Assembly: GCA_016871855.1 (NCBI GenBank)
Contig: VHBQ01000001.1
Span: 1 to 64,000 of the forward strand
Direction of reading: 5' to 3'
DNA: 64,000 nt
Source of the DNA: Gemmatimonadota bacterium
Lineage (GTDB): Bacteria; Gemmatimonadota; Gemmatimonadetes; Gemmatimonadales; Gemmatimonadaceae
Below, in pieces: positions 1 through 64,000 of the stretch (within the stretch, counting starts at the first letter, position 1; every line of letters begins with the position of its first letter). A program made the translations under genes and the position numbers. The notes under the pieces were generated by a model. It ran no database searches and had not been told where the DNA came from. It saw nothing but the letters and a program-made list of their open reading frames with translations.

Positions 1-1004
1 GCATCGCGATTCACGGCGACGATCCGCGCCCGGCCACCGATGTGCCGCCCGTAATCGAGCCGGAAGTCCATCGGCACGCCGCAGAGCACCACCAGATCCG
101 CCTCGCGCAGCGCCTCCTTGCGATGGTGCCGTACCTGGAGCGCGTCGCCGGCGCCCAGCAGCCCGCGCGCCATCCCGGCAAGGAAGACCGGGATGCCCAA
201 CGCTTGCACGGCATCAGCGAGTGCCGTGACCTCCCCCGGCGCCTCGCACCCCTGACTCCCGATGACGAGTATTGGCCGCTCGGCGTGCGCGAGCATCGAG
301 GCGGTGCGCGAGACCGCGCGCGCCGAGGGCTGCATCCGCATCACGTGCACCGGGTCGCGAGGAATTGCGCTCCCCTCGGCGAAGACACGATCGGCATGCC
401 GAGACAGGTACCAGTGCTCGATGCGGCGCCGCCACGACGCCCCCGCCGGCAGCGGCTGGGTAACGCCCATCGTCTCTCGAACCAGCGGCTCGGGATAGAG
501 CACGTCGAGCGGCAACTCCACGAAGACCGGACCCTGAACGCCCTCGCGCGCGATGCGCAGCGCGTGCTCGAGGGCGAAGACGATATCGGCGACGCGACGC
601 ACCTGCTCCACGTGCTTCACGTGCGGGCGCACGGCCGCCAGTTGGTTGATGTCCTGCAGCGAGCCGCGGCCGCGCAGCACCGTCGCCGTGGCGCCGCCGA
701 TCAGGAGCATCGGCGACCGCGCCATCTTCGCGTTGGTCAGCGCGGTGAGCGTGTTCGTCACGCCTGGTCCGGCCGTCACCACCGCGGCGCCGACCCCGGT
801 GAGACGCGCCGTCGCGTCGGCCGCAAACGCCGCTGTCTGCTCCTGCCGCGTGTCCACCACACGGATGCCGGCCTGCTTCGCGGCGACGAGGATCGGCGAC
901 ACGTGGCCACCGGCGAGCGCGAACAGCGACCGCACACCGTGGCGCCGGAGCACCTCGGCCACGAGGTGCCCGCCGCTCGGTCGCGACGGATTAGTCAGGG
1001 TCAT
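1..1004 (-). CDS. Thiamine-diphosphate enzyme, acetolactate synthase-like (partial)
   Basis: The window edge cuts this gene; 334 codons of the N-terminal part are visible. It starts with [20 protein letters not shown]. The TPP-binding N-terminal domain occupies roughly residues 8-175. The usual cofactor-activating glutamate is in [16 protein letters not shown] (E55), and [14 protein letters not shown] (79-92) is the typical pyrophosphate-domain loop. A central domain begins near residue 235 (PILVIGSQG). The family includes acetolactate synthase, oxalyl-CoA and 2-hydroxyacyl-CoA lyases (ILVBL/HACL type). The substrate cannot be read from this part. Its ATG lies only 3 nt after the stop of the upstream GHL10 gene, so the two are probably co-transcribed. 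No clear Shine-Dalgarno is present. Confidence 0.85.
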
Positions 1005-1007
1005 GCG

Positions 1008-2582
1008 CTACCGGGCGGCCGCCTGCCACGTGACGGCGGTCGATGCGTTCCACGCCGCGTCGAGCGCGGTCACCACCACGCGGTCCGCCTTCTCGGCCGC
1101 GGTCGAGTACGCGAGGTTCACGATCGTGGATGTGCCAAGCACGAGCCGATGATTCCACGTCGTGGCGTTGCGCCACTGCACCATCCACCAGCGCACCGGT
1201 TCGGCCCCCGCCGGGGAAATGGTCACGCGCATGATCGAATTCTGGTCCGTCACGGCGATGGTCGGCGCAGTGGGCGCCGTGTTGTCGAGCCACGTGTAGG
1301 CGGGTGGGATGACGTGTCCGGCGTAGCCCGTCGCCGCGAGCGAGTCCGCGAGCCCCTTCGCGTTCGTCCGCACCGCCGTCGTGTTGTAGAGCAGCGTGCC
1401 GCTCCCGCCGCCCGCGTTCGGCCCGGCCCGGAACCGCGTCACCGCGATCTGGTTGTTGATCTCGGCGGCGGACGGGAAGCCGCCGTCGGCCACCCGATAT
1501 GCGGCGAGTCCGGGCCAGAGATGACGCTTCTGCGAGTTCACGGAGATCCACCAATCGAGCAGCGCCGTGAAATTCTGTCCGGTGCTGGCGAGCGACCAGT
1601 AGAGTTGCGGCGCGAAGTAGTCCACCCAGCCATTGTCCAGCCACTTCTTGGAGTCGGCGTAGATAGCGCTGTACGCGTCGAGGCCCGTGATGCCCGTCGG
1701 GTTGCCGGGGCGCCAGATGCCGAACGGCGAGATCCCCACTTTCACCGACGGCTTGGCGGCGCGCACCTCTGTGTACAGCCGCTGGATGAAGGTGTCCACG
1801 TTGCGACGCCGCCAGTCGGCGCGCGCCATCGCCGCGCCCCCCGCCGCGAGGTACTTGTTGTACGACACGTCATCGTTGAAGACGGGCGCGCTTCCCTGCG
1901 GATACGGGTAGAAGTAGTCGTCGAGATGCACCGCGTCGATGTCATACCGGGCGATCACGTCCTTGATGACATTCAGCGTCCACGTATGCACGTCCGGTTC
2001 ACCGGGATCGAACCAGAGCTGCCCCTCCCAGATCCGCGCCAGATCCGGGCGCGCCTTCCACAGGTGGTTGGCGGCCAGTCGCGTGGTGTCGCTGATATTC
2101 CCCGCGCGGAACGGATTGAACCACGCGTGGAGCTCCAAACCGCGCGCGTGTGCTTCGTCCACCCAGACGGCCAGCGGATCCCAGCCGGGGTCAGTCCCCT
2201 GCGTCCCCGTCAACGCCCTGGCCCACGGCTCGAGGTTCGAGCGGTACAGCGCATCGCCCGACGCGCGCACGTGCAGGATCACCGCGTTCATTCGCAGCGA
2301 TGCGGCCTTGTCGAGGATCGTGCGCATCTCCGCCATCGCCTCGGTCTGGCTCAGCCCAGTGCGCGTCGGCCAGTCGATGTTGGCGACCGTGGCCACCCAG
2401 AGGCCGCGGAACTCGCGCGCGACGGTCGGCGGCGTGGCGCTGGGCGGCGTGACCGGCGGTGGCGTGACGGGCGGTGGCGTGACCGGCGGTGGCGGGGCCG
2501 GCGGTGTCACGGGACCGGTCGGACCGTCCCCGGAACAGGCGGCGGCGAAGGCGACGAGGGCGGTGAGAGCGAGACGGCGCAT
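1008..2582 (-). CDS. GHL10-type (YngK-like) glycoside hydrolase lipoprotein
   Basis: The product has 524 residues. The N-terminus is a lipoprotein signal ending LVAFAAAC, with the lipid-accepting Cys at residue 16. A proline linker of VTPPP repeats follows (about 24-53). From residue 56 comes the glycosyl-hydrolase-like 10 domain ([54 protein letters not shown]), a TIM barrel typical of the PF02638/YngK family. The last ~100 residues look like a fibronectin-III-like domain. The start was chosen at the Met directly before the signal peptide. The open frame continues upstream only because it reads through the 7-bp repeat array at 2621-2709. Probably a cell-envelope polysaccharide hydrolase; the substrate is unknown. 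Confidence 0.85.
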
Positions 2583-2620
2583 GGAGTAAAGATGCGTCAG
2601 GCGTCGGCGCGCAGGGAGAG

Positions 2621-2709
2621 TGACGGTGGACGGTTGACGGTTGAGGGTGGATGCCTGCGGGGGTCCACCGTCCACCGTCCACCGTCTACCGTCTACCGTC
2701 CACCGTCTC
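2621..2709. repeat. 7-bp repeat inverted element 1
   Basis: The left arm at 2621-2649 is a run of GACGGTGG/GACGGTTG units. The right arm at 2664-2709 is the complementary run (CCACCGT, CTACCGT), with a short GC-rich centre (atgcctgcggggg). The arms can pair as a long imperfect hairpin. The right arm supplies the last codons and the TAG stop (2693-2695) of the downstream-most SufU gene. Confidence 0.9.
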
Positions 2710-3139
2710 CCACCGCTCCCAGCAGCGCCTTCCACGGCAGCCGTGCGCACTTATGCCGCGCCGCGAACGGCGCCACACCGACGAGCGCCGCGAGTTCACC
2801 GAGCGCGTCGTCCGGCGCTCCGCTGGCCAGCATCGCGTCGAACCGTCTGCCGAAGCCTTCGATCGCCTCGCGAGACTGCCCGGGCACGAATTCCATCAGC
2901 ATCGAAGCCGTCGCCTGCATGATCGAGCAGCCCGTCCCCGTCCAAGCCGCTTCCTGAACGATTCCATCGACCACATACACCGCCACCGCCACCGCGTCGC
3001 CGCACAACGGGTTCTTCTCTCCCCGCGTGCCGGTGGCGCGGGCCAGCGCCCCCTTGTGCCGAGGATGCCGGTAGTGCTCGAGGATGCGCTCCTGGTACAG
3101 CGCGGCGATCCGCGCGCCGCCGTCAGCCGTTGTGGACAT
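2693..3139 (-). CDS. sufU: SufU-type sulfur-transfer/scaffold protein (second copy)
   Basis: The product has 148 residues. It carries the three conserved cysteines of the SufU/IscU family: C46 in NPLCGD, C71 in GTGCSIMQATASML and C131 in RHKCARLPWKALL, with the usual Asp (D48). In Firmicutes SufU is a zinc protein that takes persulfide sulfur from SufS, which suits the adjacent sufS. The insert between the second and third Cys is shorter than in the other SufU of this operon. The last residues (GDGGR) and the stop are encoded by the 7-bp repeat, so the natural C-terminus appears to have been remodelled by the element. It starts 8 nt after the stop of sufS. Confidence 0.9.
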   Translation of the reverse strand: MSTTADGGARIAALYQERILEHYRHPRHKGALARATGTRGEKNPLCGDAVAVAVYVVDGIVQEAAWTGTGCSIMQATASMLMEFVPGQSREAIEGFGRRFDAMLASGAPDDALGELAALVGVAPFAARHKCARLPWKALLGAVGDGGR

Positions 3140-3147
3140 CGCTGCGC

Positions 3148-4380
3148 CTAGGCGTGCGCGTGGAAGCGGGCCTTCGCCTTCACCAGGGAGGCCACGAGCG
3201 CGTCCACGTCGTCGGCGGTGTTGTACACGTAGAAGCTCGCGCGCACCGTCGCGCTCTGGTGGAGCGCGCGCATCAGCGGCTGGGCGCAATGATGGCCGGC
3301 TCGCACGCAGACGCCGTCCACATCGAGCATCGTGCTCACGTCGTGGGGGTGAATGTCCCCGAGCGTGAAGCTCACGACGCCGCTGCGCGCCTCGGCGGAC
3401 GCCGGTCCGAAGAGGTGCAATCCCTCGATCACCGCCAGCCGCTCCATCGCGTAGCGAGTGAGCGCCATCTCGTGCGCGCGGACCGCATCCATGCCGAGCG
3501 CCTCGAGATAGCGGACCGCGGCGGCGAGCCCCACCGCGCCCTCCACGTTCGGCGTGCCCGCCTCGAACTTGTGCGGCGGCACGTTCCACGTGGTGTCGCC
3601 GTCAAAGACGAATTCGATCATGTCGCCGCCGAACTGGTACGGGTGCATCGTCTCCAGCACGCGCCGCTTCACAATCACGCCCCCGATCCCCATCGGGCCG
3701 AGCATCTTGTGCCCGCTGAACGCGTAGGCGTCCACGCCCAGATCGTCGAACCCGACCCGCAGGTGCGGCGCCCCCTGCGCGCCGTCGCAGAAGGCCACGG
3801 CGCCGATGCCGTGCGCGATCGCCACGATCTCACGCACATCGTTGATCGTGCCCAGCGCGTTCGAGACGTGCCCGAAGGCGACCACCTTCGTGTTCGCCGT
3901 GACGAGCGCGCGGAGCTGGTCGAGGTCCACGAGTCCATCCTTGGTGAGCTCGCAGATGCGGAACTCCGCGCCGACCGCGCGGGCCAGCTGCTGCCAGGGG
4001 ACGAAGTTGGCGTGATGCTCCATCCGGGTGACCACGATGCGGTCGCCGCGGTGCACGTGCGCCTGTCCCCACCCGGTGGCGAGCAGGTTCACCGCCTCGG
4101 TGGTGCCGCGCGTGAAAAGCAGCGTGTCGGCGTCGGCGGCCCCGAGGAACCGGGCGATCTCGCGGCGGGCGCCGTGATAGGCGTCAGTGGCCGTGCCGCT
4201 CAGCTTGTACGCGCCGCGGTGCGGGTTGGCGTTCGCGGTCTCGTAGTAGTCGCGCACCGCGTCGAGCACGGCGCGCGGCTTCTGGGACGTGGCCGCCGAG
4301 TCGAGGTAGACCAGTCCCGGATTGGCAGCGAGCAGCGGGAAGTCCGCCCGCAGGTCTGAGAACGCCGTCCGGGTCGTCAT
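3148..4380 (-). CDS. sufS: Cysteine desulfurase SufS
   Basis: The product has 410 residues, the usual length for group II (SufS/CsdA) desulfurases. It removes sulfur from L-cysteine, giving alanine and an enzyme persulfide for Fe-S assembly. PLP-binding Lys225 lies in FSGHKMLGP, and Cys365 in RAGHHCAQPLM carries the persulfide. The N-terminal LDSAATSQKP and TRGTTEAVNLL motifs are typical. It lies between two sufU genes, so SufU rather than SufE is the likely sulfur acceptor. The gene is cytosolic and part of the suf operon. Confidence 0.97.
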   Translation of the reverse strand: MTTRTAFSDLRADFPLLAANPGLVYLDSAATSQKPRAVLDAVRDYYETANANPHRGAYKLSGTATDAYHGARREIARFLGAADADTLLFTRGTTEAVNLLATGWGQAHVHRGDRIVVTRMEHHANFVPWQQLARAVGAEFRICELTKDGLVDLDQLRALVTANTKVVAFGHVSNALGTINDVREIVAIAHGIGAVAFCDGAQGAPHLRVGFDDLGVDAYAFSGHKMLGPMGIGGVIVKRRVLETMHPYQFGGDMIEFVFDGDTTWNVPPHKFEAGTPNVEGAVGLAAAVRYLEALGMDAVRAHEMALTRYAMERLAVIEGLHLFGPASAEARSGVVSFTLGDIHPHDVSTMLDVDGVCVRAGHHCAQPLMRALHQSATVRASFYVYNTADDVDALVASLVKAKARFHAHA

Positions 4381-4387
4381 CGTCGGC

Positions 4388-4843
4388 TCACTCCGTGGAT
4401 ACGGCCACCGCCCCGTCCTGCCGGAGCAGCGCGGCGTGCATCGCGTGCCAGGCCAGCGACGCGCACTTCACCCGGAGCGGGAAGCGCGACACGCCGCTCA
4501 GCGCCTTCAGCGAGCCCAGCGCCTCCGCATCCTCGGGGTGCGCGCCGGTGACGACGCCGTGGAACGTGTTGAACATCGCTTCCGCCTCGGCGCGCGTCTT
4601 GCCCTTGATGGCCGCCGTCATCAGCGAAGCGCTCGCCTTGGAGATGGCGCAGCCGCTCCCCTGGAACGAGACGTCGCTGATGACATTCCCGTCGAGCTTG
4701 AGCCAGATGGTGAGCTGGTCGCCGCAGAGGGGGTTCTTCCCCTCAGCATGCGAGCTCGCATCCTCCATGACGCGGAAGTTCCGCGGCCGGCGGTTGTGGT
4801 CGAGGATGATGCTCTGGTACAGCTCGTCGAGTTCGGCGGACAC
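4388..4843 (-). CDS. sufU: SufU-type sulfur-transfer protein (first copy)
   Basis: The product has 151 residues with a GTG start 10 nt after the sufD stop. Upstream codons of the same frame run antisense-like through sufD and show no family similarity. It has C40 (NPLCGD), D42, C65 (GSGCAISKASASLM) and C127 (RVKCASLAWHAM), which are the zinc/persulfide ligands of SufU. It also has the longer SufU-specific insert (GVVTGAHPEDAEALGSLKALSG) that separates SufU from IscU. It is the closer of the two copies to canonical Firmicute/Actinobacterial SufU. Confidence 0.93.
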   Translation of the reverse strand: MSAELDELYQSIILDHNRRPRNFRVMEDASSHAEGKNPLCGDQLTIWLKLDGNVISDVSFQGSGCAISKASASLMTAAIKGKTRAEAEAMFNTFHGVVTGAHPEDAEALGSLKALSGVSRFPLRVKCASLAWHAMHAALLRQDGAVAVSTE

Positions 4844-4853
4844 GCGCAGGCCC

Positions 4854-6161
4854 TCAGACCGGTTCCGGCGGGATGAAGCGTTCGAAGAGCAGTCCCTCGA
4901 GCGCCAGCTTGAGCGGCTCGAGCTCGATGAGCTCCAGCACTTCGGCGGCGAAGGCATAGGTGAGCAGGGCGCGCGTGCGCTCCGCGCCGATGCCGCGGCT
5001 CTTCATGTAGAACTGCGCGAGCTCGTCCAGCCGGCCGACCGTCGCGCCGTGCGTGCACTTCACGTCGTCGGCGAAGATCTCGAGCTGCGGCTTCGTGTCC
5101 ACCCGGGCGGCGTCGCCGATGAGCAGCGTATGGTTCGTCTGCTTGCCGTCGGTCTGCTGCGCCTGCGGGTCCACGTAGACCTTGCCGTTGAACACCCCGT
5201 GCGACGAGCCGTCGAGGATTCCCTTGTAGACCTCGCGGCTCGAACAGGCCGGCGCGATGTGCTCCACAAACGTCTGGTTGTCGGCATGCTGCGCCTCTTC
5301 CAGCGAGTAGAGGCCGTTCAGCCGCACCTCGGCGTTGGTGCCGAGCAGCTTGGAGTACACGTTCGTCCGCGAGAGCTGCGCCCCCGTGGTGAACGTGAAC
5401 GCGTGGTAGATCGAGTCGCGTCCCTGCGTCGCCTGCGTGGTGCCCACGTGGAAGGCCTCAGCCCCCTCGCGCTGCACCTTGTAGTGATCCACGCGGGCGT
5501 TGTCACCCACGACTACCTCGGCCACGTGGTTCGTGAAGTACGCGCCCCCGCCGAGGGTGGTGAAGGTCTCGATGAGGGTGGCCTGCGCGCTGCGCTCGGC
5601 GATGACCAGCGTGCGCGGGTGCAGCGAGGCGCCGCTCGCCTGCGCGTCGGTGACGTAGAGGATGTGGATGGGCGCCTCGAGCGCCACGCCCTTCGGGACG
5701 TGAATCACGACGCCGTCGGCCATGAACGCCGTGTTCAGCGCGGTGAACGCCTGCTGCGCGGGCGCCAGCGTGCCGAGGCGCTCGGCGAGCAGCTCGGGGG
5801 CCTCCTTGAGCGCCTCGCCAAAGGTCATCACCTGCACCTCGGCGTCGAGTGTGGCGAACGACGACAGCGCCGGCTCGTAACGCCCGTTCACGAAGACGAG
5901 CAGGTGCCAGTCCTCCTGACCGTACGTGAAGCGGGCGATGTCCTCGGCCGTCAGCGTCGTCCCCGACGACCGCGCTGGGCGGAAGGTGCGCTCGGCGATC
6001 GGCGTCACCGAGGTGAAATGCCAGTCCTCGTCGCGGGTCGTCGGGAAGCCGACCGCCTCAAACTGCTCGATGGCGGCGATCTTCAGGTGCGGGAGCCAGT
6101 CCTTCGCTCCGCCCCTTTTCGCCGTATCGAAGAGCTCCCGGTAGTTCGAGTGCGCGCTCAC
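4854..6161 (-). CDS. sufD: Fe-S cluster assembly protein SufD
   Basis: The product has 435 residues. It starts with GTG, overlapping the sufC stop by 4 nt (GTGA), which points to translational coupling. The C-terminal two thirds are the right-handed beta-helix of the SufBD family (FTNHVAEVVVGDNARVDHYK; LNGLYSLEEAQHADNQTFVEH; NGKVYVDPQAQQTDGKQTNHTLL). The HGATVGRLDELAQFYMKSRGI segment contains the conserved His and the SufC-interacting helices. SufD joins SufB and SufC in the SufBC2D scaffold that builds Fe-S clusters. Confidence 0.95.
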   Translation of the reverse strand: MSAHSNYRELFDTAKRGGAKDWLPHLKIAAIEQFEAVGFPTTRDEDWHFTSVTPIAERTFRPARSSGTTLTAEDIARFTYGQEDWHLLVFVNGRYEPALSSFATLDAEVQVMTFGEALKEAPELLAERLGTLAPAQQAFTALNTAFMADGVVIHVPKGVALEAPIHILYVTDAQASGASLHPRTLVIAERSAQATLIETFTTLGGGAYFTNHVAEVVVGDNARVDHYKVQREGAEAFHVGTTQATQGRDSIYHAFTFTTGAQLSRTNVYSKLLGTNAEVRLNGLYSLEEAQHADNQTFVEHIAPACSSREVYKGILDGSSHGVFNGKVYVDPQAQQTDGKQTNHTLLIGDAARVDTKPQLEIFADDVKCTHGATVGRLDELAQFYMKSRGIGAERTRALLTYAFAAEVLELIELEPLKLALEGLLFERFIPPEPV

Positions 6162-6916
6162 GCCGAAGCCCCCGCCGGCTCGAGCAGCCAGTCATACCCC
6201 TTCTCTTCCAGTTCGAGGGCCAGCTCCTTGCCGCCGGAGCGCACAATGCGTCCCTGCGCCAGGACGTGCACGAAGTCCGGCACGATGTAGTTGAGCAGAC
6301 GCTGGTAGTGCGTCACGACGATCGTGGCGTTGTCCGGGCGCTTCAGCTTGTTCACCCCCTCGGCAACGATGCGCAGCGCGTCGATGTCGAGGCCGGAGTC
6401 CGTCTCATCGAGCACGGCGAGCTTCGGCTCGAGCACTGCCATCTGGAGGATCTCATTGCGCTTCTTCTCGCCGCCGGAGAAGCCGGCGTTCACCGAGCGC
6501 TGGAGCATCGCCTCGTCCATCTCCACGACCTTCAGCTTCTTGGCCATGATGTCGAGGAACTCCATCGGGTCCACTTCCTCCTCTCCGCGCGCCTTGCGGA
6601 TCTCGTTGTACGCGGCGCGCAGGAAGTAGGCGTTGGAGACGCCAGGGATCTCCACCGGGTACTGGAAAGCGAGGAAGATGCCCTGCTGGGCGCGCACTTC
6701 GGCGTCCATCTCGAGCAGGTCCTGTCCGTCGTAGGTCACCGTGCCGCCGGTGACTTCGTAGCCCGGGTGGCCGGCGATCACCTGCGCGAGCGTGGACTTG
6801 CCCGAGCCGTTCGGCCCCATGATGGCATGCACTTCGCCGGGGTTGACGCTAAGCGAAATCCCCTTGAGGATCGCCTTTTCACCCACGTTCGCGGTCAAGT
6901 TCTCAATCTTCAGCAT
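6158..6916 (-). CDS. sufC: Fe-S assembly ATPase SufC
   Basis: The product has 252 residues and is an ABC-type ATPase. Walker A is GPNGSGKS (34-41), the signature is SGGEKKR (147-153), and Walker B is LAVLDETDSGLD, with the catalytic Glu replaced by the usual SufC arrangement D170-E171. The start MLKIENLTANVGEKAIL fits the family. The frame stays open further upstream only through the repeat at 6920-7029. The 7-bp repeat hairpin separates it from sufB, whereas sufC/sufD overlap by 4 nt. Confidence 0.97.
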   Translation of the reverse strand: MLKIENLTANVGEKAILKGISLSVNPGEVHAIMGPNGSGKSTLAQVIAGHPGYEVTGGTVTYDGQDLLEMDAEVRAQQGIFLAFQYPVEIPGVSNAYFLRAAYNEIRKARGEEEVDPMEFLDIMAKKLKVVEMDEAMLQRSVNAGFSGGEKKRNEILQMAVLEPKLAVLDETDSGLDIDALRIVAEGVNKLKRPDNATIVVTHYQRLLNYIVPDFVHVLAQGRIVRSGGKELALELEEKGYDWLLEPAGASA

Positions 6917-6919
6917 GAT

Positions 6920-7029
6920 AGTGACGGTAGACGGTGGACGGTGGACGGTGGAAGAACAGACGGTGGACGGTGGACGGTTGAAGCGTGGCACGGCTGTGCG
7001 ACCGTCAACCGTCAACCGTCTACCGTCAC
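6920..7029. repeat. 7-bp repeat inverted element 2, between sufB and sufC
   Basis: The left arm begins GTGACGGTAGACGGTGGACG at 6921. The right arm ends CAACCGTCTACCGTCAC at 7028. The outer ~29 bp of the arms are complementary apart from G/T wobble positions (tgg against ttg). The inner part contains a second left-type array (6960-6979) and a small loop. As RNA this would form a large hairpin in the suf transcript, just after the sufB stop. Confidence 0.92.
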
Positions 7030-7032
7030 TCG

Positions 7033-8462
<1,430 letters not shown>

Positions 8463-8466
<4 letters not shown>

Positions 8467-9167
8467 TGCGGGGTCTCAGGAATGGAAACAGGCACGGACA
8501 CGCTGGCGGACGCGCTCCGCGGAGCGCGTCCGATCGCGCCGTACTCGCAGGCGCTGCAACCGTCCTTCAGGTGCATGCGGCGCTCGACGGGCGATCCAAG
8601 CACCGCCTCGATGAACTCCGCCTCGGCGGAGCAGACTTCCGGAAAGCGCAGGGCGATCTCGCGCACGGCACAGTTGTGATGGCGAATGGTCATGGCCGTC
8701 CCGTCACCGGCCACCGCTTCACTCATGTAGCCCTCGGCGGCGAGGAGCTCGGCGAGGAGCTGGGCGCGCTCAGGCATCGGCAACGTGGCCAGCCGCGGGC
8801 GCGCTGACTCGGCCAGCGACTCCCACCGGCGGCGGAACAGCCGAACCACGGCCTCCGTGCCCTCGCGTTCGCGCAGCGCCTCGAGCGCGTCCACCAGCGG
8901 GTCGACATAGGCGCGCGGAAAGAGCGCCTCTCCCGCTTCGCTGAGGGAGTACGCGAAGACGGGCGCGCCCTGGCCGCGAATCTCGCGGCGGTAGACGACC
9001 AATCCCGCGTCCACCAGATCGGTCAGGTGTCGACGCAGGGCGTTGGCGGTCACGCCGAACCGCGCGGCCAACACCTTGATGGTGAGTGGCTGCTCCTTGC
9101 GCAGGGCGACGAGGATGTCGCTGCGAATGCCCTTGAAGCCAGCGAGAGACAAGGAGGTGGCGGCCAT
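8463..9167 (-). CDS. sufR: SufR-type Fe-S transcriptional regulator
   Basis: The product has 234 residues. A winged helix-turn-helix lies at about 14-66 ([28 protein letters not shown]). A C-terminal region carries C166, C179, C204 and C207 (C-x12-C-x24-C-x2-C; the last two in DGCSACEY), matching the cluster-ligand pattern of SufR. In cyanobacteria and actinobacteria SufR senses Fe-S status and represses the suf operon. Being the first gene of the suf operon here supports autoregulation. The last 25 residues (Ala/Ser/Val/Pro) lie beyond the conserved fold and cover the palindrome. No Shine-Dalgarno is visible; see the promoter at 9175-9202. Confidence 0.93.
8507..8532. promoter_or_regulatory. 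26-bp perfect palindrome at the end of sufR
   Basis: CGGACGCGCTCCG is followed directly by its reverse complement, giving a 13-bp perfect dyad. It encodes the tail of SufR (residues 212-220) and lies 41-66 nt upstream of the sufB start. It could form a very stable RNA hairpin or be a protein-binding dyad. Confidence 0.6.
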
Positions 9168-9174
9168 ACCGATA

Positions 9175-9202
9175 AAGATATTCGGGAAGACTGAATTTGC
9201 AA
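9175..9202 (-). promoter_or_regulatory. Predicted sigma-70 type promoter of the suf operon
   Basis: Read on the minus strand, the -35 TTGCAA (9197-9202), a 16-bp spacer and the -10 TATCTT (9175-9180) give a predicted start site at about 9168. That is the base before the sufR ATG, so the mRNA may be leaderless, in agreement with the missing Shine-Dalgarno. The 9168-9445 interval is the AT-richest part of this region and holds no gene. The plus strand should carry the promoter of the gene at 9446, but I cannot place it. Confidence 0.45.
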
Positions 9203-9445
9203 ACGAAAACGTGTGTGAAATGTTCCGACGTGGCCGAGCATCGCGTCAGATCTATCGGATCTGGAGGCTGGCGGTGTGGAAAAGAACACAAACAAATGAG
9301 TATAACTGCTAGCTAAATATATGTGTCATATTGTGTTATTGTTGTGTTGATAACTCAGCGAGCACCGCCCGATTAACATCGGTCTCCTTGACGCGTCAAC
9401 TCGACAACGGGGCGATCAAGCCCTGACGTTCATTAGGAGGCGCAG

Positions 9446-10012
9446 ATGCGCACCATCAAGTTCCTTGGTTTCGCCGTGGCGCTGGCTACGGTCGCAGGCT
9501 CCCTGCAAGCGCAGGGCAACATTCAGCCCGGGGCCTTCCCTGGCATTGACCGGCTCGCCCGCATCGAGGCGGCGCGCGTTGCCCGCCAACATCAGCTTCA
9601 ACGGATGGGCGTCCGGCCGCTCGGACGCGTGAGGGGGCAGCAGAGGGCGGCGTTCCGGCAGCACGTCGCTCAGGGTCGCACGGTCGGCGGTCGCTTCGCG
9701 CCGATGGGTGCCGGTCAGGGGCGTTTCGGGCCGGGCCAGGCACACGGGCGCTTTGTCGGGGCGCGCGGGTTCGGCGGCCGTCAGCAGGCGCTGGCGGGAG
9801 CGGGGATCCGGGCCGGCGCGCGCGCCGGGTTCCGCGCCGGAGTGCGTGCGGAACGGATCGCCAACGCGACACCGGCGCAGAAGGCCTTCGTGGAGAAGTT
9901 CCGCGCCCAGCGGCAGGCCGTTCGGGCCAAGGTGATGGCGGGAACAATCACCCGCGAACAGGCCCGGCAGCAGATGCAGGCGTGGGTCATGGAACATCGG
10001 CCCAAGAAGTAG
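9446..10012 (+). CDS. Small secreted Arg/Gly/Ala-rich basic protein, function unknown
   Basis: The product has 188 residues. It has a clear signal peptide (MRTIKFLGFAVALATVAGSLQAQ) and then a very basic, low-complexity region (about 40-140) rich in Arg, Gly, Ala and Gln. The C-terminal helix (ATPAQKAFVEKFRAQRQ; TITREQARQQMQAWVMEHRP) resembles the LTxEQ helical motifs of CpxP/Spy-like periplasmic proteins. A strong ribosome site AGGAGG (9435-9440) sits 5 nt before the ATG, unlike most genes here, so it is probably well expressed. I do not recognise a named family. Confidence 0.7.
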   Translation: MRTIKFLGFAVALATVAGSLQAQGNIQPGAFPGIDRLARIEAARVARQHQLQRMGVRPLGRVRGQQRAAFRQHVAQGRTVGGRFAPMGAGQGRFGPGQAHGRFVGARGFGGRQQALAGAGIRAGARAGFRAGVRAERIANATPAQKAFVEKFRAQRQAVRAKVMAGTITREQARQQMQAWVMEHRPKK

Positions 10013-10052
10013 GGTTATACAGATAGCCTCCAGGGGTGGGGGTGAGTAAGTC

Positions 10053-10094
10053 AACGCCGCAGCGGCTGACACAGCGCTGCGGCGTCTGGCTTTT
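10053..10094 (+). terminator. Intrinsic terminator
   Basis: An 11-bp stem (ACGCCGCAGCG pairing with CGCTGCGGCGT, outer arms 10054-10085) is followed by CTGGCTTTT. It ends the transcript of the secreted protein gene at 9446. Confidence 0.75.
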
Positions 10095-10187
10095 CCGGAT
10101 ATGGGGTGTCGGTCCCGTTTCAATCGTGTGGCGTCGTGCACAGCGGCGACGCAACTTCCCACACGTCCTTATCACGGAGAACGCTGA

Positions 10188-11456
10188 ATGAGCGCGTCCA
10201 TCACCCGACGCTTGCTGTTCACGTCATATGTTGTCGCCCTCGCGATTGGGCTTGTCGGTCCTCGCGCTAGCCTCGGTCAGGTGGTGGTCGGCGCCGACCG
10301 GTTGCTGACCGACTCCGCGCACCTGATTCGCGGGAAACGGCTGGCCCTCGTTTCCAACCACAGCGGCCGGCTCGCCGACGGCACGCACCTCGCCGACGCG
10401 CTGTTCGCCCTGCCGGGCCGACCGCTGCGCGTGCTCTTCGGCATGGACCAGAGCATCCGGACCAACGACTACGCGGCGCCGCACGATCCGGAGCGCGCGA
10501 TCGACGCCGAGACGGGGCTCGTGAAGTACAACCTGTACGGCCAGCGGCACCGCCCGACGCAGGAGATGTTCGCCGACGCCGAGGTCGTCGTCTTCGACAT
10601 TCAGGAAGTCGGGGCGCGCTTCTACGAGCACATCAACATCCTGGGCTTCGTGATGGATGCGGCCGCCGAATACGGACTGGAAGTCGTCGTGCTCGACCGG
10701 CCGAATCCGGTGACCGGCGTCCGCGTGGACGGTTTCGTCACCGACGCGCCGTACCTATTCCGATTCGGGTCCTATGCACGCGTCCCCGTGCAGCACGGCA
10801 TGACGATGGGCGAGCTGGCCCTCCTGTACAACGGTGAGCGGCTGTTGCAGGGCGGTCGTCCGGTCCGGTTGCACGTGGTGCCGATGACGGGATGGAGGCG
10901 CGCGATGTGGCTCGACGAGACCGGTCTGCCGTGGCGCAAGCCGTCGCCGAATCTGGTCACGCTGCAGTCACTCACCGCCTACGTTGGCACCTGCCTTTTC
11001 GAGGCGCTCAACGTCTCCGAAGGGCGCGGCAGCCCGGCGCCCTTTGAGATGATCGGCGCGCCCTGGCTCGATCACGTCGAAGCGGCGCGCCTGCTGAACG
11101 GCCTCCGGCTTCCCGGCGTGCGCTTCGACACGGTCACCTTCACGCCCACGCAGCAGATGTTCCACTCGCGTCCTCCCGAACTGGCCGGCCAGCGACTCAA
11201 CGGCCTCCAGTTGCGCGTCACTGACCGGAACGCGTTTCAGCCGTACCGCGCCGGCGTCGCGCTCGTCTGGGCCGTCCACCGCCTGCACGCGGACCGGCTG
11301 ACGTGGAATGACGCCGTGCTCGACCGCCTCGTGGCAACGCCCCGCCTCAAGGCGATGATCACCGCGGGGCGAACGCCGGCGGAGATCTTCGCATCGTGGG
11401 ATCAGGAGGTGGAGGCGTTCCTGCGTGTGCGGGGGAAGTACCTGCTGTACAGGTGA
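10188..11456 (+). CDS. DUF1343/NamZ-like secreted protein
   Basis: The product has 422 residues with an N-terminal signal segment (LFTSYVVALAIGLVGPRASLG). It matches the DUF1343 family along its length: LALVSNHSG, FDIQEVGARFYEHINILGFVMDAAAEYGLEVVVLDRPNP and VPVQHGMTMGELALLYN. Characterised members (NamZ) are exo-N-acetylmuramidases acting on peptidoglycan fragments. The usual FGPEHG motif near residue 85 reads FGMDQS (84-89) here, so the conserved Glu and His are replaced. Its activity may therefore be altered or lost. A terminator-bearing nested hairpin follows the gene. Confidence 0.85.
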   Translation: MSASITRRLLFTSYVVALAIGLVGPRASLGQVVVGADRLLTDSAHLIRGKRLALVSNHSGRLADGTHLADALFALPGRPLRVLFGMDQSIRTNDYAAPHDPERAIDAETGLVKYNLYGQRHRPTQEMFADAEVVVFDIQEVGARFYEHINILGFVMDAAAEYGLEVVVLDRPNPVTGVRVDGFVTDAPYLFRFGSYARVPVQHGMTMGELALLYNGERLLQGGRPVRLHVVPMTGWRRAMWLDETGLPWRKPSPNLVTLQSLTAYVGTCLFEALNVSEGRGSPAPFEMIGAPWLDHVEAARLLNGLRLPGVRFDTVTFTPTQQMFHSRPPELAGQRLNGLQLRVTDRNAFQPYRAGVALVWAVHRLHADRLTWNDAVLDRLVATPRLKAMITAGRTPAEIFASWDQEVEAFLRVRGKYLLYR

Positions 11457-11458
11457 TT

Positions 11459-11601
11459 GAGGACTTGGACCGAGGATTTCGATTCAGGAGTTCGATTCGT
11501 GACTGTGATCAACGATGAAGGGCCGGCATCTCACCGGCCCTTCATCGCATATCGCAATCCGTTTTCGGAATCCTGAATCGAAATCCTCGGTCCAAATCCT
11601 C
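11459..11601. repeat. Nested inverted repeat: 31-bp outer stem around a terminator
   Basis: The outer arms 11459-11489 and 11571-11601 are reverse complements with one mismatch over 31 bp. Inside them lies the 14-bp terminator stem 11513-11547. The right arm runs into the stop codon of the convergent gene (TAG at 11601-11603). The arms contain irregular ~7-bp repeats (ggacttggaccgaggatttc). Confidence 0.9.
11513..11547. terminator. Bidirectional intrinsic terminator
   Basis: A perfect 14-bp stem (CGATGAAGGGCCGG / CCGGCCCTTCATCG) with a 7-nt loop sits between two convergent genes. There is no long T run on either side, so termination strength is uncertain. Confidence 0.7.
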
Positions 11602-12803
11602 TATCGTCTGTGATAATTGACGATCGGCAAAAACTTCACATTCGCGTTGCGCGCGATGTTGATCACGCCAATCTGCATGCCGTCGAGTTCGCGCGCGTAG
11701 TTCACGATGCCGATCGTCAGGCCGGTCTGCTGGCCGCGCATCGCGTTGACGGTGGAGACCGACACGCCGCGCATCCGCCCGCCCTTCTCGAGGCGGGCCA
11801 GCGCCGGCGCCACGATCAGGCCGTTCATGCGCTGGGCGCCAACGACTGTCGCCATCGCAAACTTCCGGATGGACGGTGAACCGATGCCGAGTCCGGCGAT
11901 GGCGACGCCGTCGATCTCGGTGCCGGCGCCGATGCCGACGCCGCTGACCGCCAGTCCGCGCAGCGTGCCGCCGACGCCGAAGCCAATGCCGCTCACGCCG
12001 ATGCCGCGGAAGCTCCCGCCCACGCCGGCGCCCACGCCGCTCAGCAACACGCCGCGCCCGCTGCCGCCTGCGCCCACGCCGATGCCGCCAACGCCGATGC
12101 CACGGAAGTTGCCGCCAATGCCGGCGCCGACGCCGCCGATCAGCACGCCCCGCGCATCGCCGCCCGCGCCGACGCCGATGCCGCCGAAGGCGATTCCTTC
12201 CATGTCACCGCCGGCTGCGGCGCCAATGCCGCCCGCGACGATGCCTTTCACTCGCCCGCCAGCGCCGACACCGATCCCGCCGAAGGCGATCCCGCGGAGG
12301 TTGCCGCCGATCCCGGCGCCGATGCCGCCGCCCACAATGCCGCGGACGTTGCCGCCCGCGCCCGCGCCAACGCCGCCAAAGGCGATGCCCTCTACCGTGC
12401 CCCCGGCGCCGACCCCGACGCCGCCCACGGCAATGCCCTTAAGTCGAGATCCGGCGCCAATGCCCACCGGCGCAATGCCGATGCCGCGCAACTCGGTCTC
12501 GGCGCCGGCACCAAAGATGCCCGTCGCGATTCCGTGGATTGAGCCGGCCGACGTGAGCGGCAACCCAAGCGCGATGCCTCGCACGGAGCCGCCGGCCTCG
12601 CCGCCATAGGGCGTCCAGATCGTCACGTTCGCGCCGCGCACGTCGCCGAGCGTCCGATCGAGGAAGTTGATGCGCAATCCGGAGACGTTCGGGTAGTCGC
12701 CGATGGAGAGCACATGCCGCGTGGGTTTTGAACTCGTCTGGTCCTGCGCCAGCAGCGAACCGGTGGCAAGCAGGCAGATCGGGAGAACGTAGGAAGCACG
12801 CAT
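11601..12803 (-). CDS. Glycine-rich repeat secreted protein (LA_2272-like surface repeat)
   Basis: The product has 400 residues. It has a signal peptide (MRASYVLPICLLATGSLLAQ). Then come about a dozen copies of an ~18-residue repeat of the form GGIGVGAGGxxxGIAF (about 90-290), alternating Gly with Ile/Val/Ala, as expected for a beta-helix or beta-solenoid. The C-terminal part (TGLTIGIVNYARELDGMQIGVINIARN) resembles the 'surface repeat' family named after Leptospira LA_2272, where gVqIGl-N-A repeats recur. The molecular role is not known. The DNA copies are diverged at third positions, so the array is old. Confidence 0.75.
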   Translation of the reverse strand: MRASYVLPICLLATGSLLAQDQTSSKPTRHVLSIGDYPNVSGLRINFLDRTLGDVRGANVTIWTPYGGEAGGSVRGIALGLPLTSAGSIHGIATGIFGAGAETELRGIGIAPVGIGAGSRLKGIAVGGVGVGAGGTVEGIAFGGVGAGAGGNVRGIVGGGIGAGIGGNLRGIAFGGIGVGAGGRVKGIVAGGIGAAAGGDMEGIAFGGIGVGAGGDARGVLIGGVGAGIGGNFRGIGVGGIGVGAGGSGRGVLLSGVGAGVGGSFRGIGVSGIGFGVGGTLRGLAVSGVGIGAGTEIDGVAIAGLGIGSPSIRKFAMATVVGAQRMNGLIVAPALARLEKGGRMRGVSVSTVNAMRGQQTGLTIGIVNYARELDGMQIGVINIARNANVKFLPIVNYHRR

Positions 12804-12841
12804 ACGACGGTACCTCGTCGGGGGGAGGTGCAGGGATTCAA

Positions 12842-12858
12842 AGCCCGTACGACGGGCT
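12842..12858. other. Small palindrome upstream of the repeat-protein gene
   Basis: AGCCCGT-acg-ACGGGCT, a 7-bp stem with a 3-nt loop, lies in the 179-bp gap 12804-12982. It could be an operator or a short hairpin in the leader. Nothing else is recognisable in the gap. Confidence 0.35.
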
Positions 12859-12982
12859 GACGTCGCGGGTTTCCGCCGGCGCCTGACCCGTCGATCCCCT
12901 ATTGGACACTGCCGTCGGTCGCAGGGTTTGTACGCGCCGTGGATGTGTCGAGGTCCCTGCTCCCTTCGGACGCTCCCGTTCC

Positions 12983-13558
12983 TTAGGCGTCGAGGTCGTC
13001 CTTCGTGTCGATGTCACGCAGTACACCGGCATCGCTGACACCCACCTCGTGCACGCGCGTGCCATAGGCGTGCACCACGGCTCGGGCGCCGCCCTCGGGC
13101 ACCGTCATCAACTCGCGCCACGTCTCGCGGGCAAACCAGACCGGATGACCGCGTCGCCCGTCGTGAACCGGCACCACGACAGGGGCGCCCGTGCGGCGCG
13201 CGGCGTCCACCACGGCAAGTCCGCTCGTCGCGAGCGCGAACGGATGGTCCACGGGCCAGACGAGCACCCCCTCCGCCGTGACATTGGCGAGCTGGGCGAG
13301 GCCGAGGCGCAGGCTGGTGACCTGCTCATCCGACGCGCGTGGATTGACGACGACGCGCGCTTCCTCCGGCACCGGCGTCTCCGGCGGGACAACGGCGACC
13401 ACGGGATCGGCGCCAGCGGTGAGGCAGTGCTCGATGACCGCGTCGAGGAACCGGCGACCGTCGGGAAGCCGGGCGCCAACTTTGGGCGCGCCGAAACGGG
13501 TGCCGGCACCCGCGGCGAGCACGATCGCGGCAAACGGATGCTGTTTGTTGGCGCTCAT
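12983..13558 (-). CDS. MocA/MobA-like nucleotidyltransferase
   Basis: The product has 191 residues. It has the NTP-transferase fold: LAAGAGTRFGAPK (14-26) is the nucleotide-binding loop, SLRLGL follows in the middle, and WPVDHPFA plus GRRGHPVWF match the MocA (molybdenum cofactor cytidylyltransferase) branch. MocA makes the MCD form of molybdopterin used by xanthine-dehydrogenase-type enzymes. It directly follows the FAD subunit of such an enzyme (13592-14560), which supports that role. The distinction from MobA (guanylyl) is by context only. Confidence 0.82.
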   Translation of the reverse strand: MSANKQHPFAAIVLAAGAGTRFGAPKVGARLPDGRRFLDAVIEHCLTAGADPVVAVVPPETPVPEEARVVVNPRASDEQVTSLRLGLAQLANVTAEGVLVWPVDHPFALATSGLAVVDAARRTGAPVVVPVHDGRRGHPVWFARETWRELMTVPEGGARAVVHAYGTRVHEVGVSDAGVLRDIDTKDDLDA

Positions 13559-13561
13559 CGA

Positions 13562-13590
13562 ATGGCAGATGGCAGATGGCGGATGGCGGA
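13562..13590. repeat. Four tandem 7-bp units (ATGGCAG/ATGGCGG)
   Basis: ATGGCAG twice, then ATGGCGG twice, fill the whole gap between the stop of the FAD subunit gene and the start of the MocA-like gene. The period equals that of the main repeat family but the unit differs. Confidence 0.85.
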
Positions 13591-13591
13591 C

Positions 13592-14560
13592 TCAGCGCGG
13601 CGGGTCGAGGCGCCGGATCGCCTGGCGCAACAGCGCCTGCGCCTGCCACACCTTGTAGCCGTTGTGCTCCAGCGGCGCGGCGTCGTGCATCGCGCGCTCG
13701 GCGAGCGACTCGATGCTGTCGTCGTCGAGTCCACCGGTCGCGACGTCTTGCTCAACCGATGCCGTGACCCGGAACGGGCCAAGCGCGACGCCACCAAGCG
13801 CGAGGCGCACTTCGCCGTCCGCGCGGCGATGCGCGGCAACAGAGACGGTGGCGAAGTCCCATGCGGCGCGCTGCGTCAACTTCTCGTAGAACTGCTCGCC
13901 GCCCGCCGCCGAGGCGGGGAGGCAGACGGCGCTGATGAACTCGCCGGCGGTGAGCGTGAGTTCGCCGGCCGCGCGACGCGTGGATCCTTCGAACAGCGCC
14001 GCGAGAGCCAGGGTGCGTGTGCCGCCAGCGCCGCGGACCTCAACGCTGGCCTCAAGCGCGGCCAGCGCGACGAGCGGATCCGACGGATGCACGGCGTGGC
14101 AGGGGCCCGCGGTGAATAGCGCGTGGTAGTGATTCTCACCGCGCTCGGCGAGGCAATCCGCGCCGCCGTTCTTGAAGCAGGGAAGGGCGCCGCGCAGGTA
14201 CCAGCAGCGCGGCCTCTGGGCGAGGTTGCCGCCAATGGTGCCCATGGCGCGCAGTTGCGGCGTGCCAGCGGCGGCCGCCGCCTGCGCTAGCGCGGGATAT
14301 CGCGCCGTGAGGCCGGGATGTTCGGCCAGTTCCGCCAGACGCACGGCGGCGCCGATGCGCGCCGATCCATCATCATGTAGCGTGATGTCGCGCAGGCCGG
14401 GAATGCGTCGCAGATCAACGAGCGTCTGCGGCTGCGCGAGCCCCTCCTTCATCGCGACCAGCAGGTCGGTGCCGCCGCCGAGCGGCGCGGCGTCCGGCGC
14501 GGCCAGCGCGCGGAGGGCGTCGTCAATCGAAACCGCCGGATGGTAGCTGAAGGGGTGCAT
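13592..14560 (-). CDS. Molybdenum hydroxylase FAD-binding subunit (PaoB/YagS-like)
   Basis: The product has 322 residues. The FAD-binding PCMH-type fold is shown by APLGGGTDLLVAMKEG (25-40) and GTIGGNLAQRPRCWYLRG (107-124). C119, C128, C136 and C154 lie in the region where E. coli PaoB binds an extra 4Fe-4S cluster. The C-terminal domain is the CODH flavoprotein C-terminal type (KLTQRAAWDFATVSVAA). It should partner the 2Fe-2S and Mo subunits encoded 14-17 kb away (28431-31168). The start used is MHPFSYHPAVS. Longer frames upstream overlap the divergent lipoprotein gene. Confidence 0.88.
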   Translation of the reverse strand: MHPFSYHPAVSIDDALRALAAPDAAPLGGGTDLLVAMKEGLAQPQTLVDLRRIPGLRDITLHDDGSARIGAAVRLAELAEHPGLTARYPALAQAAAAAGTPQLRAMGTIGGNLAQRPRCWYLRGALPCFKNGGADCLAERGENHYHALFTAGPCHAVHPSDPLVALAALEASVEVRGAGGTRTLALAALFEGSTRRAAGELTLTAGEFISAVCLPASAAGGEQFYEKLTQRAAWDFATVSVAAHRRADGEVRLALGGVALGPFRVTASVEQDVATGGLDDDSIESLAERAMHDAAPLEHNGYKVWQAQALLRQAIRRLDPPR

Positions 14561-14626
14561 GCAAACCTGGTGGACGAGCCCGACGCGACGTGGCGTTATC
14601 TTCTGTTCGTGCCACACGAACGCCTG

Positions 14627-15823
14627 ATGAAGCTGACGGAATGTGCGTGCGGCCGCCACCGTGCGGCATCGCCACGCCGGCGCGACCCCGTAGCGCTTGC
14701 GTGCCGCGGCGGTAGACGGCGCCTGTGGCGCCCGCTGCTGTGCGCATTGCTCCTGTCCGGTGGCGCGGCCTGCGACGCCGCATCGCGCCGCGGCGTCATC
14801 GCGTCGACGAGCGCCGCGACGGACACGGGCGCCGCACGAGATAGTGCGCAACTGCATTCCGCTGACTCCGCGGCCGCGATGGCGCTGGTGCGCGACACCG
14901 CGTCTGCGGGTCGCCTCTCGCTCGCGGCCGATTCGATAGCGCCTTTTCTCGTGTTCGCGCCGGCCGACGAGCGGCGTTTCGTGGCGGCGGTCAGGAACTC
15001 CCGCTGGCTGATCGACATCGGCCGGATGGATCTCGACGTGCGCAAGGACACAGCGCGACTCGCCGCGTTCCGCGAAGCGGCCTCAGTGTTGAGCCCCGTT
15101 CCGGCGCGCGCCGTCTTCCGCCTGCACTGGGCGCTGGGCGCTGAGGATGTCGTGGTGGACTCGTTCATGGTCTACAACGGACGCATCGTGTTGCGAGTGT
15201 TCGGATCGGTCGCGCTCGACAGCGTAGCGCGCGGCAAGGGCACGTGGGCGGCACACGCCCTGCGCGCCGACAGCGCCACCGCGCCGGCCCCAGCGACGTG
15301 CGAACTGCGCCTTCCGCCAGACAGTGCGGCGCTGGCGGCGCTCGCGGCGCTGACGCCGGCCGAACGCCGGGGGCAGGCCGCCGCGCGCAAGTCGGCGGAC
15401 TCGGCCTTTGCCGCTCGAGTGACCTTTGTCCGTGACTCACTCGAGGCCGTGCTTCGCCTCGAGCGTCCGCCCTATGAGCGGTTGCAGCGCCGACTGAAGC
15501 TGGCGACGAGCCAGGTGCGCGGCTGCTTCGGCGAGGCGCGCCGCGCGCTGGTCGTGAGCCTGCGCGCTGGCGACGCCGAATGGGTGCGCGAGCGGGTGGT
15601 CCTCGTCGCGCCCGATGGCGCGGTGACGACGCTGCGCGTGGAAGACGGCCGGTTCCGCGCGCACGACTTGCTCACCGCGTTCGACGCGGACGGCGACGGG
15701 GTGGACGACCTCGCTGCGCGCGGCACGACCGCTCGCGCTGGCGGTACGACCGTCCTCCGCGTCAATCTCGCCGCCAGGCGCGCCGAGCGCCTGACGGCCG
15801 GATTCGCGTGGGAGGTCTTCTAG
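14627..15823 (+). CDS. Putative lipoprotein of unknown function
   Basis: The product has 398 residues. It has an Arg-rich N-terminus, then a hydrophobic stretch ending in LSGGAAC, a plausible lipobox. A long helical region is rich in Ala, Arg and Asp. The C-terminus DLLTAFDADGDGVDDLAARG is a DxDxDGxxD calcium-type/FG-GAP-like repeat. No enzyme motif is seen. The start is uncertain: ATG at 14627 was used, and a GTG further in (VALACRGGRRR) would give a shorter signal. The 3' end overlaps the convergent S9 peptidase gene by 4 nt. Confidence 0.6.
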   Translation: MKLTECACGRHRAASPRRRDPVALACRGGRRRLWRPLLCALLLSGGAACDAASRRGVIASTSAATDTGAARDSAQLHSADSAAAMALVRDTASAGRLSLAADSIAPFLVFAPADERRFVAAVRNSRWLIDIGRMDLDVRKDTARLAAFREAASVLSPVPARAVFRLHWALGAEDVVVDSFMVYNGRIVLRVFGSVALDSVARGKGTWAAHALRADSATAPAPATCELRLPPDSAALAALAALTPAERRGQAAARKSADSAFAARVTFVRDSLEAVLRLERPPYERLQRRLKLATSQVRGCFGEARRALVVSLRAGDAEWVRERVVLVAPDGAVTTLRVEDGRFRAHDLLTAFDADGDGVDDLAARGTTARAGGTTVLRVNLAARRAERLTAGFAWEVF

Positions 15824-17892
15824 CCCTTCACCGCGTCGAGCACCAGCGCCTGGATGAAAAACTCCATCATGCGCATGGCGTTCAACGCGCTGTGACCCGC
15901 GTCGGGCCCCACCTGCACCTCAAAGCTCTTGCCGGCGCCCTGCAGCGCCTTGATGAGCTGCATCGAGTTGTTCGGGTGCACGTTGTCATCGGCGGTGCCG
16001 TAGTAGATCATCAGCCGGCCCTTGAGGTTGCGCGCGTATTCCATCGCGTTCCCCTTCTTGTAACCGGCTTCGTTCTCCTGCGGCGTGTACATATACCGCT
16101 CGGTGTAGATCGTGTCGTAATGGTGCCAGCTCGTCACCGCGCTCTGGGCTGACGCCGCGGCGAAGACGTCGGGGTAGCGAAGCAGCGCGAGCGCCGCGGC
16201 GTAGCCGCCGTACGACGTGCCGAAGATGCCGATGCGCTTGGCGTCCACGTACGGCAGCGTCGCCAAGTGCTTCGCGGCGGCGGCGAGATCGTCGATCTCC
16301 GTCTCGCCGAGCTTCAGGTAGATGGCGTCTAGCGCCTTCTTGCCCAGTCCAGCCGCGCTGCGCGTGTCGAGCGACACGACGATGAATCCATACTCGGCGG
16401 TGGCCGACGGCGGCGCGAACGTCTCGCGCGCGCCATTGGTGGCCGGGCCGGCGTACACCGAGAAGAGCACCGGGTACTTCTTGGCGGGATCGAAGTTTGA
16501 CGGCTTGCTGATCATCCCGAAGTGCTTGGTGACGCCGTCGCCCGCGGTGTAGGCGAACATCTCGACCGGCTTGAACCCGGCGGTCGCGAGCCCGGAGACA
16601 TCGCTCTCGGCGATCACGGTCACCGCCTTCCCCTTGGCGTCGCGCAGTGTCGTGGTGGGCGCGATGGCGTGCGTCTGCGCGGCGTCGGTGAAGTGCTTGC
16701 CGTCCGGCGAGACGCTGACCGTGTGGTTGAGGGCCGGATCGGTGAGGCGCGTGTCGCCCTTGCCGTCGAGCCCCACGCGGTGGAGCTGCAGCTTCATGTA
16801 GTTGTCGCCGCTGCGCGCGTAGTACCAGAGCGCCTTGGCGGCCTCGTCCACCTTCACGATGCCCGCGACTTCGAACGGGTGCTGCGTGAGCGTGGCGAGG
16901 AGCTTTCCGGAGAGGTCGTACAGGTAGTAGTTCTTGAAGCCCGTGCGCTCCGATTCCCAGATGAAGCGCCTGCCGTCGGCGAGCCAGCGCAGGGCCGGAT
17001 GGTTCTCCGTCCAACTGGGAAGCCACTCCTCGCGCACGATGGTGCGGCAGACGCCCGTGATCGGGTGGCAGGCGGCCAGTTCCATGATGTTCTGCCGACG
17101 GTTCGTGCGGTGGATCAGCAGTTCGCTGCCGTCCTTGGTCCACGAGATGGCATACACGTAGTGGCCTACGGCCGCGTCGGTGAACGGCGCCCCGTCGCGG
17201 ATCTCAAGCCGACGCGTCTGCTCGGTGCGCTCGTTGTAGACGTACACGTCCACGATGGGATTCGGCGTTCCCGCCTTGGGATACGCCTCGGTCATCAGCG
17301 AGCCCTGCACCGTCGTCTGGTCGGTCTGCAGGTAGTAGTCCTTCACCGGCTTCTCGTCGAAGCGGTAGTAGGCGAGTTTGGTGCCGTCGGGCGACCACCA
17401 CATCGCCGTCGTCTGGTCGAGCTCCTCGCCATACACCCAGCTGGCCGTGCCGTACTTGATGCGCTCCTTCTCGCTGCCGTCGCTGGTGATCTGCTTCTCG
17501 CCCGACCCGTCGCGATTCACGAGGAAGAGATTGCGGTCCTTGTAGAACGCCTTGCGCGACGAGTCAGTCGTCCACGCCTCGGTAGACTGTCGGCCGCGCG
17601 CCGGTCCCATCGGACGCCGCGCGCCGGTCGCGCCGGCGCCGGTGAGCGTGTCGGCCGCCTTGCGGGCGATGTCAAAGCGCAGGCGCTTGCCGTCGCGCGC
17701 GAACTCGAATGACTTGCCGTCGTCCGCCCATTGCGCGGTGACCGCCCCGGACTTGATGGCGGTGGCGAGCTTCGGCGTCATCTGGCTGTAGCGATCGTAG
17801 CCCGGCATCGAGCGGAGCCGGTCCTGGGCCTGCAGGGGAAGCGTGGCGAGCGCGAAGAGCGCGAAGGCCGAGCGAGCGATGGTGTGGCGCAT
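15820..17892 (-). CDS. Secreted S9B dipeptidyl-peptidase IV-like serine protease
   Basis: The product has 690 residues. It has a signal peptide (MRHTIARSAFALFALATLPLQAQ), an N-terminal DPP-IV beta-propeller (about 60-430, e.g. TAMWWSPDGTKLAYYRFDE), and a C-terminal alpha/beta-hydrolase peptidase domain. The nucleophile is Ser560 in GTSYGGYAAAL. The Asp is in YYGTADDNVHPNN and the His in VGPDAGHSALN. Family members remove dipeptides, often X-Pro, from peptide N-termini. Probably periplasmic or secreted and involved in peptide feeding. Confidence 0.93.
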   Translation of the reverse strand: MRHTIARSAFALFALATLPLQAQDRLRSMPGYDRYSQMTPKLATAIKSGAVTAQWADDGKSFEFARDGKRLRFDIARKAADTLTGAGATGARRPMGPARGRQSTEAWTTDSSRKAFYKDRNLFLVNRDGSGEKQITSDGSEKERIKYGTASWVYGEELDQTTAMWWSPDGTKLAYYRFDEKPVKDYYLQTDQTTVQGSLMTEAYPKAGTPNPIVDVYVYNERTEQTRRLEIRDGAPFTDAAVGHYVYAISWTKDGSELLIHRTNRRQNIMELAACHPITGVCRTIVREEWLPSWTENHPALRWLADGRRFIWESERTGFKNYYLYDLSGKLLATLTQHPFEVAGIVKVDEAAKALWYYARSGDNYMKLQLHRVGLDGKGDTRLTDPALNHTVSVSPDGKHFTDAAQTHAIAPTTTLRDAKGKAVTVIAESDVSGLATAGFKPVEMFAYTAGDGVTKHFGMISKPSNFDPAKKYPVLFSVYAGPATNGARETFAPPSATAEYGFIVVSLDTRSAAGLGKKALDAIYLKLGETEIDDLAAAAKHLATLPYVDAKRIGIFGTSYGGYAAALALLRYPDVFAAASAQSAVTSWHHYDTIYTERYMYTPQENEAGYKKGNAMEYARNLKGRLMIYYGTADDNVHPNNSMQLIKALQGAGKSFEVQVGPDAGHSALNAMRMMEFFIQALVLDAVKG

Positions 17893-17956
17893 GGACGAGT
17901 CCGTGGCTGGACGTCAGCGAAGGGCGGCGCGCCGCGTGCGCGCCGCCAGCGGGTGA

Positions 17957-18997
17957 TCAGCGAGCCTGCGGCGGCTTCGTCGCGGGCGCGGTCGGCGGAG
18001 CCGGCGGGTTGGCCGGCGGGTTGGCCGGCGGGACCGCGGCAGGCGCGGGTGCCTTGGGCGGCGTGGGCGGCTTCAGCGTGAACGTGATGTAATCCGCCTG
18101 CTTCCGATGCTTCTTGCCGTCGGCAACGTCGAGGTTCTCCACCGGGACGAAGCTGACCAGCGCGACGCGCGAGCGCACGCGCCGCGTGACGCGATTCACC
18201 GTGCCCTGGCCGAAATCCGAGTGGAACGCACCGTTCACGTGCACGATGACCGCATCCGGGTGATTCGTGCGCGCGGCGGCGATTGCCTCGGCCATCGTCT
18301 CGTCCTTCACGCACTGCGCTTCATAGAAGCGGCTGACCATTCGCTGCACCGAATCAGCGGGGAGCTTGGCCTGGCCGTGGCCGCTCATATCCCCCATCGA
18401 TTCCTTGAAGCGGTCATAGTACTTGTCCCGCGGGCAGTTCAACTCCGCGGCAATGAGGGCGCGATCCGCCGCAGGCAATGAGTCCACCGCCGACAACCCA
18501 CGGCGACCCACCAGCGAGGCCAGGCGGCGTGGGACATTGCTGGCGATCACGGGCCACCCCTTCGCCTTGGCAAGCTCCACCATCGGGCGATAGTCGGTCG
18601 CGTACCGCGGCCATGGGCGGGCGGTCTTCAGGAAGTCGGCTTCAGAGATCCTGCCAGCCAGATAGTCGTCGAGCCGCGCCTGCACGTCCCGCTCGAACAT
18701 CTCAAGGGAAAGCACGACCTTCGGTTGGCGGCGACCGATCCCCTCAGTTGCCGCACGCTCCAATCGGTGCGTCCCGGGATCGTCGTGCTGCTCTCCAAGG
18801 AAGACCAGATCCTGCTTGGCGGCCTCGGCGAGCATAGTCTCGAAGTCCGTAAATCGTTTCTTCCCAGACTTATAGACTCGGTGGGGCGTGTATGAAGAAA
18901 CGGAGGCGACATGCCTCGCGACAGCGGTATCCTGCGCCGGTGCCGCTGGCTGCGCAGTGGCCTGAAGCGAGAAAAATAAGAATGAGGCGATAAACAT
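17957..18997 (-). CDS. ChaN-like secreted protein (DUF399)
   Basis: The product has 346 residues. A short signal peptide (MFIASFLFFSLQATAQ) precedes a ChaN domain (about 55-300): LVFLGEQHDDPGTHRLE, VVLSLEMFERDVQ, VIVHVNGAFHSDFGQG. ChaN of Campylobacter is a haem-binding lipoprotein linked to iron uptake; Gram-negative relatives are periplasmic. The last ~45 residues are a Pro/Ala tail with NPPA tandem repeats. The region upstream (18998-19083) is AT-rich and divergent to the gene at 19084; GAGGAA before the ATG is the ribosome site. Confidence 0.85.
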   Translation of the reverse strand: MFIASFLFFSLQATAQPAAPAQDTAVARHVASVSSYTPHRVYKSGKKRFTDFETMLAEAAKQDLVFLGEQHDDPGTHRLERAATEGIGRRQPKVVLSLEMFERDVQARLDDYLAGRISEADFLKTARPWPRYATDYRPMVELAKAKGWPVIASNVPRRLASLVGRRGLSAVDSLPAADRALIAAELNCPRDKYYDRFKESMGDMSGHGQAKLPADSVQRMVSRFYEAQCVKDETMAEAIAAARTNHPDAVIVHVNGAFHSDFGQGTVNRVTRRVRSRVALVSFVPVENLDVADGKKHRKQADYITFTLKPPTPPKAPAPAAVPPANPPANPPAPPTAPATKPPQAR

Positions 18998-19083
18998 AAA
19001 TAAGATTCCTCGTGTCTCGCTCAGGTGTGTGTGGCGAAAACGGTAATTTATGGATATAGTTGAAAAACTAAATAGCCTAAATC

Positions 19084-20007
19084 GTGCAACTCGACTACGG
19101 AGTACTACGGGCAGTAGCAGATGCCGTTGACGCTTTCGCGCGCCTCGACGATGGTGCGCGCGGCACGCCAGGCGTTGCCCAGCTCCTTACGCTGCGAAGC
19201 GCTCAAGCTATCCTCGCGGAAAACGAACGGCTACCGGCGACCGATCTCGAAGGCACTAGCGAAGCGACCGCGGTGCCGGCGACCATCCCCGAGGGTGAGC
19301 CGGCGTTCGCCGCGCTGCTTGCGTGGTGGTACGCGCCGGAGTCGCGCGCGTTCGTCGTGGATGATCCGTTGTTGCGCGCGATCGCTGTCGCGCTCACCGA
19401 AGCAACGGCGAAGGTGCGCGATGGGCGCGCGCTGACGCCTGGAGCGATCGACGAGGCGGCGCGCACGGCGGAGCTTTCCGCGGCGTATCTACCGCCGTTG
19501 ATGGAGGCGACGCTGAGCGTCGCCGAGCACGAGGGATGGCCGGCGCTTCTGTTGGCGGCCGACTTGGCCTCGGGTGCTTGCGGACGCGAGCGTGGCATTG
19601 CGGCGTCGCTCACCCGGACGGTGGCCCCGCTCGTCGATGGACTCGTGCCGGTCGCTTACGTCGTTCCAGCGTCGTCGCCGGACGCGGCGAGCGCGCTACA
19701 CGCGATGGCCCGCGAGGCGAGAGGCGTGCAGCGTCGGCTCGCCGGCTACCACGCAGCTTGCGCGGCCGCCGAAGCGCACTGCGCCACGTTCGGCCGCGGG
19801 GCGCCGACGGCCACGGCCTTGGTGCGCTTCCTGACGGGGCATCCAGCGACTTCCGTGGCGCGGGCGATGGCGGCGACCGGTGTTTCCGCTCCAGCGGCGA
19901 ACGCCGCGGTGGATCGCCTCGTTGAAGCCGGCTTTCTCACCGAGCTCACCGGCCGCAAGCGCGACCGGGTCTTCGTCTACGCGCCGGCCGTCGCGCTCGC
20001 CGACTGA
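19084..20007 (+). CDS. Fic-like C-terminal winged-helix protein without a Fic motif
   Basis: The product has 307 residues and is Ala-rich. The C-terminal ~70 residues (ALVRFLTGHPATSVARAMAATG; ANAAVDRLVEAGFLTELTGRKRDRVFVY) closely resemble the winged helix that ends many Fic-family proteins. The HPFxxGNGR AMPylation motif is absent, so it is either a degenerate Fic relative or a DUF1612-type regulator. The GTG start has no Shine-Dalgarno, and TAGCCT/TAAATA sequences lie 6-15 nt before it, so the mRNA may be leaderless. The 3' end overlaps the convergent thioredoxin-like gene by 31 bp. Confidence 0.6.
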   Translation: MQLDYGVLRAVADAVDAFARLDDGARGTPGVAQLLTLRSAQAILAENERLPATDLEGTSEATAVPATIPEGEPAFAALLAWWYAPESRAFVVDDPLLRAIAVALTEATAKVRDGRALTPGAIDEAARTAELSAAYLPPLMEATLSVAEHEGWPALLLAADLASGACGRERGIAASLTRTVAPLVDGLVPVAYVVPASSPDAASALHAMAREARGVQRRLAGYHAACAAAEAHCATFGRGAPTATALVRFLTGHPATSVARAMAATGVSAPAANAAVDRLVEAGFLTELTGRKRDRVFVYAPAVALAD

Positions 20008-20558
20008 ACGGCGGCCGCGCCCGCCGTCGACGCAGCGAATTGTTCGAGCAGCGCGACGATCTCCTCGAGCGCCGAGCGTCCCTTGTCCATCGCGTACCAG
20101 CGACGGACTTCCTTGTTGCGCTCGGGCTTCTCCAACTGCTTCCACTCGGCGGCGACGCGCGCCTGCAAGGCCCGGGGACGCGATCCCCACCATCCGTGCT
20201 CGACATAGTCAGCGTCGAGCACGACCACCACGGGAATCGCCCGAGCGGTGCCATTAGTCAGGTGGGCGTCCATCAGGGCGGGATCCGCGTCGCGGCTGAT
20301 CGTGCGCAGTTCGAGGTTCGGCGCGGCGTCGGCGAGGGCGGCGACGACCGGCGCGATGCTCTGCGAGTCGATGCACCAGTCCTCGGAGATAACGAGGAGC
20401 CGCCACGAGCCGCCGAGGGCGGTCACGCGGGCGAGGAGGTCGTCAGGCACCACGGCGCGGGCGCGCTGCGCGGTGAGCAGGGCGCCGTATTCAGCGGAGG
20501 CGGCGGCCATCGCGGCGAACGGCACGGCGCGGCCATAGGAATCGCGGGTCGAGTACAT
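19977..20558 (-). CDS. Thioredoxin-like protein with a CxxS site
   Basis: The product has 193 residues. A thioredoxin fold is suggested by LLVISEDWCIDSQSIAPVVAALAD, with a WC-ID-S site (C62, S65) instead of WCxxC, and by the cis-Pro strand AIPVVVVLDADY. Such thioredoxin-family proteins (often 'thioredoxin family protein', BrxA/YtxJ-like size) lack the resolving Cys and may act as thiol carriers. No signal peptide, so cytosolic. Its promoter at 20568-20596 suggests a leaderless mRNA. Confidence 0.8.
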   Translation of the reverse strand: MYSTRDSYGRAVPFAAMAAASAEYGALLTAQRARAVVPDDLLARVTALGGSWRLLVISEDWCIDSQSIAPVVAALADAAPNLELRTISRDADPALMDAHLTNGTARAIPVVVVLDADYVEHGWWGSRPRALQARVAAEWKQLEKPERNKEVRRWYAMDKGRSALEEIVALLEQFAASTAGAAAVQSASATAGA

Positions 20559-20567
20559 ATGGCTATA

Positions 20568-20596
20568 AGTCTATATAGCAATATATGCAAGGGCAA
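20568..20596 (-). promoter_or_regulatory. Predicted promoter of the thioredoxin-like gene
   Basis: On the minus strand, TTGCCC (20591-20596), a 17-bp spacer and TAGACT (20568-20573) predict a start near 20561, only about 3 nt before the ATG at 20558. The surrounding 40 bp are strongly AT-rich for this genome. Confidence 0.5.
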
Positions 20597-20664
20597 GGCC
20601 TATTCCCGAATATGTGCCCCGCCGTTTCGTGACGCGCGCGAGCGCCGTTCGTTTGTGGAGTGAC

Positions 20665-21327
20665 ATGCGTGCGTCGCACCTTCTTCCCGCGCTGGCCCTG
20701 CTCACCGCCGCGTGCGGCCCGGCCATTCGGCCGCTCGGGCCAGTGGCGCCTGTGCGCGTGCCGGAGATGGAACTGCCCGAACCACGCAGCGAGTCCCCGC
20801 CGCCCGCGGCCCCGCTGTCGCTGAGCGATGAGGACTACCTCCACACGCGCGCCCTCATGGTGCCCGTGGACGGCATTACGCCGGACGCGGTCCCCGACAC
20901 CTATTGGCAAGCCCGGGACGGCGGCGCTCGCGCCCATCAGGCGGTGGACATCCTCGCCAAACGCGGCACGCCGGTCCTTTCCGTTGACTCCGGCACCATC
21001 CTGCGGCTGACCAAGAGCACGCTCGGCGGCATCACCATCTACGCCACGGATCCGGAGCGGCGCTTCGTCTTCTACTACGCCCACCTTGACCGCTACGCCG
21101 ACGGGCTTCGTGAAGGGCAGGGCGTGGCGCAGGGCGAGGTGATCGGGTATGTGGGCACGACGGGCAACGCGCCGAAGAACACGCCGCACCTGCATTTTCA
21201 GGTTATGCGCTACCTTGATGCCCGCACCTACTGGAATGGCCCACCGCTCGATCCGCGGCCGTTTCTCACGCAGACCGGCGTGCGTGGCGGGGTGCGACCC
21301 GCCGCCACGCTCCCCCCAAACCGCTGA
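20665..21327 (+). CDS. M23 (LytM) peptidase lipoprotein
   Basis: The product has 220 residues. A lipoprotein signal ends LALLTAAC (Cys17). A Pro-rich linker follows (about 20-50). The LytM domain has all four active-site residues: H91 and D95 in HQAVD, H140 in YYAHLD, and H175/H177 in HLHF. Active LytM enzymes cut peptidoglycan cross-bridges; here anchoring in the outer or inner membrane is likely. GGAG before the ATG is the ribosome site. Confidence 0.92.
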   Translation: MRASHLLPALALLTAACGPAIRPLGPVAPVRVPEMELPEPRSESPPPAAPLSLSDEDYLHTRALMVPVDGITPDAVPDTYWQARDGGARAHQAVDILAKRGTPVLSVDSGTILRLTKSTLGGITIYATDPERRFVFYYAHLDRYADGLREGQGVAQGEVIGYVGTTGNAPKNTPHLHFQVMRYLDARTYWNGPPLDPRPFLTQTGVRGGVRPAATLPPNR

Positions 21328-21381
21328 CGCGCGACGCCCGCTCACTTCGAAGGCGCCTGCTTCCACGATGGAGACTATACC

Positions 21382-21693
21382 ATGCCGATGACGGGACAGA
21401 TGCGCGCCTCGCTGCGCGCTGAGTGCAACAGGTTGACGGCTGCCGTGCACGTGGGAAAGGACGGCCTCACGCCCGCCGTCCTTCAGTCGATTGACGATGC
21501 GCTGCGAACGCGGGAGCTGGTGAAGGTCGCGCTCAATCGCACCGCGAACGTCAGCGCCAAAGCGGCGGCGCACGACCTTGCCGACGCGCTCGGAGCCGAA
21601 GTGATCCAGACCATCGGGAAGACGGCGACGCTCTACCGCCACAACCCGGAGATCAAAGGGAAGAAGGGAGATCCGCCGCCGTGGAGGCGGTGA
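21382..21693 (+). CDS. yhbY: YhbY-type CRM domain RNA-binding protein
   Basis: The product has 103 residues, the usual size for YhbY. The CRM domain is typical: LRAECNRLTAAVHVGKDGLT, IDDALRTRELVKVALN and a GAEVIQTIGKTATLYRHN segment covering the GxxG-like RNA-binding loop. YhbY binds pre-50S ribosomal particles. The C-terminal KGKKGDPPPWRR tail is basic. A strong terminator follows at 21721. Confidence 0.93.
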   Translation: MPMTGQMRASLRAECNRLTAAVHVGKDGLTPAVLQSIDDALRTRELVKVALNRTANVSAKAAAHDLADALGAEVIQTIGKTATLYRHNPEIKGKKGDPPPWRR

Positions 21694-21696
21694 AGA

Positions 21697-21724
21697 GGCG
21701 CACAGAAACGCACAGAGCAGCACA
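21697..21724. repeat. Short CACAGAAACG/CACAGAGCAG repeat
   Basis: GCGCACAGAAACGCACAGAG continues into GCAGCACAG and the terminator stem. The unit resembles the CAACAGAGAAA array at 39071 and the CGACAGAGAA array at 31181. Confidence 0.6.
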
Positions 21725-21758
21725 GCGGGGCCCGGTCATCGCACCGGGCCCCGCTGTG
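21721..21758. terminator. Bidirectional terminator, perfect 16-bp stem
   Basis: CACAGCGGGGCCCGGT and its exact reverse complement flank a 6-nt loop (catcgc) between the convergent yhbY and serine hydrolase genes. TTCATTCTGT follows on the plus strand; no long T run. Confidence 0.85.
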
Positions 21759-21785
21759 CTTCATTCTGTCGCGACCGCGCGCGTG

Positions 21786-23399
21786 CTACTTCACGCGTGC
21801 GAACACGAGATCCCAGGCGCGGTCGGCGCCGAGGTGCATGCCGGTCACCGCCCCCTTCTTGTCGCGGGTGTACCAGATGGTGCCGTAGTTGCCCGCCTCG
21901 AACCCGTCGGGAAATGCCGGCACGAGCGTGACGCGGCGGCCAGGGCGGACTGTCATGACCAACGCCCCCTTCTCGACGGTCGCCATCCATGTCGCACCGA
22001 TCTCGTCCTGTTGCCACGCTCCCGCGAACGCCTGAAGCTGTGCCTCGGTGGGTGTGGGGCGCGCGGCGGCGGCGTACGTCCACTGCACGGTGTCGGCATC
22101 AGGGGAGATGATACGCGCGCCGGTCGGCGCGCCGTCCGCGGCCGTAATGATCTGCAGGCGAGAGGCGGCGCCCATCAGGAAGTCACCATCGCGCAGGGCG
22201 CGAAGCGGCGCGCCGCCGGCCACGCGGAGCTGGCCGCGGTCCACCACCAGTTCGGTGACGTCGTGCGAACGATTGCTGAAGTAGATGCCGGCAAAGCGGG
22301 CAGTGCGCGCCGGGTCGGCCGTGGTCGTGTCGAATGTCGAGCGCGGCGCGAGATCGGGAATCAGCGCATCCGCGAGCTGACGCACGTACGACGTGGCCGG
22401 GGCGCCGGCCGAGTTGCACATCACGGCGATGGAGAGGTCGGCACTCGGATAGCGCGCGAGGAAGGTGCTGTACCCGGCGGTGGAGCCGCTGTGCTGCCAC
22501 TCGGTGGTGCCGCGATACGCGCCATTGATGAGTCCCATGGCGTACGGAATCTGCCGGCCGCTGGTCAGCGTCGCGCGGCTGAGCAGGGAATCGGAGATGG
22601 CGCCGAAGACGCGCTTGTCGAGCGCGTTGTTCCACGTGAGCCAGTCGCCGACGGTGGTTAGCAGGCCGCCGGCGCCGTGGACGTTGTCAAAGGGCATCTC
22701 GAGGCGCCAGCCGTCGGCGCGCCGCGTGTACGCCTGCGCCCGTCGCGGGACGATGGCCGTGAAATCATCGCGCCAGCGCGTCTCGAGAAGGCCCGCCGGT
22801 TTGAAGACGCGCTCCTGGCTGAAACGCGCGAACGACATGCCGCTGATCCGTTCGACGATCGTCGGGAGCAGCATGAACCCGGAGTTCGTGTACGAGTAGA
22901 AGTCGCCGACCGGGTAGTTGAGCCCCTTCTGGCGCACGATGATGTCGAAGACGTCGGCCATCGCATGCGCCCGCGTGCCACGCGGGTATCCCTGGTCGGC
23001 CACGAGGTTGCTCCACTCGCGCAGGCCGCTGGTGTGCGACAGCAGGTGCCGGATGGTGATCGTGCGACCGTACACGGGCAACTCCGGCACGTATTTCCGG
23101 ACATCGTCATCAAGGCGCAGCTTCCCGTCGCTGACGAGGACGAGAATGGCGGTGGCGGTGAACTGCTTGGCCACCGACCCGCTCTCGAGGATCGTCTGCG
23201 CCGTGATCGGCGTGCCGTTTTCCAGGTCGGCCATGCCGTAGCCGCGCTGGAAGATCGGCGCCCCGTTGCGCGAGACACCGACCGCGCACCCTGGGGTGTG
23301 CGTGCTGTTCCACGGGGCGAAGATGCGGTCGGCGATGGCCGCCAGATCCTGCGCGCCAAGCGTGGCGGGCAGGGCTAGCATGAGCAGGAGGCGCTTCAT
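21786..23399 (-). CDS. Secreted serine beta-lactamase-family hydrolase
   Basis: The product has 537 residues with a signal peptide (MKRLLLMLALPATLGAQ). The class C beta-lactamase/DD-peptidase fold has the S-x-x-K nucleophile at S75-V-A-K78 (ESGSVAKQF), the Y-x-N motif in DFYSYTNSGF, and HSGSTAGY as the third (KTG-like) box. A C-terminal domain of ~150 residues (about 390-537) has the lipocalin-like/DUF3471 character often found in these esterases. Likely a periplasmic esterase or peptidase rather than a resistance enzyme. Confidence 0.9.
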   Translation of the reverse strand: MKRLLLMLALPATLGAQDLAAIADRIFAPWNSTHTPGCAVGVSRNGAPIFQRGYGMADLENGTPITAQTILESGSVAKQFTATAILVLVSDGKLRLDDDVRKYVPELPVYGRTITIRHLLSHTSGLREWSNLVADQGYPRGTRAHAMADVFDIIVRQKGLNYPVGDFYSYTNSGFMLLPTIVERISGMSFARFSQERVFKPAGLLETRWRDDFTAIVPRRAQAYTRRADGWRLEMPFDNVHGAGGLLTTVGDWLTWNNALDKRVFGAISDSLLSRATLTSGRQIPYAMGLINGAYRGTTEWQHSGSTAGYSTFLARYPSADLSIAVMCNSAGAPATSYVRQLADALIPDLAPRSTFDTTTADPARTARFAGIYFSNRSHDVTELVVDRGQLRVAGGAPLRALRDGDFLMGAASRLQIITAADGAPTGARIISPDADTVQWTYAAAARPTPTEAQLQAFAGAWQQDEIGATWMATVEKGALVMTVRPGRRVTLVPAFPDGFEAGNYGTIWYTRDKKGAVTGMHLGADRAWDLVFARVK

Positions 23400-23499
23400 G
23401 GGATGATCGGCTGGAGTGGGAGGGGGTCGGGCGGCGGGTCGCCGGCCGACTCACGCCATCAACCTGCAGCACCGTCGAGCGCAGGGAAAGCGTGCGGCG

Positions 23500-26214
23500 C
23501 TACGCGGACTCTGGTGCGGCGCGGTCGAGCAGGGCGCGTACGGCGCGCGCCAGATCGTCGCCGACAAACGGCTTCGGCAGGAAGACGGAGCCGGAGTCAA
23601 GCCGGGAGTCGTCAATCTGGGTGTCCGAGGTGTACCCGGAGACGTACACGGTCTTCATCTGCGGGCGCAGGACTTGCAGCCGATCGGCGAGCTCGCTGCC
23701 GCGCATGCCGGGCATCACGATGTCCGTGACGAGCACGTCGATGGGGCCCGTAAAGGTCTCGCCGACGCGCAGCGCCTCGTCGCCGGACGCGGCATCGAGC
23801 ACCTGGTATCCGTGCGCCTGCAGTGTGCGCACGATCATCCGGCGCACCGCGCGCGCGTCTTCGGCGACGAGCACCGTCTCCGTGCCGGCGTTCCCCTCGG
23901 CACCATCCGAGCGCGCACTGGTCGCGCCACGCCCCGTTGAGCCGGAGGAGGCCTGAAGGGAGGCACGAGGTTCGCCGGCGCGGGGAAGGAGCAGCTCGAA
24001 CGTGTTGGTGGAGTTGACCGTGCCGACGCCAGGCTCACTGATCGGAATAATCCAGCCCTCGCACTGCCGCACGATACCAAAGCAGGTCGCCAGACCGAGC
24101 CCGGTCCCCTTGCCGACGGGCTTGGTGGTGAAGAACGGCTCGAAGAGATGCTGTGCGGCCTCCGGCGACAGCCCCGTTCCCGAGTCGCTGATCGAGAGCA
24201 TAACGTAGTTGCCGGGTGGCACGAGCACGTGGCGGCTGGCGTAGGCCACTTCGAGCGTGCGGTTGGCCGTCTCAATCGTGATGGTGCCGCCGGTCGGCAT
24301 GGCATCGCGGGCGTTCACCGCCATGTTGAGCAGGACCTGTTCGATTTGCACCGCGTCCGCAATGACGGTGTCCACATCGTCCGCGAGCATCGTGACCAGC
24401 TCCACATCCGAGCCGATGGCACGTCGCAGCAGCGCGTACGCGCTCTTGACCACCGCGTTCAGGTCAAGCGCCGTCGGCGTGACGATGCTGCGACGCCCGA
24501 AGGTCAGCAGCTGCCGCGTCAAGTCCGCCGCGCGCTTGGCGGTGGACTCGATCTCCTGGATGTCATTCCCGACCGGATCGTCCGGCGGCAGCGCCGAGCG
24601 CGCAAAGGCGGCGTAGCTGAGGATCACCGTCAGCAGATTGTTGAAGTCGTGCGCGATGCCGCCGGCGAGCTGGCCGACGGCCTCCATCTTCTTGGCGTGC
24701 TGCAGCTGCCGCTCAATATCCCGGCGTTGGGTCAGATCCTCCTTGATGGCGACGAAGTGGGTGATCGCGCCGTTGGCATCGTACACGGGCGTGACGACCA
24801 TCTCCTCGGAGTACACGCTGCCACCCTTGCGCCGGTTCGTCATTTCGCCGCGCCAAACGCGGCCCGACCGAATGGTCTCCCAGAACTCGCGGTAGAACTC
24901 AGCATCGTGCGCGCCGGACTTGAGCAGCTCGCCGGGCTGGCGACCGACCGCCTCAGCCTCGGTGAACCCGGTGAGGCGCGTGAACGCCGGGTTGACGGAG
25001 CGGATGATCCCCTCGCGATCGGTGATCACGATCGCGCTGGCGGCGGCGTTGAGGGCGGTGCTTTCGAGCCGCGACCGTTCGTCAAGCTGGCGTTGCTCGG
25101 TGATATCCTGGATTGCTCCGAAGACGCGCGTCACGCGGCCCTGCACGTGCTCGGCGGATCCGAGCGCGCGCACCCACAGCCGGCGGCCGCGTGCCGTAAC
25201 CAGCGGGAGTTCAAGATCGAACGGCGTCCCGAGTTCGATGGCGGCTTGCACGGCCGCCGCGATCACCGGCCGCGCCTCCGGCTCGTAGAAGGCGATCGTC
25301 TCATCCACCGTGGGAGCGATGGACGGGTCGAGATCGTGGAGCTGGTTGACCTGGCGCGTCCAGGTGAGACGCTGGGCATCGACTACGTACTCCCAGCCGC
25401 CGATCTTCGCGAGATGCGCGGTGTGATTGAGCAGCTGGTTCAGCTGCTCAATCTGGCGCTCGGCTTGCCGCCGAGCCGTGATGTCGGTGCAGGTCCCCAC
25501 CCACTCGATGATCGCGCCGTCCGCGCTGCGCACGGGCGTGGCACGCACGGCCACGTCTCGCCACTCCCCGTCGTGACGCCGCAGACGGCCGAGCATCTGC
25601 ATCGGCGAGCCATCGGTCATCATGCGCGCCCAGACGCGGTCCAGCTGCGGGCGGTCGTCGGGATGAAAGGCGTCGCGCCACCGGCCGGCCAGCGCATCGT
25701 CGGGCAATTGGCCGGTGAACTTCACCCACGCGTCGTTGTCGACCACGGGATTGCCCGCGGCATCCAGGTTGAAGACGATGTCCGTGAACGTGTTGACGAG
25801 CGAATGAAAGCGCTCGAGGGCGCGATGCGTCTGTTCTTCGGCCTCGCGTTGGCGCGAGAGGTCGCGGAAGATGACATGGAAACGGCGCTCGCCATCAATC
25901 TCGATGGCGCGCGTCCACACGTGCACCGGCTTCAATGCGCCGCGCTTGGTGCGGTGCCACGTGTCGAACTCCAGCCGCTCCTCGGCGAGAATGCGTTGGG
26001 CCGTCGCGCGCATCTCGTCCGGACCCTGCATCGCCTCGATGTCGGCGATGCCGAGTTTGGCGAACTCGGCACGCGAGTAGTCAAGCATCGCGCTGGCCGC
26101 TTCGTTGAACTCGAGGATCTTCAGGGTGGCCGGATCCACCAGCAGCAAGCCGTCCGGCGAGGCGTCAAACAGCGCCTGGTAGAGCGGCGCGGCGGGCTGG
26201 GAACGGCGCCTCAC
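23500..26214 (-). CDS. Hybrid PAS sensor histidine kinase with receiver domain
   Basis: The product has 904 residues. There are four PAS domains (about 8-130, 140-260, 270-390 and 395-515; for example AIVITDREGIIRSVNPAFTRLTGF). The phospho-acceptor helix is GGIAHDFNNLLTVILS (HisKA_4-like), and the ATPase has SDSGTGLSP and GKGTGLGLATCFGIV boxes. A receiver occupies about 785-900 (VLVAEDARAVRR, TDIVMPGMRG, PKPF). No transmembrane segment is visible, so it senses a cytosolic signal. It overlaps the upstream receiver gene by ATGA and lies in a signalling cluster with a c-di-GMP phosphodiesterase. Confidence 0.94.
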   Translation of the reverse strand: MRRRSQPAAPLYQALFDASPDGLLLVDPATLKILEFNEAASAMLDYSRAEFAKLGIADIEAMQGPDEMRATAQRILAEERLEFDTWHRTKRGALKPVHVWTRAIEIDGERRFHVIFRDLSRQREAEEQTHRALERFHSLVNTFTDIVFNLDAAGNPVVDNDAWVKFTGQLPDDALAGRWRDAFHPDDRPQLDRVWARMMTDGSPMQMLGRLRRHDGEWRDVAVRATPVRSADGAIIEWVGTCTDITARRQAERQIEQLNQLLNHTAHLAKIGGWEYVVDAQRLTWTRQVNQLHDLDPSIAPTVDETIAFYEPEARPVIAAAVQAAIELGTPFDLELPLVTARGRRLWVRALGSAEHVQGRVTRVFGAIQDITEQRQLDERSRLESTALNAAASAIVITDREGIIRSVNPAFTRLTGFTEAEAVGRQPGELLKSGAHDAEFYREFWETIRSGRVWRGEMTNRRKGGSVYSEEMVVTPVYDANGAITHFVAIKEDLTQRRDIERQLQHAKKMEAVGQLAGGIAHDFNNLLTVILSYAAFARSALPPDDPVGNDIQEIESTAKRAADLTRQLLTFGRRSIVTPTALDLNAVVKSAYALLRRAIGSDVELVTMLADDVDTVIADAVQIEQVLLNMAVNARDAMPTGGTITIETANRTLEVAYASRHVLVPPGNYVMLSISDSGTGLSPEAAQHLFEPFFTTKPVGKGTGLGLATCFGIVRQCEGWIIPISEPGVGTVNSTNTFELLLPRAGEPRASLQASSGSTGRGATSARSDGAEGNAGTETVLVAEDARAVRRMIVRTLQAHGYQVLDAASGDEALRVGETFTGPIDVLVTDIVMPGMRGSELADRLQVLRPQMKTVYVSGYTSDTQIDDSRLDSGSVFLPKPFVGDDLARAVRALLDRAAPESA

Positions 26215-26588
26215 GCGCCGAAGACGGTACGCACCGCGAGCATCAACTCTGTCGCGGTGAATGGCTTCAGCAGAATCGAGATCGTGTTCTTCGTGGCGTT
26301 TTCGTCGGTGGTTGCCTCGTGCCCGCCCGTCATGATCACCACGCGCAAGTCCGCGCGCCGGGCCAGCAAGGCGGCGAGGGCCTCCTTGCCGGACACGCCG
26401 GGCAGGTGCCAGTCGAGCAGTACGAGCCCGATGTCCGGGGCGTTCTGGTCGAACAGGCGAAGGGCATCCGGTGCGTTGGCGGCCAGCAGCGTGCTGTACC
26501 CACCGTGGCGCAGGATCCGATCGACCAGCTTGCGCAGGCTCGGCTCGTCATCAACGACGAGAACGCTGGAGGGGCGGGACGTCAGCAT
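26211..26588 (-). CDS. Single-domain response regulator
   Basis: The product has 125 residues and consists of a receiver only. The acidic pair is DD(13-14), the phosphorylated Asp is D59 in LLDWHLPG, the Thr is in MTGGH and Lys108 is in LLKPF. It overlaps the kinase gene by 4 nt, so it is probably a phosphorelay partner of that kinase. It has no output domain. Confidence 0.93.
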   Translation of the reverse strand: MLTSRPSSVLVVDDEPSLRKLVDRILRHGGYSTLLAANAPDALRLFDQNAPDIGLVLLDWHLPGVSGKEALAALLARRADLRVVIMTGGHEATTDENATKNTISILLKPFTATELMLAVRTVFGA

Positions 26589-26626
26589 GGACGGTAGTGA
26601 GTGAGGCGATGCGCCGGGTTACCGCG

Positions 26627-27235
26627 TCACGATGGACGCGATGCGTTGAACTCCCACTGCGACACCCAGGCCCGCAGTCCTTCCTCAACCATCGGGCGCG
26701 CGGTGAAGTACCCCTGCATCTGTTCGCAGCCGAGATCCCGCAGCAGGTCCCACTCGGCGCGCCGTTGGACGCCTTCGGCCACCGAGGTGAGCTTCAGGTT
26801 GCGCGCCAACGCGATACTGGCCTCCACGACGGATCGCTTGGATCCCGACTCTGCCGCACCGTGCACGAACTGCTGGTCGATCTTGATCTGGTTGAACGGC
26901 AGGCGCTGAAGCTGCGCGAGGCCGGATTGCCCGGTGCCGAAGTCATCGATGGCGAGGCCAAAGCCCTTGATGCGCAGACGCGTGGCGACGTCCAGCATGC
27001 GCACCGCGTCCTGGGCGACGGAGCGTTCCGTGATTTCAAGTGTGAGCTGCGAGGTGGGCACCCCGCGGGATTTGGCGAGTTTCTCGATTCGGTCTGGCAG
27101 GTCGAGGTCGTCGAAGGCCCCGGCATGCACGTTGACGGCCACACCCACCGCATGGCCATCCTCACCCCAGCGGGCCGCGAAGCCGAGGGCCTCGTCCAGC
27201 GTGAAATCGAGCAGCCACTTGCCGAGCGCCGGCAC
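26627..27235 (-). CDS. C-terminal part of a split EAL phosphodiesterase
   Basis: The product has 202 residues if started at the GTG at 27235. It carries the remainder of the EAL domain begun in the upstream frame: VNVHAG (Asn), EITERS (Glu), IDDFGTGQSGL (Asp-Asp), IKIDQQF (Lys), AEGV (Glu) and MQGYFTARP (Gln). It is in the same frame as the upstream gene and is separated from it only by TGA-GAG-GAG. AGGAGG lies directly against the GTG, which is too close for normal initiation. Either a disrupted gene, read-through of TGA, or a separately made half. Confidence 0.75.
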   Translation of the reverse strand: MPALGKWLLDFTLDEALGFAARWGEDGHAVGVAVNVHAGAFDDLDLPDRIEKLAKSRGVPTSQLTLEITERSVAQDAVRMLDVATRLRIKGFGLAIDDFGTGQSGLAQLQRLPFNQIKIDQQFVHGAAESGSKRSVVEASIALARNLKLTSVAEGVQRRAEWDLLRDLGCEQMQGYFTARPMVEEGLRAWVSQWEFNASRPS

Positions 27236-27241
27236 CTCCTC

Positions 27242-27856
27242 TCACAGCTGGACGAAGGCATTGGGGAGCAGCGGCCCAAAGTCAGGGTGGCGCCAGCGGG
27301 CGAGCGCCTCGACGCCAGACAGCCGGCCCGTCGCCATCTCGATCTTGGGCTGATAGACAAGGTGCAGGGCACCCCCGGTCAGTGCGCCGCGCAACCGGTC
27401 AGGGGAGGGCGCCCGTTCGTCGCTTTCGGACGGCGCGACGACGTCCAGGCTTTTCACGAGCGGCGCAAGCTTGGCCACGCTGACGGGCTTGGCGACCACA
27501 CCGAGCACGCGCAGTCCGCGCTCTTCCGCCAGCAGCGCCGACGTCTCGAGCACCCGTTCTGATTCGACGCTGATGAGAATGACCGCCGTCTGCACGCCGA
27601 TCAGCGACATGGACCGGATGAGCTCGACGCCGTCGTACTCCGGCATCTTGAGGTCGCAGAGGATGAGGTCGAATGCCACCCCCGGCGCCGTCACTTGGGC
27701 GAGCGCCTCCCTGCCATTGGACACCTCGGTGATCCTCGTGATCCCCATTTCGTGCAGGATCCGAATGATCCAGCGCCGGACGTGCTCCTGGTCGTCAACC
27801 ACGAGCACGGACAGCGACGCCACAAACTCGCGATCGAACTGCAGCTCGTCGGTCAT
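27242..27856 (-). CDS. REC-EAL regulator, N-terminal part ending at an in-frame TGA
   Basis: The product has 204 residues. A receiver domain (about 14-135) has D68 in LCDLKMPEYDG and K123 in VAKPVS. It is followed by the first third of an EAL c-di-GMP phosphodiesterase domain, including YQPKIEMATG and the GVEALARW motif (E183). Translation stops at FVQL where the family normally continues with AEE. The missing part follows in the same frame (26627-27235). It is first in the cluster, upstream of the receiver and hybrid kinase. Confidence 0.85.
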   Translation of the reverse strand: MTDELQFDREFVASLSVLVVDDQEHVRRWIIRILHEMGITRITEVSNGREALAQVTAPGVAFDLILCDLKMPEYDGVELIRSMSLIGVQTAVILISVESERVLETSALLAEERGLRVLGVVAKPVSVAKLAPLVKSLDVVAPSESDERAPSPDRLRGALTGGALHLVYQPKIEMATGRLSGVEALARWRHPDFGPLLPNAFVQL

Positions 27857-28029
27857 CCCACGATCCTCCGGCACTCTGACGCGGCCCGACTCCCCGTGCC
27901 CCGTCCAGGTGCGCCGGAGCACGGCCTGCCTATTTCGCTATGTAACCTATACCGCGCTGACCGGCGGATCGCAACGCCGGCCGTGCCTCCGTTGGGAAGG
28001 CGGACAGTGGAAGACGCCCCTCCAGCCCC

Positions 28030-28395
28030 CTACAGGCGCCCGGGCGTATTCACGGTGCGGTCCCCGCCGGCGTTGCCGGTATTCAGCGTCCCGGCAGGTT
28101 CAAACAGCAGCACCGACACCTCTTCGGAAGCGACGGGACGGTGGTCAACGCCGCGCGGCACCACGAGGAACTCGCCGGGGCCGAGGAAGACGCTTCCGTG
28201 GTGAAACTGCATCTCAAACTCGCCGGCCAGCACCAGGAACAGCTCGTCCTCGTCGTCGTGGTGATGCCAGACGAACTCGCCCCGGAACTTCACCAGCTTC
28301 ACGTGCTGCCCGTTGAGCTCACCGACGATCTTCGGACTCCAGTGTTCGCTGAACTGCGCCAGCTTGTCCGCCAAGACGACTTTGGCCGGGATCAT
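28030..28395 (-). CDS. Cupin-domain protein
   Basis: The product has 121 residues. A single cupin 2 barrel carries the metal-binding residues H44, H46, E51 (WHHHDDEDELFLVLAGE) and H85 (GVDHRPVA). Proteins of this form are often isomerases or mannose-6-phosphate-isomerase-like proteins; the substrate is unknown. It lies 35 nt downstream of the Mo-subunit gene stop region, on the opposite side of that stop, and is read in the same direction, separate from the signalling cluster. Confidence 0.88.
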   Translation of the reverse strand: MIPAKVVLADKLAQFSEHWSPKIVGELNGQHVKLVKFRGEFVWHHHDDEDELFLVLAGEFEMQFHHGSVFLGPGEFLVVPRGVDHRPVASEEVSVLLFEPAGTLNTGNAGGDRTVNTPGRL

Positions 28396-28430
28396 GGACC
28401 TGCTCCGCGGTGAGAGAATGCGCGAAGGCG

Positions 28431-30713
28431 CTAGCCGGCCAGCGCCCCGAGGACGCGCCACGGCGTGAGCGGGAGCGCGCACACTTCGACGCCAAGCGCA
28501 TCGGCCACGGCGGCGGCGATGGCCGGAGCTGTCGGGATGATCGGCGGCTCGGCGATGCCGCGCGCGCCGACATGATTCGCGGCGGGATCAGCGCCGCCGA
28601 GGAACAACGCGTCGATGACCGGGACATCGGCCATTGTCGGCACCTTGTAGTCGTGCAGGTTGGCGTTCAGCGGCACGCCGCGCGCGCGGTCCATGTGCCG
28701 CTCCTCAAAGAGCGCGTAGCCGACGCCCTGAATGATGCCGCCGTGCAACTGGCTGTCGGCGAGGGCGGGATTGATGATCCGCCCGGCGTCGTGCACGGCG
28801 ACGATGCGCAGCACGCGCACCACGCCCGTCTCGGTGTCCACCTCAACCTCGGCGAACTGGGCGCCCACCGTGACGATGGCGAGTTCGGGGTTGGGGCCGC
28901 GCGATCCGTGGCCGACGATCTGCACGTTCCCGAGCCGGCGGCAGAGATCGCTGAACGCGAGCGCCGGCGCGCCGTCCACGCACACCTGCGAGTCGCGCGT
29001 GGACAGCCGCTCGATGGGGGCATTCAACATGGGCGCTGCCGCCGCGAGCAGGTGCGTCTTCGCATCTTCGGCCGCCATGCGCACCGCGGGCCCGACGCTT
29101 GGCGTGGTCATCGAGCCCCACGAGTTGCCGGTGTAGGGCAGGCGCTCCGTGTCGCCGATCACCGTGCGCACCGAGGCCAGCGAAGCGCCGAGCGCCTCGG
29201 CGGCGATCTGCGCGAAGATCGTGCGGGCCCCAGTGCCCAGGTCCTGCGTGCCGGCGAGCACGTCCACCGAGCCATCGCTGTTGATGCGCACGTTGGCGTA
29301 GGACGGCGGGCCGCCGCCGGTGGGCCAAGTCTCAGCGGCCATGCCAATGCCGCGCTTCGCGCGGGTGACGGTGGACGGTGGACGGTGGACGGTAGAGGGC
29401 CAATTGAAGCGGCGCATGCCCTCCACGTAGCACTCGTCCAGTCGATTGCCGCTGAAGGGGCGACCGGTGCGCTCGTCGTGGGTGGCGAGGTTCTTTCGGC
29501 GCAGGGCGACGGGGTCCATCTGCAGCGTGCGGGCGAGCGCGTTCATCGCCCCTTCTAGCGCGAAGGCCCCCTCGACGTATCCGGGGCCGCGGAAAGCCTG
29601 CATGCCACCGGCGTTGATGTAGACCGAGACTTCGCTCGTGCGGACGTTGGGGCACGAGTACATCTCGTGGTAGATCTGCGCGGGGCCGCCTTCCCAGCCG
29701 CTGATGCCGAGCGGCACCCAGGCCTCGAGCGCAACGGCGGTCAGCGTGCCATCGCGCGTGGCGCCGAGCGTGACCTTCTGCACCGTCGCGGGGCGGTTGC
29801 CGGTGTCCATCTGCTCGCCGCGGCGGTCGTTGACGCATCGCACCGGGGCACCGAGCGCTCGCGCGAACAGCGCGGCGACGTAGGTGTGCGCGCCAGCGCC
29901 ATTCTTGGCGCCAAAGCCGCCGCCCATGTAGTCCTTGAGTACTCGCACCTTGGCCTGCGGCACGCCGAGCGCGCGGGCGACGTCGTTGCGCACGCGGAAG
30001 ATGCCCTGTGTGGACTCCCAGATCGTGAGCTGGTCGCCATTCCACTCGGCGACGGCGCCGTGCGGTTCGAGCGCGGAGTGCAGCGCGACCGGCGTGCGAT
30101 ACTCGCGCGTGACGGTGACCTCCGCCTCGGCCAGCCCGCGCGTGACATCGCCCCGCTCGACCACCGCGGGCGCCGTGGCGTTGCCGGCACTGCGCACCGA
30201 CGGCGCGTCGGACGCGAGCGCGTCCTCGACCGTCGCCGCATGCGGAGCGGGCGTGAGATCCAGTGACGCCGCCAGCGCGTGCGCCGCCCGCTCTGCCTCG
30301 AGCAGCGACTCGGCGCAGACGGCGGCCAGCGGCTGGCCCGCGTAGCTGATGTCGCGCCGGAAGAGCCGCGTCCCCGGCGGTGCATCGCCCGGGCCGAGCA
30401 CGCCGCGGACGCCGGGCATCGCGCGTGCGCGGTCGAGGGCGAGCGCGTTGAGCGTTCCCTTGGCGATCGGGGCGCGCACGAGGACGGCGTGCAGCATACC
30501 TGGGCGCACGGTGTCGGCAGTGTAGCGCGCGCGCCCGGTCACCTTCTCAAACGCGTCGGTACGGAGTGGACTCGTGCCAACGATTGTGAGCGGGGCGTCA
30601 GCCGTCCACGGCGTCGGTTCGAACGCCGGGAGTTCGACGACGCGCGTTTCCGTGCGCCCTTCGACCTCGACGGTCGTTTGGACGAAGCGACCCTTCTTGT
30701 CCCCCGCGCTCAC
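28431..30713 (-). CDS. Molybdenum hydroxylase large (Mo-cofactor) subunit
   Basis: The product has 760 residues with a GTG start that overlaps the stop of the 2Fe-2S subunit (GTGA). Aldehyde oxidase/xanthine dehydrogenase a/b and Mo-binding domains are present: TGRARYTADTVRPGMLHAVL, MGGGFGAKNGAGAHTY, GTQDLGTGARTIFAQIAAEALG. The active-site Glu is in ARGIAEPPIIPTAPAI. About residues 438-450 (PSTVHRPPSTVT) are encoded by an in-frame copy of the 7-bp repeat, at a linker just before the second Mo domain. The frame is intact. The substrate is unknown (purine, aldehyde or other heterocycle). Confidence 0.92.
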   Translation of the reverse strand: MSAGDKKGRFVQTTVEVEGRTETRVVELPAFEPTPWTADAPLTIVGTSPLRTDAFEKVTGRARYTADTVRPGMLHAVLVRAPIAKGTLNALALDRARAMPGVRGVLGPGDAPPGTRLFRRDISYAGQPLAAVCAESLLEAERAAHALAASLDLTPAPHAATVEDALASDAPSVRSAGNATAPAVVERGDVTRGLAEAEVTVTREYRTPVALHSALEPHGAVAEWNGDQLTIWESTQGIFRVRNDVARALGVPQAKVRVLKDYMGGGFGAKNGAGAHTYVAALFARALGAPVRCVNDRRGEQMDTGNRPATVQKVTLGATRDGTLTAVALEAWVPLGISGWEGGPAQIYHEMYSCPNVRTSEVSVYINAGGMQAFRGPGYVEGAFALEGAMNALARTLQMDPVALRRKNLATHDERTGRPFSGNRLDECYVEGMRRFNWPSTVHRPPSTVTRAKRGIGMAAETWPTGGGPPSYANVRINSDGSVDVLAGTQDLGTGARTIFAQIAAEALGASLASVRTVIGDTERLPYTGNSWGSMTTPSVGPAVRMAAEDAKTHLLAAAAPMLNAPIERLSTRDSQVCVDGAPALAFSDLCRRLGNVQIVGHGSRGPNPELAIVTVGAQFAEVEVDTETGVVRVLRIVAVHDAGRIINPALADSQLHGGIIQGVGYALFEERHMDRARGVPLNANLHDYKVPTMADVPVIDALFLGGADPAANHVGARGIAEPPIIPTAPAIAAAVADALGVEVCALPLTPWRVLGALAG
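29369..29398. repeat. 7-bp repeat array 3, inside a coding region
   Basis: GTGACGGTGGACGGTGGACG and the two further units through GACGGTAGAG form about four units in one orientation. They lie within the Mo-subunit gene, where they add a PSTVHRPPSTV segment without breaking the frame. No complementary arm is present. Confidence 0.9.
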
Positions 30714-31168
30714 CCGTTTGCTCCCGCCGCCACGGCGCGGATGGCCGCGACGATCTTCGGGTAGGTGCCGCAGCGGCAGAGATTGCCGCTCATCGCGGTT
30801 CGGATCTCCTCCTCCGATGGCGATGGATTCCGTTCGAGCAGCGCGGCAGCGGCCATGAGCTGGCCAGGGGTGCAGAACCCGCACTGCGTGGCGTCGTGCG
30901 TGATGAAGGCCTGCTGCAGCGGGTGGAGGTTCTCGCCCGCGGCGAGTCCCTCGACGGTCTCAATCTGCGCGCCCTCACACGCGGCGGTCAGCGACAGGCA
31001 CGCGTAAACAAGATCGCCGTTGAGACGCACGGTGCACGCCCCGCACTCGCCGTGGCCGCAGCTCAACTTGGGGCCGGTGAGCCCGAGCTGGTCGCGCAGG
31101 GCGGCCAGCAGCGTGGGGAAACGCTGGGAGTCGACCTCGCGCGGGGAGCCGTTGACGGTGAGGTGCAT
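30710..31168 (-). CDS. Molybdenum hydroxylase 2Fe-2S subunit
   Basis: The product has 152 residues. The plant-type ferredoxin cluster ligands are C37, C42, C45 (SCGHGECGAC) and C57. The second, all-helical 2Fe-2S domain has C96, C99 (QCGFC) and C131, C133 (NLCRCGTYPKI). It transfers electrons between the Mo and FAD sites. The start MHLTVNGSPREV is supported by the fold; upstream codons fall in the 10-bp array. No Tat signal is visible, so the enzyme is probably cytosolic. Confidence 0.95.
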   Translation of the reverse strand: MHLTVNGSPREVDSQRFPTLLAALRDQLGLTGPKLSCGHGECGACTVRLNGDLVYACLSLTAACEGAQIETVEGLAAGENLHPLQQAFITHDATQCGFCTPGQLMAAAALLERNPSPSEEEIRTAMSGNLCRCGTYPKIVAAIRAVAAGANG

Positions 31169-31180
31169 GGGATAAGAGTA

Positions 31181-31290
31181 CGACAGAAGACGACAGAAAA
31201 CGACAGAGAACGACAGAGAACGACAGAAAACGACAGAAAACGACAGAAAACGACAGAGGACGACAGAGGACGACAGAGGACGACAGAGAC
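31181..31290. repeat. Eleven tandem 10-bp units (CGACAGAAAA/GAGAA/GAGGA)
   Basis: Eleven exact 10-bp units run between the divergent 2Fe-2S subunit gene (start 31168) and the ferredoxin gene (start 31388). Several units hold an A4 tract at exactly 10-bp spacing, close to the DNA helical repeat. Confidence 0.95.
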
Positions 31291-31387
31291 CGAAAGTTGC
31301 TGAGATGTCCCTCTGGCGGTTGAGGCGGCTCTGCGGGGCGCTTATCTTCACCGTGTTAGCCCGCATTTCCGACTTCGAGGAGTTTCG

Positions 31388-31651
31388 ATGCCATACATCA
31401 TCACCGAGGCCTGCATTGGCACCAAGGACAAGGCCTGTGTCGATGTCTGCCCCGTGGACTGCATTTACGAGGCGGAGGACCAGCTCTACATCCACCCCGA
31501 CGAGTGTATCGATTGCGGGGCGTGCGAGCCCGAGTGCCCGGTGACGGCGATCTTCCCCGAGGAGGACGTGCCGGCGAACCTGCAGTCCTTCATCGCGAAG
31601 AACCGCGACGTGTTCAAGGGGCCGAATCCGCCGGGGAAGCCGACGAGGTAG
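31388..31651 (+). CDS. 7Fe/8Fe ferredoxin (FdxA-like)
   Basis: The product has 87 residues. The N-terminal cluster region is CIGTKDKACVDVCPVDCIY, and the second is CIDCGACEPECPVTAIF. The spacing of the first motif matches FdxA-type ferredoxins, which carry one 3Fe-4S and one 4Fe-4S cluster. It is a cytosolic electron carrier. An appropriate GAGGAG ribosome site lies before the ATG. The terminator and inverted repeat element 4 follow. Confidence 0.93.
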   Translation: MPYIITEACIGTKDKACVDVCPVDCIYEAEDQLYIHPDECIDCGACEPECPVTAIFPEEDVPANLQSFIAKNRDVFKGPNPPGKPTR

Positions 31652-31755
31652 ACGGTGGACAGTGGACGGTAGACGGTAGAATCGAAAGCCCGGCGGGATT
31701 TCCGCCGGGCTCTCTCGTTCTATCCACCGTCAACCGTCCACCGTCTACCGTCAAA
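31650..31755. repeat. 7-bp repeat inverted element 4 with internal terminator
   Basis: The left arm at 31651-31679 (GACGGTGGACAGTGGACGGT and on) and the right arm at 31725-31753 (CACCGTCAACCGTCCACCGT and on) flank the GC-rich terminator stem 31688-31710. It lies between the convergent ferredoxin gene and the methyltransferase gene (stop 31759). Confidence 0.92.
31688..31710. terminator. Intrinsic terminator inside element 4
   Basis: GCCCGGCGG and CCGCCGGGC pair around a short loop, followed by TCTCTCGTTCT. It closes the ferredoxin transcript; on the other strand it could end the methyltransferase transcript (CTTTCGATTCT follows). Confidence 0.8.
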
Positions 31756-31758
31756 GTC

Positions 31759-32370
31759 CTAGAGCACTCCCCCCGGAAAGTACCGATCCTTCGCCACAAA
31801 CAGCGCCAACAGCGCGGCATACTGCAGGAACGTCGAGATCTCGCTCTTCCACGCCTCGGCCCAGAAGAACTCGCCAGCCACGGGGCCTGCCGCGCCGGTA
31901 GGAATCCAACGCGCGGTGCGGCGCTTGTACGCCAGGTACTCCTCGCCGAAGATCGACTCCAGCACGCCCTCTTCGTACCGCACGATGAAGTAGTACTCCA
32001 CGGCGAAGAGCGCGACGGCGACGGGGAGGAACCACCACACGCCGCTCAAGGCGACGAAGCCCATCCAGAGCAGGAAATTCCCGTTGTACAGCGGATTGCG
32101 GCTGAGCGCGAACGGGCCGTGGGTGACGAGCTTCTGCACGTTGCGCGAGCGACGCCGGGTCACCGTGCCCGCGGTGGCGACGCCCCACAGGCGCCAAGCT
32201 TCTCCGATGACGATCAACAACGCCCCGAAGATGACGCCAACGCGGGTGATGCCACCGGACGCCAGCAGGGGAACGACGAGGAACGGCACCGGCAGCCAAC
32301 CGCGGTTGCGGAAGAGCGCGGCGCCGATCTGCGCGGGGCGGGAGGCTTCGGAGGCGGAGATGGAAGACAA
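31759..32370 (-). CDS. Isoprenylcysteine methyltransferase/PEMT-like membrane protein
   Basis: The product has 203 residues. There are several transmembrane helices (about 24-42, 46-62, 102-130, 178-190) and the ICMT/PEMT signature: HGPFALSRNPLYNGNFLLWMG, then YEEGVLESIFGEEYLAYKRR. It uses S-adenosylmethionine in the membrane; bacterial substrates are mostly unknown (phospholipids or isoprenoids). Elements of the 7-bp repeat lie immediately on both sides (31650-31755 and 32376-32410). Confidence 0.85.
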   Translation of the reverse strand: MSSISASEASRPAQIGAALFRNRGWLPVPFLVVPLLASGGITRVGVIFGALLIVIGEAWRLWGVATAGTVTRRRSRNVQKLVTHGPFALSRNPLYNGNFLLWMGFVALSGVWWFLPVAVALFAVEYYFIVRYEEGVLESIFGEEYLAYKRRTARWIPTGAAGPVAGEFFWAEAWKSEISTFLQYAALLALFVAKDRYFPGGVL

Positions 32371-32375
32371 GACAG

Positions 32376-32410
32376 TGACGGTGGACGGTGGACGGTTGAC
32401 GGTGGAAGGT
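32376..32410. repeat. 7-bp repeat array 5
   Basis: GTGACGGTGGACGGTGGACG, then GTTGACGGTGGAAGG, forms about four units in one orientation. It lies between the methyltransferase start and the hydrolase stop. No complementary arm is present. Confidence 0.9.
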
Positions 32411-32421
32411 AACGCCCTTCA

Positions 32422-33216
32422 CTACTGCGCAGTCAGCGAGACCAAGAATTCGCTAAGCACGTGATTGAAGGCGGCGGGGCGCTCCATGTTGCTGACGTGG
32501 CCGGCGCCGGCGATTACTTCCAGTCGACTGCCAGCAATGGCGAGGTGCATGCTCCGCGCATCCTTGGGCGGCGTCAGCACATCCTCGTCGCCAACGACGA
32601 TGAGTGTCGGCACATCAATGTCGCCGAGCGTCGGCGTGGAGTCGGGGCGGAGTCGCAGCGCATCGAGCGCGTCCACGACGCCTTGCACGGGGGCGAGGGA
32701 CATCATCCGGTGCAGCTCGTCGACGAGTTCGGGGTTCTTCTCGCGGGTGGTGCGTCCCACCATGCCGCTGATCATCTGGTTGGCGACGGCCATGCTGCCG
32801 CGCTCACGTACGAGCGCCTGCATCTCGAGGCGAGTGGCCTGTGCCGCCGCGGCGTCCGGCGTGGCGCGCGTGTCGCACAGCACGAGCGCGCGCACGCGGG
32901 CGCGATGCCGGCGCCAGAAGGCCAGCGTCGCGTAGCCGCCCATCGAGAGCCCGACGATCACCGCGCGTTCGATGCTCAGGTAATCCAGCAGCGCGGCCGC
33001 GTCGTCGGCGTACCCCTCCACACCGCCGGCCTCGCCCGGCGCGCTCTCGCCGAACCCGCGCAGGTCCATGGCCATCGTGCGCGCCGGCGCGGCGAGTGCG
33101 CCCAGCTGCGGCGACCAGAGCGACCGGTTGTGCGGAAAGCCGTGCAGGAAGAGGACGGGAAGCCCCGAGCCCACGTCGTCATAGCCGATGGCGCGACCAT
33201 CCAGCAGCGTGATCAC
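32422..33216 (-). CDS. Alpha/beta-fold hydrolase
   Basis: The product has 264 residues with a GTG start overlapping the AI-2E stop by 4 nt. The hydrolase fold has HGFPHN (oxyanion region), nucleophile Ser91 in GLSMGGYA, the Asp in VVGDEDVLTPP and the His in GAGHVSNMERP. The subfamily is that of 3-oxoadipate enol-lactonase/BioH-like hydrolases; the substrate is not deducible. Confidence 0.9.
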   Translation of the reverse strand: MITLLDGRAIGYDDVGSGLPVLFLHGFPHNRSLWSPQLGALAAPARTMAMDLRGFGESAPGEAGGVEGYADDAAALLDYLSIERAVIVGLSMGGYATLAFWRRHRARVRALVLCDTRATPDAAAAQATRLEMQALVRERGSMAVANQMISGMVGRTTREKNPELVDELHRMMSLAPVQGVVDALDALRLRPDSTPTLGDIDVPTLIVVGDEDVLTPPKDARSMHLAIAGSRLEVIAGAGHVSNMERPAAFNHVLSEFLVSLTAQ

Positions 33217-34463
33217 GATGGCGGCCCCGAATCGGCGATCGCACCGGTCGGCGGCGCGTCGGCCAGGTCCGGCTCGACGTGCAGCATCTGCACCGCCACG
33301 AACACCGCGGCCAGCAGCGGCGTCGCGACGAACAGCCCCATCAGGCCGAAGACGTACGCCATCACCACCTGCGTCATCATCGTGAGCGCCGGCGGCAGGT
33401 CGAGCTGCTCCTTCATCAGGTACGGGATGAGGAGGTTGTTCTCCAGGAACTGGATGCCCCAATACGCGACCATCACGGCGAGCGCCTTCTCGGGCGAATC
33501 CGCAAAGGCCACGACGACGGCTGGGATGGCGGCCAGCGTGGGACCGATATTCGGGATGAACTCGAGGATCCCCGCGATGACACCCAGCGGCAGGGCGGCG
33601 CGCACCCCGAGAATCCAGAGCACAACCGTCGTCACCGTGCCGATGACGAGCATCGCAATGGCCTGCGTGCCCAGCCACCGCCGCAGCTTGACGGCGATGG
33701 CGTCGAGCACCGGCGAGAGCCGCTGCCGGGTGTGCGGATTGAACAGCAGCAGCAGGCCTCGCTTGTAGAGGTCCGGCTCGGCGGCGATGTACACCGCGAG
33801 GAACAGGATCAGGACGAATCCGCCGAAGACGGCGAGCGTGGACGTCAGGATCCCGAGGGCGACGGCCTTGAGCTTGCCCGCCTGCCGGTAGAACGCCTCG
33901 ACCAGTCGGCCCTGCTGCGGTACCGCGGTGTCCGACTCGCCCGGCACGGGCGTCGCCGCGGCCCCGGTGTCGTGCGTCGCCACGGAATCCGGCGGCGCCG
34001 CGGGACGCGTCTCCGCGCCGGCAATTGCGTCGAGAAGGCGAGGCTGGTTGGTGGCCATCCAGAGCTCGACCTTCTGCACCGCGGCCGGGAAGCGCGTGCG
34101 GATCTCCTGCGACTGCGTGATCAGCGTGGGGGCGGACCACCCGGCCAGCGCCAGGACGAGTCCGACGACACCGAAGACGACGAAGGGGGCGGCGATCCCC
34201 CGGCGGAAGCCGCGCCGCTCGAGCGCGCTGACTGCCGGCGCGGCGCCCAGGCCGAAGAGCACGCCGAGGAAGGCGGTCAGCGCCAGAATCCGCGCGGCCC
34301 AGAGCAGCTGCAGACCGAGGAGCACGAAGACGATAATCAGCGCCGCCTTCACGAGATCGGCGTGCTCGGCCGTCAGCATGCCGGCAATCCGGCGTCCTGG
34401 GGCGGGCGCCGCGGAGGTCTCTTGCGTTGCGGCGACGGGAGGAGGCGTGGGATCGGCGGACAT
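33213..34463 (-). CDS. AI-2E family transporter (permease)
   Basis: The product has 416 residues. It has about eight hydrophobic helices (for example 33-70, 85-110, 215-240, 275-300, 305-330, 365-395) with the family segment LEFIPNIGPTLAAIPAVVVAF and the ENNLLIPYLM motif. A long hydrophilic loop (about 130-210) is rich in Ala/Pro/Thr. Relatives export AI-2 or act as Na+/H+ antiporters; the role here is open. The start MSADPTPPP is chosen over a longer frame that has no similarity. Confidence 0.88.
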   Translation of the reverse strand: MSADPTPPPVAATQETSAAPAPGRRIAGMLTAEHADLVKAALIIVFVLLGLQLLWAARILALTAFLGVLFGLGAAPAVSALERRGFRRGIAAPFVVFGVVGLVLALAGWSAPTLITQSQEIRTRFPAAVQKVELWMATNQPRLLDAIAGAETRPAAPPDSVATHDTGAAATPVPGESDTAVPQQGRLVEAFYRQAGKLKAVALGILTSTLAVFGGFVLILFLAVYIAAEPDLYKRGLLLLFNPHTRQRLSPVLDAIAVKLRRWLGTQAIAMLVIGTVTTVVLWILGVRAALPLGVIAGILEFIPNIGPTLAAIPAVVVAFADSPEKALAVMVAYWGIQFLENNLLIPYLMKEQLDLPPALTMMTQVVMAYVFGLMGLFVATPLLAAVFVAVQMLHVEPDLADAPPTGAIADSGPPS

Positions 34464-34537
34464 GGCGGCAGGCGGGTGTAAGAAGGGGGGACCCGCTACA
34501 TTTCTACCACACGCGACACCGGAGAGGAAGGAAGCGA

Positions 34538-35740
34538 GTGAATCCCAGGCAGGCGGCACCGACGGTGCGATACCTCGACTCGAGCGACACCGTCGGGCGG
34601 TTCCTCGAGGGAATCCGCGACGCGCGCCTGCTCGCGCTCGACACCGAAGGGGCGAGTTTTCATCGGTATATCGATCGCATCTACCTGCTCCAGCTCTCCA
34701 CGCGCGACGCCCACGCGATCATTGATCCGCTTCCCATCGAGCCGCCCGCGGCGCTCGGGACGCTGCTCGAGGACCGGGACGTCGAGGTGGTCTTCCACGA
34801 CGCCGACTACGACCTGCGCCTGCTGCATCAGGACTACGGCTGGCAGGTGCGCAACATCTTCGACACGCGCATCGCCGCCCAACTCCTCGGCGTGAAGGCG
34901 TTTGGCTTGGCGGCCCTGCTTGAGCAGCACTTCGGCGTGAAGCTCGACAAGAAGCATCAGCGCGCCGATTGGTCCATGCGTCCGCTGACGAAGGGGATGC
35001 TCGACTATGCCGCGCAGGACACCATGCACCTGCTGCAGCTGCGTGACGAGATGAAGGAGCAGCTCGAGCGCAAAGGACGCTGGAGCTGGGCCCGCGAGGA
35101 GTTCGATCGGCTCGAGGGGACACGCTGGGCGCCTGAGGATGCGGCGGACGCGTTCCTGCGCATCAAGGGCGCGCGGGATCTCACCCGGCGTGAACTGGCC
35201 GTGCTGCGTGAGGTGACCCGGTGGCGCGACGCGACCGCGGAGGCGCTTGACCGCTCGACCTTCCGTGTCGTGGCCAACGAGGTGTTGCTCGAGATCGCGC
35301 GCCTGCAGCCGACGACCGCCGATGCGCTTGGCAAGATCAAGGGAATGCCCCGCGGGATGATGGACCGCGCCGCCAATGACGTGCTCGACGCCGTGCAACG
35401 CGGACTCGCCGTGCCCGAGGCCCAACTGCCGCGCTTCCCGCGGTCGGCGCGATGGGAGAAGGACCCGGAGTTTGACAGCAAGGTTGGCCAACTCAAGGCG
35501 GTGCGCGACGCCGCGGCGAAGCGGCTCGATCTGGATCCCGGTGTGCTGGGGTCGCGCGAGCGGCTCGAGGCCGTCGCACGGCTCGTCCCGCGCTCCGTCG
35601 AGGATCTCGCCGCGATCCCGGAACTTCGCCGCTGGCAGGTCGCGGAAATGGGCGCGGCCTTCGTGGAGGCGCTGCGCGGGTTCAAGCCAAAGCACCGGAC
35701 GCCGCACTCGGCGCCGGATTCGCCGTATCTCGATTCCTGA
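34538..35740 (+). CDS. rnd: RNase D-like 3'-5' exonuclease with HRDC domain
   Basis: The product has 400 residues with a GTG start preceded by GGAGAGGAAG. The DEDD exonuclease domain has D35 and E37 (LALDTEG), the second Asp region in VVFHDADYDLRLL, and the Y-x3-D motif in DYAAQDTMHLLQL. HRDC-type helices occupy about 205-290 and a second helical repeat about 295-370, as in RNase D. RNase D trims tRNA precursors and other structured RNAs. Cytosolic. Confidence 0.9.
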   Translation: MNPRQAAPTVRYLDSSDTVGRFLEGIRDARLLALDTEGASFHRYIDRIYLLQLSTRDAHAIIDPLPIEPPAALGTLLEDRDVEVVFHDADYDLRLLHQDYGWQVRNIFDTRIAAQLLGVKAFGLAALLEQHFGVKLDKKHQRADWSMRPLTKGMLDYAAQDTMHLLQLRDEMKEQLERKGRWSWAREEFDRLEGTRWAPEDAADAFLRIKGARDLTRRELAVLREVTRWRDATAEALDRSTFRVVANEVLLEIARLQPTTADALGKIKGMPRGMMDRAANDVLDAVQRGLAVPEAQLPRFPRSARWEKDPEFDSKVGQLKAVRDAAAKRLDLDPGVLGSRERLEAVARLVPRSVEDLAAIPELRRWQVAEMGAAFVEALRGFKPKHRTPHSAPDSPYLDS

Positions 35741-35773
35741 GTGATCGCGCGCGCCTGACGCGCAGCGCCGCCT

Positions 35774-36127
35774 TCAGAGGCCCAGGTAGACGCGCACGCG
35801 CGGCTCGATGCGGTCCGGCGTCCAGGGCGGCGACCAGACGATGTTCACCTCGGCCTTGGTGATGCCAGGAATCGCCTGCACCTGCGTCGTCGCGTCGTGC
35901 AACAGTTCGGGCCCCGACGGACAGGCCGGCGACGTGAGCGACATGTCCACGTTCACCTGCGTCCCGTCCACGCGGATCTCGTAGACCAGGCCCAGGTCCA
36001 CGATGTTGAGATTCAAGTCCGGATCCTTCACGCGGCGCAGGGCCAGCTTGACGAGATCTTCTGTGATCTCGCCGCTGGCGCTGGAGGCGGCGTCGTTGGC
36101 CGCGGGTGAGTTCTCTTGCTCGGTCAT
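35774..36127 (-). CDS. SufT/MIP18-like (DUF59) Fe-S maturation protein
   Basis: The product has 117 residues. DUF59 is evident: LVKLALRRVKDPDLNLNIVDLGLVYEI, TSPACPSGPEL (conserved Cys) and EVNIVWSPPWTPDRI. Such proteins (SufT, PaaD, MIP18) help to mature Fe-S proteins. It stands apart from the suf operon in this window (about 29 kb) but could serve the same pathway. The N-terminal 20 residues are low-complexity. Confidence 0.9.
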   Translation of the reverse strand: MTEQENSPAANDAASSASGEITEDLVKLALRRVKDPDLNLNIVDLGLVYEIRVDGTQVNVDMSLTSPACPSGPELLHDATTQVQAIPGITKAEVNIVWSPPWTPDRIEPRVRVYLGL

Positions 36128-36188
36128 GGGAGGCTCCCTTGCTCGTCGCAGTATGCCGTGGCGGCGAGCGGGAATTCAAGCCGCGCGC

Positions 36189-37700
36189 TTACGGCGCGGT
36201 GCGCGCCTTCGCGGGAGCCGACGACTTTCCGGTCGCGGGCTTCTTCGCCGCCGACTTGGCGCTTCCGGAGGACTTCGCGGCCGCCGGCTTCGCCGCGGCC
36301 TTGGTCGTTGTCGACCTGCCCTTCGTGGCGGTCCGAGACGTTGCCGGCTTGGCCGCCCCCTTGGCGGCAACGGGCTTGGCGGCCGTTGCCGTTGGGCGCT
36401 TGGGGCTCTTCTTCGTCCGCGACCGGCGCGAGCGATACGGTTTGTTCCAGTTCACCGCGCGGTCAGCGCGGAACGCGGCCGGCATCACGGGGATGTGCAG
36501 CGCCTCATCCGTCACCGCCAGGGCGGCGGCGTCTGCAACGTCGGCCCGGATGTCGGCGATCACCGTGGACGGGCGCTTCACGCGCGCCGCATGCACGCGA
36601 TTGGTAAGCAGGATGACAAAGAGGTCGCGTTGCGGGTCAATCCACAGCGACGTGCCGGTGAAGCCGACGTGGCCAAAGGCGGACGGGCTCAGGTGCTCTC
36701 CCGCGCCGTGGCGTCCCTCGGCCATCTCCCAACCCAGCGCGCGCGATCCCGCAGTGCGCTGGGTGAAGAGGCGCACCGTGGATTCGCTGACAACGCGGCG
36801 CCCTTCGTAAATGCCGCCGTTCAGCATCATCTGGGCGAAGACGGCGAGGTCGTCGGCCGTGCCGAACAGTCCCGCGTGCCCCGCAACGCCCCCCAGCGCT
36901 CGCGCATTCGCGTCGTGCACGAGGCCTTGGGCGAGCGTCGGCGCGATGCGGTCGCGCAGTGAATCAGGCGGCGCGAAAAACGTCTCACGCATCCCCAGTG
37001 GTTCGAAGACCCGGTCGCGCACGAAGGCGTCAAGCGGCATCCCCGCGATCGCCTCGATGACGAAACCGAGGACGTCCGGGCCGAGGTCGGAGTAGATGTA
37101 GGCGCGTCCGGGACGGAAACGGAGTTTCGTCGTCAGGACCGATTCTCGCGCCTGGGCCGGCGTGCGTGCGACGCGCGAGAGGTTGCGCCCGGCTGGCAGA
37201 CCGCTGCGGTGGGTCAGCAACTGCCGAATCGTGACTTCGTTCTTCCACCGGCCGACGAACTCCGGCAGGTAGTGCACGACCTTTGCGTCGAGCGAGAGCC
37301 GCCCCTCATCATAGAGGATCATGGCCGCCGTCGTTGTGGCAACGACCTTGGTCAGCGATGCTAGATCGTAGATCGTGGCGTCGGTGGAGACTTCAGGGCT
37401 CTCAAGTCCCCATGAAAGGGTGCCGAATCCCTTGCGCCAGACGGCGGCGCCCTGCCGTCCGATGATGACCGACGCTCCCGGGTATCCCCCCGCGCGGATC
37501 CCCTCGCGCACCAGGCGGTCGATGACCTCAAGCCGCTCCTGCGACATGCCGACCGCTTCCGGCGCCCGCACGGGAAGCCGGCCAACCGGGTCGCCAAACG
37601 CCAGAGCGGCAACGAGATAGAGGATCACGAGTGCGGGGGAACGGGCACAGAAGACAACTACGCCGAATCCCCCCGCGGGGGGATCCGGTAGTGTGGGCAC
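36189..37700 (-). CDS. Serine beta-lactamase-like hydrolase with a histone H1-like tail
   Basis: The product has 503 residues. A hydrophobic N-terminus (ALVILYLVAALAFG) looks like a signal. The beta-lactamase/DD-peptidase domain (about 50-400) has S-x-x-K in ASLTKVVAT, Y-x-D in YIYSDLG and HVGFTGTS as the third box. The last ~85 residues are almost only Lys, Ala, Pro, Ser and Thr with repeated AAKPA/KAAAKPA units, as in histone H1-like or HctB-type proteins. Such a tail could bind nucleic acid or acidic envelope polymer. The exact start is uncertain; the Met at 37700 gives a slightly long leader. Confidence 0.85.
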   Translation of the reverse strand: MPTLPDPPAGGFGVVVFCARSPALVILYLVAALAFGDPVGRLPVRAPEAVGMSQERLEVIDRLVREGIRAGGYPGASVIIGRQGAAVWRKGFGTLSWGLESPEVSTDATIYDLASLTKVVATTTAAMILYDEGRLSLDAKVVHYLPEFVGRWKNEVTIRQLLTHRSGLPAGRNLSRVARTPAQARESVLTTKLRFRPGRAYIYSDLGPDVLGFVIEAIAGMPLDAFVRDRVFEPLGMRETFFAPPDSLRDRIAPTLAQGLVHDANARALGGVAGHAGLFGTADDLAVFAQMMLNGGIYEGRRVVSESTVRLFTQRTAGSRALGWEMAEGRHGAGEHLSPSAFGHVGFTGTSLWIDPQRDLFVILLTNRVHAARVKRPSTVIADIRADVADAAALAVTDEALHIPVMPAAFRADRAVNWNKPYRSRRSRTKKSPKRPTATAAKPVAAKGAAKPATSRTATKGRSTTTKAAAKPAAAKSSGSAKSAAKKPATGKSSAPAKARTAP

Positions 37701-37729
37701 GAAGGGGTAAGGACTAGCGCCTCAGCCCC

Positions 37730-37748
37730 GTACTCGCAAGACGAGTAC
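37730..37748. other. Small hairpin upstream of the ECF sigma gene
   Basis: GTACTCG-caaga-CGAGTAC (7-bp stem) lies in the divergent interval 37701-37812. CAACCAATT and CCCAATTAG, further on, share the core CCAATT. No promoter can be fixed with confidence. Confidence 0.4.
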
Positions 37749-37812
37749 TTTCTCCCGACAGTCACCCTGGCAACCAATTGAGGGGATGGGGTGACCCAAT
37801 TAGCGAACGTTC

Positions 37813-38382
37813 ATGGCTGATCAGCTCACGATCCGACGCGCCGTCCACGGCGACGAAGCGGCGTTGCGCGCCCTCTGGGTGCAATACGCGCCGCGCATTG
37901 ACGCCGTCGTCCGGCGCCTGGTTGGCGATCCCGACCAGGCCGCCGACGTGGCGCAGGAAGTGTGGATCCAGATCTTCCGCGCCCTCCCCACCTATCGGGG
38001 CGACTCGCAGTTCGGGACGTGGGCGCATCGCATCGCGGTCAACCGCACGCTGAACGCGCTGCGGTCGCTCCGGCGGATCGGCAGGGCGGAGTTTGAGATC
38101 GAGGAGGACACCGTCTCGGTCGAGCACGATGGTGAGCGGTCGCTGCTCGCCCAGACGATCGACGAGGCGGTGCAGAAGCTGTCGCCAGGAGCACGCGCGG
38201 TCTTCGTGCTCCACGACGTCGAAGGGTACACGCACGAGGAAATCGCCGCCGAGCTCGGCATCACGGCCGGTGGATCGAAATCGCAGCTGTTCAAGGCGCG
38301 CGCCAAACTGCGCACGCTGCTCAAGCACCTGGTGGATGCTCCCATTTCGCAGGAATCGTCACATGTCGCACATCTCTCCTGA
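37813..38382 (+). CDS. ECF RNA polymerase sigma factor
   Basis: The product has 189 residues. Sigma region 2 covers about 13-80 (DQAADVAQEVWIQIFRALPTY; FGTWAHRIAVNRTLNALR). Region 4 covers about 120-170, with the helix-turn-helix YTHEEIAAELGITAGGSKSQLFKARAKLR. Group IV (ECF/RpoE-like). The anti-sigma gene begins within its last codons (20-nt overlap). The 20 N-terminal residues precede the canonical domain without interruption. Confidence 0.95.
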   Translation: MADQLTIRRAVHGDEAALRALWVQYAPRIDAVVRRLVGDPDQAADVAQEVWIQIFRALPTYRGDSQFGTWAHRIAVNRTLNALRSLRRIGRAEFEIEEDTVSVEHDGERSLLAQTIDEAVQKLSPGARAVFVLHDVEGYTHEEIAAELGITAGGSKSQLFKARAKLRTLLKHLVDAPISQESSHVAHLS

Positions 38383-39061
38383 ACGCCTCGCCGCCCTGGT
38401 GGACGAGACCGCGACGCCCGAGGAGGCGTCGCACCTCGCCGCCTGCGCGCCCTGCACGGCCGAGCTGGCCGCGCACCGGAAGCTGGTGCGGCTGGCCCTC
38501 ACCGAGACGCCGCGCGAGAACGCGCCGCTCAACGACTGGGCGTCGCTGGGCGCCGCCCTGCGCGCCGAAGGGATCATCGCGGCCCCGCCGGCGGTGCGCA
38601 GCGGACTCTCGCGACGGCAATGGGCGATGCGCATCGCGGCGGGCGCGGTGCTCGTGGCGGGAAGCGCGCTCGCCGGACGCTGGAGCGCCGGCGTCGAGCT
38701 GCCGAGCGCGCCGGTACAGGCGGCGTCGAGCGCGGCAGCGCCAACCGCCGCGGCGCTGTTCGAATCGCCGCAGGCGGCGATGCAGGTTTTGACCTCGGCG
38801 CAGCAGCAGTACTCCGACGCGGCGGCATATCTCGCGGCGCAGGACACGACCTCGCATTTCATCGGGCTGAACGTGAACACCTATCGCGCGCGGCTCACTG
38901 CGCTCGACAACATCGTGGCCTCCACGCGCGCCGCGCTCTACCAGGCGCCGCAGGATCCCGTGCTCAACCAGTACTACCTCTCGGCGCTGGCCGCGCGCGA
39001 GGCGACGCTCAAGCAGTACCAGGCGGCGCTGCCGGCGAAGCAAGCTCTCGAGCGCTACTGA
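38363..39061 (+). CDS. Anti-sigma factor with zinc-finger-like N-terminus
   Basis: The product has 232 residues. An N-terminal ZAS-like segment has H-x3-C-x2-C in SHLAACAPCTAEL. One transmembrane helix lies near 92-112 (RIAAGAVLVAGSALAG), after which comes a periplasmic region rich in Ala/Gln. It probably binds the ECF sigma factor at the membrane and frees it on an envelope signal. It overlaps the sigma gene by 20 nt, so the two are co-translated. A repeat array follows. Confidence 0.85.
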   Translation: MSHISPERLAALVDETATPEEASHLAACAPCTAELAAHRKLVRLALTETPRENAPLNDWASLGAALRAEGIIAAPPAVRSGLSRRQWAMRIAAGAVLVAGSALAGRWSAGVELPSAPVQAASSAAAPTAAALFESPQAAMQVLTSAQQQYSDAAAYLAAQDTTSHFIGLNVNTYRARLTALDNIVASTRAALYQAPQDPVLNQYYLSALAAREATLKQYQAALPAKQALERY

Positions 39062-39070
39062 CGTAGCGCA

Positions 39071-39125
39071 CAGAGAAACAACAGAGAAACAACAGAGAAA
39101 CAACAGAAAGACAACAGAGAGACAA
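39071..39125. repeat. Five tandem 11-bp units (CAGAGAAACAA)
   Basis: CAGAGAAACAA occurs three times, then CAGAAAGACAA and CAGAGAGACAA. It fills the gap between the anti-sigma stop and the PDZ gene. The unit is close to the 10-bp CGACAGAGAA unit at 31181-31290. Confidence 0.93.
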
Positions 39126-39154
39126 CAGTAGAATTTCTCCAAGGATTTCATGTG

Positions 39155-40348
39155 ATGATGGTTTTCCTTCCCTATGTGCGACGGATCGGGCTGGCGGCGC
39201 TGGTGAGCGGCGTTGCGGTCGGCGCGGCGAGTGCGCAGCAACCCACGGCGCCGCGCACCGGCCGCACGGTGACCGTGCGCGTGGACACCACCGACCACAC
39301 CCGGGTCACGGTCGTGCTCGAGGGACTCGACAGTCTGCTCAAGACGCTGGTGCAGTCGCGGGCGCTCGAAGAGCGCATCGGCATGGCGCTGCGCGAGTAC
39401 GGCGCGCAGGCCAACGCGCAGGCGAGCGTGGCGCGCCGGCAGGCGCTCGAGGCCGAGCTGCAGAAGCTCAGCGAGAGCAACCTCAAGCTCCTTTCGCAGA
39501 TCCAACTGGCGTGCACCAAGCGCCAGGCGCAGGAGCATGCGCCGCACGGCTATCTCGGCGTGACGTTCGGCATCTCGGGCAGCGTGAAACGGGAGGGGAA
39601 CGGCCCCGACGTATACCGCTTCGACGAGCCCCCGGAGATCATCACGGTAGAGGCGGGGTCGCCGGCTGATCGCGCCGGGATCCGGCGCGGTGACCGCATT
39701 GTGGCGCTCGACGGGCGCGACGTGGTGGGACGTGATGTGGTTCTGGCGACCGCGCTCGTGCCCGGGCGCAAGCTCCCCGTGCGCATCGTGCGTGATGGGC
39801 GGGATGAGAACGTCACCGTGCTCGTTCAGAAGCGCCCCGAAGGATTCGGCGACGAGTGCAGCGATCTTGACCTCACGATCGCGCCGCTCCGCAGTCCAGG
39901 GCTTGCCGCGCGGGCACCCAGCGCGCGGACGTTCACGCTCGTTCGTCCCTCCACGCCGAAGGTGACGGCCCCCACCGCGCCAGCGCCGAGCGCCGCGCCG
40001 ACTGCGCCGGTGCCGCCGTCTGCGCCAGCCGTGTGGACCTTCGAGGCGCCGCCGCCGGTGGCGATCTCGGGTTTCTCCAGTTACCTGGCGGGGGCGCAGC
40101 TGACCACGCTCACTGAGGACTTCAAGGAGCTCACCGGCGCCGATGCCGGCGTGATGGTGCAGCGAGTCGCGCCCGAGACTCCGGCCGCGCTCGCCGGGCT
40201 CAAGGGCGGTGATGTGATCGTTGAGGCAAACGATCAGCCGCTAGCTAGCGCGCGGGGCCTGCAGCGCATGATCGGCGATGCCGACGGTCGCTTGAAGCTC
40301 AAGGTCGTTCGCAAGGGCAAGGCGCGGACGGTGTGGTTGAAATGGTGA
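39155..40348 (+). CDS. Secreted two-PDZ-domain protein
   Basis: The product has 397 residues. A signal peptide (about 1-28, ending ASAQ) is followed by a coiled-coil-like helical region (about 55-115). PDZ1 (about 130-215) contains YLGVTF, a GSPADRAGIRRGDRIVALDGRDV carboxylate-binding-loop region and RDGRDENVTV. A Pro/Ala linker (about 270-300) precedes PDZ2 (about 320-397: TPAALAGLKGGDVIVEANDQPL). No protease domain is present. Being adjacent to a sigma/anti-sigma pair, it could sense or scaffold envelope stress. Start choice between GTG-ATG-ATG is open; AAGGA precedes it. Confidence 0.85.
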   Translation: MMVFLPYVRRIGLAALVSGVAVGAASAQQPTAPRTGRTVTVRVDTTDHTRVTVVLEGLDSLLKTLVQSRALEERIGMALREYGAQANAQASVARRQALEAELQKLSESNLKLLSQIQLACTKRQAQEHAPHGYLGVTFGISGSVKREGNGPDVYRFDEPPEIITVEAGSPADRAGIRRGDRIVALDGRDVVGRDVVLATALVPGRKLPVRIVRDGRDENVTVLVQKRPEGFGDECSDLDLTIAPLRSPGLAARAPSARTFTLVRPSTPKVTAPTAPAPSAAPTAPVPPSAPAVWTFEAPPPVAISGFSSYLAGAQLTTLTEDFKELTGADAGVMVQRVAPETPAALAGLKGGDVIVEANDQPLASARGLQRMIGDADGRLKLKVVRKGKARTVWLKW

Positions 40349-40435
40349 ACCACAGGAACGGCAGGAGCCGCGGAGTGAGAAGGCGCTGGCGGCAGTGAGG
40401 GTCGGTTTCGGGTGACGACGATTAGCTCTGGGAAG

Positions 40436-40463
40436 GCGGGTGGCGAAGAGCCACCCGCTTTTT
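40436..40463 (+). terminator. Intrinsic terminator after the PDZ gene
   Basis: A 9-bp stem GCGGGTGGC/GCCACCCGC with a 5-nt loop is followed by TTTTT. The rest of the 237-bp gap 40349-40585 contains no gene; its 3' end is AT-rich and probably carries the promoter of the TonB receptor gene. Confidence 0.9.
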
Positions 40464-40585
40464 CGCGTGTACGGCATTACCTGACAGAGCTTGGTGAGCA
40501 GCCCAGTTGCGCCGAGAACGTACCTTCACAAAGTTAACAACACTTCACTTTTCTTTATCCGTATATCAGAGAAAGACACTCGCAT

Positions 40586-42676
40586 ATGCTCACATCGTCG
40601 CGCTTCCTCATTCTCGCGGTCACTGCAGCCGCCGTGCCCGGTCTCGGCTGGAGTCAGTCGTCGGCACCACGGGGCATCGCGCGACTGGATACAGTTCGCG
40701 TCCGTGAGACGCGCTCGACGGAGCCACTGGCACCGACGAGCCGAAGTGCGACGCGCATTCCCACGCGGCTCGTCAACCTACCGCTCTCCATCACGTCGCT
40801 CAGCAAGGCGAGCATGGACGAGCAGGCGATGCGCTCGCTCGCTGAGATCGTCCGCTTCGTGCCCGGGGCCACGATGGGGCAGGGCGAAGGGCACCGCGAT
40901 CAGCCAACCCTGCGTGGCATCTCCTCAACCGCCGACCTCTACGTGGACGGCGTGCGTGATGACGCCCAGTACCTGCGCGATGCGTATAACGTCGAGCGGG
41001 TGGAGGCACTGCGCGGGCCGAATGCGCTCGCCTTCGGCCGCGGCGGCGGCGGGGGCGTGCTGAATCGGGTGCTTCGCACCGCCGACTTCGCCACCCACCG
41101 GCTGTTCATCGTTTCCGGGGCGACCTCCGACCAGGCGCGCGCGACGCTCGATGTCGGCCGCGCCGTGGGATCGGCGCTGTCCGTCCGCCTGAACGGCCTT
41201 GCCGAAACGGGCGACAACTTCCGGGGCATCGGCTTCCGCCGCTCCGGCATCACGCCCGCGGTGACCATCGTCGTCGGCGGTGGTCTGCTGCGGGCCAGCG
41301 GCGAGCAGTTCGAGGATCGTCGCACGGTGGATCGCGGTCTCCCCTCATTCCGCGGCGCGCCGGCCCCGGTGCCAACCTCGACCTTCTACGGCGATCGCGC
41401 GCTGAATCGTTCGCGCGCCGTCGTCACCCACGGACGGATGGAATACGACCGAGCGGCGAACGCGTCCCGCAGCTGGCGATCGGTGCTCACGTGGTCGCGG
41501 TACGATAAGATGTACCAGAACCTCGTGCCCGGCTCGATGGACGCCGCGGGGACGGCGGTGAGCCTGAGCGCGTACCGCAACGATACGGACCGGCGCAATC
41601 TCTTCCACCAAACCGATCTGACCTGGCGCACGGGCGGTGCTGGCACCGAACAGGTGCTGCTGCTTGGCGCGGAGGCTGGCGTACAGGCGACGACGAACTT
41701 TCGAGAGACGGGCTACTTCGGCGGAACGGCCACGAGCGCGAGCACTCCCACGTCCGGGCGGGGCGCGGTCCCGCCGGTCTTGTTCCGCCAGTCGGCGAGC
41801 GATGCCGATAACGGGACGCGCGCCACCGTCGCGGCGGTGCATGCTCAGCATCAGGGGAGCTGGGGGCGCGCCTGGCAGACGACGATCGGCGTGCGGGTCG
41901 AGCGGATTCGCATCGCGTTTGACAATCACCGCACCAACGCGACGTTGGAACGCACGGACGTGTTGGTCTCGCCGCGTGCGGGTTTGGTCTTCAAGCCGAC
42001 CGCCGATGCCTCGCTCTACGCGAGCGTTGGCACGTCGGCCCTTCCGAGCGCCGGAGATCAATTTGCGTCGCTGACGGCAGCGACTGCGGCGCTGGAGCCC
42101 GAGCGTTTCGCGACCCGCGAAGTCGGGGCAAAGTGGGAGCCCTCTCCCCGCCTTCGCGCGGGAGCCTCCGCCTACGTGCTCACCCGCAGCCGGTCGAGCG
42201 CGCCCGATCCGCAGCGGGCCGGCGTCCTCGTGCAGACCGGAGAGCAGGAATCGCGCGGCATCGAACTCGAGGCGCAGGGTGAGGTGACGCCCGGCTGGTC
42301 GGTGCTGGGCGCGTACACGGTGCAGCGTGCCCGCGTGCTCCGCGGCACGACATCGGCCGCGGCGGGCACAACGGTTCCGCTCGTCCCCGCGCAAATGCTC
42401 GCGCTTTGGAACCGCCTCCAACTCGGGTCGCGGATCGGCGTCGCGCTCGGCGTGGTGCACCAGACACGCATGTATGCGGGGGTGGACAACGCCGTCCTGC
42501 TGCCCGCGTTCACGCGGCTCGACGGCGGGCTGTTCGCGACGCTGGGTGCGCGCCTGCAGGCGCAACTCAACGTCGAGAACCTGGCCAATGCGGGGTACTT
42601 CGTCACCGCCCACGCCAACAACAACCTACAGCCGGGGTCACCGCGCATCGTGCGGTTGTCTCTGGCGCTGCACTAG
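40586..42676 (+). CDS. TonB-dependent (siderophore-type) outer-membrane receptor
   Basis: The product has 696 residues with a signal peptide (MLTSSRFLILAVTAAAVPGLGWSQ). The plug domain (about 40-160) has LPLSITSLSKASMDEQAMRS, ATMGQGEGHRDQPTLRG and VERVEALRGPNALAFGRGGGGG. The rest is a 22-strand barrel, ending in the typical aromatic-terminated strand PRIVRLSLALH. The form suits a catecholate/hydroxamate siderophore receptor (FhuE/FpvA-like). No Fur box is recognised. It stands alone, without an adjacent ABC importer. Confidence 0.92.
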   Translation: MLTSSRFLILAVTAAAVPGLGWSQSSAPRGIARLDTVRVRETRSTEPLAPTSRSATRIPTRLVNLPLSITSLSKASMDEQAMRSLAEIVRFVPGATMGQGEGHRDQPTLRGISSTADLYVDGVRDDAQYLRDAYNVERVEALRGPNALAFGRGGGGGVLNRVLRTADFATHRLFIVSGATSDQARATLDVGRAVGSALSVRLNGLAETGDNFRGIGFRRSGITPAVTIVVGGGLLRASGEQFEDRRTVDRGLPSFRGAPAPVPTSTFYGDRALNRSRAVVTHGRMEYDRAANASRSWRSVLTWSRYDKMYQNLVPGSMDAAGTAVSLSAYRNDTDRRNLFHQTDLTWRTGGAGTEQVLLLGAEAGVQATTNFRETGYFGGTATSASTPTSGRGAVPPVLFRQSASDADNGTRATVAAVHAQHQGSWGRAWQTTIGVRVERIRIAFDNHRTNATLERTDVLVSPRAGLVFKPTADASLYASVGTSALPSAGDQFASLTAATAALEPERFATREVGAKWEPSPRLRAGASAYVLTRSRSSAPDPQRAGVLVQTGEQESRGIELEAQGEVTPGWSVLGAYTVQRARVLRGTTSAAAGTTVPLVPAQMLALWNRLQLGSRIGVALGVVHQTRMYAGVDNAVLLPAFTRLDGGLFATLGARLQAQLNVENLANAGYFVTAHANNNLQPGSPRIVRLSLALH

Positions 42677-42720
42677 CGGGACGGGGCGGAGCGGCGCGCC
42701 GCGCCGCCGCGCCCGTTCCC
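42677..42720. terminator. GC-rich terminator-like hairpin
   Basis: An inner stem GCGGCGC/GCGCCGC is extended by imperfect outer pairing (GGGACGGGGCGG with CCGCGCCCGTTCCC). It lies between the convergent TonB receptor and matrixin genes, with no T run. Confidence 0.5.
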
Positions 42721-43517
42721 TACGGCTTCGTCACCGGCCCCGGCGGGATGCTGTAGATCAACTGCGCGGTGTACTCGTCGGCTTGGCTTAGCTCGCTCAC
42801 GCGCACGCGCGCGGCCATGATGCTGCGCTCGTCCATCGTGTGGTCGAGGCCGATGAGGTGACCCACCTCGTGGAGCGCGATGGCGCGGATTGCCTCCGCG
42901 CCGAGCGGTTCGCCGCTCTGGTGACGGAGCGCGAGCTCGATGGACGCGCCGATGATCCACCAGTGCTGGTCGCGCGTCCAGCGAGTGCGTCCGGAAATGG
43001 GCATCTCGAACTTGTCCACCCAGACCACCGGAATGTCGGCGCGGGCGGAATCCACGACGAAGGTGAACGCCACGGGAACCCCAGCGCGCGTCCAGCGATC
43101 GAACGCTTGACGCACGCGCTCTGGGTAGTCGCGCTGGAAATCCGGCAAGTCGCTGTGCGGCTGCACCCAGACGCGCAGGGGCTCAAACTGCCGGTCTGGC
43201 CAACGGGCGTTGTTGTCGCTGCGCTGCAGCAGGATCTCTCGGATGTAGGTGCCGCGTTCGCCGTCGACGAGCCGGCGCTGAATCTCGGCGAAGTCGCGCT
43301 GCGGCGCGGGGAGCGCCGACGTGCGCACCGAGACGAGATCGGCTTCCGGACCCGTGGATGCCGCCGGGCCTTCGGGAGCGAGAGTTGGCGCCGCAACGGT
43401 TTCCGGCGAAGGCGCCGGCACAGCGGCGCGGCGCGGCTGGACGCGCGTCGCCTGCACGACGATGAAAACCGCCATCGCGGCGACCAGCAGCGACAAGAGC
43501 GTGACGACCCGCCTCAT
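42720..43517 (-). CDS. Membrane-anchored matrixin-type metalloprotease
   Basis: The product has 265 residues. An N-terminal transmembrane anchor (about 4-23) precedes a Pro/Ala linker. The metzincin active site is H216-E217-V-G-H220-x5-H226 (HEVGHLIGLDH), followed by the Met-turn SIMAA (M234). The domain (about 110-260) resembles peptidase M10A (matrixin). Probably acts outside the cytoplasmic membrane. Its ATG overlaps the stop of the upstream hydrolase gene (ATGA), so both are co-expressed. Confidence 0.9.
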   Translation of the reverse strand: MRRVVTLLSLLVAAMAVFIVVQATRVQPRRAAVPAPSPETVAAPTLAPEGPAASTGPEADLVSVRTSALPAPQRDFAEIQRRLVDGERGTYIREILLQRSDNNARWPDRQFEPLRVWVQPHSDLPDFQRDYPERVRQAFDRWTRAGVPVAFTFVVDSARADIPVVWVDKFEMPISGRTRWTRDQHWWIIGASIELALRHQSGEPLGAEAIRAIALHEVGHLIGLDHTMDERSIMAARVRVSELSQADEYTAQLIYSIPPGPVTKP

Positions 43518-44410
43518 TGGAGAAAGTCCTCGACGACGGCGAAGAACGCCTCGGGCTGCTCCCAGAACGGCATGTGTCCGGCGTCAGGAATCACCGTTAG
43601 CTGGGCGCCGCGAATGACCGAGGCCGTGCGCGCGGCTTGGGCCACCGGAATCATGTCGGAGGCGCCGTGGACGAGCAGGGTGCGCGCGCGAATGCGCGCG
43701 GCGGCATCGCGCCAGTCGAATCCCTCGCGGCGAAGGCGCGCCACGACGGCCGCGCCGGTCTCGCTCTTCGCCAGCGGCGGAGAGAACATCGCTCCCAGTT
43801 CGCCGTCGTGGAACCACGCCGGGTAGAGCGCGCGATTGTACTCAGCCTGGCGGCCGGGCTCCGCATCGTGCAATGCGAGCGGGTCGAACGCCCCCAGACG
43901 CGCCCGTGCATCGCCGGAAAGCCGGGCGAGCGCGGCGGCGTGCAGCGCGGTGAGCCACTCCGGCGTAAGGCCCACCGCGTCTACGAGGACGAGGTTGCGC
44001 ACGCCATTCGGATCTTCGGCGACGCCGAGCATCGCGATGCCGCCGCCCCACGAGTGGCCCAGCACATCCCATTGGGTCAGGCCGAGCGACTCGCGCAGGG
44101 CGCGCACGTCAAACCCGTCGTGCTCGATGCGCGCGGCGCGCGCCCCCGGCGGCGGCTGGCTGTGCCCGCGTCCGCGCTGGTCATACAGGATGAGCTGGCG
44201 CCTCGCGGCGAGCGGCGAGAGTGCCGGCCAGAGCAGGATGTGCGAGTAGACCATCCCGCCGTTGATGCAGAGGAGGGGGAGCGCGCCGGGCACGTCGGGC
44301 GTCCGGTAGACCGCGAAGTCCAACCCCCGCGCGCGCACCGTCCCGCGCTCGAGGTGCGGGGGGCGCGGCGCGGAGCGGCGGTAGGCGAGGAAGCGGTCGC
44401 GGGCGCTCAT
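43514..44410 (-). CDS. Alpha/beta hydrolase, proline-iminopeptidase-like
   Basis: The product has 298 residues. The oxyanion loop is LLCINGGMV, the strand motif is YDQRGRGHSQPP (typical of prolyl iminopeptidases), and the nucleophile is the Ser in VLGHSWGGGIAML. The Asp is in HGASDMIPV and the His in DAGHMPFWEQP. It may release N-terminal proline or hydrolyse esters. No signal peptide. Coupled to the matrixin gene by a 4-nt overlap. Confidence 0.9.
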   Translation of the reverse strand: MSARDRFLAYRRSAPRPPHLERGTVRARGLDFAVYRTPDVPGALPLLCINGGMVYSHILLWPALSPLAARRQLILYDQRGRGHSQPPPGARAARIEHDGFDVRALRESLGLTQWDVLGHSWGGGIAMLGVAEDPNGVRNLVLVDAVGLTPEWLTALHAAALARLSGDARARLGAFDPLALHDAEPGRQAEYNRALYPAWFHDGELGAMFSPPLAKSETGAAVVARLRREGFDWRDAAARIRARTLLVHGASDMIPVAQAARTASVIRGAQLTVIPDAGHMPFWEQPEAFFAVVEDFLQ

Positions 44411-44516
44411 ACGAGCGCTCCCAGACGGCGCGAGACGGGGAAGTGCACGACAGTCATGCCAGTGAAGTGAAAGCTACGCGCACGCCCGGGGAGCCGCGCA
44501 GGCTGCCCCTGCACCC

Positions 44517-44545
44517 TTGCCCCGGTCCTCTGCCTCGCATATATC
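44517..44545 (+). promoter_or_regulatory. Predicted promoter of the FMN reductase gene
   Basis: TTGCCC (44517-44522), a 17-bp spacer and TATATC (44540-44545) predict a start near 44553, leaving a leader of about 65 nt before the ATG at 44617. The leader is AT-rich and carries an AAAGG ribosome site. Confidence 0.5.
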
Positions 44546-44616
44546 TCAGTGCAAAGATAATTCAGAGAGCCCTCACGGCGCCGCGACCAAATCCCGCGGC
44601 GCGAAAGGCACTACTA

Positions 44617-45192
44617 ATGACCGACCAGAAACCGCTCCTCCAGGTGCTCATCTGCTCCACGCGCCCCGGACGCAAAGGGCCATCCGTCGCGGCCTGGGCC
44701 GTGGAGCAGGCCAAGGCGCACGGCAAGTTTGAGGTCGAGCTGGTGGACCTCGCCGACTTCAACCTCCCCATCCTCGACGAGGCGGCGCACCCGCGGCTGG
44801 GGCAGTACGAGCACGAGCACACCAAGCGCTGGAGCGCGTCGGTGAAGCGTGCGGACGCCTTCGTGTTCGTGCTCCCCGAGTACGATTTCGCGATGCCGGC
44901 CTCGTTGCTCAACGCCCTGCAGGTCATCTACCACGAGTGGACGTACAAACCGGCCGGGTTCGTGAGCTACGGCGGCGAATCTGGGGCGTTGCGCAGTGCG
45001 GCAATGACGCGCCAGGTGCTGGCGACCTTCAAGGTGGTGCCAATGGTCGAGGCGGTCTCCATCCATCAGGTGGCCAAGCACGTGGATGCGAACGGGGTGT
45101 TCATCCCGGAAGAGGGGCATCCGAAGAAGGCGCAGGGGATGCTTGAGGAACTGCATCGGTGGGCGGGGGCGCTGAGGAGCCTGCGGGGATAA
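44617..45192 (+). CDS. NADPH-dependent FMN reductase
   Basis: The product has 191 residues and a flavodoxin-like fold. ICSTRPGRKGPSVAAWAVEQA (about 12-32) is the FMN phosphate loop, FVFVLPEYDFAMPASLLNALQ contacts the flavin, and FVSYGGESGALRS is the third motif. Relatives reduce quinones, azo dyes or chromate with NADPH. The start MTDQKPLL follows a predicted promoter and leader. Confidence 0.92.
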   Translation: MTDQKPLLQVLICSTRPGRKGPSVAAWAVEQAKAHGKFEVELVDLADFNLPILDEAAHPRLGQYEHEHTKRWSASVKRADAFVFVLPEYDFAMPASLLNALQVIYHEWTYKPAGFVSYGGESGALRSAAMTRQVLATFKVVPMVEAVSIHQVAKHVDANGVFIPEEGHPKKAQGMLEELHRWAGALRSLRG

Positions 45193-45198
45193 CTGGGG

Positions 45199-45272
45199 GT
45201 GCAGGGAGCAGGGAGCAGAGTGGAGTGCAGGGAAAAGGGAGCAGAGTGGGGTGCAGGGCGCAGGGGATGGGG
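45199..45272. repeat. 7-bp-period array (GTGCAGG-GAGCAGG)
   Basis: GTGCAGGGAGCAGGGAGCAG, then GTGGAGT, GCAGGGA, AAAGGGA and further degenerate copies, lie between the FMN reductase stop and the plug-protein gene. The same GTGCAGGGA-ACAGGGA motif recurs at 61393. Confidence 0.85.
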
Positions 45273-45346
45273 GGCTAACGAAGTGTTGGGGCGATGCGTC
45301 ACCCTTTGGGGAGGCGCGGCAGGCGTCTTTCACCCACCATTCGCGA

Positions 45347-46795
45347 ATGCGAGCATCGCTCTCCTTCCTTGTCTGGCTCCTGATTCCCGCGGCCGCAATG
45401 TCGCAGGTGAGGACGGGTGTTGATGGTGCGCCGGGCATGCGCGTCACGGGGGTGGTCCACGACAGCATCGCGCGGGCACCTCTTCCGGGGGCCTGGGTGC
45501 AGCTGGTGGATGCGAGCGGCACGGCCCAGCCGGCGCGATCGGCGTACGCCGACTCGCTGGGAAGATTCGCGTTCGACGATGTCCCGGAAGGGCGCTATCG
45601 GCTCGGCTTCTTCCACGCGGTGCTCGACTCATTGGGCGTGCAAGCGCCGTCGCGCGATTTCACGGTGCGCCGAGGTCGCGCCGCGCGCGTGGACCTCGCC
45701 GTCCCGTCCGGCGCGACGCTGCGCTCCCTGATCTGCGGCGAGCGCTCACCACGCGACTCGGGGCTGGTGGTCACCGGGGCGGCTGTCATCGGCGTGGTGC
45801 GCGAAGCGAAGGGGGGCGCGCCAGCGGCCAACGTGATCGTGAGTGGCGAATGGCTGGAGATCTCCTTCCGCGTGCAGGGCATTGATCGGCGACGCCCACG
45901 CGTGGTGGTGACCACGGGAGCCAACGGCTGGTTCGCGCTCTGCAACACGCCCGTCGGCGGGACGATGTTCCTCACAGCGAGCCGCGGCGCCGACAGCACC
46001 GACCTGATCGAGGCGACGATTCCCACCGAAGGCTTCCTGCGGCGCGACCTCTACCTCGGCCCCGCGCGCACGGTGGTGACGCGCGACACGACGACGCGTC
46101 CGGACTCCCTCGCGCTGCCGGCGCGCATCATGCGCTCGGGCGAGGGGCGACTGACGGGCACGGTGGTGAGCGCCGAGTCGCGACGGCCCCTGGCCGGAGC
46201 GATCGCGCACCTGAGTGACGGGCCCACCGCGCGCGCCGACGAGCGCGGCGACTTCACGCTGGTCAGCGCGCCGCTCGGCACGCGCACGCTCGAAGTGCGC
46301 TCGGTGGGTTACTACCCTGAGCGGCGCGCGGTGCATGTGGTCGAGGGGATGCCGCCGTCGCGAGTGGCGATGACGACATTCAAGACCGTGCTCGACACGG
46401 TGAAGATCATCGCGACCCAACTGCCGGACCGGCACGGCAGCGGGTTTGACGAACGACGGCGCACGGGACTCGGTCGCATCCTGACCGCCGCCGACCTCGA
46501 GCGTCGTGGTGCGCTGTTCACGTCCGATGCGTTCCGCAATCTGCCGGGAACCCGACTCGAGCGAGACGAGACAGGGGCGCGACGGATCTTCGTGCGCAGC
46601 GCGTTTGGCGAATGGTGCGAGCCGTCAGTGCACATTGACGGCCTGTACATGTGGACCCTCAATGCCGACGACATTGATGGAATGGTGACCCTGCGCTATG
46701 TCAAAGGCATCGAGGTGTACACCGAAGCCACGACACCGCCGCAGTATCAGCGGGCACTCACCGGATGCGGCACCATCCTGATCTGGACCAAGTAG
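45347..46795 (+). CDS. Carboxypeptidase-regulatory plus TonB-plug-like secreted protein A
   Basis: The product has 482 residues. A signal peptide (MRASLSFLVWLLIPAAAMSQ) is followed by three CarboxypepD-reg/Ig-like repeats (about 30-110, 140-230, 270-350), each shaped like VTGVVHDSIARAPLPGAWVQL ... GRFAFDDVPEGRYRLGF. A plug-like C-terminus (about 375-482: ILTAADLERRGALFTSDAFRNLPGTRL ... IEVYTEATTPPQYQ ... CGTILIWTK) completes it. There is no outer-membrane barrel after the plug. The protein is typical of Gemmatimonadota/Bacteroidota; its function is unknown. A close paralogue follows 1 bp later. Confidence 0.8.
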   Translation: MRASLSFLVWLLIPAAAMSQVRTGVDGAPGMRVTGVVHDSIARAPLPGAWVQLVDASGTAQPARSAYADSLGRFAFDDVPEGRYRLGFFHAVLDSLGVQAPSRDFTVRRGRAARVDLAVPSGATLRSLICGERSPRDSGLVVTGAAVIGVVREAKGGAPAANVIVSGEWLEISFRVQGIDRRRPRVVVTTGANGWFALCNTPVGGTMFLTASRGADSTDLIEATIPTEGFLRRDLYLGPARTVVTRDTTTRPDSLALPARIMRSGEGRLTGTVVSAESRRPLAGAIAHLSDGPTARADERGDFTLVSAPLGTRTLEVRSVGYYPERRAVHVVEGMPPSRVAMTTFKTVLDTVKIIATQLPDRHGSGFDERRRTGLGRILTAADLERRGALFTSDAFRNLPGTRLERDETGARRIFVRSAFGEWCEPSVHIDGLYMWTLNADDIDGMVTLRYVKGIEVYTEATTPPQYQRALTGCGTILIWTK

Positions 46796-46796
46796 C

Positions 46797-48302
46797 GTGA
46801 TCGACGGACGCACGATCGCTCGCCGATTCGGCGTGCTCGTGTTGTGCGGCGCGGCGACGGCGGTCGCGCAGGCGCCGCCGGCTGACCCGGCGGCGCGCAC
46901 GGGCGGCGGCTCGATCGTCGGCGTCGTGCGCGACAGCATCGCGCGCGGACCGCTTGGCGGCGCGTGGGTGCAGCTGGTGGAGTCGAGCCCAGGGGCGACG
47001 CGCGCGCGCACCGCGGTCAGCGACTCGCTTGGACGCTTCCAGTTCAGCGACGTGCCCTTCGGCCGATACACGATCGGGTTCTTCCATCCGCTGCTCGACT
47101 CGCTAGGCGTAGAGCCCCCACTGCGACAGGTGTCCGTGGGCCGACGGCGCGCCACGCGCGTGGAACTCGCCACGCCCTCGGCCGCCCGCATCCGCTCGGC
47201 GATCTGCGGCAGGGTGCGCGGGCCGGTGACCGGGGGCGCGGTGCTCGGCGTCGTGCGCGATGCGCGCACGCACGTCACGATCGCCGGGGCGACGGTGACA
47301 GGCGAGTGGTTGGAAGTGAGCTTCCAGCAGGGCGGCAACATCCAGTATCGCCGCAGCCGCGTCGCGGTCACGACAGCCGACCACGGCTGGTTCGCGCTCT
47401 GCAACGTGCCAGCGCGCGGCGTGATGTACCTGCGAGCGGTGCGCGGCGCGGACAGCACCGACGCGATCGACGTGCAGGTGCCCGGCGGCGGCGTTGCGCG
47501 CCAGGAGCTGTACGTGGGGCCCTCGCGCCTGATCACGACGAGCGACTCCACCCTCGCGGCGGATTCGTTGCTCGCCGCCCCGGCCGTGCGCGTTGGCGAC
47601 GGCACGCTGCGCGGCACGGTCGTCGTCGCCGGCGGTGGACGCCTGATCGCCGACGCGCTGGTGCGCCTGAGCGACAATCCGCCGATACGTGCCGACGCAC
47701 GCGGCGGGTTCACCCTCACCGGGGCTCCGTTCGGCACCCGCATGCTCGCCGTGCGCGCGGTCGGCTACGCGCAGGCGCGCCTCGCCGTGAACGTGGTGGA
47801 CGGCGGGCCACCGGTGACGTTGCCGCTCGTTTCCACCAGGGCCGTGCTCGACACGGTGAAAGTGGTGGTCGCGCGTGTGGCGGATCGTCACCAGAGCGAC
47901 TTCGAGTACCGCCGGCGTTCGCTCGCCGGGATGTTCTTGACGGCTGATCAGATCGCGCGGCGCGGTGTGTTTGTCACGTCCGACCTCTTCCGACGCTTGC
48001 GGGGCATGAAGATCGGCTTCGACTATGACACCCTTGAGACCGACGCCGCGCCGTTCGCCGCCGGCGACGTGGCCGGGCTCAGCGACCGCCGGGTGCTGAT
48101 GCGGGGCATCAGCGGCAACTGGTGCGAACCCGCGCTCTGGTTCGACGGCACGCAGATGTCCGAATTGAGCGTGGACGCGCTGGACAGCTTCGTCACGCCC
48201 GAACGGATTGCGGCCATCGAGATCTACACCGAGGCCACGGTGCCGGCTCAGTTCCAGCGTTTGCGATCGGGATGCGGGGCGGTGCTGTTCTGGACCAAAT
48301 AG
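46797..48302 (+). CDS. Carboxypeptidase-regulatory plus TonB-plug-like secreted protein B
   Basis: The product has 501 residues with a GTG start. It is a tandem duplicate of protein A with the same order: signal region, then VGVVRDSIARGPLGGAWVQLVES, WLEVSFQQ...WFALCNVPARG, the DTVKVVVARVADRHQSDFEYRRR linker, a plug-like segment (MFLTADQIARRGVFVTSDLFRRLRGMK) and the C-terminus CGAVLFWTK. The TAG of gene A and this GTG are one base apart, so they form one operon. The paralogues differ mostly at the middle repeats. Confidence 0.8.
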   Translation: MIDGRTIARRFGVLVLCGAATAVAQAPPADPAARTGGGSIVGVVRDSIARGPLGGAWVQLVESSPGATRARTAVSDSLGRFQFSDVPFGRYTIGFFHPLLDSLGVEPPLRQVSVGRRRATRVELATPSAARIRSAICGRVRGPVTGGAVLGVVRDARTHVTIAGATVTGEWLEVSFQQGGNIQYRRSRVAVTTADHGWFALCNVPARGVMYLRAVRGADSTDAIDVQVPGGGVARQELYVGPSRLITTSDSTLAADSLLAAPAVRVGDGTLRGTVVVAGGGRLIADALVRLSDNPPIRADARGGFTLTGAPFGTRMLAVRAVGYAQARLAVNVVDGGPPVTLPLVSTRAVLDTVKVVVARVADRHQSDFEYRRRSLAGMFLTADQIARRGVFVTSDLFRRLRGMKIGFDYDTLETDAAPFAAGDVAGLSDRRVLMRGISGNWCEPALWFDGTQMSELSVDALDSFVTPERIAAIEIYTEATVPAQFQRLRSGCGAVLFWTK

Positions 48303-48388
48303 GCCGGTGCTGCAGCAGGGCTACCGCCGCGCGTGAAGAACCAGGCTAGTTTCCTGCCCCAGCCTCCCAGTCTCCCAAGAGTCGCGCG

Positions 48389-50728
48389 ATGCCAGCAGAG
48401 CGCTTGTCCGTTCCCGTGTCAGCATCAAGGCACCGCCTCATCCATTGGTGGCGGGTGTTCGCGGCTTTCGCCGTGCTCCCGCTCACGGCGGACCCGATGT
48501 CCGCCCAGGTGCCGACGCCAACGGCGCGCATTCATGTGACGGTGGCCAGCGGCGCCAGCGCCGTCGAGGCGGCCATCGTGCGAGCGGGACGATTCGGCGC
48601 GCAGACGGATGCACGAGGCATGGCCGTCCTCATCGTGCCCTCCGGTGCCCATACGGTGGTCGTCTCGAAGCTGGGGTTCCGCTCCGATTCCCTGCCGCTG
48701 ACCCTGCGCGCGGGGGCCGACACCGCCCTCCGTTTCGCGCTCGCGGCGCAGGTGACCGAGGTCGAGGCGGTGGTGGTGAGCGCGACGCGAAGTGAACGCC
48801 GTGTCGAGGACGTTCCGTTGCGCGTCGAGGTGATTGACGAAGAGGAGATCGCCGAGAAGGTCGCGATGACGCCGGGTGACATCGCGATGATGCTGAATGA
48901 GACCTCCGGACTTCGCGTGCAGACTACCAGCCCGTCGCTCGGCGGCGCCAACCTGCGAATTCAGGGATTGGCGGGACGGTATTCGCTGCTGCTCGCCGAT
49001 GGACTGCCACTCTATGGCGGACAGGCGGGCGGACTCGGGCTGCTGCAGATCCCTCCGGTCGACTTGGGGCGCGTGGAGGTGATCAAGGGGGCGGCGTCGG
49101 CGCTGCACGGCAGCTCGGCGCTGGGGGGCGTGGTGAACCTGCTCTCCCGCCGGCCGGGCGACGAAGCCGAGCACACCGCGCTGCTGAACCAGACGAGCCG
49201 CGGCGGCACCGACGGCGTGGTCTTTCTCACGTCGCCGCTCTCGGCCCATTGGGGCTACACGTTGCTCGCTGGCGCGCACCGCCAGTCGCGCCGCGACCTC
49301 GATGCCGATGGATGGACCGACCTCCCGGGCTACGAGCGCGCGGTGCTCCGTCCGCGATTCTATTTCGGCGACGGCAATCGGAGTGCGTTCGTGACTGCTG
49401 GCGTGACCGCCGAGGACCGCCTTGGCGGCACGCTGGCGGGACGGACGACACCGGCGGGGTCATCGTTCGAGGAAGGACTCACCACTCAACGCGCGGACAT
49501 CGGGGCGCTGACCCGCTGGGTGGTGCAGGATTCAGCGAGCGCCTTGCACGGTGCTGTGGTCACGCTGCGTGGCTCGGCGATGGAACAGCGGCATCGCCAT
49601 CGCTTTGGCGTCGTGCGCGAGACGGACCGTCATCGCACTTGGTTCGGCGAGGCCGCGATCGCGGTGCCCCGCGGTCGCGCGACCTACGTGGGCGGCGTCG
49701 CCGTGCAGCAGGACGCGTATCGCGCGCAGGACGTCGCCGGCTTCGACTACACGTTCACGGTGCCGGCCGTCTTCGGCCAGGTAGACGTCGATCCCGCCGC
49801 GTGGCTGTCGATGTCCACCAGCGTGCGCGCCGACGCGCACAGCGAGTACGGTACCATCGTCAATCCGCGCCTCTCGGTGCTGCTGCGCCGCCCGCAGGAA
49901 GCGCTGAGTGGATGGACCAGTCGCTTGTCTGTGGGCACCGGCGAATTCGCACCGACGCCCTTCACGGAAACGACTGAGGCGACGGGCCTCTCGCCGCTGC
50001 TTCCCCTTGGAACGCTGGAGGCGGAGCGCGCCACGACGGTCTCCGTCGACGTCGGCGGTCCGCTGTCGGTCGCCTTCGGCGCGCTGGAGGTGAATGCGAC
50101 GGCGTTCGCGTCGCGCGTGGATCACCCGCTGCAGGTGCTGGACGCCGTGGGCACTGCGCCGTCAGGAGCGGCCCGCATCCGCCTTGTCAACGCAGGTCAG
50201 CCGACGCGAACGCAGGGGCTTGAGCTGCTGGCCCGTCTCGCGCGCGAGTTGGGAGAAGGCGGTGAGGACGAGGAAGCGCCGGTGCTTCGCGTCACGGGGA
50301 CGTACACCTATCTCCGCTCCACGGAGTGCGACCCGGATGCTGGAGGTGACGGCCAGGCGTGTTCGCGCCGCACCGTTCCGCTCACGCCGCGGCATGCCGC
50401 GGGCGTCGTCGCCGCCATCGAGCGGGAAGGCACGAGCCGCGTCGGCGTCGAGCTCTACTACACGGGACGGCAGTCACTCGAGCGCAATCCGTATCGCACG
50501 GGAAGTCGTCCGTACCTGATCCTCGGCGTGCTCGGTGAACGCGCGTTCACGACCCGCGCTGGCACGGCGCGACTGTTCTTGAACCTCGAGAACCTCACCA
50601 ACGTCCGGCAGACGCGATACGACCCGCTGCTGCTGCCATCGCGTGGGCAGGGTGGCCGCTGGACGACGGACGCGTGGACGGAGCTCGCCGGATTCACGGC
50701 GAACGCGGGCGTGCGGTTCAGCTTCTGA
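48389..50728 (+). CDS. TonB-dependent receptor with N-terminal regulatory domain
   Basis: The product has 779 residues. An Arg-rich signal region is followed by a CarboxypepD-reg-like domain (about 48-125), a plug (about 130-240: VVVSATRSERRVEDVPLRVEVI, RIQGLAGRYSLLLADGLPLYGG, RVEVIKGAASALHGSSALGGVVNL) and a barrel ending TANAGVRFSF. Its VSATRxxxRVEDVP box and small size resemble BtuB/FepA-like receptors. The substrate is unknown. Its 3' end overlaps the convergent queG gene by 11 bp. Confidence 0.92.
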   Translation: MPAERLSVPVSASRHRLIHWWRVFAAFAVLPLTADPMSAQVPTPTARIHVTVASGASAVEAAIVRAGRFGAQTDARGMAVLIVPSGAHTVVVSKLGFRSDSLPLTLRAGADTALRFALAAQVTEVEAVVVSATRSERRVEDVPLRVEVIDEEEIAEKVAMTPGDIAMMLNETSGLRVQTTSPSLGGANLRIQGLAGRYSLLLADGLPLYGGQAGGLGLLQIPPVDLGRVEVIKGAASALHGSSALGGVVNLLSRRPGDEAEHTALLNQTSRGGTDGVVFLTSPLSAHWGYTLLAGAHRQSRRDLDADGWTDLPGYERAVLRPRFYFGDGNRSAFVTAGVTAEDRLGGTLAGRTTPAGSSFEEGLTTQRADIGALTRWVVQDSASALHGAVVTLRGSAMEQRHRHRFGVVRETDRHRTWFGEAAIAVPRGRATYVGGVAVQQDAYRAQDVAGFDYTFTVPAVFGQVDVDPAAWLSMSTSVRADAHSEYGTIVNPRLSVLLRRPQEALSGWTSRLSVGTGEFAPTPFTETTEATGLSPLLPLGTLEAERATTVSVDVGGPLSVAFGALEVNATAFASRVDHPLQVLDAVGTAPSGAARIRLVNAGQPTRTQGLELLARLARELGEGGEDEEAPVLRVTGTYTYLRSTECDPDAGGDGQACSRRTVPLTPRHAAGVVAAIEREGTSRVGVELYYTGRQSLERNPYRTGSRPYLILGVLGERAFTTRAGTARLFLNLENLTNVRQTRYDPLLLPSRGQGGRWTTDAWTELAGFTANAGVRFSF

Positions 50729-51650
50729 GGTGACTCGACGCCGCACTCGCGTTTCTTCGTAGGCCGGCCAGCTTCGCCCGGCTCAGCGGCGTGTCGCCGA
50801 ATCGCGCCTTGAACGCCGCGTCCTCCATCGTGACGAAGGCAGCGGCGCCGGGCGTGGTCAGCTCGCGCCGCGGCGTGAACGCGGGTTCCGTGGCCAGCCG
50901 CGAGAACTTCTCGTTCCACGGGCAGACGTCCTGACAGATATCGCAGCCAAAGAGGTGTTCGCCGACCATTGCCGCCTGCTCGGCGGAATGATCGCCCCTG
51001 AGTTCGATAGTCAGGTACGAAATGCAGCGCCGAGCGTCGAGCACATGCGGCGCGACGAACGCCTGCGTCGGGCACGCATCGAGGCATCGCGTGCAGGTCC
51101 CGCAGTGATCCGCGACGAACGGCAGATCGGGCTCCAACGCGACGTCGAGGAACAGCGCGGCGAGGAAGAAGAACGAACCGAGTTGCGGATTGAGGAGCAG
51201 CGTGTTCTTGCCGAACCAGCCGAGTCCCGCCCGCCGCGCGAGGTCGCGCTCAAGCACCGGGCCGCTGTCCACAAAAGAGCGGCCTCCGATGGCCGGAATC
51301 TCGTCGCGCGCCCACGCCAGCACGGCGTCGAGCTTGTCCCACATCACGCGATGGTAGTCGGTGAAGCGCGCATAGCGGGCGATTGGACCGGCGGGCTGCG
51401 TCCCGCCGTAGTTCAGCGCGACGACGAGAGCGCTGACCATTCCGGCGACCGGGAGACGCGCGTCGCGCCGCAGGTCGGCGTGGCGGGCCATGTATCCCAT
51501 CTCGCCGTGGTGGCCGGCGGCGAGCCACGCGTCGAACTGCTCGCGAGTGTCCGGAGCGCCGAGCGTCGCCACGCCGGCCAGGTCGAAACCCGCGGCGAGC
51601 GCCTGCGCCTTCAGGCGGATTTCGAAGCCGGGCGGGACCGCCCCGCTCAC
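50718..51650 (-). CDS. queG: Epoxyqueuosine reductase QueG
   Basis: The product has 310 residues with a GTG start overlapping the previous gene's stop by 4 nt. It reduces epoxyqueuosine to queuosine in tRNA with cobalamin and two 4Fe-4S clusters. The cluster ligands are visible: CGTCTRCLDACPTQAF and FGCDICQDVCPWNEKF. The B12-binding part contains SFVDSGPVLERDLARRAGLGWFGKNTLLLN. The length is a little below the usual 340-380 residues, and no HEAT-repeat tail is present. Cytosolic. Confidence 0.95.
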   Translation of the reverse strand: MSGAVPPGFEIRLKAQALAAGFDLAGVATLGAPDTREQFDAWLAAGHHGEMGYMARHADLRRDARLPVAGMVSALVVALNYGGTQPAGPIARYARFTDYHRVMWDKLDAVLAWARDEIPAIGGRSFVDSGPVLERDLARRAGLGWFGKNTLLLNPQLGSFFFLAALFLDVALEPDLPFVADHCGTCTRCLDACPTQAFVAPHVLDARRCISYLTIELRGDHSAEQAAMVGEHLFGCDICQDVCPWNEKFSRLATEPAFTPRRELTTPGAAAFVTMEDAAFKARFGDTPLSRAKLAGLRRNASAASSHLRS

Positions 51651-51895
51651 GGAAAGCGCCGCGCCCAGCGCGCGTAGCGCAGGACGTCGGCGACGGGCGG
51701 AATGGCGTCCTCGCTCCCGTACGCCGTGTACATCCGCCATCGCAAGTACGTGCGATCGGGCCACGGGATAAACGGGAACTGCGCCCACCACCGCCTCCGC
51801 CGATACCGCCACCCCAGCACGATGAGATCGGCGGCTACGCGCGGGTTGGTGAGCGCGCGGAGCTTGAGGAGGAGGAGGAGGCGCAGCCAGGGCAC
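51647..51895 (-). CDS. Small hydrophobic/basic protein upstream of queG, unknown
   Basis: The product has 82 residues from a GTG (MPWLRLLLLLKLRALTNPRV). A Leu-rich N-terminal helix is followed by an aromatic/Arg-rich core (WRYRRRRWWAQFPFIPWPDRTYLRWRM) and a soluble C-terminus (IPPVADVLRYARWARRFP). No family is recognised. The reading frame extends through the 7-bp repeat upstream but that part has no protein character. It is coupled to queG by a GTGA overlap. Confidence 0.6.
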   Translation of the reverse strand: MPWLRLLLLLKLRALTNPRVAADLIVLGWRYRRRRWWAQFPFIPWPDRTYLRWRMYTAYGSEDAIPPVADVLRYARWARRFP

Positions 51896-51907
51896 GAGGG
51901 GAAGATG

Positions 51908-52079
51908 CGGACGGTGGACGGCAGACGGTAGACGGTCGACCACCAGACGGTGGACGGTGGACGGTTGACGGTAGATACTGAAGTTGGCCGGCAGCGCACC
52001 TTTCACTGGCTCTGCGCGCCGTGTATCCTCTGCCGTCCACCGTCCACCGTCCACCGTCCACCGTCCACCGTCCACCGTC
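51908..52079. repeat. 7-bp repeat inverted element 6
   Basis: The left arm 51908-51975 (ACGGTGGACGG, ACGGTAGACGGTC, ACGGTGGACGGTGGACGGTT) and the right arm 52033-52079, with six perfect CCGTCCA units, flank a 55-bp loop. The loop contains gatactgaag (51974-51983) and gcgcgccgtg (52014-52023), both also found in element 7. It lies between divergent genes, 25 bp before the acyltransferase start. Confidence 0.93.
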
Positions 52080-52104
52080 GGCCCCTTTGGCAATCCACGG
52101 CCTC

Positions 52105-53394
52105 ATGCCCCTCATCTCGCGTCTCGCGACGCGCGCCTACTACCGGTACACGGTGGGGGGCGCGCGCGTGCCCGCGGAGGGGCCGGTGCTGCTGGTCGCC
52201 AATCACAACAATTCGCTGATGGATCCGGCGTTCGTGACGGTAGCGGCGCGTCGGGAAGTCAGCTTCCTCGCCAAGTCCACGCTGTTCACGCATCCCCAGA
52301 TCGGGTGGCTGGTGAAGCTGGTCGGCTCCATTCCGGTGTACCGCGCGCAGGACGATCCGAAGCTGCTGGGCCAGAACCGCGACATCTTCGTCGCCGTGCA
52401 CGCGGCCCTCGCCAATGGCGCGGCCGTCGGCATTTTCCCCGAGGGAACGAGCCACTCCGGGTCGCGTCTCTCGCCGCTCAAGACCGGGGCGGCGCGCATC
52501 GCCCTTGGGGCGGCGAAGAGGATCGGCGGCGCTTTCCCAATCATTCCCGTCGGACTGGTCTTCCGCGACCGCAACAGCTTCCGCAGTGAAGTGCGCGTCG
52601 TCGTCGGTGATGCCTTCGACTGGAGCGATCTGGCGAGCCGCGCGGACGAGAAGTACGCTGTTCGCGAGTTGACGGCGCGCATTGACGGCGCGATGCGCCG
52701 GGTGACGCTGAACCTCGATTCGTGGGAGGACGCGGCGCTGGTCCACGTGGCCGAGCAGATCTGGGCCGCGGAGCACGGCTCGCCGCGCGACTCGGAGGCG
52801 ACGGTGTCGCGGCTGGCGATGACCGCCAGCGTGCTCCAGCGCTTCCGCTCGCGCGGTGACGCGGAATGGCAGATGACCGCGCGCGAGCTGCGCGCGCACG
52901 CCCGGATGCTGCAGCGCATGGGGCTCTCGCCGCAGGCGCTCAAGGAGGACGTCAGCTGGCCGGCGGCCGCGCGGTGGACGCTGCTGCGGCTTCCCCTCCT
53001 CGCCGCTATCCCGCTGGCCTCGCTCGCGATGCTCGCCTACTGGCCGCCGCTGATCGGCGCCCGGTGGATGGTGGCCCGCAGCAGGGAAGGGCCGGATTCA
53101 TTCTCCACGATGAACGTGCTGAGCATCTCGTTCCAGAGCATTCTCTGGACGTTCCTGCTGGCGGGCGCGGCGGGGTGGAGCCTCGGGTGGTGGTGGGGGC
53201 TCGCGACGCTCATCCTGCTGCCTCTGACGGCGACGGTCGCGGCCATCGTCGCCGAGCGGCGGCGCCTCGGCTGGCTGGCCGTGCGCCGGTTCTTCGTGCG
53301 GCACCTGCATCGCCGCCGCCTCGGCCGCATGCGCAAGCGCCAGGCGATGATCGCGGCGCACCTCAATGAACTGCTGGAGTTGGGGATGCAATAG
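52105..53394 (+). CDS. Phospholipid acyltransferase (PlsC/GPT2-like)
   Basis: The product has 429 residues. The N-terminal glycerol-phosphate acyltransferase domain (about 1-200) has the catalytic motif NHNNSLMDP (H-x5-D, as in yeast SCT1/GPT2-type enzymes), the glycerol-binding FPEGTSHSGSRLSPLKTG motif and IPVGLVF. A second, mostly hydrophobic C-terminal half (about 290-405) has at least three membrane helices. It makes phosphatidic acid or its precursor in the membrane. The start is the Met after element 6; the gene is flanked by repeat elements 6 and 7. Confidence 0.88.
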   Translation: MPLISRLATRAYYRYTVGGARVPAEGPVLLVANHNNSLMDPAFVTVAARREVSFLAKSTLFTHPQIGWLVKLVGSIPVYRAQDDPKLLGQNRDIFVAVHAALANGAAVGIFPEGTSHSGSRLSPLKTGAARIALGAAKRIGGAFPIIPVGLVFRDRNSFRSEVRVVVGDAFDWSDLASRADEKYAVRELTARIDGAMRRVTLNLDSWEDAALVHVAEQIWAAEHGSPRDSEATVSRLAMTASVLQRFRSRGDAEWQMTARELRAHARMLQRMGLSPQALKEDVSWPAAARWTLLRLPLLAAIPLASLAMLAYWPPLIGARWMVARSREGPDSFSTMNVLSISFQSILWTFLLAGAAGWSLGWWWGLATLILLPLTATVAAIVAERRRLGWLAVRRFFVRHLHRRRLGRMRKRQAMIAAHLNELLELGMQ

Positions 53395-53396
53395 GG

Positions 53397-53507
53397 CAGA
53401 CGGTGGACGGTGGACGGTGGACGGCGGATACTGAAGGGGTAGGTTGGTCTCTCCGGTTTCGCGCGCCGTGGTTAGTCTACCGTCTACCGTCCACCGTCAA
53501 CCGTCCG
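53397..53507. repeat. 7-bp repeat inverted element 7
   Basis: The left arm 53397-53426 (CAGACGGTGGACGGTGGACG and GTGGACGGCG) and the right arm 53476-53507 (CTACCGTCTACCGTCCACCG) flank a loop containing gatactgaag (53427-53436) and gcgcgccgtg (53461-53470), as in element 6. It lies between the acyltransferase stop and the LOG start. Confidence 0.93.
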
Positions 53508-53513
53508 TTCTTC

Positions 53514-54515
53514 ATGCCCAAACCCCGCAAGAAGAAATCTCCCCGCAGCGCCCGCGGCACGCCCGTCGACCCCGGCCTGCGACGCAGCGCCGAACACGCC
53601 GCCCTTGCCGGCGTCCGCGAACGGCAGCACGCGGGGCACCTCGCGGCAGGCCGCACACCACCGGGCGCTTCGGCGGCCGCACCATCCAACGGCACACGGC
53701 GGGTGGACGAGTCCATTCGCAACGCGACGCCCGCGATGACTGAGGACCAGAAGCTCCTCAGCTTCACGCCCAAGCACAGCGACGACTTCACGCGCACGGA
53801 TCCGTGGCGGGTGATGCGCATCATGGGCGAGTTCATCGAGGGATTCGACAAGCTCGCGACGGTGGAGAAGGGGGTGGCGTTCTTTGGCTCGGCGCGCACG
53901 TCGCCCGACGATCCGCAGTACCTGATGGCCGTGGAGACGGCGCGGCTGCTTGCCCAGCAGGGATTCGCGATCATCACCGGCGCCGGTCCGGGGATCATGG
54001 AGGCCGCGAACAAGGGGGCGCAGCTGGGCGGCGGCCACTCTGTCGGCTGCAACATCGAACTCCCTTTCGAGCAGGGATCGAACCCGTACGTCGACACCCT
54101 CATCGACTTCCGGTACTTCTTCGTCCGCAAGACGATGTTCATCAAGTACAGCATCGGGTACGTTATCTTCCCAGGCGGCTTCGGCACGCTCGACGAGCTG
54201 TTCGAGGCGCTGACGCTGATCCAGACGGGCAAGATCTCGCAGTTCCCGGTGGTCCTGTTCGGACGTCATTACTGGGCCGGCTTGCTGCGCTGGATCCAGA
54301 CGCGGATGCTCACGGAGCGGAAGATCTCCGCGGATGAGTTGGACCTGCTCGTGGTCACCGACGACCCCAAGGAGGCGGCGGACGTGATCGCGGCCGCGTG
54401 GCACGCGCAGCTGGACGAGACGGCAGACATGGTGCGGGCTGCGTGGGAGGACCGCGTGGACCGAATGAAACGGGAAGCGAAGCTGCTCGGCGCAATGGCG
54501 CGCCGCGATCATTGA
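53514..54515 (+). CDS. LOG-family (lysine decarboxylase-like) phosphoribohydrolase
   Basis: The product has 333 residues. The first ~100 residues are basic and unstructured ([10 protein letters not shown]...), then comes the LOG Rossmann domain: [24 protein letters not shown] and [15 protein letters not shown] (the PGGxGTxxE nucleotide motif). Characterised LOG proteins cleave cytokinin-type nucleoside monophosphates to base and ribose-5-phosphate. The start MPKPRKKK follows element 7 by 6 bp. The long basic N-terminus is unusual for the family. Confidence 0.88.
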
Positions 54516-54535
54516 CGACCACACACGAGCGGGCG

Positions 54536-55756
54536 ATGAGCAAGCGGGCACGCGGCGGCTTCAAGGCCAGCCGGCACGGAAGCAAGGCCAGCGCGGCTGG
54601 CGACAAGTCGAAGCAGAAGAAGGCCGCCGAGCGCCGCGAGGCGCAGGGCGCCCCGCGGCAGGGGCGGGCGCGGAATCCGTTCCTGCGCGGCGCGCGCATC
54701 CTGCCGCGGCGCATCGACGGCACCGAGACGGTGGTGCAACTCGTCGAAGGGACCTTCCAGGCGTACAACAGCGGACGCCTGCGCGAGGCCTGCCAGCTGT
54801 ACACCGAGAAGATGCTTCGCCCCGACGTCACGGTGGGGCTGACGCTCACCGGCGCGCTGACCCCCGCCGGGCTCGGGATGAGCGCGATCATCCCGCTCCT
54901 CGAGGCCGGTTTCGTGGACTGGATCATCAGCACCGGGGCGAATCTCTACCACGACGCCCATTTCGGACTCGGGCTCGCGATGCACCGCGGCACGCCGCAC
55001 ACGAGCGACACCGTGCTGCGCGAAGAGGGCGTCGTCCGCATCTACGACATCTTCTTCGACTACGACGTCCTGCTCAGCACCGACGCGTTCTTCCGCAAGA
55101 TCCTGCGCGCGCCGGAGTTCCAGCGCCCGATGTCCAGCGCCGAGTTCCACTGGCTGTGCGGCAAGTACATCGCGGCGCGCGAGCGGGCGCTGGGAATTGG
55201 TAACAAATCGCTACTAAGTGCGGCCTACGCCTGCGGCGTGCCGGTGTACACCAGCTCGCCGGGGGACAGCTCCATCGGGATGAACGTCGCCGCCCTCCAG
55301 CTCGAAGGGTACGGCTGTGTCATCGACCCGAGCCGCGACGTCAACGAGACGGCGTCCATCGTGCTGAACGCCAAGCGTTCGGGTGGGAAGAGCGCGGTGC
55401 TCATCATGGGCGGCGGGAGCCCCAAGAACTTCGCCCTCCAGACCGAGCCGCAGATCCAGGAAGTGCTGGGCATCGACGAGAAGGGGCACGACTTCTTCCT
55501 CCAGGTCACCGACGCGCGCCCCGACACGGGCGGCCTCTCCGGGGCGACGCCCGCCGAGGCGGTGAGCTGGGGGAAGATCGATCCGGATCGCCTGCCCGAC
55601 GCGGTCGTCTGCTACATCGACTCCACGGTCGCCCTGCCCCTGCTCACCAGCTACGCGCTGGCCAAGCGGAAGCCGCGCAAGCTGCGCCGGCTGTACGACA
55701 AGCGTGCCGCGCTGATGCAGCGTTTGCAGACGGAGTTCAAGAAGGCGAACGGTTGA
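54536..55756 (+). CDS. Deoxyhypusine-synthase-like protein with basic N-terminal tail
   Basis: The product has 406 residues. Residues 1-45 are Lys/Arg/Ala-rich. The remainder is the NAD-dependent DHS-like fold: [62 protein letters not shown], and the active-site motif EAVSWGKI with Lys347 (the spermidine-imine Lys of DHS). Bacteria lack eIF5A, so the bacterial relatives are thought to make homospermidine or to modify another protein; the substrate here is open. A perfect bidirectional terminator follows. Confidence 0.9.
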
Positions 55757-55774
55757 GGCGGGCGTGAAACGACA

Positions 55775-55800
55775 AAGGGGAGGCCGTCGGGCCTCCCCTT
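55775..55800. terminator. Bidirectional terminator, 11-bp stem
   Basis: AAGGGGAGGCC and its reverse complement, separated by GTCG, form a compact hairpin between convergent genes. TTGATCG follows on the plus strand; TTTGTCGTTTC follows on the minus strand. Confidence 0.85.
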
Positions 55801-55814
55801 GATCGTTGCCGGTC

Positions 55815-56357
55815 CTACGGACCGTCGCCGGGTCGCCGTTGTTCCCACAGCCGACGGGCCGTCGCGACGTGCGCCTCGAACGCGGGCTTCACCTGCGACA
55901 GGAGGCTACTCAAGTCCTCCGACTTCGCGGCAGGGAGCCACTCCTTCTCGATCAGAGTCACCAGCTCCTGGTGGTACTCCACCTCGTGCCGCAAGAACAG
56001 AATGTCGAAGGCGTTGTCTGGCCGCTCGCGCAGGGCTTTCTGCACCTTCTCGTGCTCGTTGGCACGGGCGTTGCTGGCATTGGGCCTGAGCGTGATGTTG
56101 AGCTGAACTGCGACGTCGCGCGCGAGCTGCCGCGCCAGTCCGTGCTCCGCAACGAGGTTCTTGGCGAAGTTGCGCGCGTCCGCGGAAGGCGCGCGTTCGG
56201 TGGCGAGTTGCGCGCAGGCGATGCCGGCGCTGACCGCTTCCTCGAAGCTCCGGAGGATCGCGGCGTCATCCCGCTGAGCGGCCGCGGCCGGCGGGGCATC
56301 GCCGGTCGCGAGCAGCGAGAGTCCGGCGATCGCCGTGAACAAGAGGATCTTCAGCAT
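55815..56357 (-). CDS. DUF4142 secreted protein
   Basis: The product has 180 residues. A signal peptide (MLKILLFTAIAGLSLLATGDA) precedes a helical DUF4142 domain: ILRSFEEAVSAGIACAQLATERA, AKNLVAEHGLARQLARDVAVQLN, DILFLRHEVEYHQELVTLIEK. The fold is ferritin-like (four-helix). It is common in soil bacteria; the molecular role is unknown. It is convergent with the DHS-like gene and separated by the terminator. Confidence 0.88.
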   Translation of the reverse strand: MLKILLFTAIAGLSLLATGDAPPAAAAQRDDAAILRSFEEAVSAGIACAQLATERAPSADARNFAKNLVAEHGLARQLARDVAVQLNITLRPNASNARANEHEKVQKALRERPDNAFDILFLRHEVEYHQELVTLIEKEWLPAAKSEDLSSLLSQVKPAFEAHVATARRLWEQRRPGDGP

Positions 56358-56516
56358 GCAGGGGGCTCCGTGCGCGAAGGATCACGGAAATTCACAATTT
56401 TCCCGCGCGACGCAAGGCGCAGGCTCCCGGGGGCGGCACGCTGGCGGCACGATCGCGGATTGCCTGGCGAGGGAATTCCCCCTAATTTCCCCTTAGACTG
56501 ACAACGCACGCATCGA

Positions 56517-56556
56517 GCGCCCGGCCCGCAACGGCCGGGCGCCGTCCTTTTGTCTT
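56517..56556 (+). terminator. Terminator-like hairpin in the greA leader
   Basis: A perfect 10-bp GC stem (GCGCCCGGCC/GGCCGGGCGC, 56517-56526 and 56533-56542, loop CGCAAC) is followed by CGTCCTTTTGTCTTTT. It lies 29 nt before the greA ATG at 56572 and could stop transcription before the gene. Confidence 0.7.
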
Positions 56557-56571
56557 TTCCGGTGGCCCCCG

Positions 56572-57039
56572 ATGATCGAAGCCCTCAAACAGAAGCTCAG
56601 CGACGAAGCCGAGAAGCTCCGCTACGAGCTGAACGTCACGCTGCCGGCGGAAATCCGCCGCGCGGTGGAGATGGGCGACCTGCGCGAGAACAGCGAGTAC
56701 AAGTCGGCGCTCGAGCGCCAGCAGTTCGTGCAGGCCCGTCTGGGCCACCTGACGTCGCGCCTGTCGAAGCTCTCCACCATCGACCCGAGCCAGATTCCCG
56801 CCGACAAAGTCGGCCTAGGCTCAAAGGTGGTGGTGCAGTGCCAGGACACGAAGGAACGGGAGACCTTCCATCTGGTCTTTGGCGACTCCGAGGACTTCGA
56901 GGACGGCCACGTGACGATGATGTCGCCCATTGGACGCTCCCTGCTCGGCAAGACCGTCGGCGACCTCGTGATGCTCAAGCTCCCGGCGCGCACCCGCAAG
57001 CTGAAGATCGTCGAGCTGACGACCATCCACGACGCGTAG
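56572..57039 (+). CDS. greA: Transcription elongation factor GreA
   Basis: The product has 155 residues, the normal GreA length. The N-terminal coiled coil (about 1-72) has the acidic tip MGDLRENSEYKSALERQ that reaches the RNA polymerase active site; the Asp/Glu pair needed to stimulate RNA cleavage is present. The C-terminal FKBP-like domain (about 80-155) has GSKVVVQCQDTKERETFHLV and PIGRSLLGKTVGD. It rescues backtracked polymerase. A terminator-like hairpin precedes the gene. Confidence 0.97.
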   Translation: MIEALKQKLSDEAEKLRYELNVTLPAEIRRAVEMGDLRENSEYKSALERQQFVQARLGHLTSRLSKLSTIDPSQIPADKVGLGSKVVVQCQDTKERETFHLVFGDSEDFEDGHVTMMSPIGRSLLGKTVGDLVMLKLPARTRKLKIVELTTIHDA

Positions 57040-57042
57040 CCG

Positions 57043-58347
57043 TCAGCGGCTTTCGGTCGAACGCCCGGTGAACGGGAGTTCGATGCCGAAGATCGTGAAT
57101 CGGCCGCCTGCGCCGGCCCCCCGGCCAGTCACGATCCTGCCGACGCGCAGCCGCGACGGGTTCCCCACCTCGCGCCATGCGACGGCAACCGTGGAGTCAT
57201 TGGTGGCCGCGGTGCGCGGAAAGCCGGACTGACGGGCATCGCTCGTTACGCCAACCGTCACTGCCGCCGAGCGTGACCCATCGCGCTGGACGCGCCGCGC
57301 GCGTACCTCGGCGCTCCCCACCCGCGTCTGCTCGAGCCACGTGACCAGCGCATCGCCATCGCCGACGTACTCGATGTCTACGCGACCGAGAGGCTGGCCA
57401 TCGTCCACACGCACAGGCGCCCCCCACGTCGCCCCGCGGTCGCTGCTGAACGCGACGTGCACGGCGGGGATGTTAGCGGCGTTGGTGAACCAGGCGAGCG
57501 CGACACTGCTGTCGTGTGCGGCTAGGGCGGGGCCATTCACCGGACAGGCACGCGTGACCCAGTCGTCCTCGTGCACAATGGCCGGCGGGAGCCAGCCGCC
57601 ATCCACGTAGCGCACCACGGCGATGTCGCGCACCTCCTCCGCCGTTCGATCGCGGTACGCGAAGAGCACGCCGCCGCTCACGCGCACCCCTGTCACCTGG
57701 CAACAGTCGCATGTGCGCGCATCGAGGACGGAGTCGGGACGCACGCGCCCGGCGCGATCGAGTCCGCCGAACGCGACGGTCATCGCCCCCGTGGCCGCGC
57801 CGGTGGCGTGCCCGTCGAGCCACGCCGCGGCCACGCTGCCGTCGCCCATGGGAACGAGCGCGGCGAACCCGTGTTCGGTGGCGCTGGTGTCGCGGTGCAG
57901 GCGCTGCGGCGCGCTCCACGACACACCTCCGTCGGTGGTCGCGACGGCCCAGACGTGATACGAGTACTTCCCCGGCGAAGAGCGCCGAAGGTAATGCAGC
58001 GCCAGCCGGCCGCTGTCGCCGGCCACCACGGCGGGGAAGTCGGCCCAGTTGGCGAAGAGCAGGCTGTCGCGCACGACCACGCGCGGCATCGACCAGGCGC
58101 CGTCCACCGGTCGCTGCGCGACGCGAATGGTCCACGCCGAGTCGGCGTCACGCTCCATCCAGCTCATCCAGAGCGTGCCGTCAGGTGCCGCGGAGAGAGA
58201 CGGCGTAGATGCCCCGGAGGCGGCCCCCGGCGGATCATCGGTGGCGAAGATGGGCGCACCGGGACGCGGAGACGCATCGGCGCACGCGGTCAAGGCCGCC
58301 AGCCACAGGGCGGCGCGCGAACGGCGAACGGCTCGATGTGAAGTCAT
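57043..58347 (-). CDS. BNR-repeat (sialidase-like) lipoprotein
   Basis: The product has 434 residues. A leader ends with the lipobox ALTAC. The body is a six-bladed BNR beta-propeller (TDGGVSWSAPQRL; FSSDRGATWGAPVRV are typical Asp-box repeats). A CDCCQ motif near residue 220 is common in uncharacterised members. No sialidase active-site Arg triad or Glu can be assigned, so a carbohydrate-binding or other role is possible. It is convergent with greA, with 3 nt between stop codons. Confidence 0.8.
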   Translation of the reverse strand: MTSHRAVRRSRAALWLAALTACADASPRPGAPIFATDDPPGAASGASTPSLSAAPDGTLWMSWMERDADSAWTIRVAQRPVDGAWSMPRVVVRDSLLFANWADFPAVVAGDSGRLALHYLRRSSPGKYSYHVWAVATTDGGVSWSAPQRLHRDTSATEHGFAALVPMGDGSVAAAWLDGHATGAATGAMTVAFGGLDRAGRVRPDSVLDARTCDCCQVTGVRVSGGVLFAYRDRTAEEVRDIAVVRYVDGGWLPPAIVHEDDWVTRACPVNGPALAAHDSSVALAWFTNAANIPAVHVAFSSDRGATWGAPVRVDDGQPLGRVDIEYVGDGDALVTWLEQTRVGSAEVRARRVQRDGSRSAAVTVGVTSDARQSGFPRTAATNDSTVAVAWREVGNPSRLRVGRIVTGRGAGAGGRFTIFGIELPFTGRSTESR

Positions 58348-58366
58348 GGGGGGGCGTGTGTGTGGT

Positions 58367-59998
58367 CTACGGATCAATCGTGAACATACGGCGCACGGCC
58401 GCATCGAACTCGTCGAGCGCATGCTCAGCGCCGCGATCGGTCCAGCCCAGCTGTGGGGACATCAGCTCGGCCACGCGCGGCGCGAGGCCACGGCCGTGAT
58501 CGCGCAACTCGAACGCGATGTGCATTCGACGGATGAGCAGATCGGCGATGGTGCACCCGAGCTCGGCGGCGACGCCGTGCGCCACGGCCGCACCGACATA
58601 CGGAAGGTCTGGGTGCAGCCGGTCGCCCAGTCGCGGATCCTGCGTCACACGCGCCCAGACCTGATGCCAGTCGCCGCCATACGCGTGCACGAGCCAGGCG
58701 GCGATGTCGTCAGCGCCGGCGGCCGCGCGCGCTGCGGCGAGTTCATCCTCGAGGCTCGTGATGTCGCCCCCGGCCAGCGGCAGTTGATCGCTGCGCACAC
58801 GCGGTGAACGTCGGCGAAGCGCGCGGAAGACGGCGTTCACCGTGTCGTGCCCGATTACGCGGTACGACGTGAGCTTGCCCCCCGTCACCGTGATGACGCC
58901 CCCCGCGCCGCGCTCGACAAGGTGCTCGCGTGATGCCGAGTTGGCGTCACCCGAGTGCGCGGCGGCGGCGAGCGGGCGAATGCCTGCCCACGCGGCGATC
59001 ACATCGTCGCCAGTGAGTCGCGCATCCGGGAAGACGCGATTCGCCGCGCCGAGCAGATAGTCCACATCGGCGCGCGTGGCGCGCACATCGTCGGGGACGG
59101 CACGGGTCTCGGTCTCCGTCGTGCCAATGACCGAACAGGGGCCGGCCGGCAGCACGAACATCACGCGGCCGTCAGGCGCGAGCAGGGTCACGGCGCCGCG
59201 ATTGCCGACACGCTCCGCCGGGACGGCAATGTGCACGCCCTTGCTTCCAAGCACCGCCGGCGCTGCGTTCGGGTTTTCCAGTCGGCGCACGGTGTCGGTC
59301 CACGGGCCGGTGGCGTTCACCACGCAGGCGGCCTGGATGTCGAACGCGCGCCCCCCCAGCCGGTCAGCGACGGTGGCACCGCTCACGCCACCACCCTCGC
59401 GTCGCAGGGCGACAACCTCAGCGTGATTGAGGACCGTGGCGCCGGCTACGGCGGCATCGAGGATCGTGGCGAGCGTGAGTCGCGCGTCATCGGTGGCGGC
59501 ATCGAAGTACTGCGCGCCACCCGTGAGGCCGCTGCGGGCCAGCGCCGGCTCAGCTCCGGTGATGCCGGAGACGTCGAGGCCGCGATGCGGGGCGACATTG
59601 CGGAACAGGGCGAGAATGTCGTAGAGCAGCAGGCCGGCGCGGAGCTTCCAGCGGGGGACGCGCGCCCCCTCATACACGGGCCACGTGAAGCGCAGCGGCC
59701 GGACGAGATGCGGCGCGATGCGCAGGAGCACACGCCGCTCGTGCGACGACTCGAAAACGAGACGCAGGTGCCCGTGCTCGAGATAGCGAACGCCGCCGTG
59801 CACCAGGCGCGATGAACGGCTGGAGGTGCCGCTGGCGAAGTCGTCGCGCTCCACGAGAGCGACGTCCAGACCGCGGCGCGCGGCGTCGCGCGCAATCCCC
59901 GCCCCGGTGATGCCGCCGCCGACGACGAGCACGTCGAAGCGCCGCTCGCCGAGGCGGAGCAGCTGCGCGGTGCGGGTCAGGGTCGGCGGCGCGTGCAC
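58367..59998 (-). CDS. glpD: FAD-dependent glycerol-3-phosphate dehydrogenase GlpD
   Basis: The product has 543 residues from a GTG (VHAPPTLTRTAQLLRL). The FAD-binding dinucleotide fold has FDVLVVGGGITGAGIARDAA. The conserved GTSSRSSRLVHGGVRYLE segment and the VTGGKLTSYRVIGHDTV motif place it in the GlpD/GlpA family. The C-terminal helical domain is present. It oxidises glycerol-3-phosphate to DHAP at the membrane. An alternative start upstream (60091) would add ~30 residues without similarity. It lies opposite to the fad operon. Confidence 0.93.
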   Translation of the reverse strand: MHAPPTLTRTAQLLRLGERRFDVLVVGGGITGAGIARDAARRGLDVALVERDDFASGTSSRSSRLVHGGVRYLEHGHLRLVFESSHERRVLLRIAPHLVRPLRFTWPVYEGARVPRWKLRAGLLLYDILALFRNVAPHRGLDVSGITGAEPALARSGLTGGAQYFDAATDDARLTLATILDAAVAGATVLNHAEVVALRREGGGVSGATVADRLGGRAFDIQAACVVNATGPWTDTVRRLENPNAAPAVLGSKGVHIAVPAERVGNRGAVTLLAPDGRVMFVLPAGPCSVIGTTETETRAVPDDVRATRADVDYLLGAANRVFPDARLTGDDVIAAWAGIRPLAAAAHSGDANSASREHLVERGAGGVITVTGGKLTSYRVIGHDTVNAVFRALRRRSPRVRSDQLPLAGGDITSLEDELAAARAAAGADDIAAWLVHAYGGDWHQVWARVTQDPRLGDRLHPDLPYVGAAVAHGVAAELGCTIADLLIRRMHIAFELRDHGRGLAPRVAELMSPQLGWTDRGAEHALDEFDAAVRRMFTIDP

Positions 59999-60096
59999 TT
60001 GGCGATGTCCTGCGTTCGAGTCTAGCCCGTGCGACGGAGGTTGGTAAGGCGCGCCTGATAGCCGCCGCAGGGAACGCGCCCTAGCTTTCATAGACT

Positions 60097-61392
60097 ATGG
60101 CCAGCTTCGGAAACGGCCGCCGCGTCGCGATCATCGCGGGAGTCCGCACCCCCTTCGCGCGCGCCGGCACGACACTGCGGCACCTCACCGCCATCGACCT
60201 CGGCAAGGTCGCCGTCGGCGAACTGATCCAGCGGACAAGCCTTGACCCGGCGAGCGTGGACTTGCTCGTCTTCGGGACAGTGATCCCCTCGGTCCTCGCG
60301 CCGAACATCGCGCGCGAGGTCGCGTTGATGCCGATGCTTCCCAAGTCGGTGCAGGCGTGGAGCGTCAGCCGGGCGTGCGCCACCGCGAACCAGGCCATCA
60401 CCGACGCCGCCGACCAGATCGCGCTCGGCCACGCCGATGTGGCCATTGCCGGCGGGGCGGAGTCGCTGAGCAACGTGCCCATCCTGCACTCGCGCGGCTT
60501 CAGCGACGCGCTCATCGCGGCGAGCAAGGCGAAGACGCTGGGCGGGCGCGTGCAATCGCTCGCGCGCATCCGGCCGAAGGACCTGATCCCGGTCACGCCG
60601 GCCATCGCCGAACCGACGACGGGCGAGACGATGGGTCAGTCGGCGGAGAAGATGGCGAAGATCAACGGCGTGCCGCGCGAAGAGCAGGACGCGCTGGCCT
60701 GCGCCTCGCACCACAACGCCGCGAAGGGGACGCAGGACGGGCGCCTGGCCGCAGAAATGGCGCCCGTTTTCGTGCCGCCGAAGTACGAGCAGGTGATGAC
60801 CGAGGACAACGGGATCCGCAGCGACACGTCGCTTGAGCAGCTCGCGGCGCTGCGCCCGGTCTTCGACAAGCGCCACGGCACGGTGACGGCGGGCAACGCC
60901 TCGCCGCTCACCGACGGCGGCGGCGCGGTCCTGCTGATGAGCGAGGAGAAGGCAAAGGCGCTGGGGTACACGCCACTCGCGTACATCCGGTCCTATGCGT
61001 ACGCCGCGCTCGACCCCGGTGAACAGCTGCTGCAGGCGCCGGTGCTCGCCGCCCCGCTCGCCCTCAAGCGGGCCGGGCTCGGCCTGAACGACATGGATCT
61101 CGTGGAAATGCACGAGGCCTTCGCCGCGCAGGTGCTGAGCAACATCCGCGGCTTCGCGTCGCAGCACTGGGCCGAACGTGCGGGGTTGAGCGCCCCGCTA
61201 GGCGACGTGGACCGCGCAAAGCTGAACGTGATGGGCGGGTCGATCGCCATCGGCCATCCGTTTGGCGCCACGGGCGCCCGCATCACGACCACTCTCGCGC
61301 ACGAACTCAAGCGCCGCGGCGGGCAGTTCGGATTGATGACCGTGTGCGCGGCGGGCGGGCTGGGCTTCAGCATGGTGATTGAGCGCAGCTAG
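60097..61392 (+). CDS. fadI: Acetyl-CoA acyltransferase FadI (thiolase)
   Basis: The product has 431 residues. The thiolase active site comprises Cys94 (SRACATANQAI), His in GGSIAIGHPFGATGAR and Cys in TVCAAGGLG. The internal HEAFAAQVLSN motif is also typical. It makes the last step of fatty-acid beta-oxidation, as the beta subunit of the trifunctional complex with FadJ encoded next to it. Cytosolic. Confidence 0.95.
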   Translation: MASFGNGRRVAIIAGVRTPFARAGTTLRHLTAIDLGKVAVGELIQRTSLDPASVDLLVFGTVIPSVLAPNIAREVALMPMLPKSVQAWSVSRACATANQAITDAADQIALGHADVAIAGGAESLSNVPILHSRGFSDALIAASKAKTLGGRVQSLARIRPKDLIPVTPAIAEPTTGETMGQSAEKMAKINGVPREEQDALACASHHNAAKGTQDGRLAAEMAPVFVPPKYEQVMTEDNGIRSDTSLEQLAALRPVFDKRHGTVTAGNASPLTDGGGAVLLMSEEKAKALGYTPLAYIRSYAYAALDPGEQLLQAPVLAAPLALKRAGLGLNDMDLVEMHEAFAAQVLSNIRGFASQHWAERAGLSAPLGDVDRAKLNVMGGSIAIGHPFGATGARITTTLAHELKRRGGQFGLMTVCAAGGLGFSMVIERS

Positions 61393-61442
61393 GTGCAGGG
61401 AACAGGGACCACGGTGTGGTGCAGGGACAGGGACGGGACGGA
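61393..61442. repeat. 7-bp-period array (GTGCAGG-GAACAGG)
   Basis: GTGCAGGGAACAGGGACCAC, then GGTGTGGTGCAGGGACAGGG, lie between the fadI stop and fadJ. It is related to the array at 45199-45272. Confidence 0.75.
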
Positions 61443-61462
61443 AACGCAAACGGCGTGAACCC

Positions 61463-63613
61463 ATGAGCGCATTATCCATAGCGATTGACAACGGCGTCGC
61501 CGTCGTGACGTTTGATTTGCCGGGCGAGCCGGTGAACAAGTTCTCCAAGGCGGTGATCGCCGACTTCGTCGCGGTCTTTGACCGACTGGAGCGCGATCCT
61601 GCCGTCCAGGCGGCGGTGCTGATCAGCGGCAAGCCGGACACCTTCATCGCCGGCGCCGACATCGATCAGTTCCTCGAGTTCACGTCGGCAGCCGACGCGA
61701 CGCGCGAGAGCGCCGAGGGGCACGCGCTGATGAACCGGCTCGAGCACGGGCGTGTGCCGTGGGTGGCGGCGATCAACGGGGCCTGCCTCGGCGGCGGGCT
61801 CGAGGCGTCGCTGGCCTGCGCGTATCGCATCGTCGGCGACTCGCCCAAGACCGTGCTCGCGCTCCCCGAGGTGCAGCTGGGGCTGATCCCGGGGGCGGGT
61901 GGGACGCAGCGCTTGCCACGCACGGTGGGGCTGCAGGTGGCGCTCGACATGATCCTCACCGGCAAGAACGTGCGCGCCAAGAAGGCGCTGCAGACTGGTT
62001 TGGCCGACGAGATGGCGCACCCAAGCATCTTGCGCGATGTGGCCATCCGGCGGGCGATGGAGCTGGCGAGCGGGAAGATCCCGCGCCATCGCACGCGCAA
62101 GCAGGACGCCAAGGGGGCGCTGCTCGAGGGGAATCCGGTGGGGCGCGCGGTCGTCTTCCGGCAGGCGCGTGAGATGACGATGAAGAAGTCGCGAGGGCAC
62201 TATCCGGCGCTGCTCGCCGCGCTCGAAGCGGTCGCCGCGGGCTATTCCGGATCGGTGGCCGACGGCTTCGCCACCGAAGCGCGCCTTTTCGGCGAGATGG
62301 CGTTCACGCCGGTGAGCCGCCAGCTGATCTTCCTGTTCTACGCGACGACCGCGCTGAAGAAGGACAGCGGGGTGAGCGGCGACGCGCCGTCCCCCGCGCT
62401 GATCGGGAAGATCGCGATGCTCGGGACGGGCTTCATGGGGGCGGGGATCGCGGCGGTGAGCGCGATGCAGGGCGTGACCGTGCGGTTCAAGGACACGAAG
62501 TTGGCGGCCGTGGCCAAGGGCCTGACCGCCGTGCGCGACGTCCTGCACGACCGCCTGCGCAAGAAGCAGGTGACGCGCCAGCAGTTCGAGGACCAGCTCT
62601 CGCTGGTCAGCGGGACGGTGGACTACGCGGGATTTGGTAACGTGCCGCTACTAATTGAGGCCGTCTTCGAGGACCTGGCCGTCAAGCACGCGGTGCTGAA
62701 GGAGGCCGAGGCGGTCCTGCCGCGCGGGGCGATCTTCGCGACGAACACCAGCACCATTCCCATCCACCAGATCGCCGCGGCGTCGCGCGATCCGTCGCGC
62801 GTCATCGGGATGCACTTCTTCTCCCCGGTGCACAAGATGCCGCTGCTCGAGGTGATCGTGACGCCGCGGACGGCGCCGGACGCGGTGGCGACGACGGTGG
62901 CGTTCGGTCGGCGGCTGGGGAAGACGGTGATTGTGGTGAACGACGCGCCGGGTTTCTATGTGAACCGCATCCTCGCGCCGTACATCAACGAGGCGGGGAA
63001 GCTGCTCGACGAGGGGGCACGCATCGAGGACATTGATCGTGCGATGCTCGACTACGGGTTCCCGGTCGGTCCGGTGACGCTGCTCGACGAGGTGGGGATC
63101 GACATCGCCGGCAAGAGCGGGGCGATCATGGCGGCGGCGTTCGGTGACCGGCTGCAGCCGTCGGCGACGCTGGGCAAGGTCCTGGCCGCGGGGCGGCTCG
63201 GTCGGAAGGGAAAGAAGGGCTTCTACCTGTACGACGAGAAGGGGAAGAAAGGTGGCGTGGACGAGTCGGTCTACGCGGTGATGCCCACCGGTTCAACGCG
63301 CGCGGCGGTCAGTGCGTCCGAGATCCAGGAGCGGCTGTCGCTGGCGATGGTCAACGAGGCGGTGCGCTGCGTGGAGGACGGGATCCTCCGCGCGCCGCGT
63401 GACGGCGACATCGGCGCGGTGTTCGGCATCGGCTTCCCGCCGTTCCGCGGCGGCCCGCTGCGCGTGGTGGACACCATTGGGGCGGCCGAGCTGGTGCGGC
63501 GACTCGAGGCGCTCAACGCGAAGCATCCGGGGCGGTTCGAGGCGGCGAAGCTGTTGCGCGAGATGGCGGCGGGGGGGAAGACGTTCTATCCAGCGACGGG
63601 GAAACCGGTATGA
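61463..63613 (+). CDS. fadJ: Enoyl-CoA hydratase/3-hydroxyacyl-CoA dehydrogenase FadJ
   Basis: The product has 716 residues. The N-terminal crotonase domain (about 1-190) has the oxyanion loop INGACLGGGLEASLACAYR and LPEVQLGLIPGAGGTQRLPR. The NAD-binding 3-hydroxyacyl-CoA dehydrogenase domain starts near 310 (AMLGTGFMGAGIAAVSAMQG). The HMMF-type HFFSPVHKMPLLEV motif and NDAPGFYVNRIL follow. It carries out hydration and oxidation of beta-oxidation. Its stop (63611-63613) overlaps the ATG of the next gene. Confidence 0.96.
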   Translation: MSALSIAIDNGVAVVTFDLPGEPVNKFSKAVIADFVAVFDRLERDPAVQAAVLISGKPDTFIAGADIDQFLEFTSAADATRESAEGHALMNRLEHGRVPWVAAINGACLGGGLEASLACAYRIVGDSPKTVLALPEVQLGLIPGAGGTQRLPRTVGLQVALDMILTGKNVRAKKALQTGLADEMAHPSILRDVAIRRAMELASGKIPRHRTRKQDAKGALLEGNPVGRAVVFRQAREMTMKKSRGHYPALLAALEAVAAGYSGSVADGFATEARLFGEMAFTPVSRQLIFLFYATTALKKDSGVSGDAPSPALIGKIAMLGTGFMGAGIAAVSAMQGVTVRFKDTKLAAVAKGLTAVRDVLHDRLRKKQVTRQQFEDQLSLVSGTVDYAGFGNVPLLIEAVFEDLAVKHAVLKEAEAVLPRGAIFATNTSTIPIHQIAAASRDPSRVIGMHFFSPVHKMPLLEVIVTPRTAPDAVATTVAFGRRLGKTVIVVNDAPGFYVNRILAPYINEAGKLLDEGARIEDIDRAMLDYGFPVGPVTLLDEVGIDIAGKSGAIMAAAFGDRLQPSATLGKVLAAGRLGRKGKKGFYLYDEKGKKGGVDESVYAVMPTGSTRAAVSASEIQERLSLAMVNEAVRCVEDGILRAPRDGDIGAVFGIGFPPFRGGPLRVVDTIGAAELVRRLEALNAKHPGRFEAAKLLREMAAGGKTFYPATGKPV

Positions 63614-64000
63614 ACGGACTGACGGTGGACGGTGGACGGTTGACGGTGGATTACCGACGGTGGACGGTGGACGGTGGACGGTGGGTGACTGCCGCTGCCG
63701 TGCTTCTGTCTTCTGTGCGGCGCAGCATCGCTTCCTCCCTTCCGCGTCTTCTGCTCATCGCCGTCCTTCTACCGTCCGCCGTCCACCGTCTACCGTCACA
63801 GTCTACGCGCGCCGAGCGCAGCAAGTACACCGAAACCTCGACTTACGCCGACGTCATCGTCTTCATCGACTCCCTGCAGGCCAAGGGCGCGCCGATCGTC
63901 GTGGGGAGCATCGGCAAGACGACGCAGGGGCGCGACCTGCCGTACATCATCGCGTCGCGGCCGCTCGTGCACTCGCCCGCGGAGGCGAAGCGCCTGGGTC
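63610..64000 (+). CDS. M14 zinc carboxypeptidase-like protein (N-terminal part)
   Basis: The window ends after 130 codons. The visible part has a signal-peptide-like segment (SIASSLPRLLLIAVLLPSAV) and then SKYTETSTYADVIVFIDSLQ, GSIGKTTQGRDLPYIIASRP, which match the start of M14 peptidase domains. The frame is open from the ATG at 63610, which overlaps the fadJ stop (ATGA); a GTG at 63715 would start just before the signal peptide. Between them the sequence is the left arm of repeat element 8, and its right arm codes for the residues after the signal. The catalytic residues lie beyond the window. Confidence 0.75.
   Translation, partial: MNGLTVDGGRLTVDYRRWTVDGGRWVTAAAVLLSSVRRSIASSLPRLLLIAVLLPSAVHRLPSQSTRAERSKYTETSTYADVIVFIDSLQAKGAPIVVGSIGKTTQGRDLPYIIASRPLVHSPAEAKRLG
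63621..63798. repeat. 7-bp repeat inverted element 8
   Basis: The left arm 63621-63686 (GACGGTGGACGGTGGACGGT, a TTGACGGTGG unit, then four more units) and the right arm 63770-63798 (CTACCGTCCGCCGTCCACCG, ending CTACCGTCAC) flank an 83-bp loop. The loop encodes most of the signal peptide of the M14 gene. The last part of the right arm is coding in either start model. Confidence 0.92.

Follow-up and report, generated by a model that had tools for sequence, protein, structure and literature searches.

The tandem array of 7-bp units that lies within the gene for the large subunit of a molybdopterin-binding hydroxylase in a Gemmatimonadaceae MAG is, as judged by comparison of orthologous sequences, an old resident of its gene and not a recent insertion. 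The reading that we favor, at a probability of roughly 55%, is that the length of this resident array is locked by the reading frame and that its units have been rewritten by concerted evolution, a process familiar from long repeats, the rRNA genes among them. The analysis started from a window of 64,000 nucleotides (the whole stretch of DNA analyzed) on contig C1 (155,751 bp) of the genome referred to here as G000, which comprises 2.99 Mb in 159 contigs, and the relatives used for comparison were Gemmatimonadota MAGs, with one MAG per species.

TRF identified 3.9 perfect copies of GACGGTG at positions 29367-29393 of the plus strand, and a degenerate scan widened this array to 29362-29400. The host gene (28431-30713, minus strand) encodes the molybdopterin-binding large subunit of a xanthine/aldehyde-oxidase-type hydroxylase with matches to the Pfam families MoCoBD_1, MoCoBD_2 and Ald_Xan_dh_C, and in its sense strand the units read TCCACCG and encode PSTVHRPPSTVT. 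The reading frame is open to 30884 with GTG as its first start codon, and the coding model favors a start at 30713. In the 817-residue reading, PSTVHRPPSTVT occupies residues 496-507, flanked by LDECYVEGMRRF and RGIGMAAE. Because Pfam places these residues between MoCoBD_1 (residues 241-466) and MoCoBD_2 (508-755), the array segment was assigned to an inter-domain linker. The preliminary description of this DNA had reported about four 7-bp units at 29369-29398, in frame and within a variable linker, and these points held: the TRF array begins two bases from that start, the minus-strand reading frame (28431-30884) runs straight through the repeat, and the Pfam assignment and the orthologue alignment agree on the linker.

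The large subunit is 75-82% identical across ten congeners. An AlphaFold model built from a 16-sequence alignment (mean pLDDT 77.6) placed the linker in a loop between a helix at residues 425-436 and a strand at 452-466, with a pLDDT of 54 for residues 441-450, the linker block. As modeled, a peptide in such a surface loop would tolerate whatever units the genome uses, and any of them could be accepted in the linker; the effect of the array on the enzyme itself is probably neutral. The [2Fe-2S] small subunit of the same enzyme, with Fer2_2 and Fer2 matches, is encoded at 30710-31168 of the minus strand, in a frame open to 31495. Immediately upstream of its likely start, in the promoter or leader region, 12 copies of a 10-bp unit (AGAGAACGAC with variants) form a separate array at 31175-31293.

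The coding array is far above chance expectation. The window contained 16 segments of 7-bp repeats, compared to 0-2 in shuffled sequences, and the period-7 self-match of the coding array (25/28) exceeded that of every other 35-nt window of the same gene. A search for three consecutive GACGGTG units with at most two mismatches returned 622 matches genome-wide (309 forward and 313 reverse) and none with the reversed control, which confirmed the earlier proposal that the repeat belongs to a genome-wide family. Amongst periods of 5 to 15, period 7 was dominant in G000.

The age of the array was addressed by aligning orthologues from ten congeners and from other genera, in which the linker was measured from the FxW to the RGxG motif. 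The linker DNA is 66 nt long in 10 of the 11 species of the genus, G000 included, and 75 nt in G003, a difference of 9 nt, which is not divisible by 7. G023, which belongs to another genus, also has a 66-nt linker but without any repeat. Four 7-bp units in one register were found in all 11 species, some of them decayed, with period-7 matches ranging from 15 to 26 of 28 (G009, 26; G000, 25; G001, 23; G007 and G003, 15 each), and in 9 of 11 species the linker was the most 7-periodic window of its gene. Orthologues from Acidobacteria and Deltaproteobacteria have different, mostly shorter linkers. Since all 11 species share four units in one register with differing unit sequences, the array is older than the species of the genus, and thus provides no evidence of an element entering the gene now. 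An insertion far back, in the common ancestor of the genus, is possible.

These results do not support the part of the preliminary description that read the array as an in-frame insertion and as a sign that the element can enter genes and become protein. Aligning homologues to find the segment absent elsewhere, the check proposed at that time, instead revealed that nine of ten congeners, as well as the repeat-free G023, have a linker of the same length, and the array, being shared genus-wide, does not represent a present-day entry. Insertion with target duplication was ruled out by the same equality of length, and a flanking duplication cannot be defined because no shorter, empty allele exists. 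Rickettsia palindromic elements form a family of repeats that occur in frame inside proteins as long palindromic insertions. The segment described here differs in being approximately 28 bp long, in having one arm and in constituting no insertion relative to relatives; an insertion of that type was rejected because the segment is not missing from the host-gene homologues (nine of ten congeners and G023 having equal length).

Within the genus, the plus-strand linker units were GACGGTG in G000, GATGGCG in G001, four copies of GACGGGA in G009, GACGGTA/G in G006 and GAGGGTA/C in G004. Position 6 differed in all four units between the sister species G006 (T) and G009 (G), and the intact linker units all fit the skeleton GANGGNN. 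Arrays detected de novo in samples of the 11 genomes, by period-7 self-match and without a template, followed this skeleton in 132 of 136 cases, compared to 9% of random heptamers. Four of the seven positions are almost fixed, and positions 3, 6 and 7 vary by genome, being mostly C-T-G in G000, T-C-G/A in G001, G007 and G008, and C-T-A in G003. Whole-genome searches were consistent with this pattern: three consecutive GATGGCG units were found 98 times in G001, 112 times in G008 and never in G002, G003, G004, G009 or G010, and three consecutive GACGGGA units 103 times in G002 and never in G005 or G007. As positions 3, 6 and 7 drift together within a genome, each species can be said to own a dialect. 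Unit compositions were taken from samples that covered about 96-463 kb of each species and held few units in some genomes (seven in G004), and array densities are biased because some contigs were picked for earlier matches.

Four exact consecutive GANGGNR units occurred in 55 of 298 Gemmatimonadota genomes, mostly in two families that belong to the same order, a distribution that rests on the listed matched strings because the reversed degenerate control was not clean and also picked up real arrays, such as those of the GAGGGAG type. Words seen elsewhere in the phylum included GAGGGTA (G029), GAGGGAA (G256), GAAGGGA (G056) and GACGGCA/G (G199). Long heptamer arrays were also observed at contig ends, at 3016-3117 of locus L019 in G003 and at 1-28 of contig C67 in G008; counts in draft genomes are therefore probably underestimates.

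Most arrays lie between genes. Amongst 59 arrays in 463 kb of G000, 52 were intergenic, 6 lay at most 66 bp from a gene edge, and one was deep in a coding sequence, with genes called by a simple codon model (92% coding) and not by a standard gene finder. The one deep array was the linker array, 931 bp inside its gene. Array size had a median of 34 bp in G000 and was roughly 20-80 bp overall. In the sampled genomes, adjacent arrays were arranged as a plus array followed by a minus array in 44 cases, as two plus arrays in 4 cases and never as minus followed by plus, and the inverted pairs are predicted to be capable of forming strong hairpins. No partner arm for the linker array was found within about 400 bp on either side. 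Two known element types were considered for the pairs and rejected. A MITE was not supported by the 18 element cores of 5-86 bp, which had no common sequence when compared by eye and not by alignment; REP/BIME elements mobilized by a RAYT transposase were dismissed since the Y1_Tnp domain (PF01797) was present in only 2 of 11 genomes and absent from the repeat-rich G001, G003 and G008.

Orthologous intergenic sites were identified via their flanking genes. Arrays orthologous to the inverted pair of site 0 (2622-2712) were found in G001 and G008; to that of site 1 (6923-7027) in G001, G002, G005 and G008; to a pair with a 41-bp core (31647-31752) in G001, G004, G005, G008, G009 and G010 (one arm), with different units; to the solitary plus-strand array of site 4 (32377-32411) in seven congeners; to the pair between genes at site 5 (51907-52083) in G001, G002, G005, G007 and G010; and to the pair at a gene boundary at site 7 (63621-63797) in G001, G004, G005 and G007. 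At sites 0, 1, 3, 4, 5 and 7, the congener arrays sit at the same place, usually with the same paired geometry, and use their own words. The words at site 5, for example, were GATGGTA in G005, GATGGCA/G in G001, GACGGTG with GACGGGA in G002 and GATGGCG in G007. Additionally, the 26 orthologous site-arrays fit the unit composition of their own species better than that of permuted species (p = 0.002).

At sites 2, 6, 8, 9 and 11, no array was present in the congeners compared, as at the intergenic inverted pair of site 6 (53395-53507), for which G002 and G010 have the orthologous site without an array; arrays are therefore also gained or lost. A minority-dialect array (GATGGCA/G) was also observed at 13562-13591, where it occupies the whole of a 33-bp gap that separates two genes. 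The orthologous gap has no array in the five congeners compared and measures 3 bp in four of them and 40 bp in one.

The units of the linker tended to follow the dialect of the genome. Without control for gene distance, linkers had a higher likelihood under the units of their own genome than under those of permuted genomes (p = 0.004); with gene distance controlled in a partial Mantel test, the values were p = 0.10 for all 11 species and p = 0.04 for the nine species whose array is intact, defined as a linker with at least 14 of 21 period-7 matches. In supported clades, the correlation between linker change and genome change was r = 0.91 for G001-G002, 0.62 for G002-G005, 0.50 for G006-G009 and 0.63 for a fourth pair. 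Three of these four pairs are drawn from G001, G002 and G005, so the contrasts are partly dependent on one another. The own genome was not the best fit for the linkers of G007, G008 and G010 (ranks 8, 9 and 7), of which those of G007 and G008 look decayed; thus, rewriting of the linker is not universal. It is likely that the linker has been rewritten in some lineages and is decaying in others.

The loss of agreement after control for gene distance is what would be seen if the linker evolved only locally, by vertical inheritance with slippage or unequal exchange homogenizing its own four units. The linkers of two orthologues from other genera also speak for this account. Locus L020 of G028 has a 7-periodic linker with the unit GTTTTCY, which has no other match in that genome; the dispersed arrays of G028 read GACGGCA/GACGGCG, and GTTTTCY was ruled out as its genome dialect since it matches only the linker itself. 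Local slippage is therefore favored in G028. Locus L053 likewise carries a different unit, GTTAACG-like, in a longer 7-periodic linker. For the linker of the genus studied here, however, we consider purely local evolution doubtful, since cycles of slippage should be costly when the gain or loss of one unit shifts the frame, the linker units agree with the dialect of their own genome above chance, and several separate intergenic sites have changed in the same direction.

Selection acting in trans, under which all arrays would change in step with the evolving specificity of a DNA- or RNA-binding protein, much as uptake-sequence dialects track their receptor, appears improbable. This account fits the near fixation of four unit positions with three others co-varying by genome, as well as the fixed hairpin polarity and the conservation of intergenic sites, but the candidate factor is purely hypothetical, a lone arm within a gene would need a separate reason, and the linkers of G007 and G008 did not follow their genomes. 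That a mobile heptamer element recently inserted in frame is the least probable account, as the genome-wide dispersal of the family, the in-frame location in a variable linker and the array-free congener sites (2, 6, 8, 9 and 11), where gain or loss does happen, are outweighed by the equal linker lengths in nine of ten congeners and repeat-free G023, which refute it as a recent event, by the one-register array common to the whole genus, and by the lack of both a transposase association (Y1_Tnp in 2 of 11 genomes) and a common core sequence by eye.

An old array rewritten in place thus remains our preferred reading, and its mechanism may be outlined as follows. A four-unit member of the lineage-wide GANGGNN heptamer family has resided in the inter-domain loop from a time before the genus diversified into its species. 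The linker would keep a near-constant length because the frame shifts when one or two 7-bp units are gained or lost. As the length of the coding array is locked by the frame, changes in its units must arise by rewriting and not by expansion. We infer that the dispersed arrays are homogenized by short-tract, non-reciprocal exchange (gene conversion) and that the loop array may be rewritten through the same process, with conversion from intergenic arrays as the probable source. The constancy of GA-GG and the fixed hairpin polarity might further hint that one DNA- or RNA-binding factor recognizes the arrays in common. A wider and more tentative proposal is that a heptamer system of the Gemmatimonadales, with a GA-GG skeleton and lineage dialects, comprises hundreds of arrays, the enzyme-coding one included, that are held in one dialect either by active rewriting or by selection through a recognition factor. 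Scattered arrays of about 20-80 bp seem to change word together and to keep their site, pairing and skeleton. The dialects may be the sign of a recognition system. The coding array offers a natural test piece for how bacteria homogenize short dispersed repeats.

The arrays belong with known intergenic heptamer repeats. The closest are GGGAATC of Xanthomonas and GGGGA(C/T)T of Nostoc, described as dispersed, mostly intergenic tandem 7-mers, many of them in inverted convergent pairs, with 70-75 inverted pairs per Xanthomonas genome, most of which are flanked by the same genes across related species (PMC4692102). The arrays reported here share with them the head-to-tail 7-bp units, the mostly intergenic location, the convergent pairs and some conserved sites, and differ in unit and phylum (PMC4692102). 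The quadruplex described for those repeats is not expected here because GACGGTG contains GG but no GGG, and neither species-wise change of the unit at one site nor a length-locked coding array is described for the Xanthomonas or Nostoc heptamers in the portion of that source available to us (PMC4692102).

In the P6b element of the Nostoc tRNA-Leu(UAA) intron, class I and class II heptanucleotide repeats have been replaced wholesale between lineages, against the phylogeny (PMC4476775). That system is likewise a variable structural element of 7-nt repeats, but it comprises a single locus, an RNA intron whose arms are paired, in contrast to the single-arm protein-coding loop and the several intergenic loci reported here (PMC4476775). 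The TAACTGA repeats of Beggiatoaceae are plentiful intergenic tandem heptamers, some inside open reading frames; they have one fixed unit and lie mostly just upstream of start codons, unlike the present arrays, which are paired, dialect-forming and not bound to starts (PMC4679880). Dialects of the DNA uptake sequence in Neisseriaceae are species-specific, genome-wide short motifs, some copies of which encode peptide, but these are single motifs present in thousands per genome and linked to transformation, in contrast to tandem heptamers (PMC3630211). No description of such repeats in Gemmatimonadota was found in the literature searched, most subscription journals being outside its scope, and dialects at orthologous sites together with a length-locked coding member were not found described.

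Repeats of other kinds were also observed. In locus L028 of G035, the orthologous linker is swollen to about 195 nt by GCCGACGCC-type repeats (ADAPAADAPPADAGAADD); the inter-domain loop thus gathers other repeats too. No Rfam family matched at the gathering score within the window. Two further intergenic gaps of the window hold repeats: 5.7 copies of an 11-bp unit (ACAGAGAAACA) at 39070-39133, which resemble the 10-bp array upstream of the [2Fe-2S] subunit and perhaps form a second repeat family with it, and a 26-bp repeat (GTGCAGGGAGCAGGGAGCAGAGTGGA) at 45199-45265.
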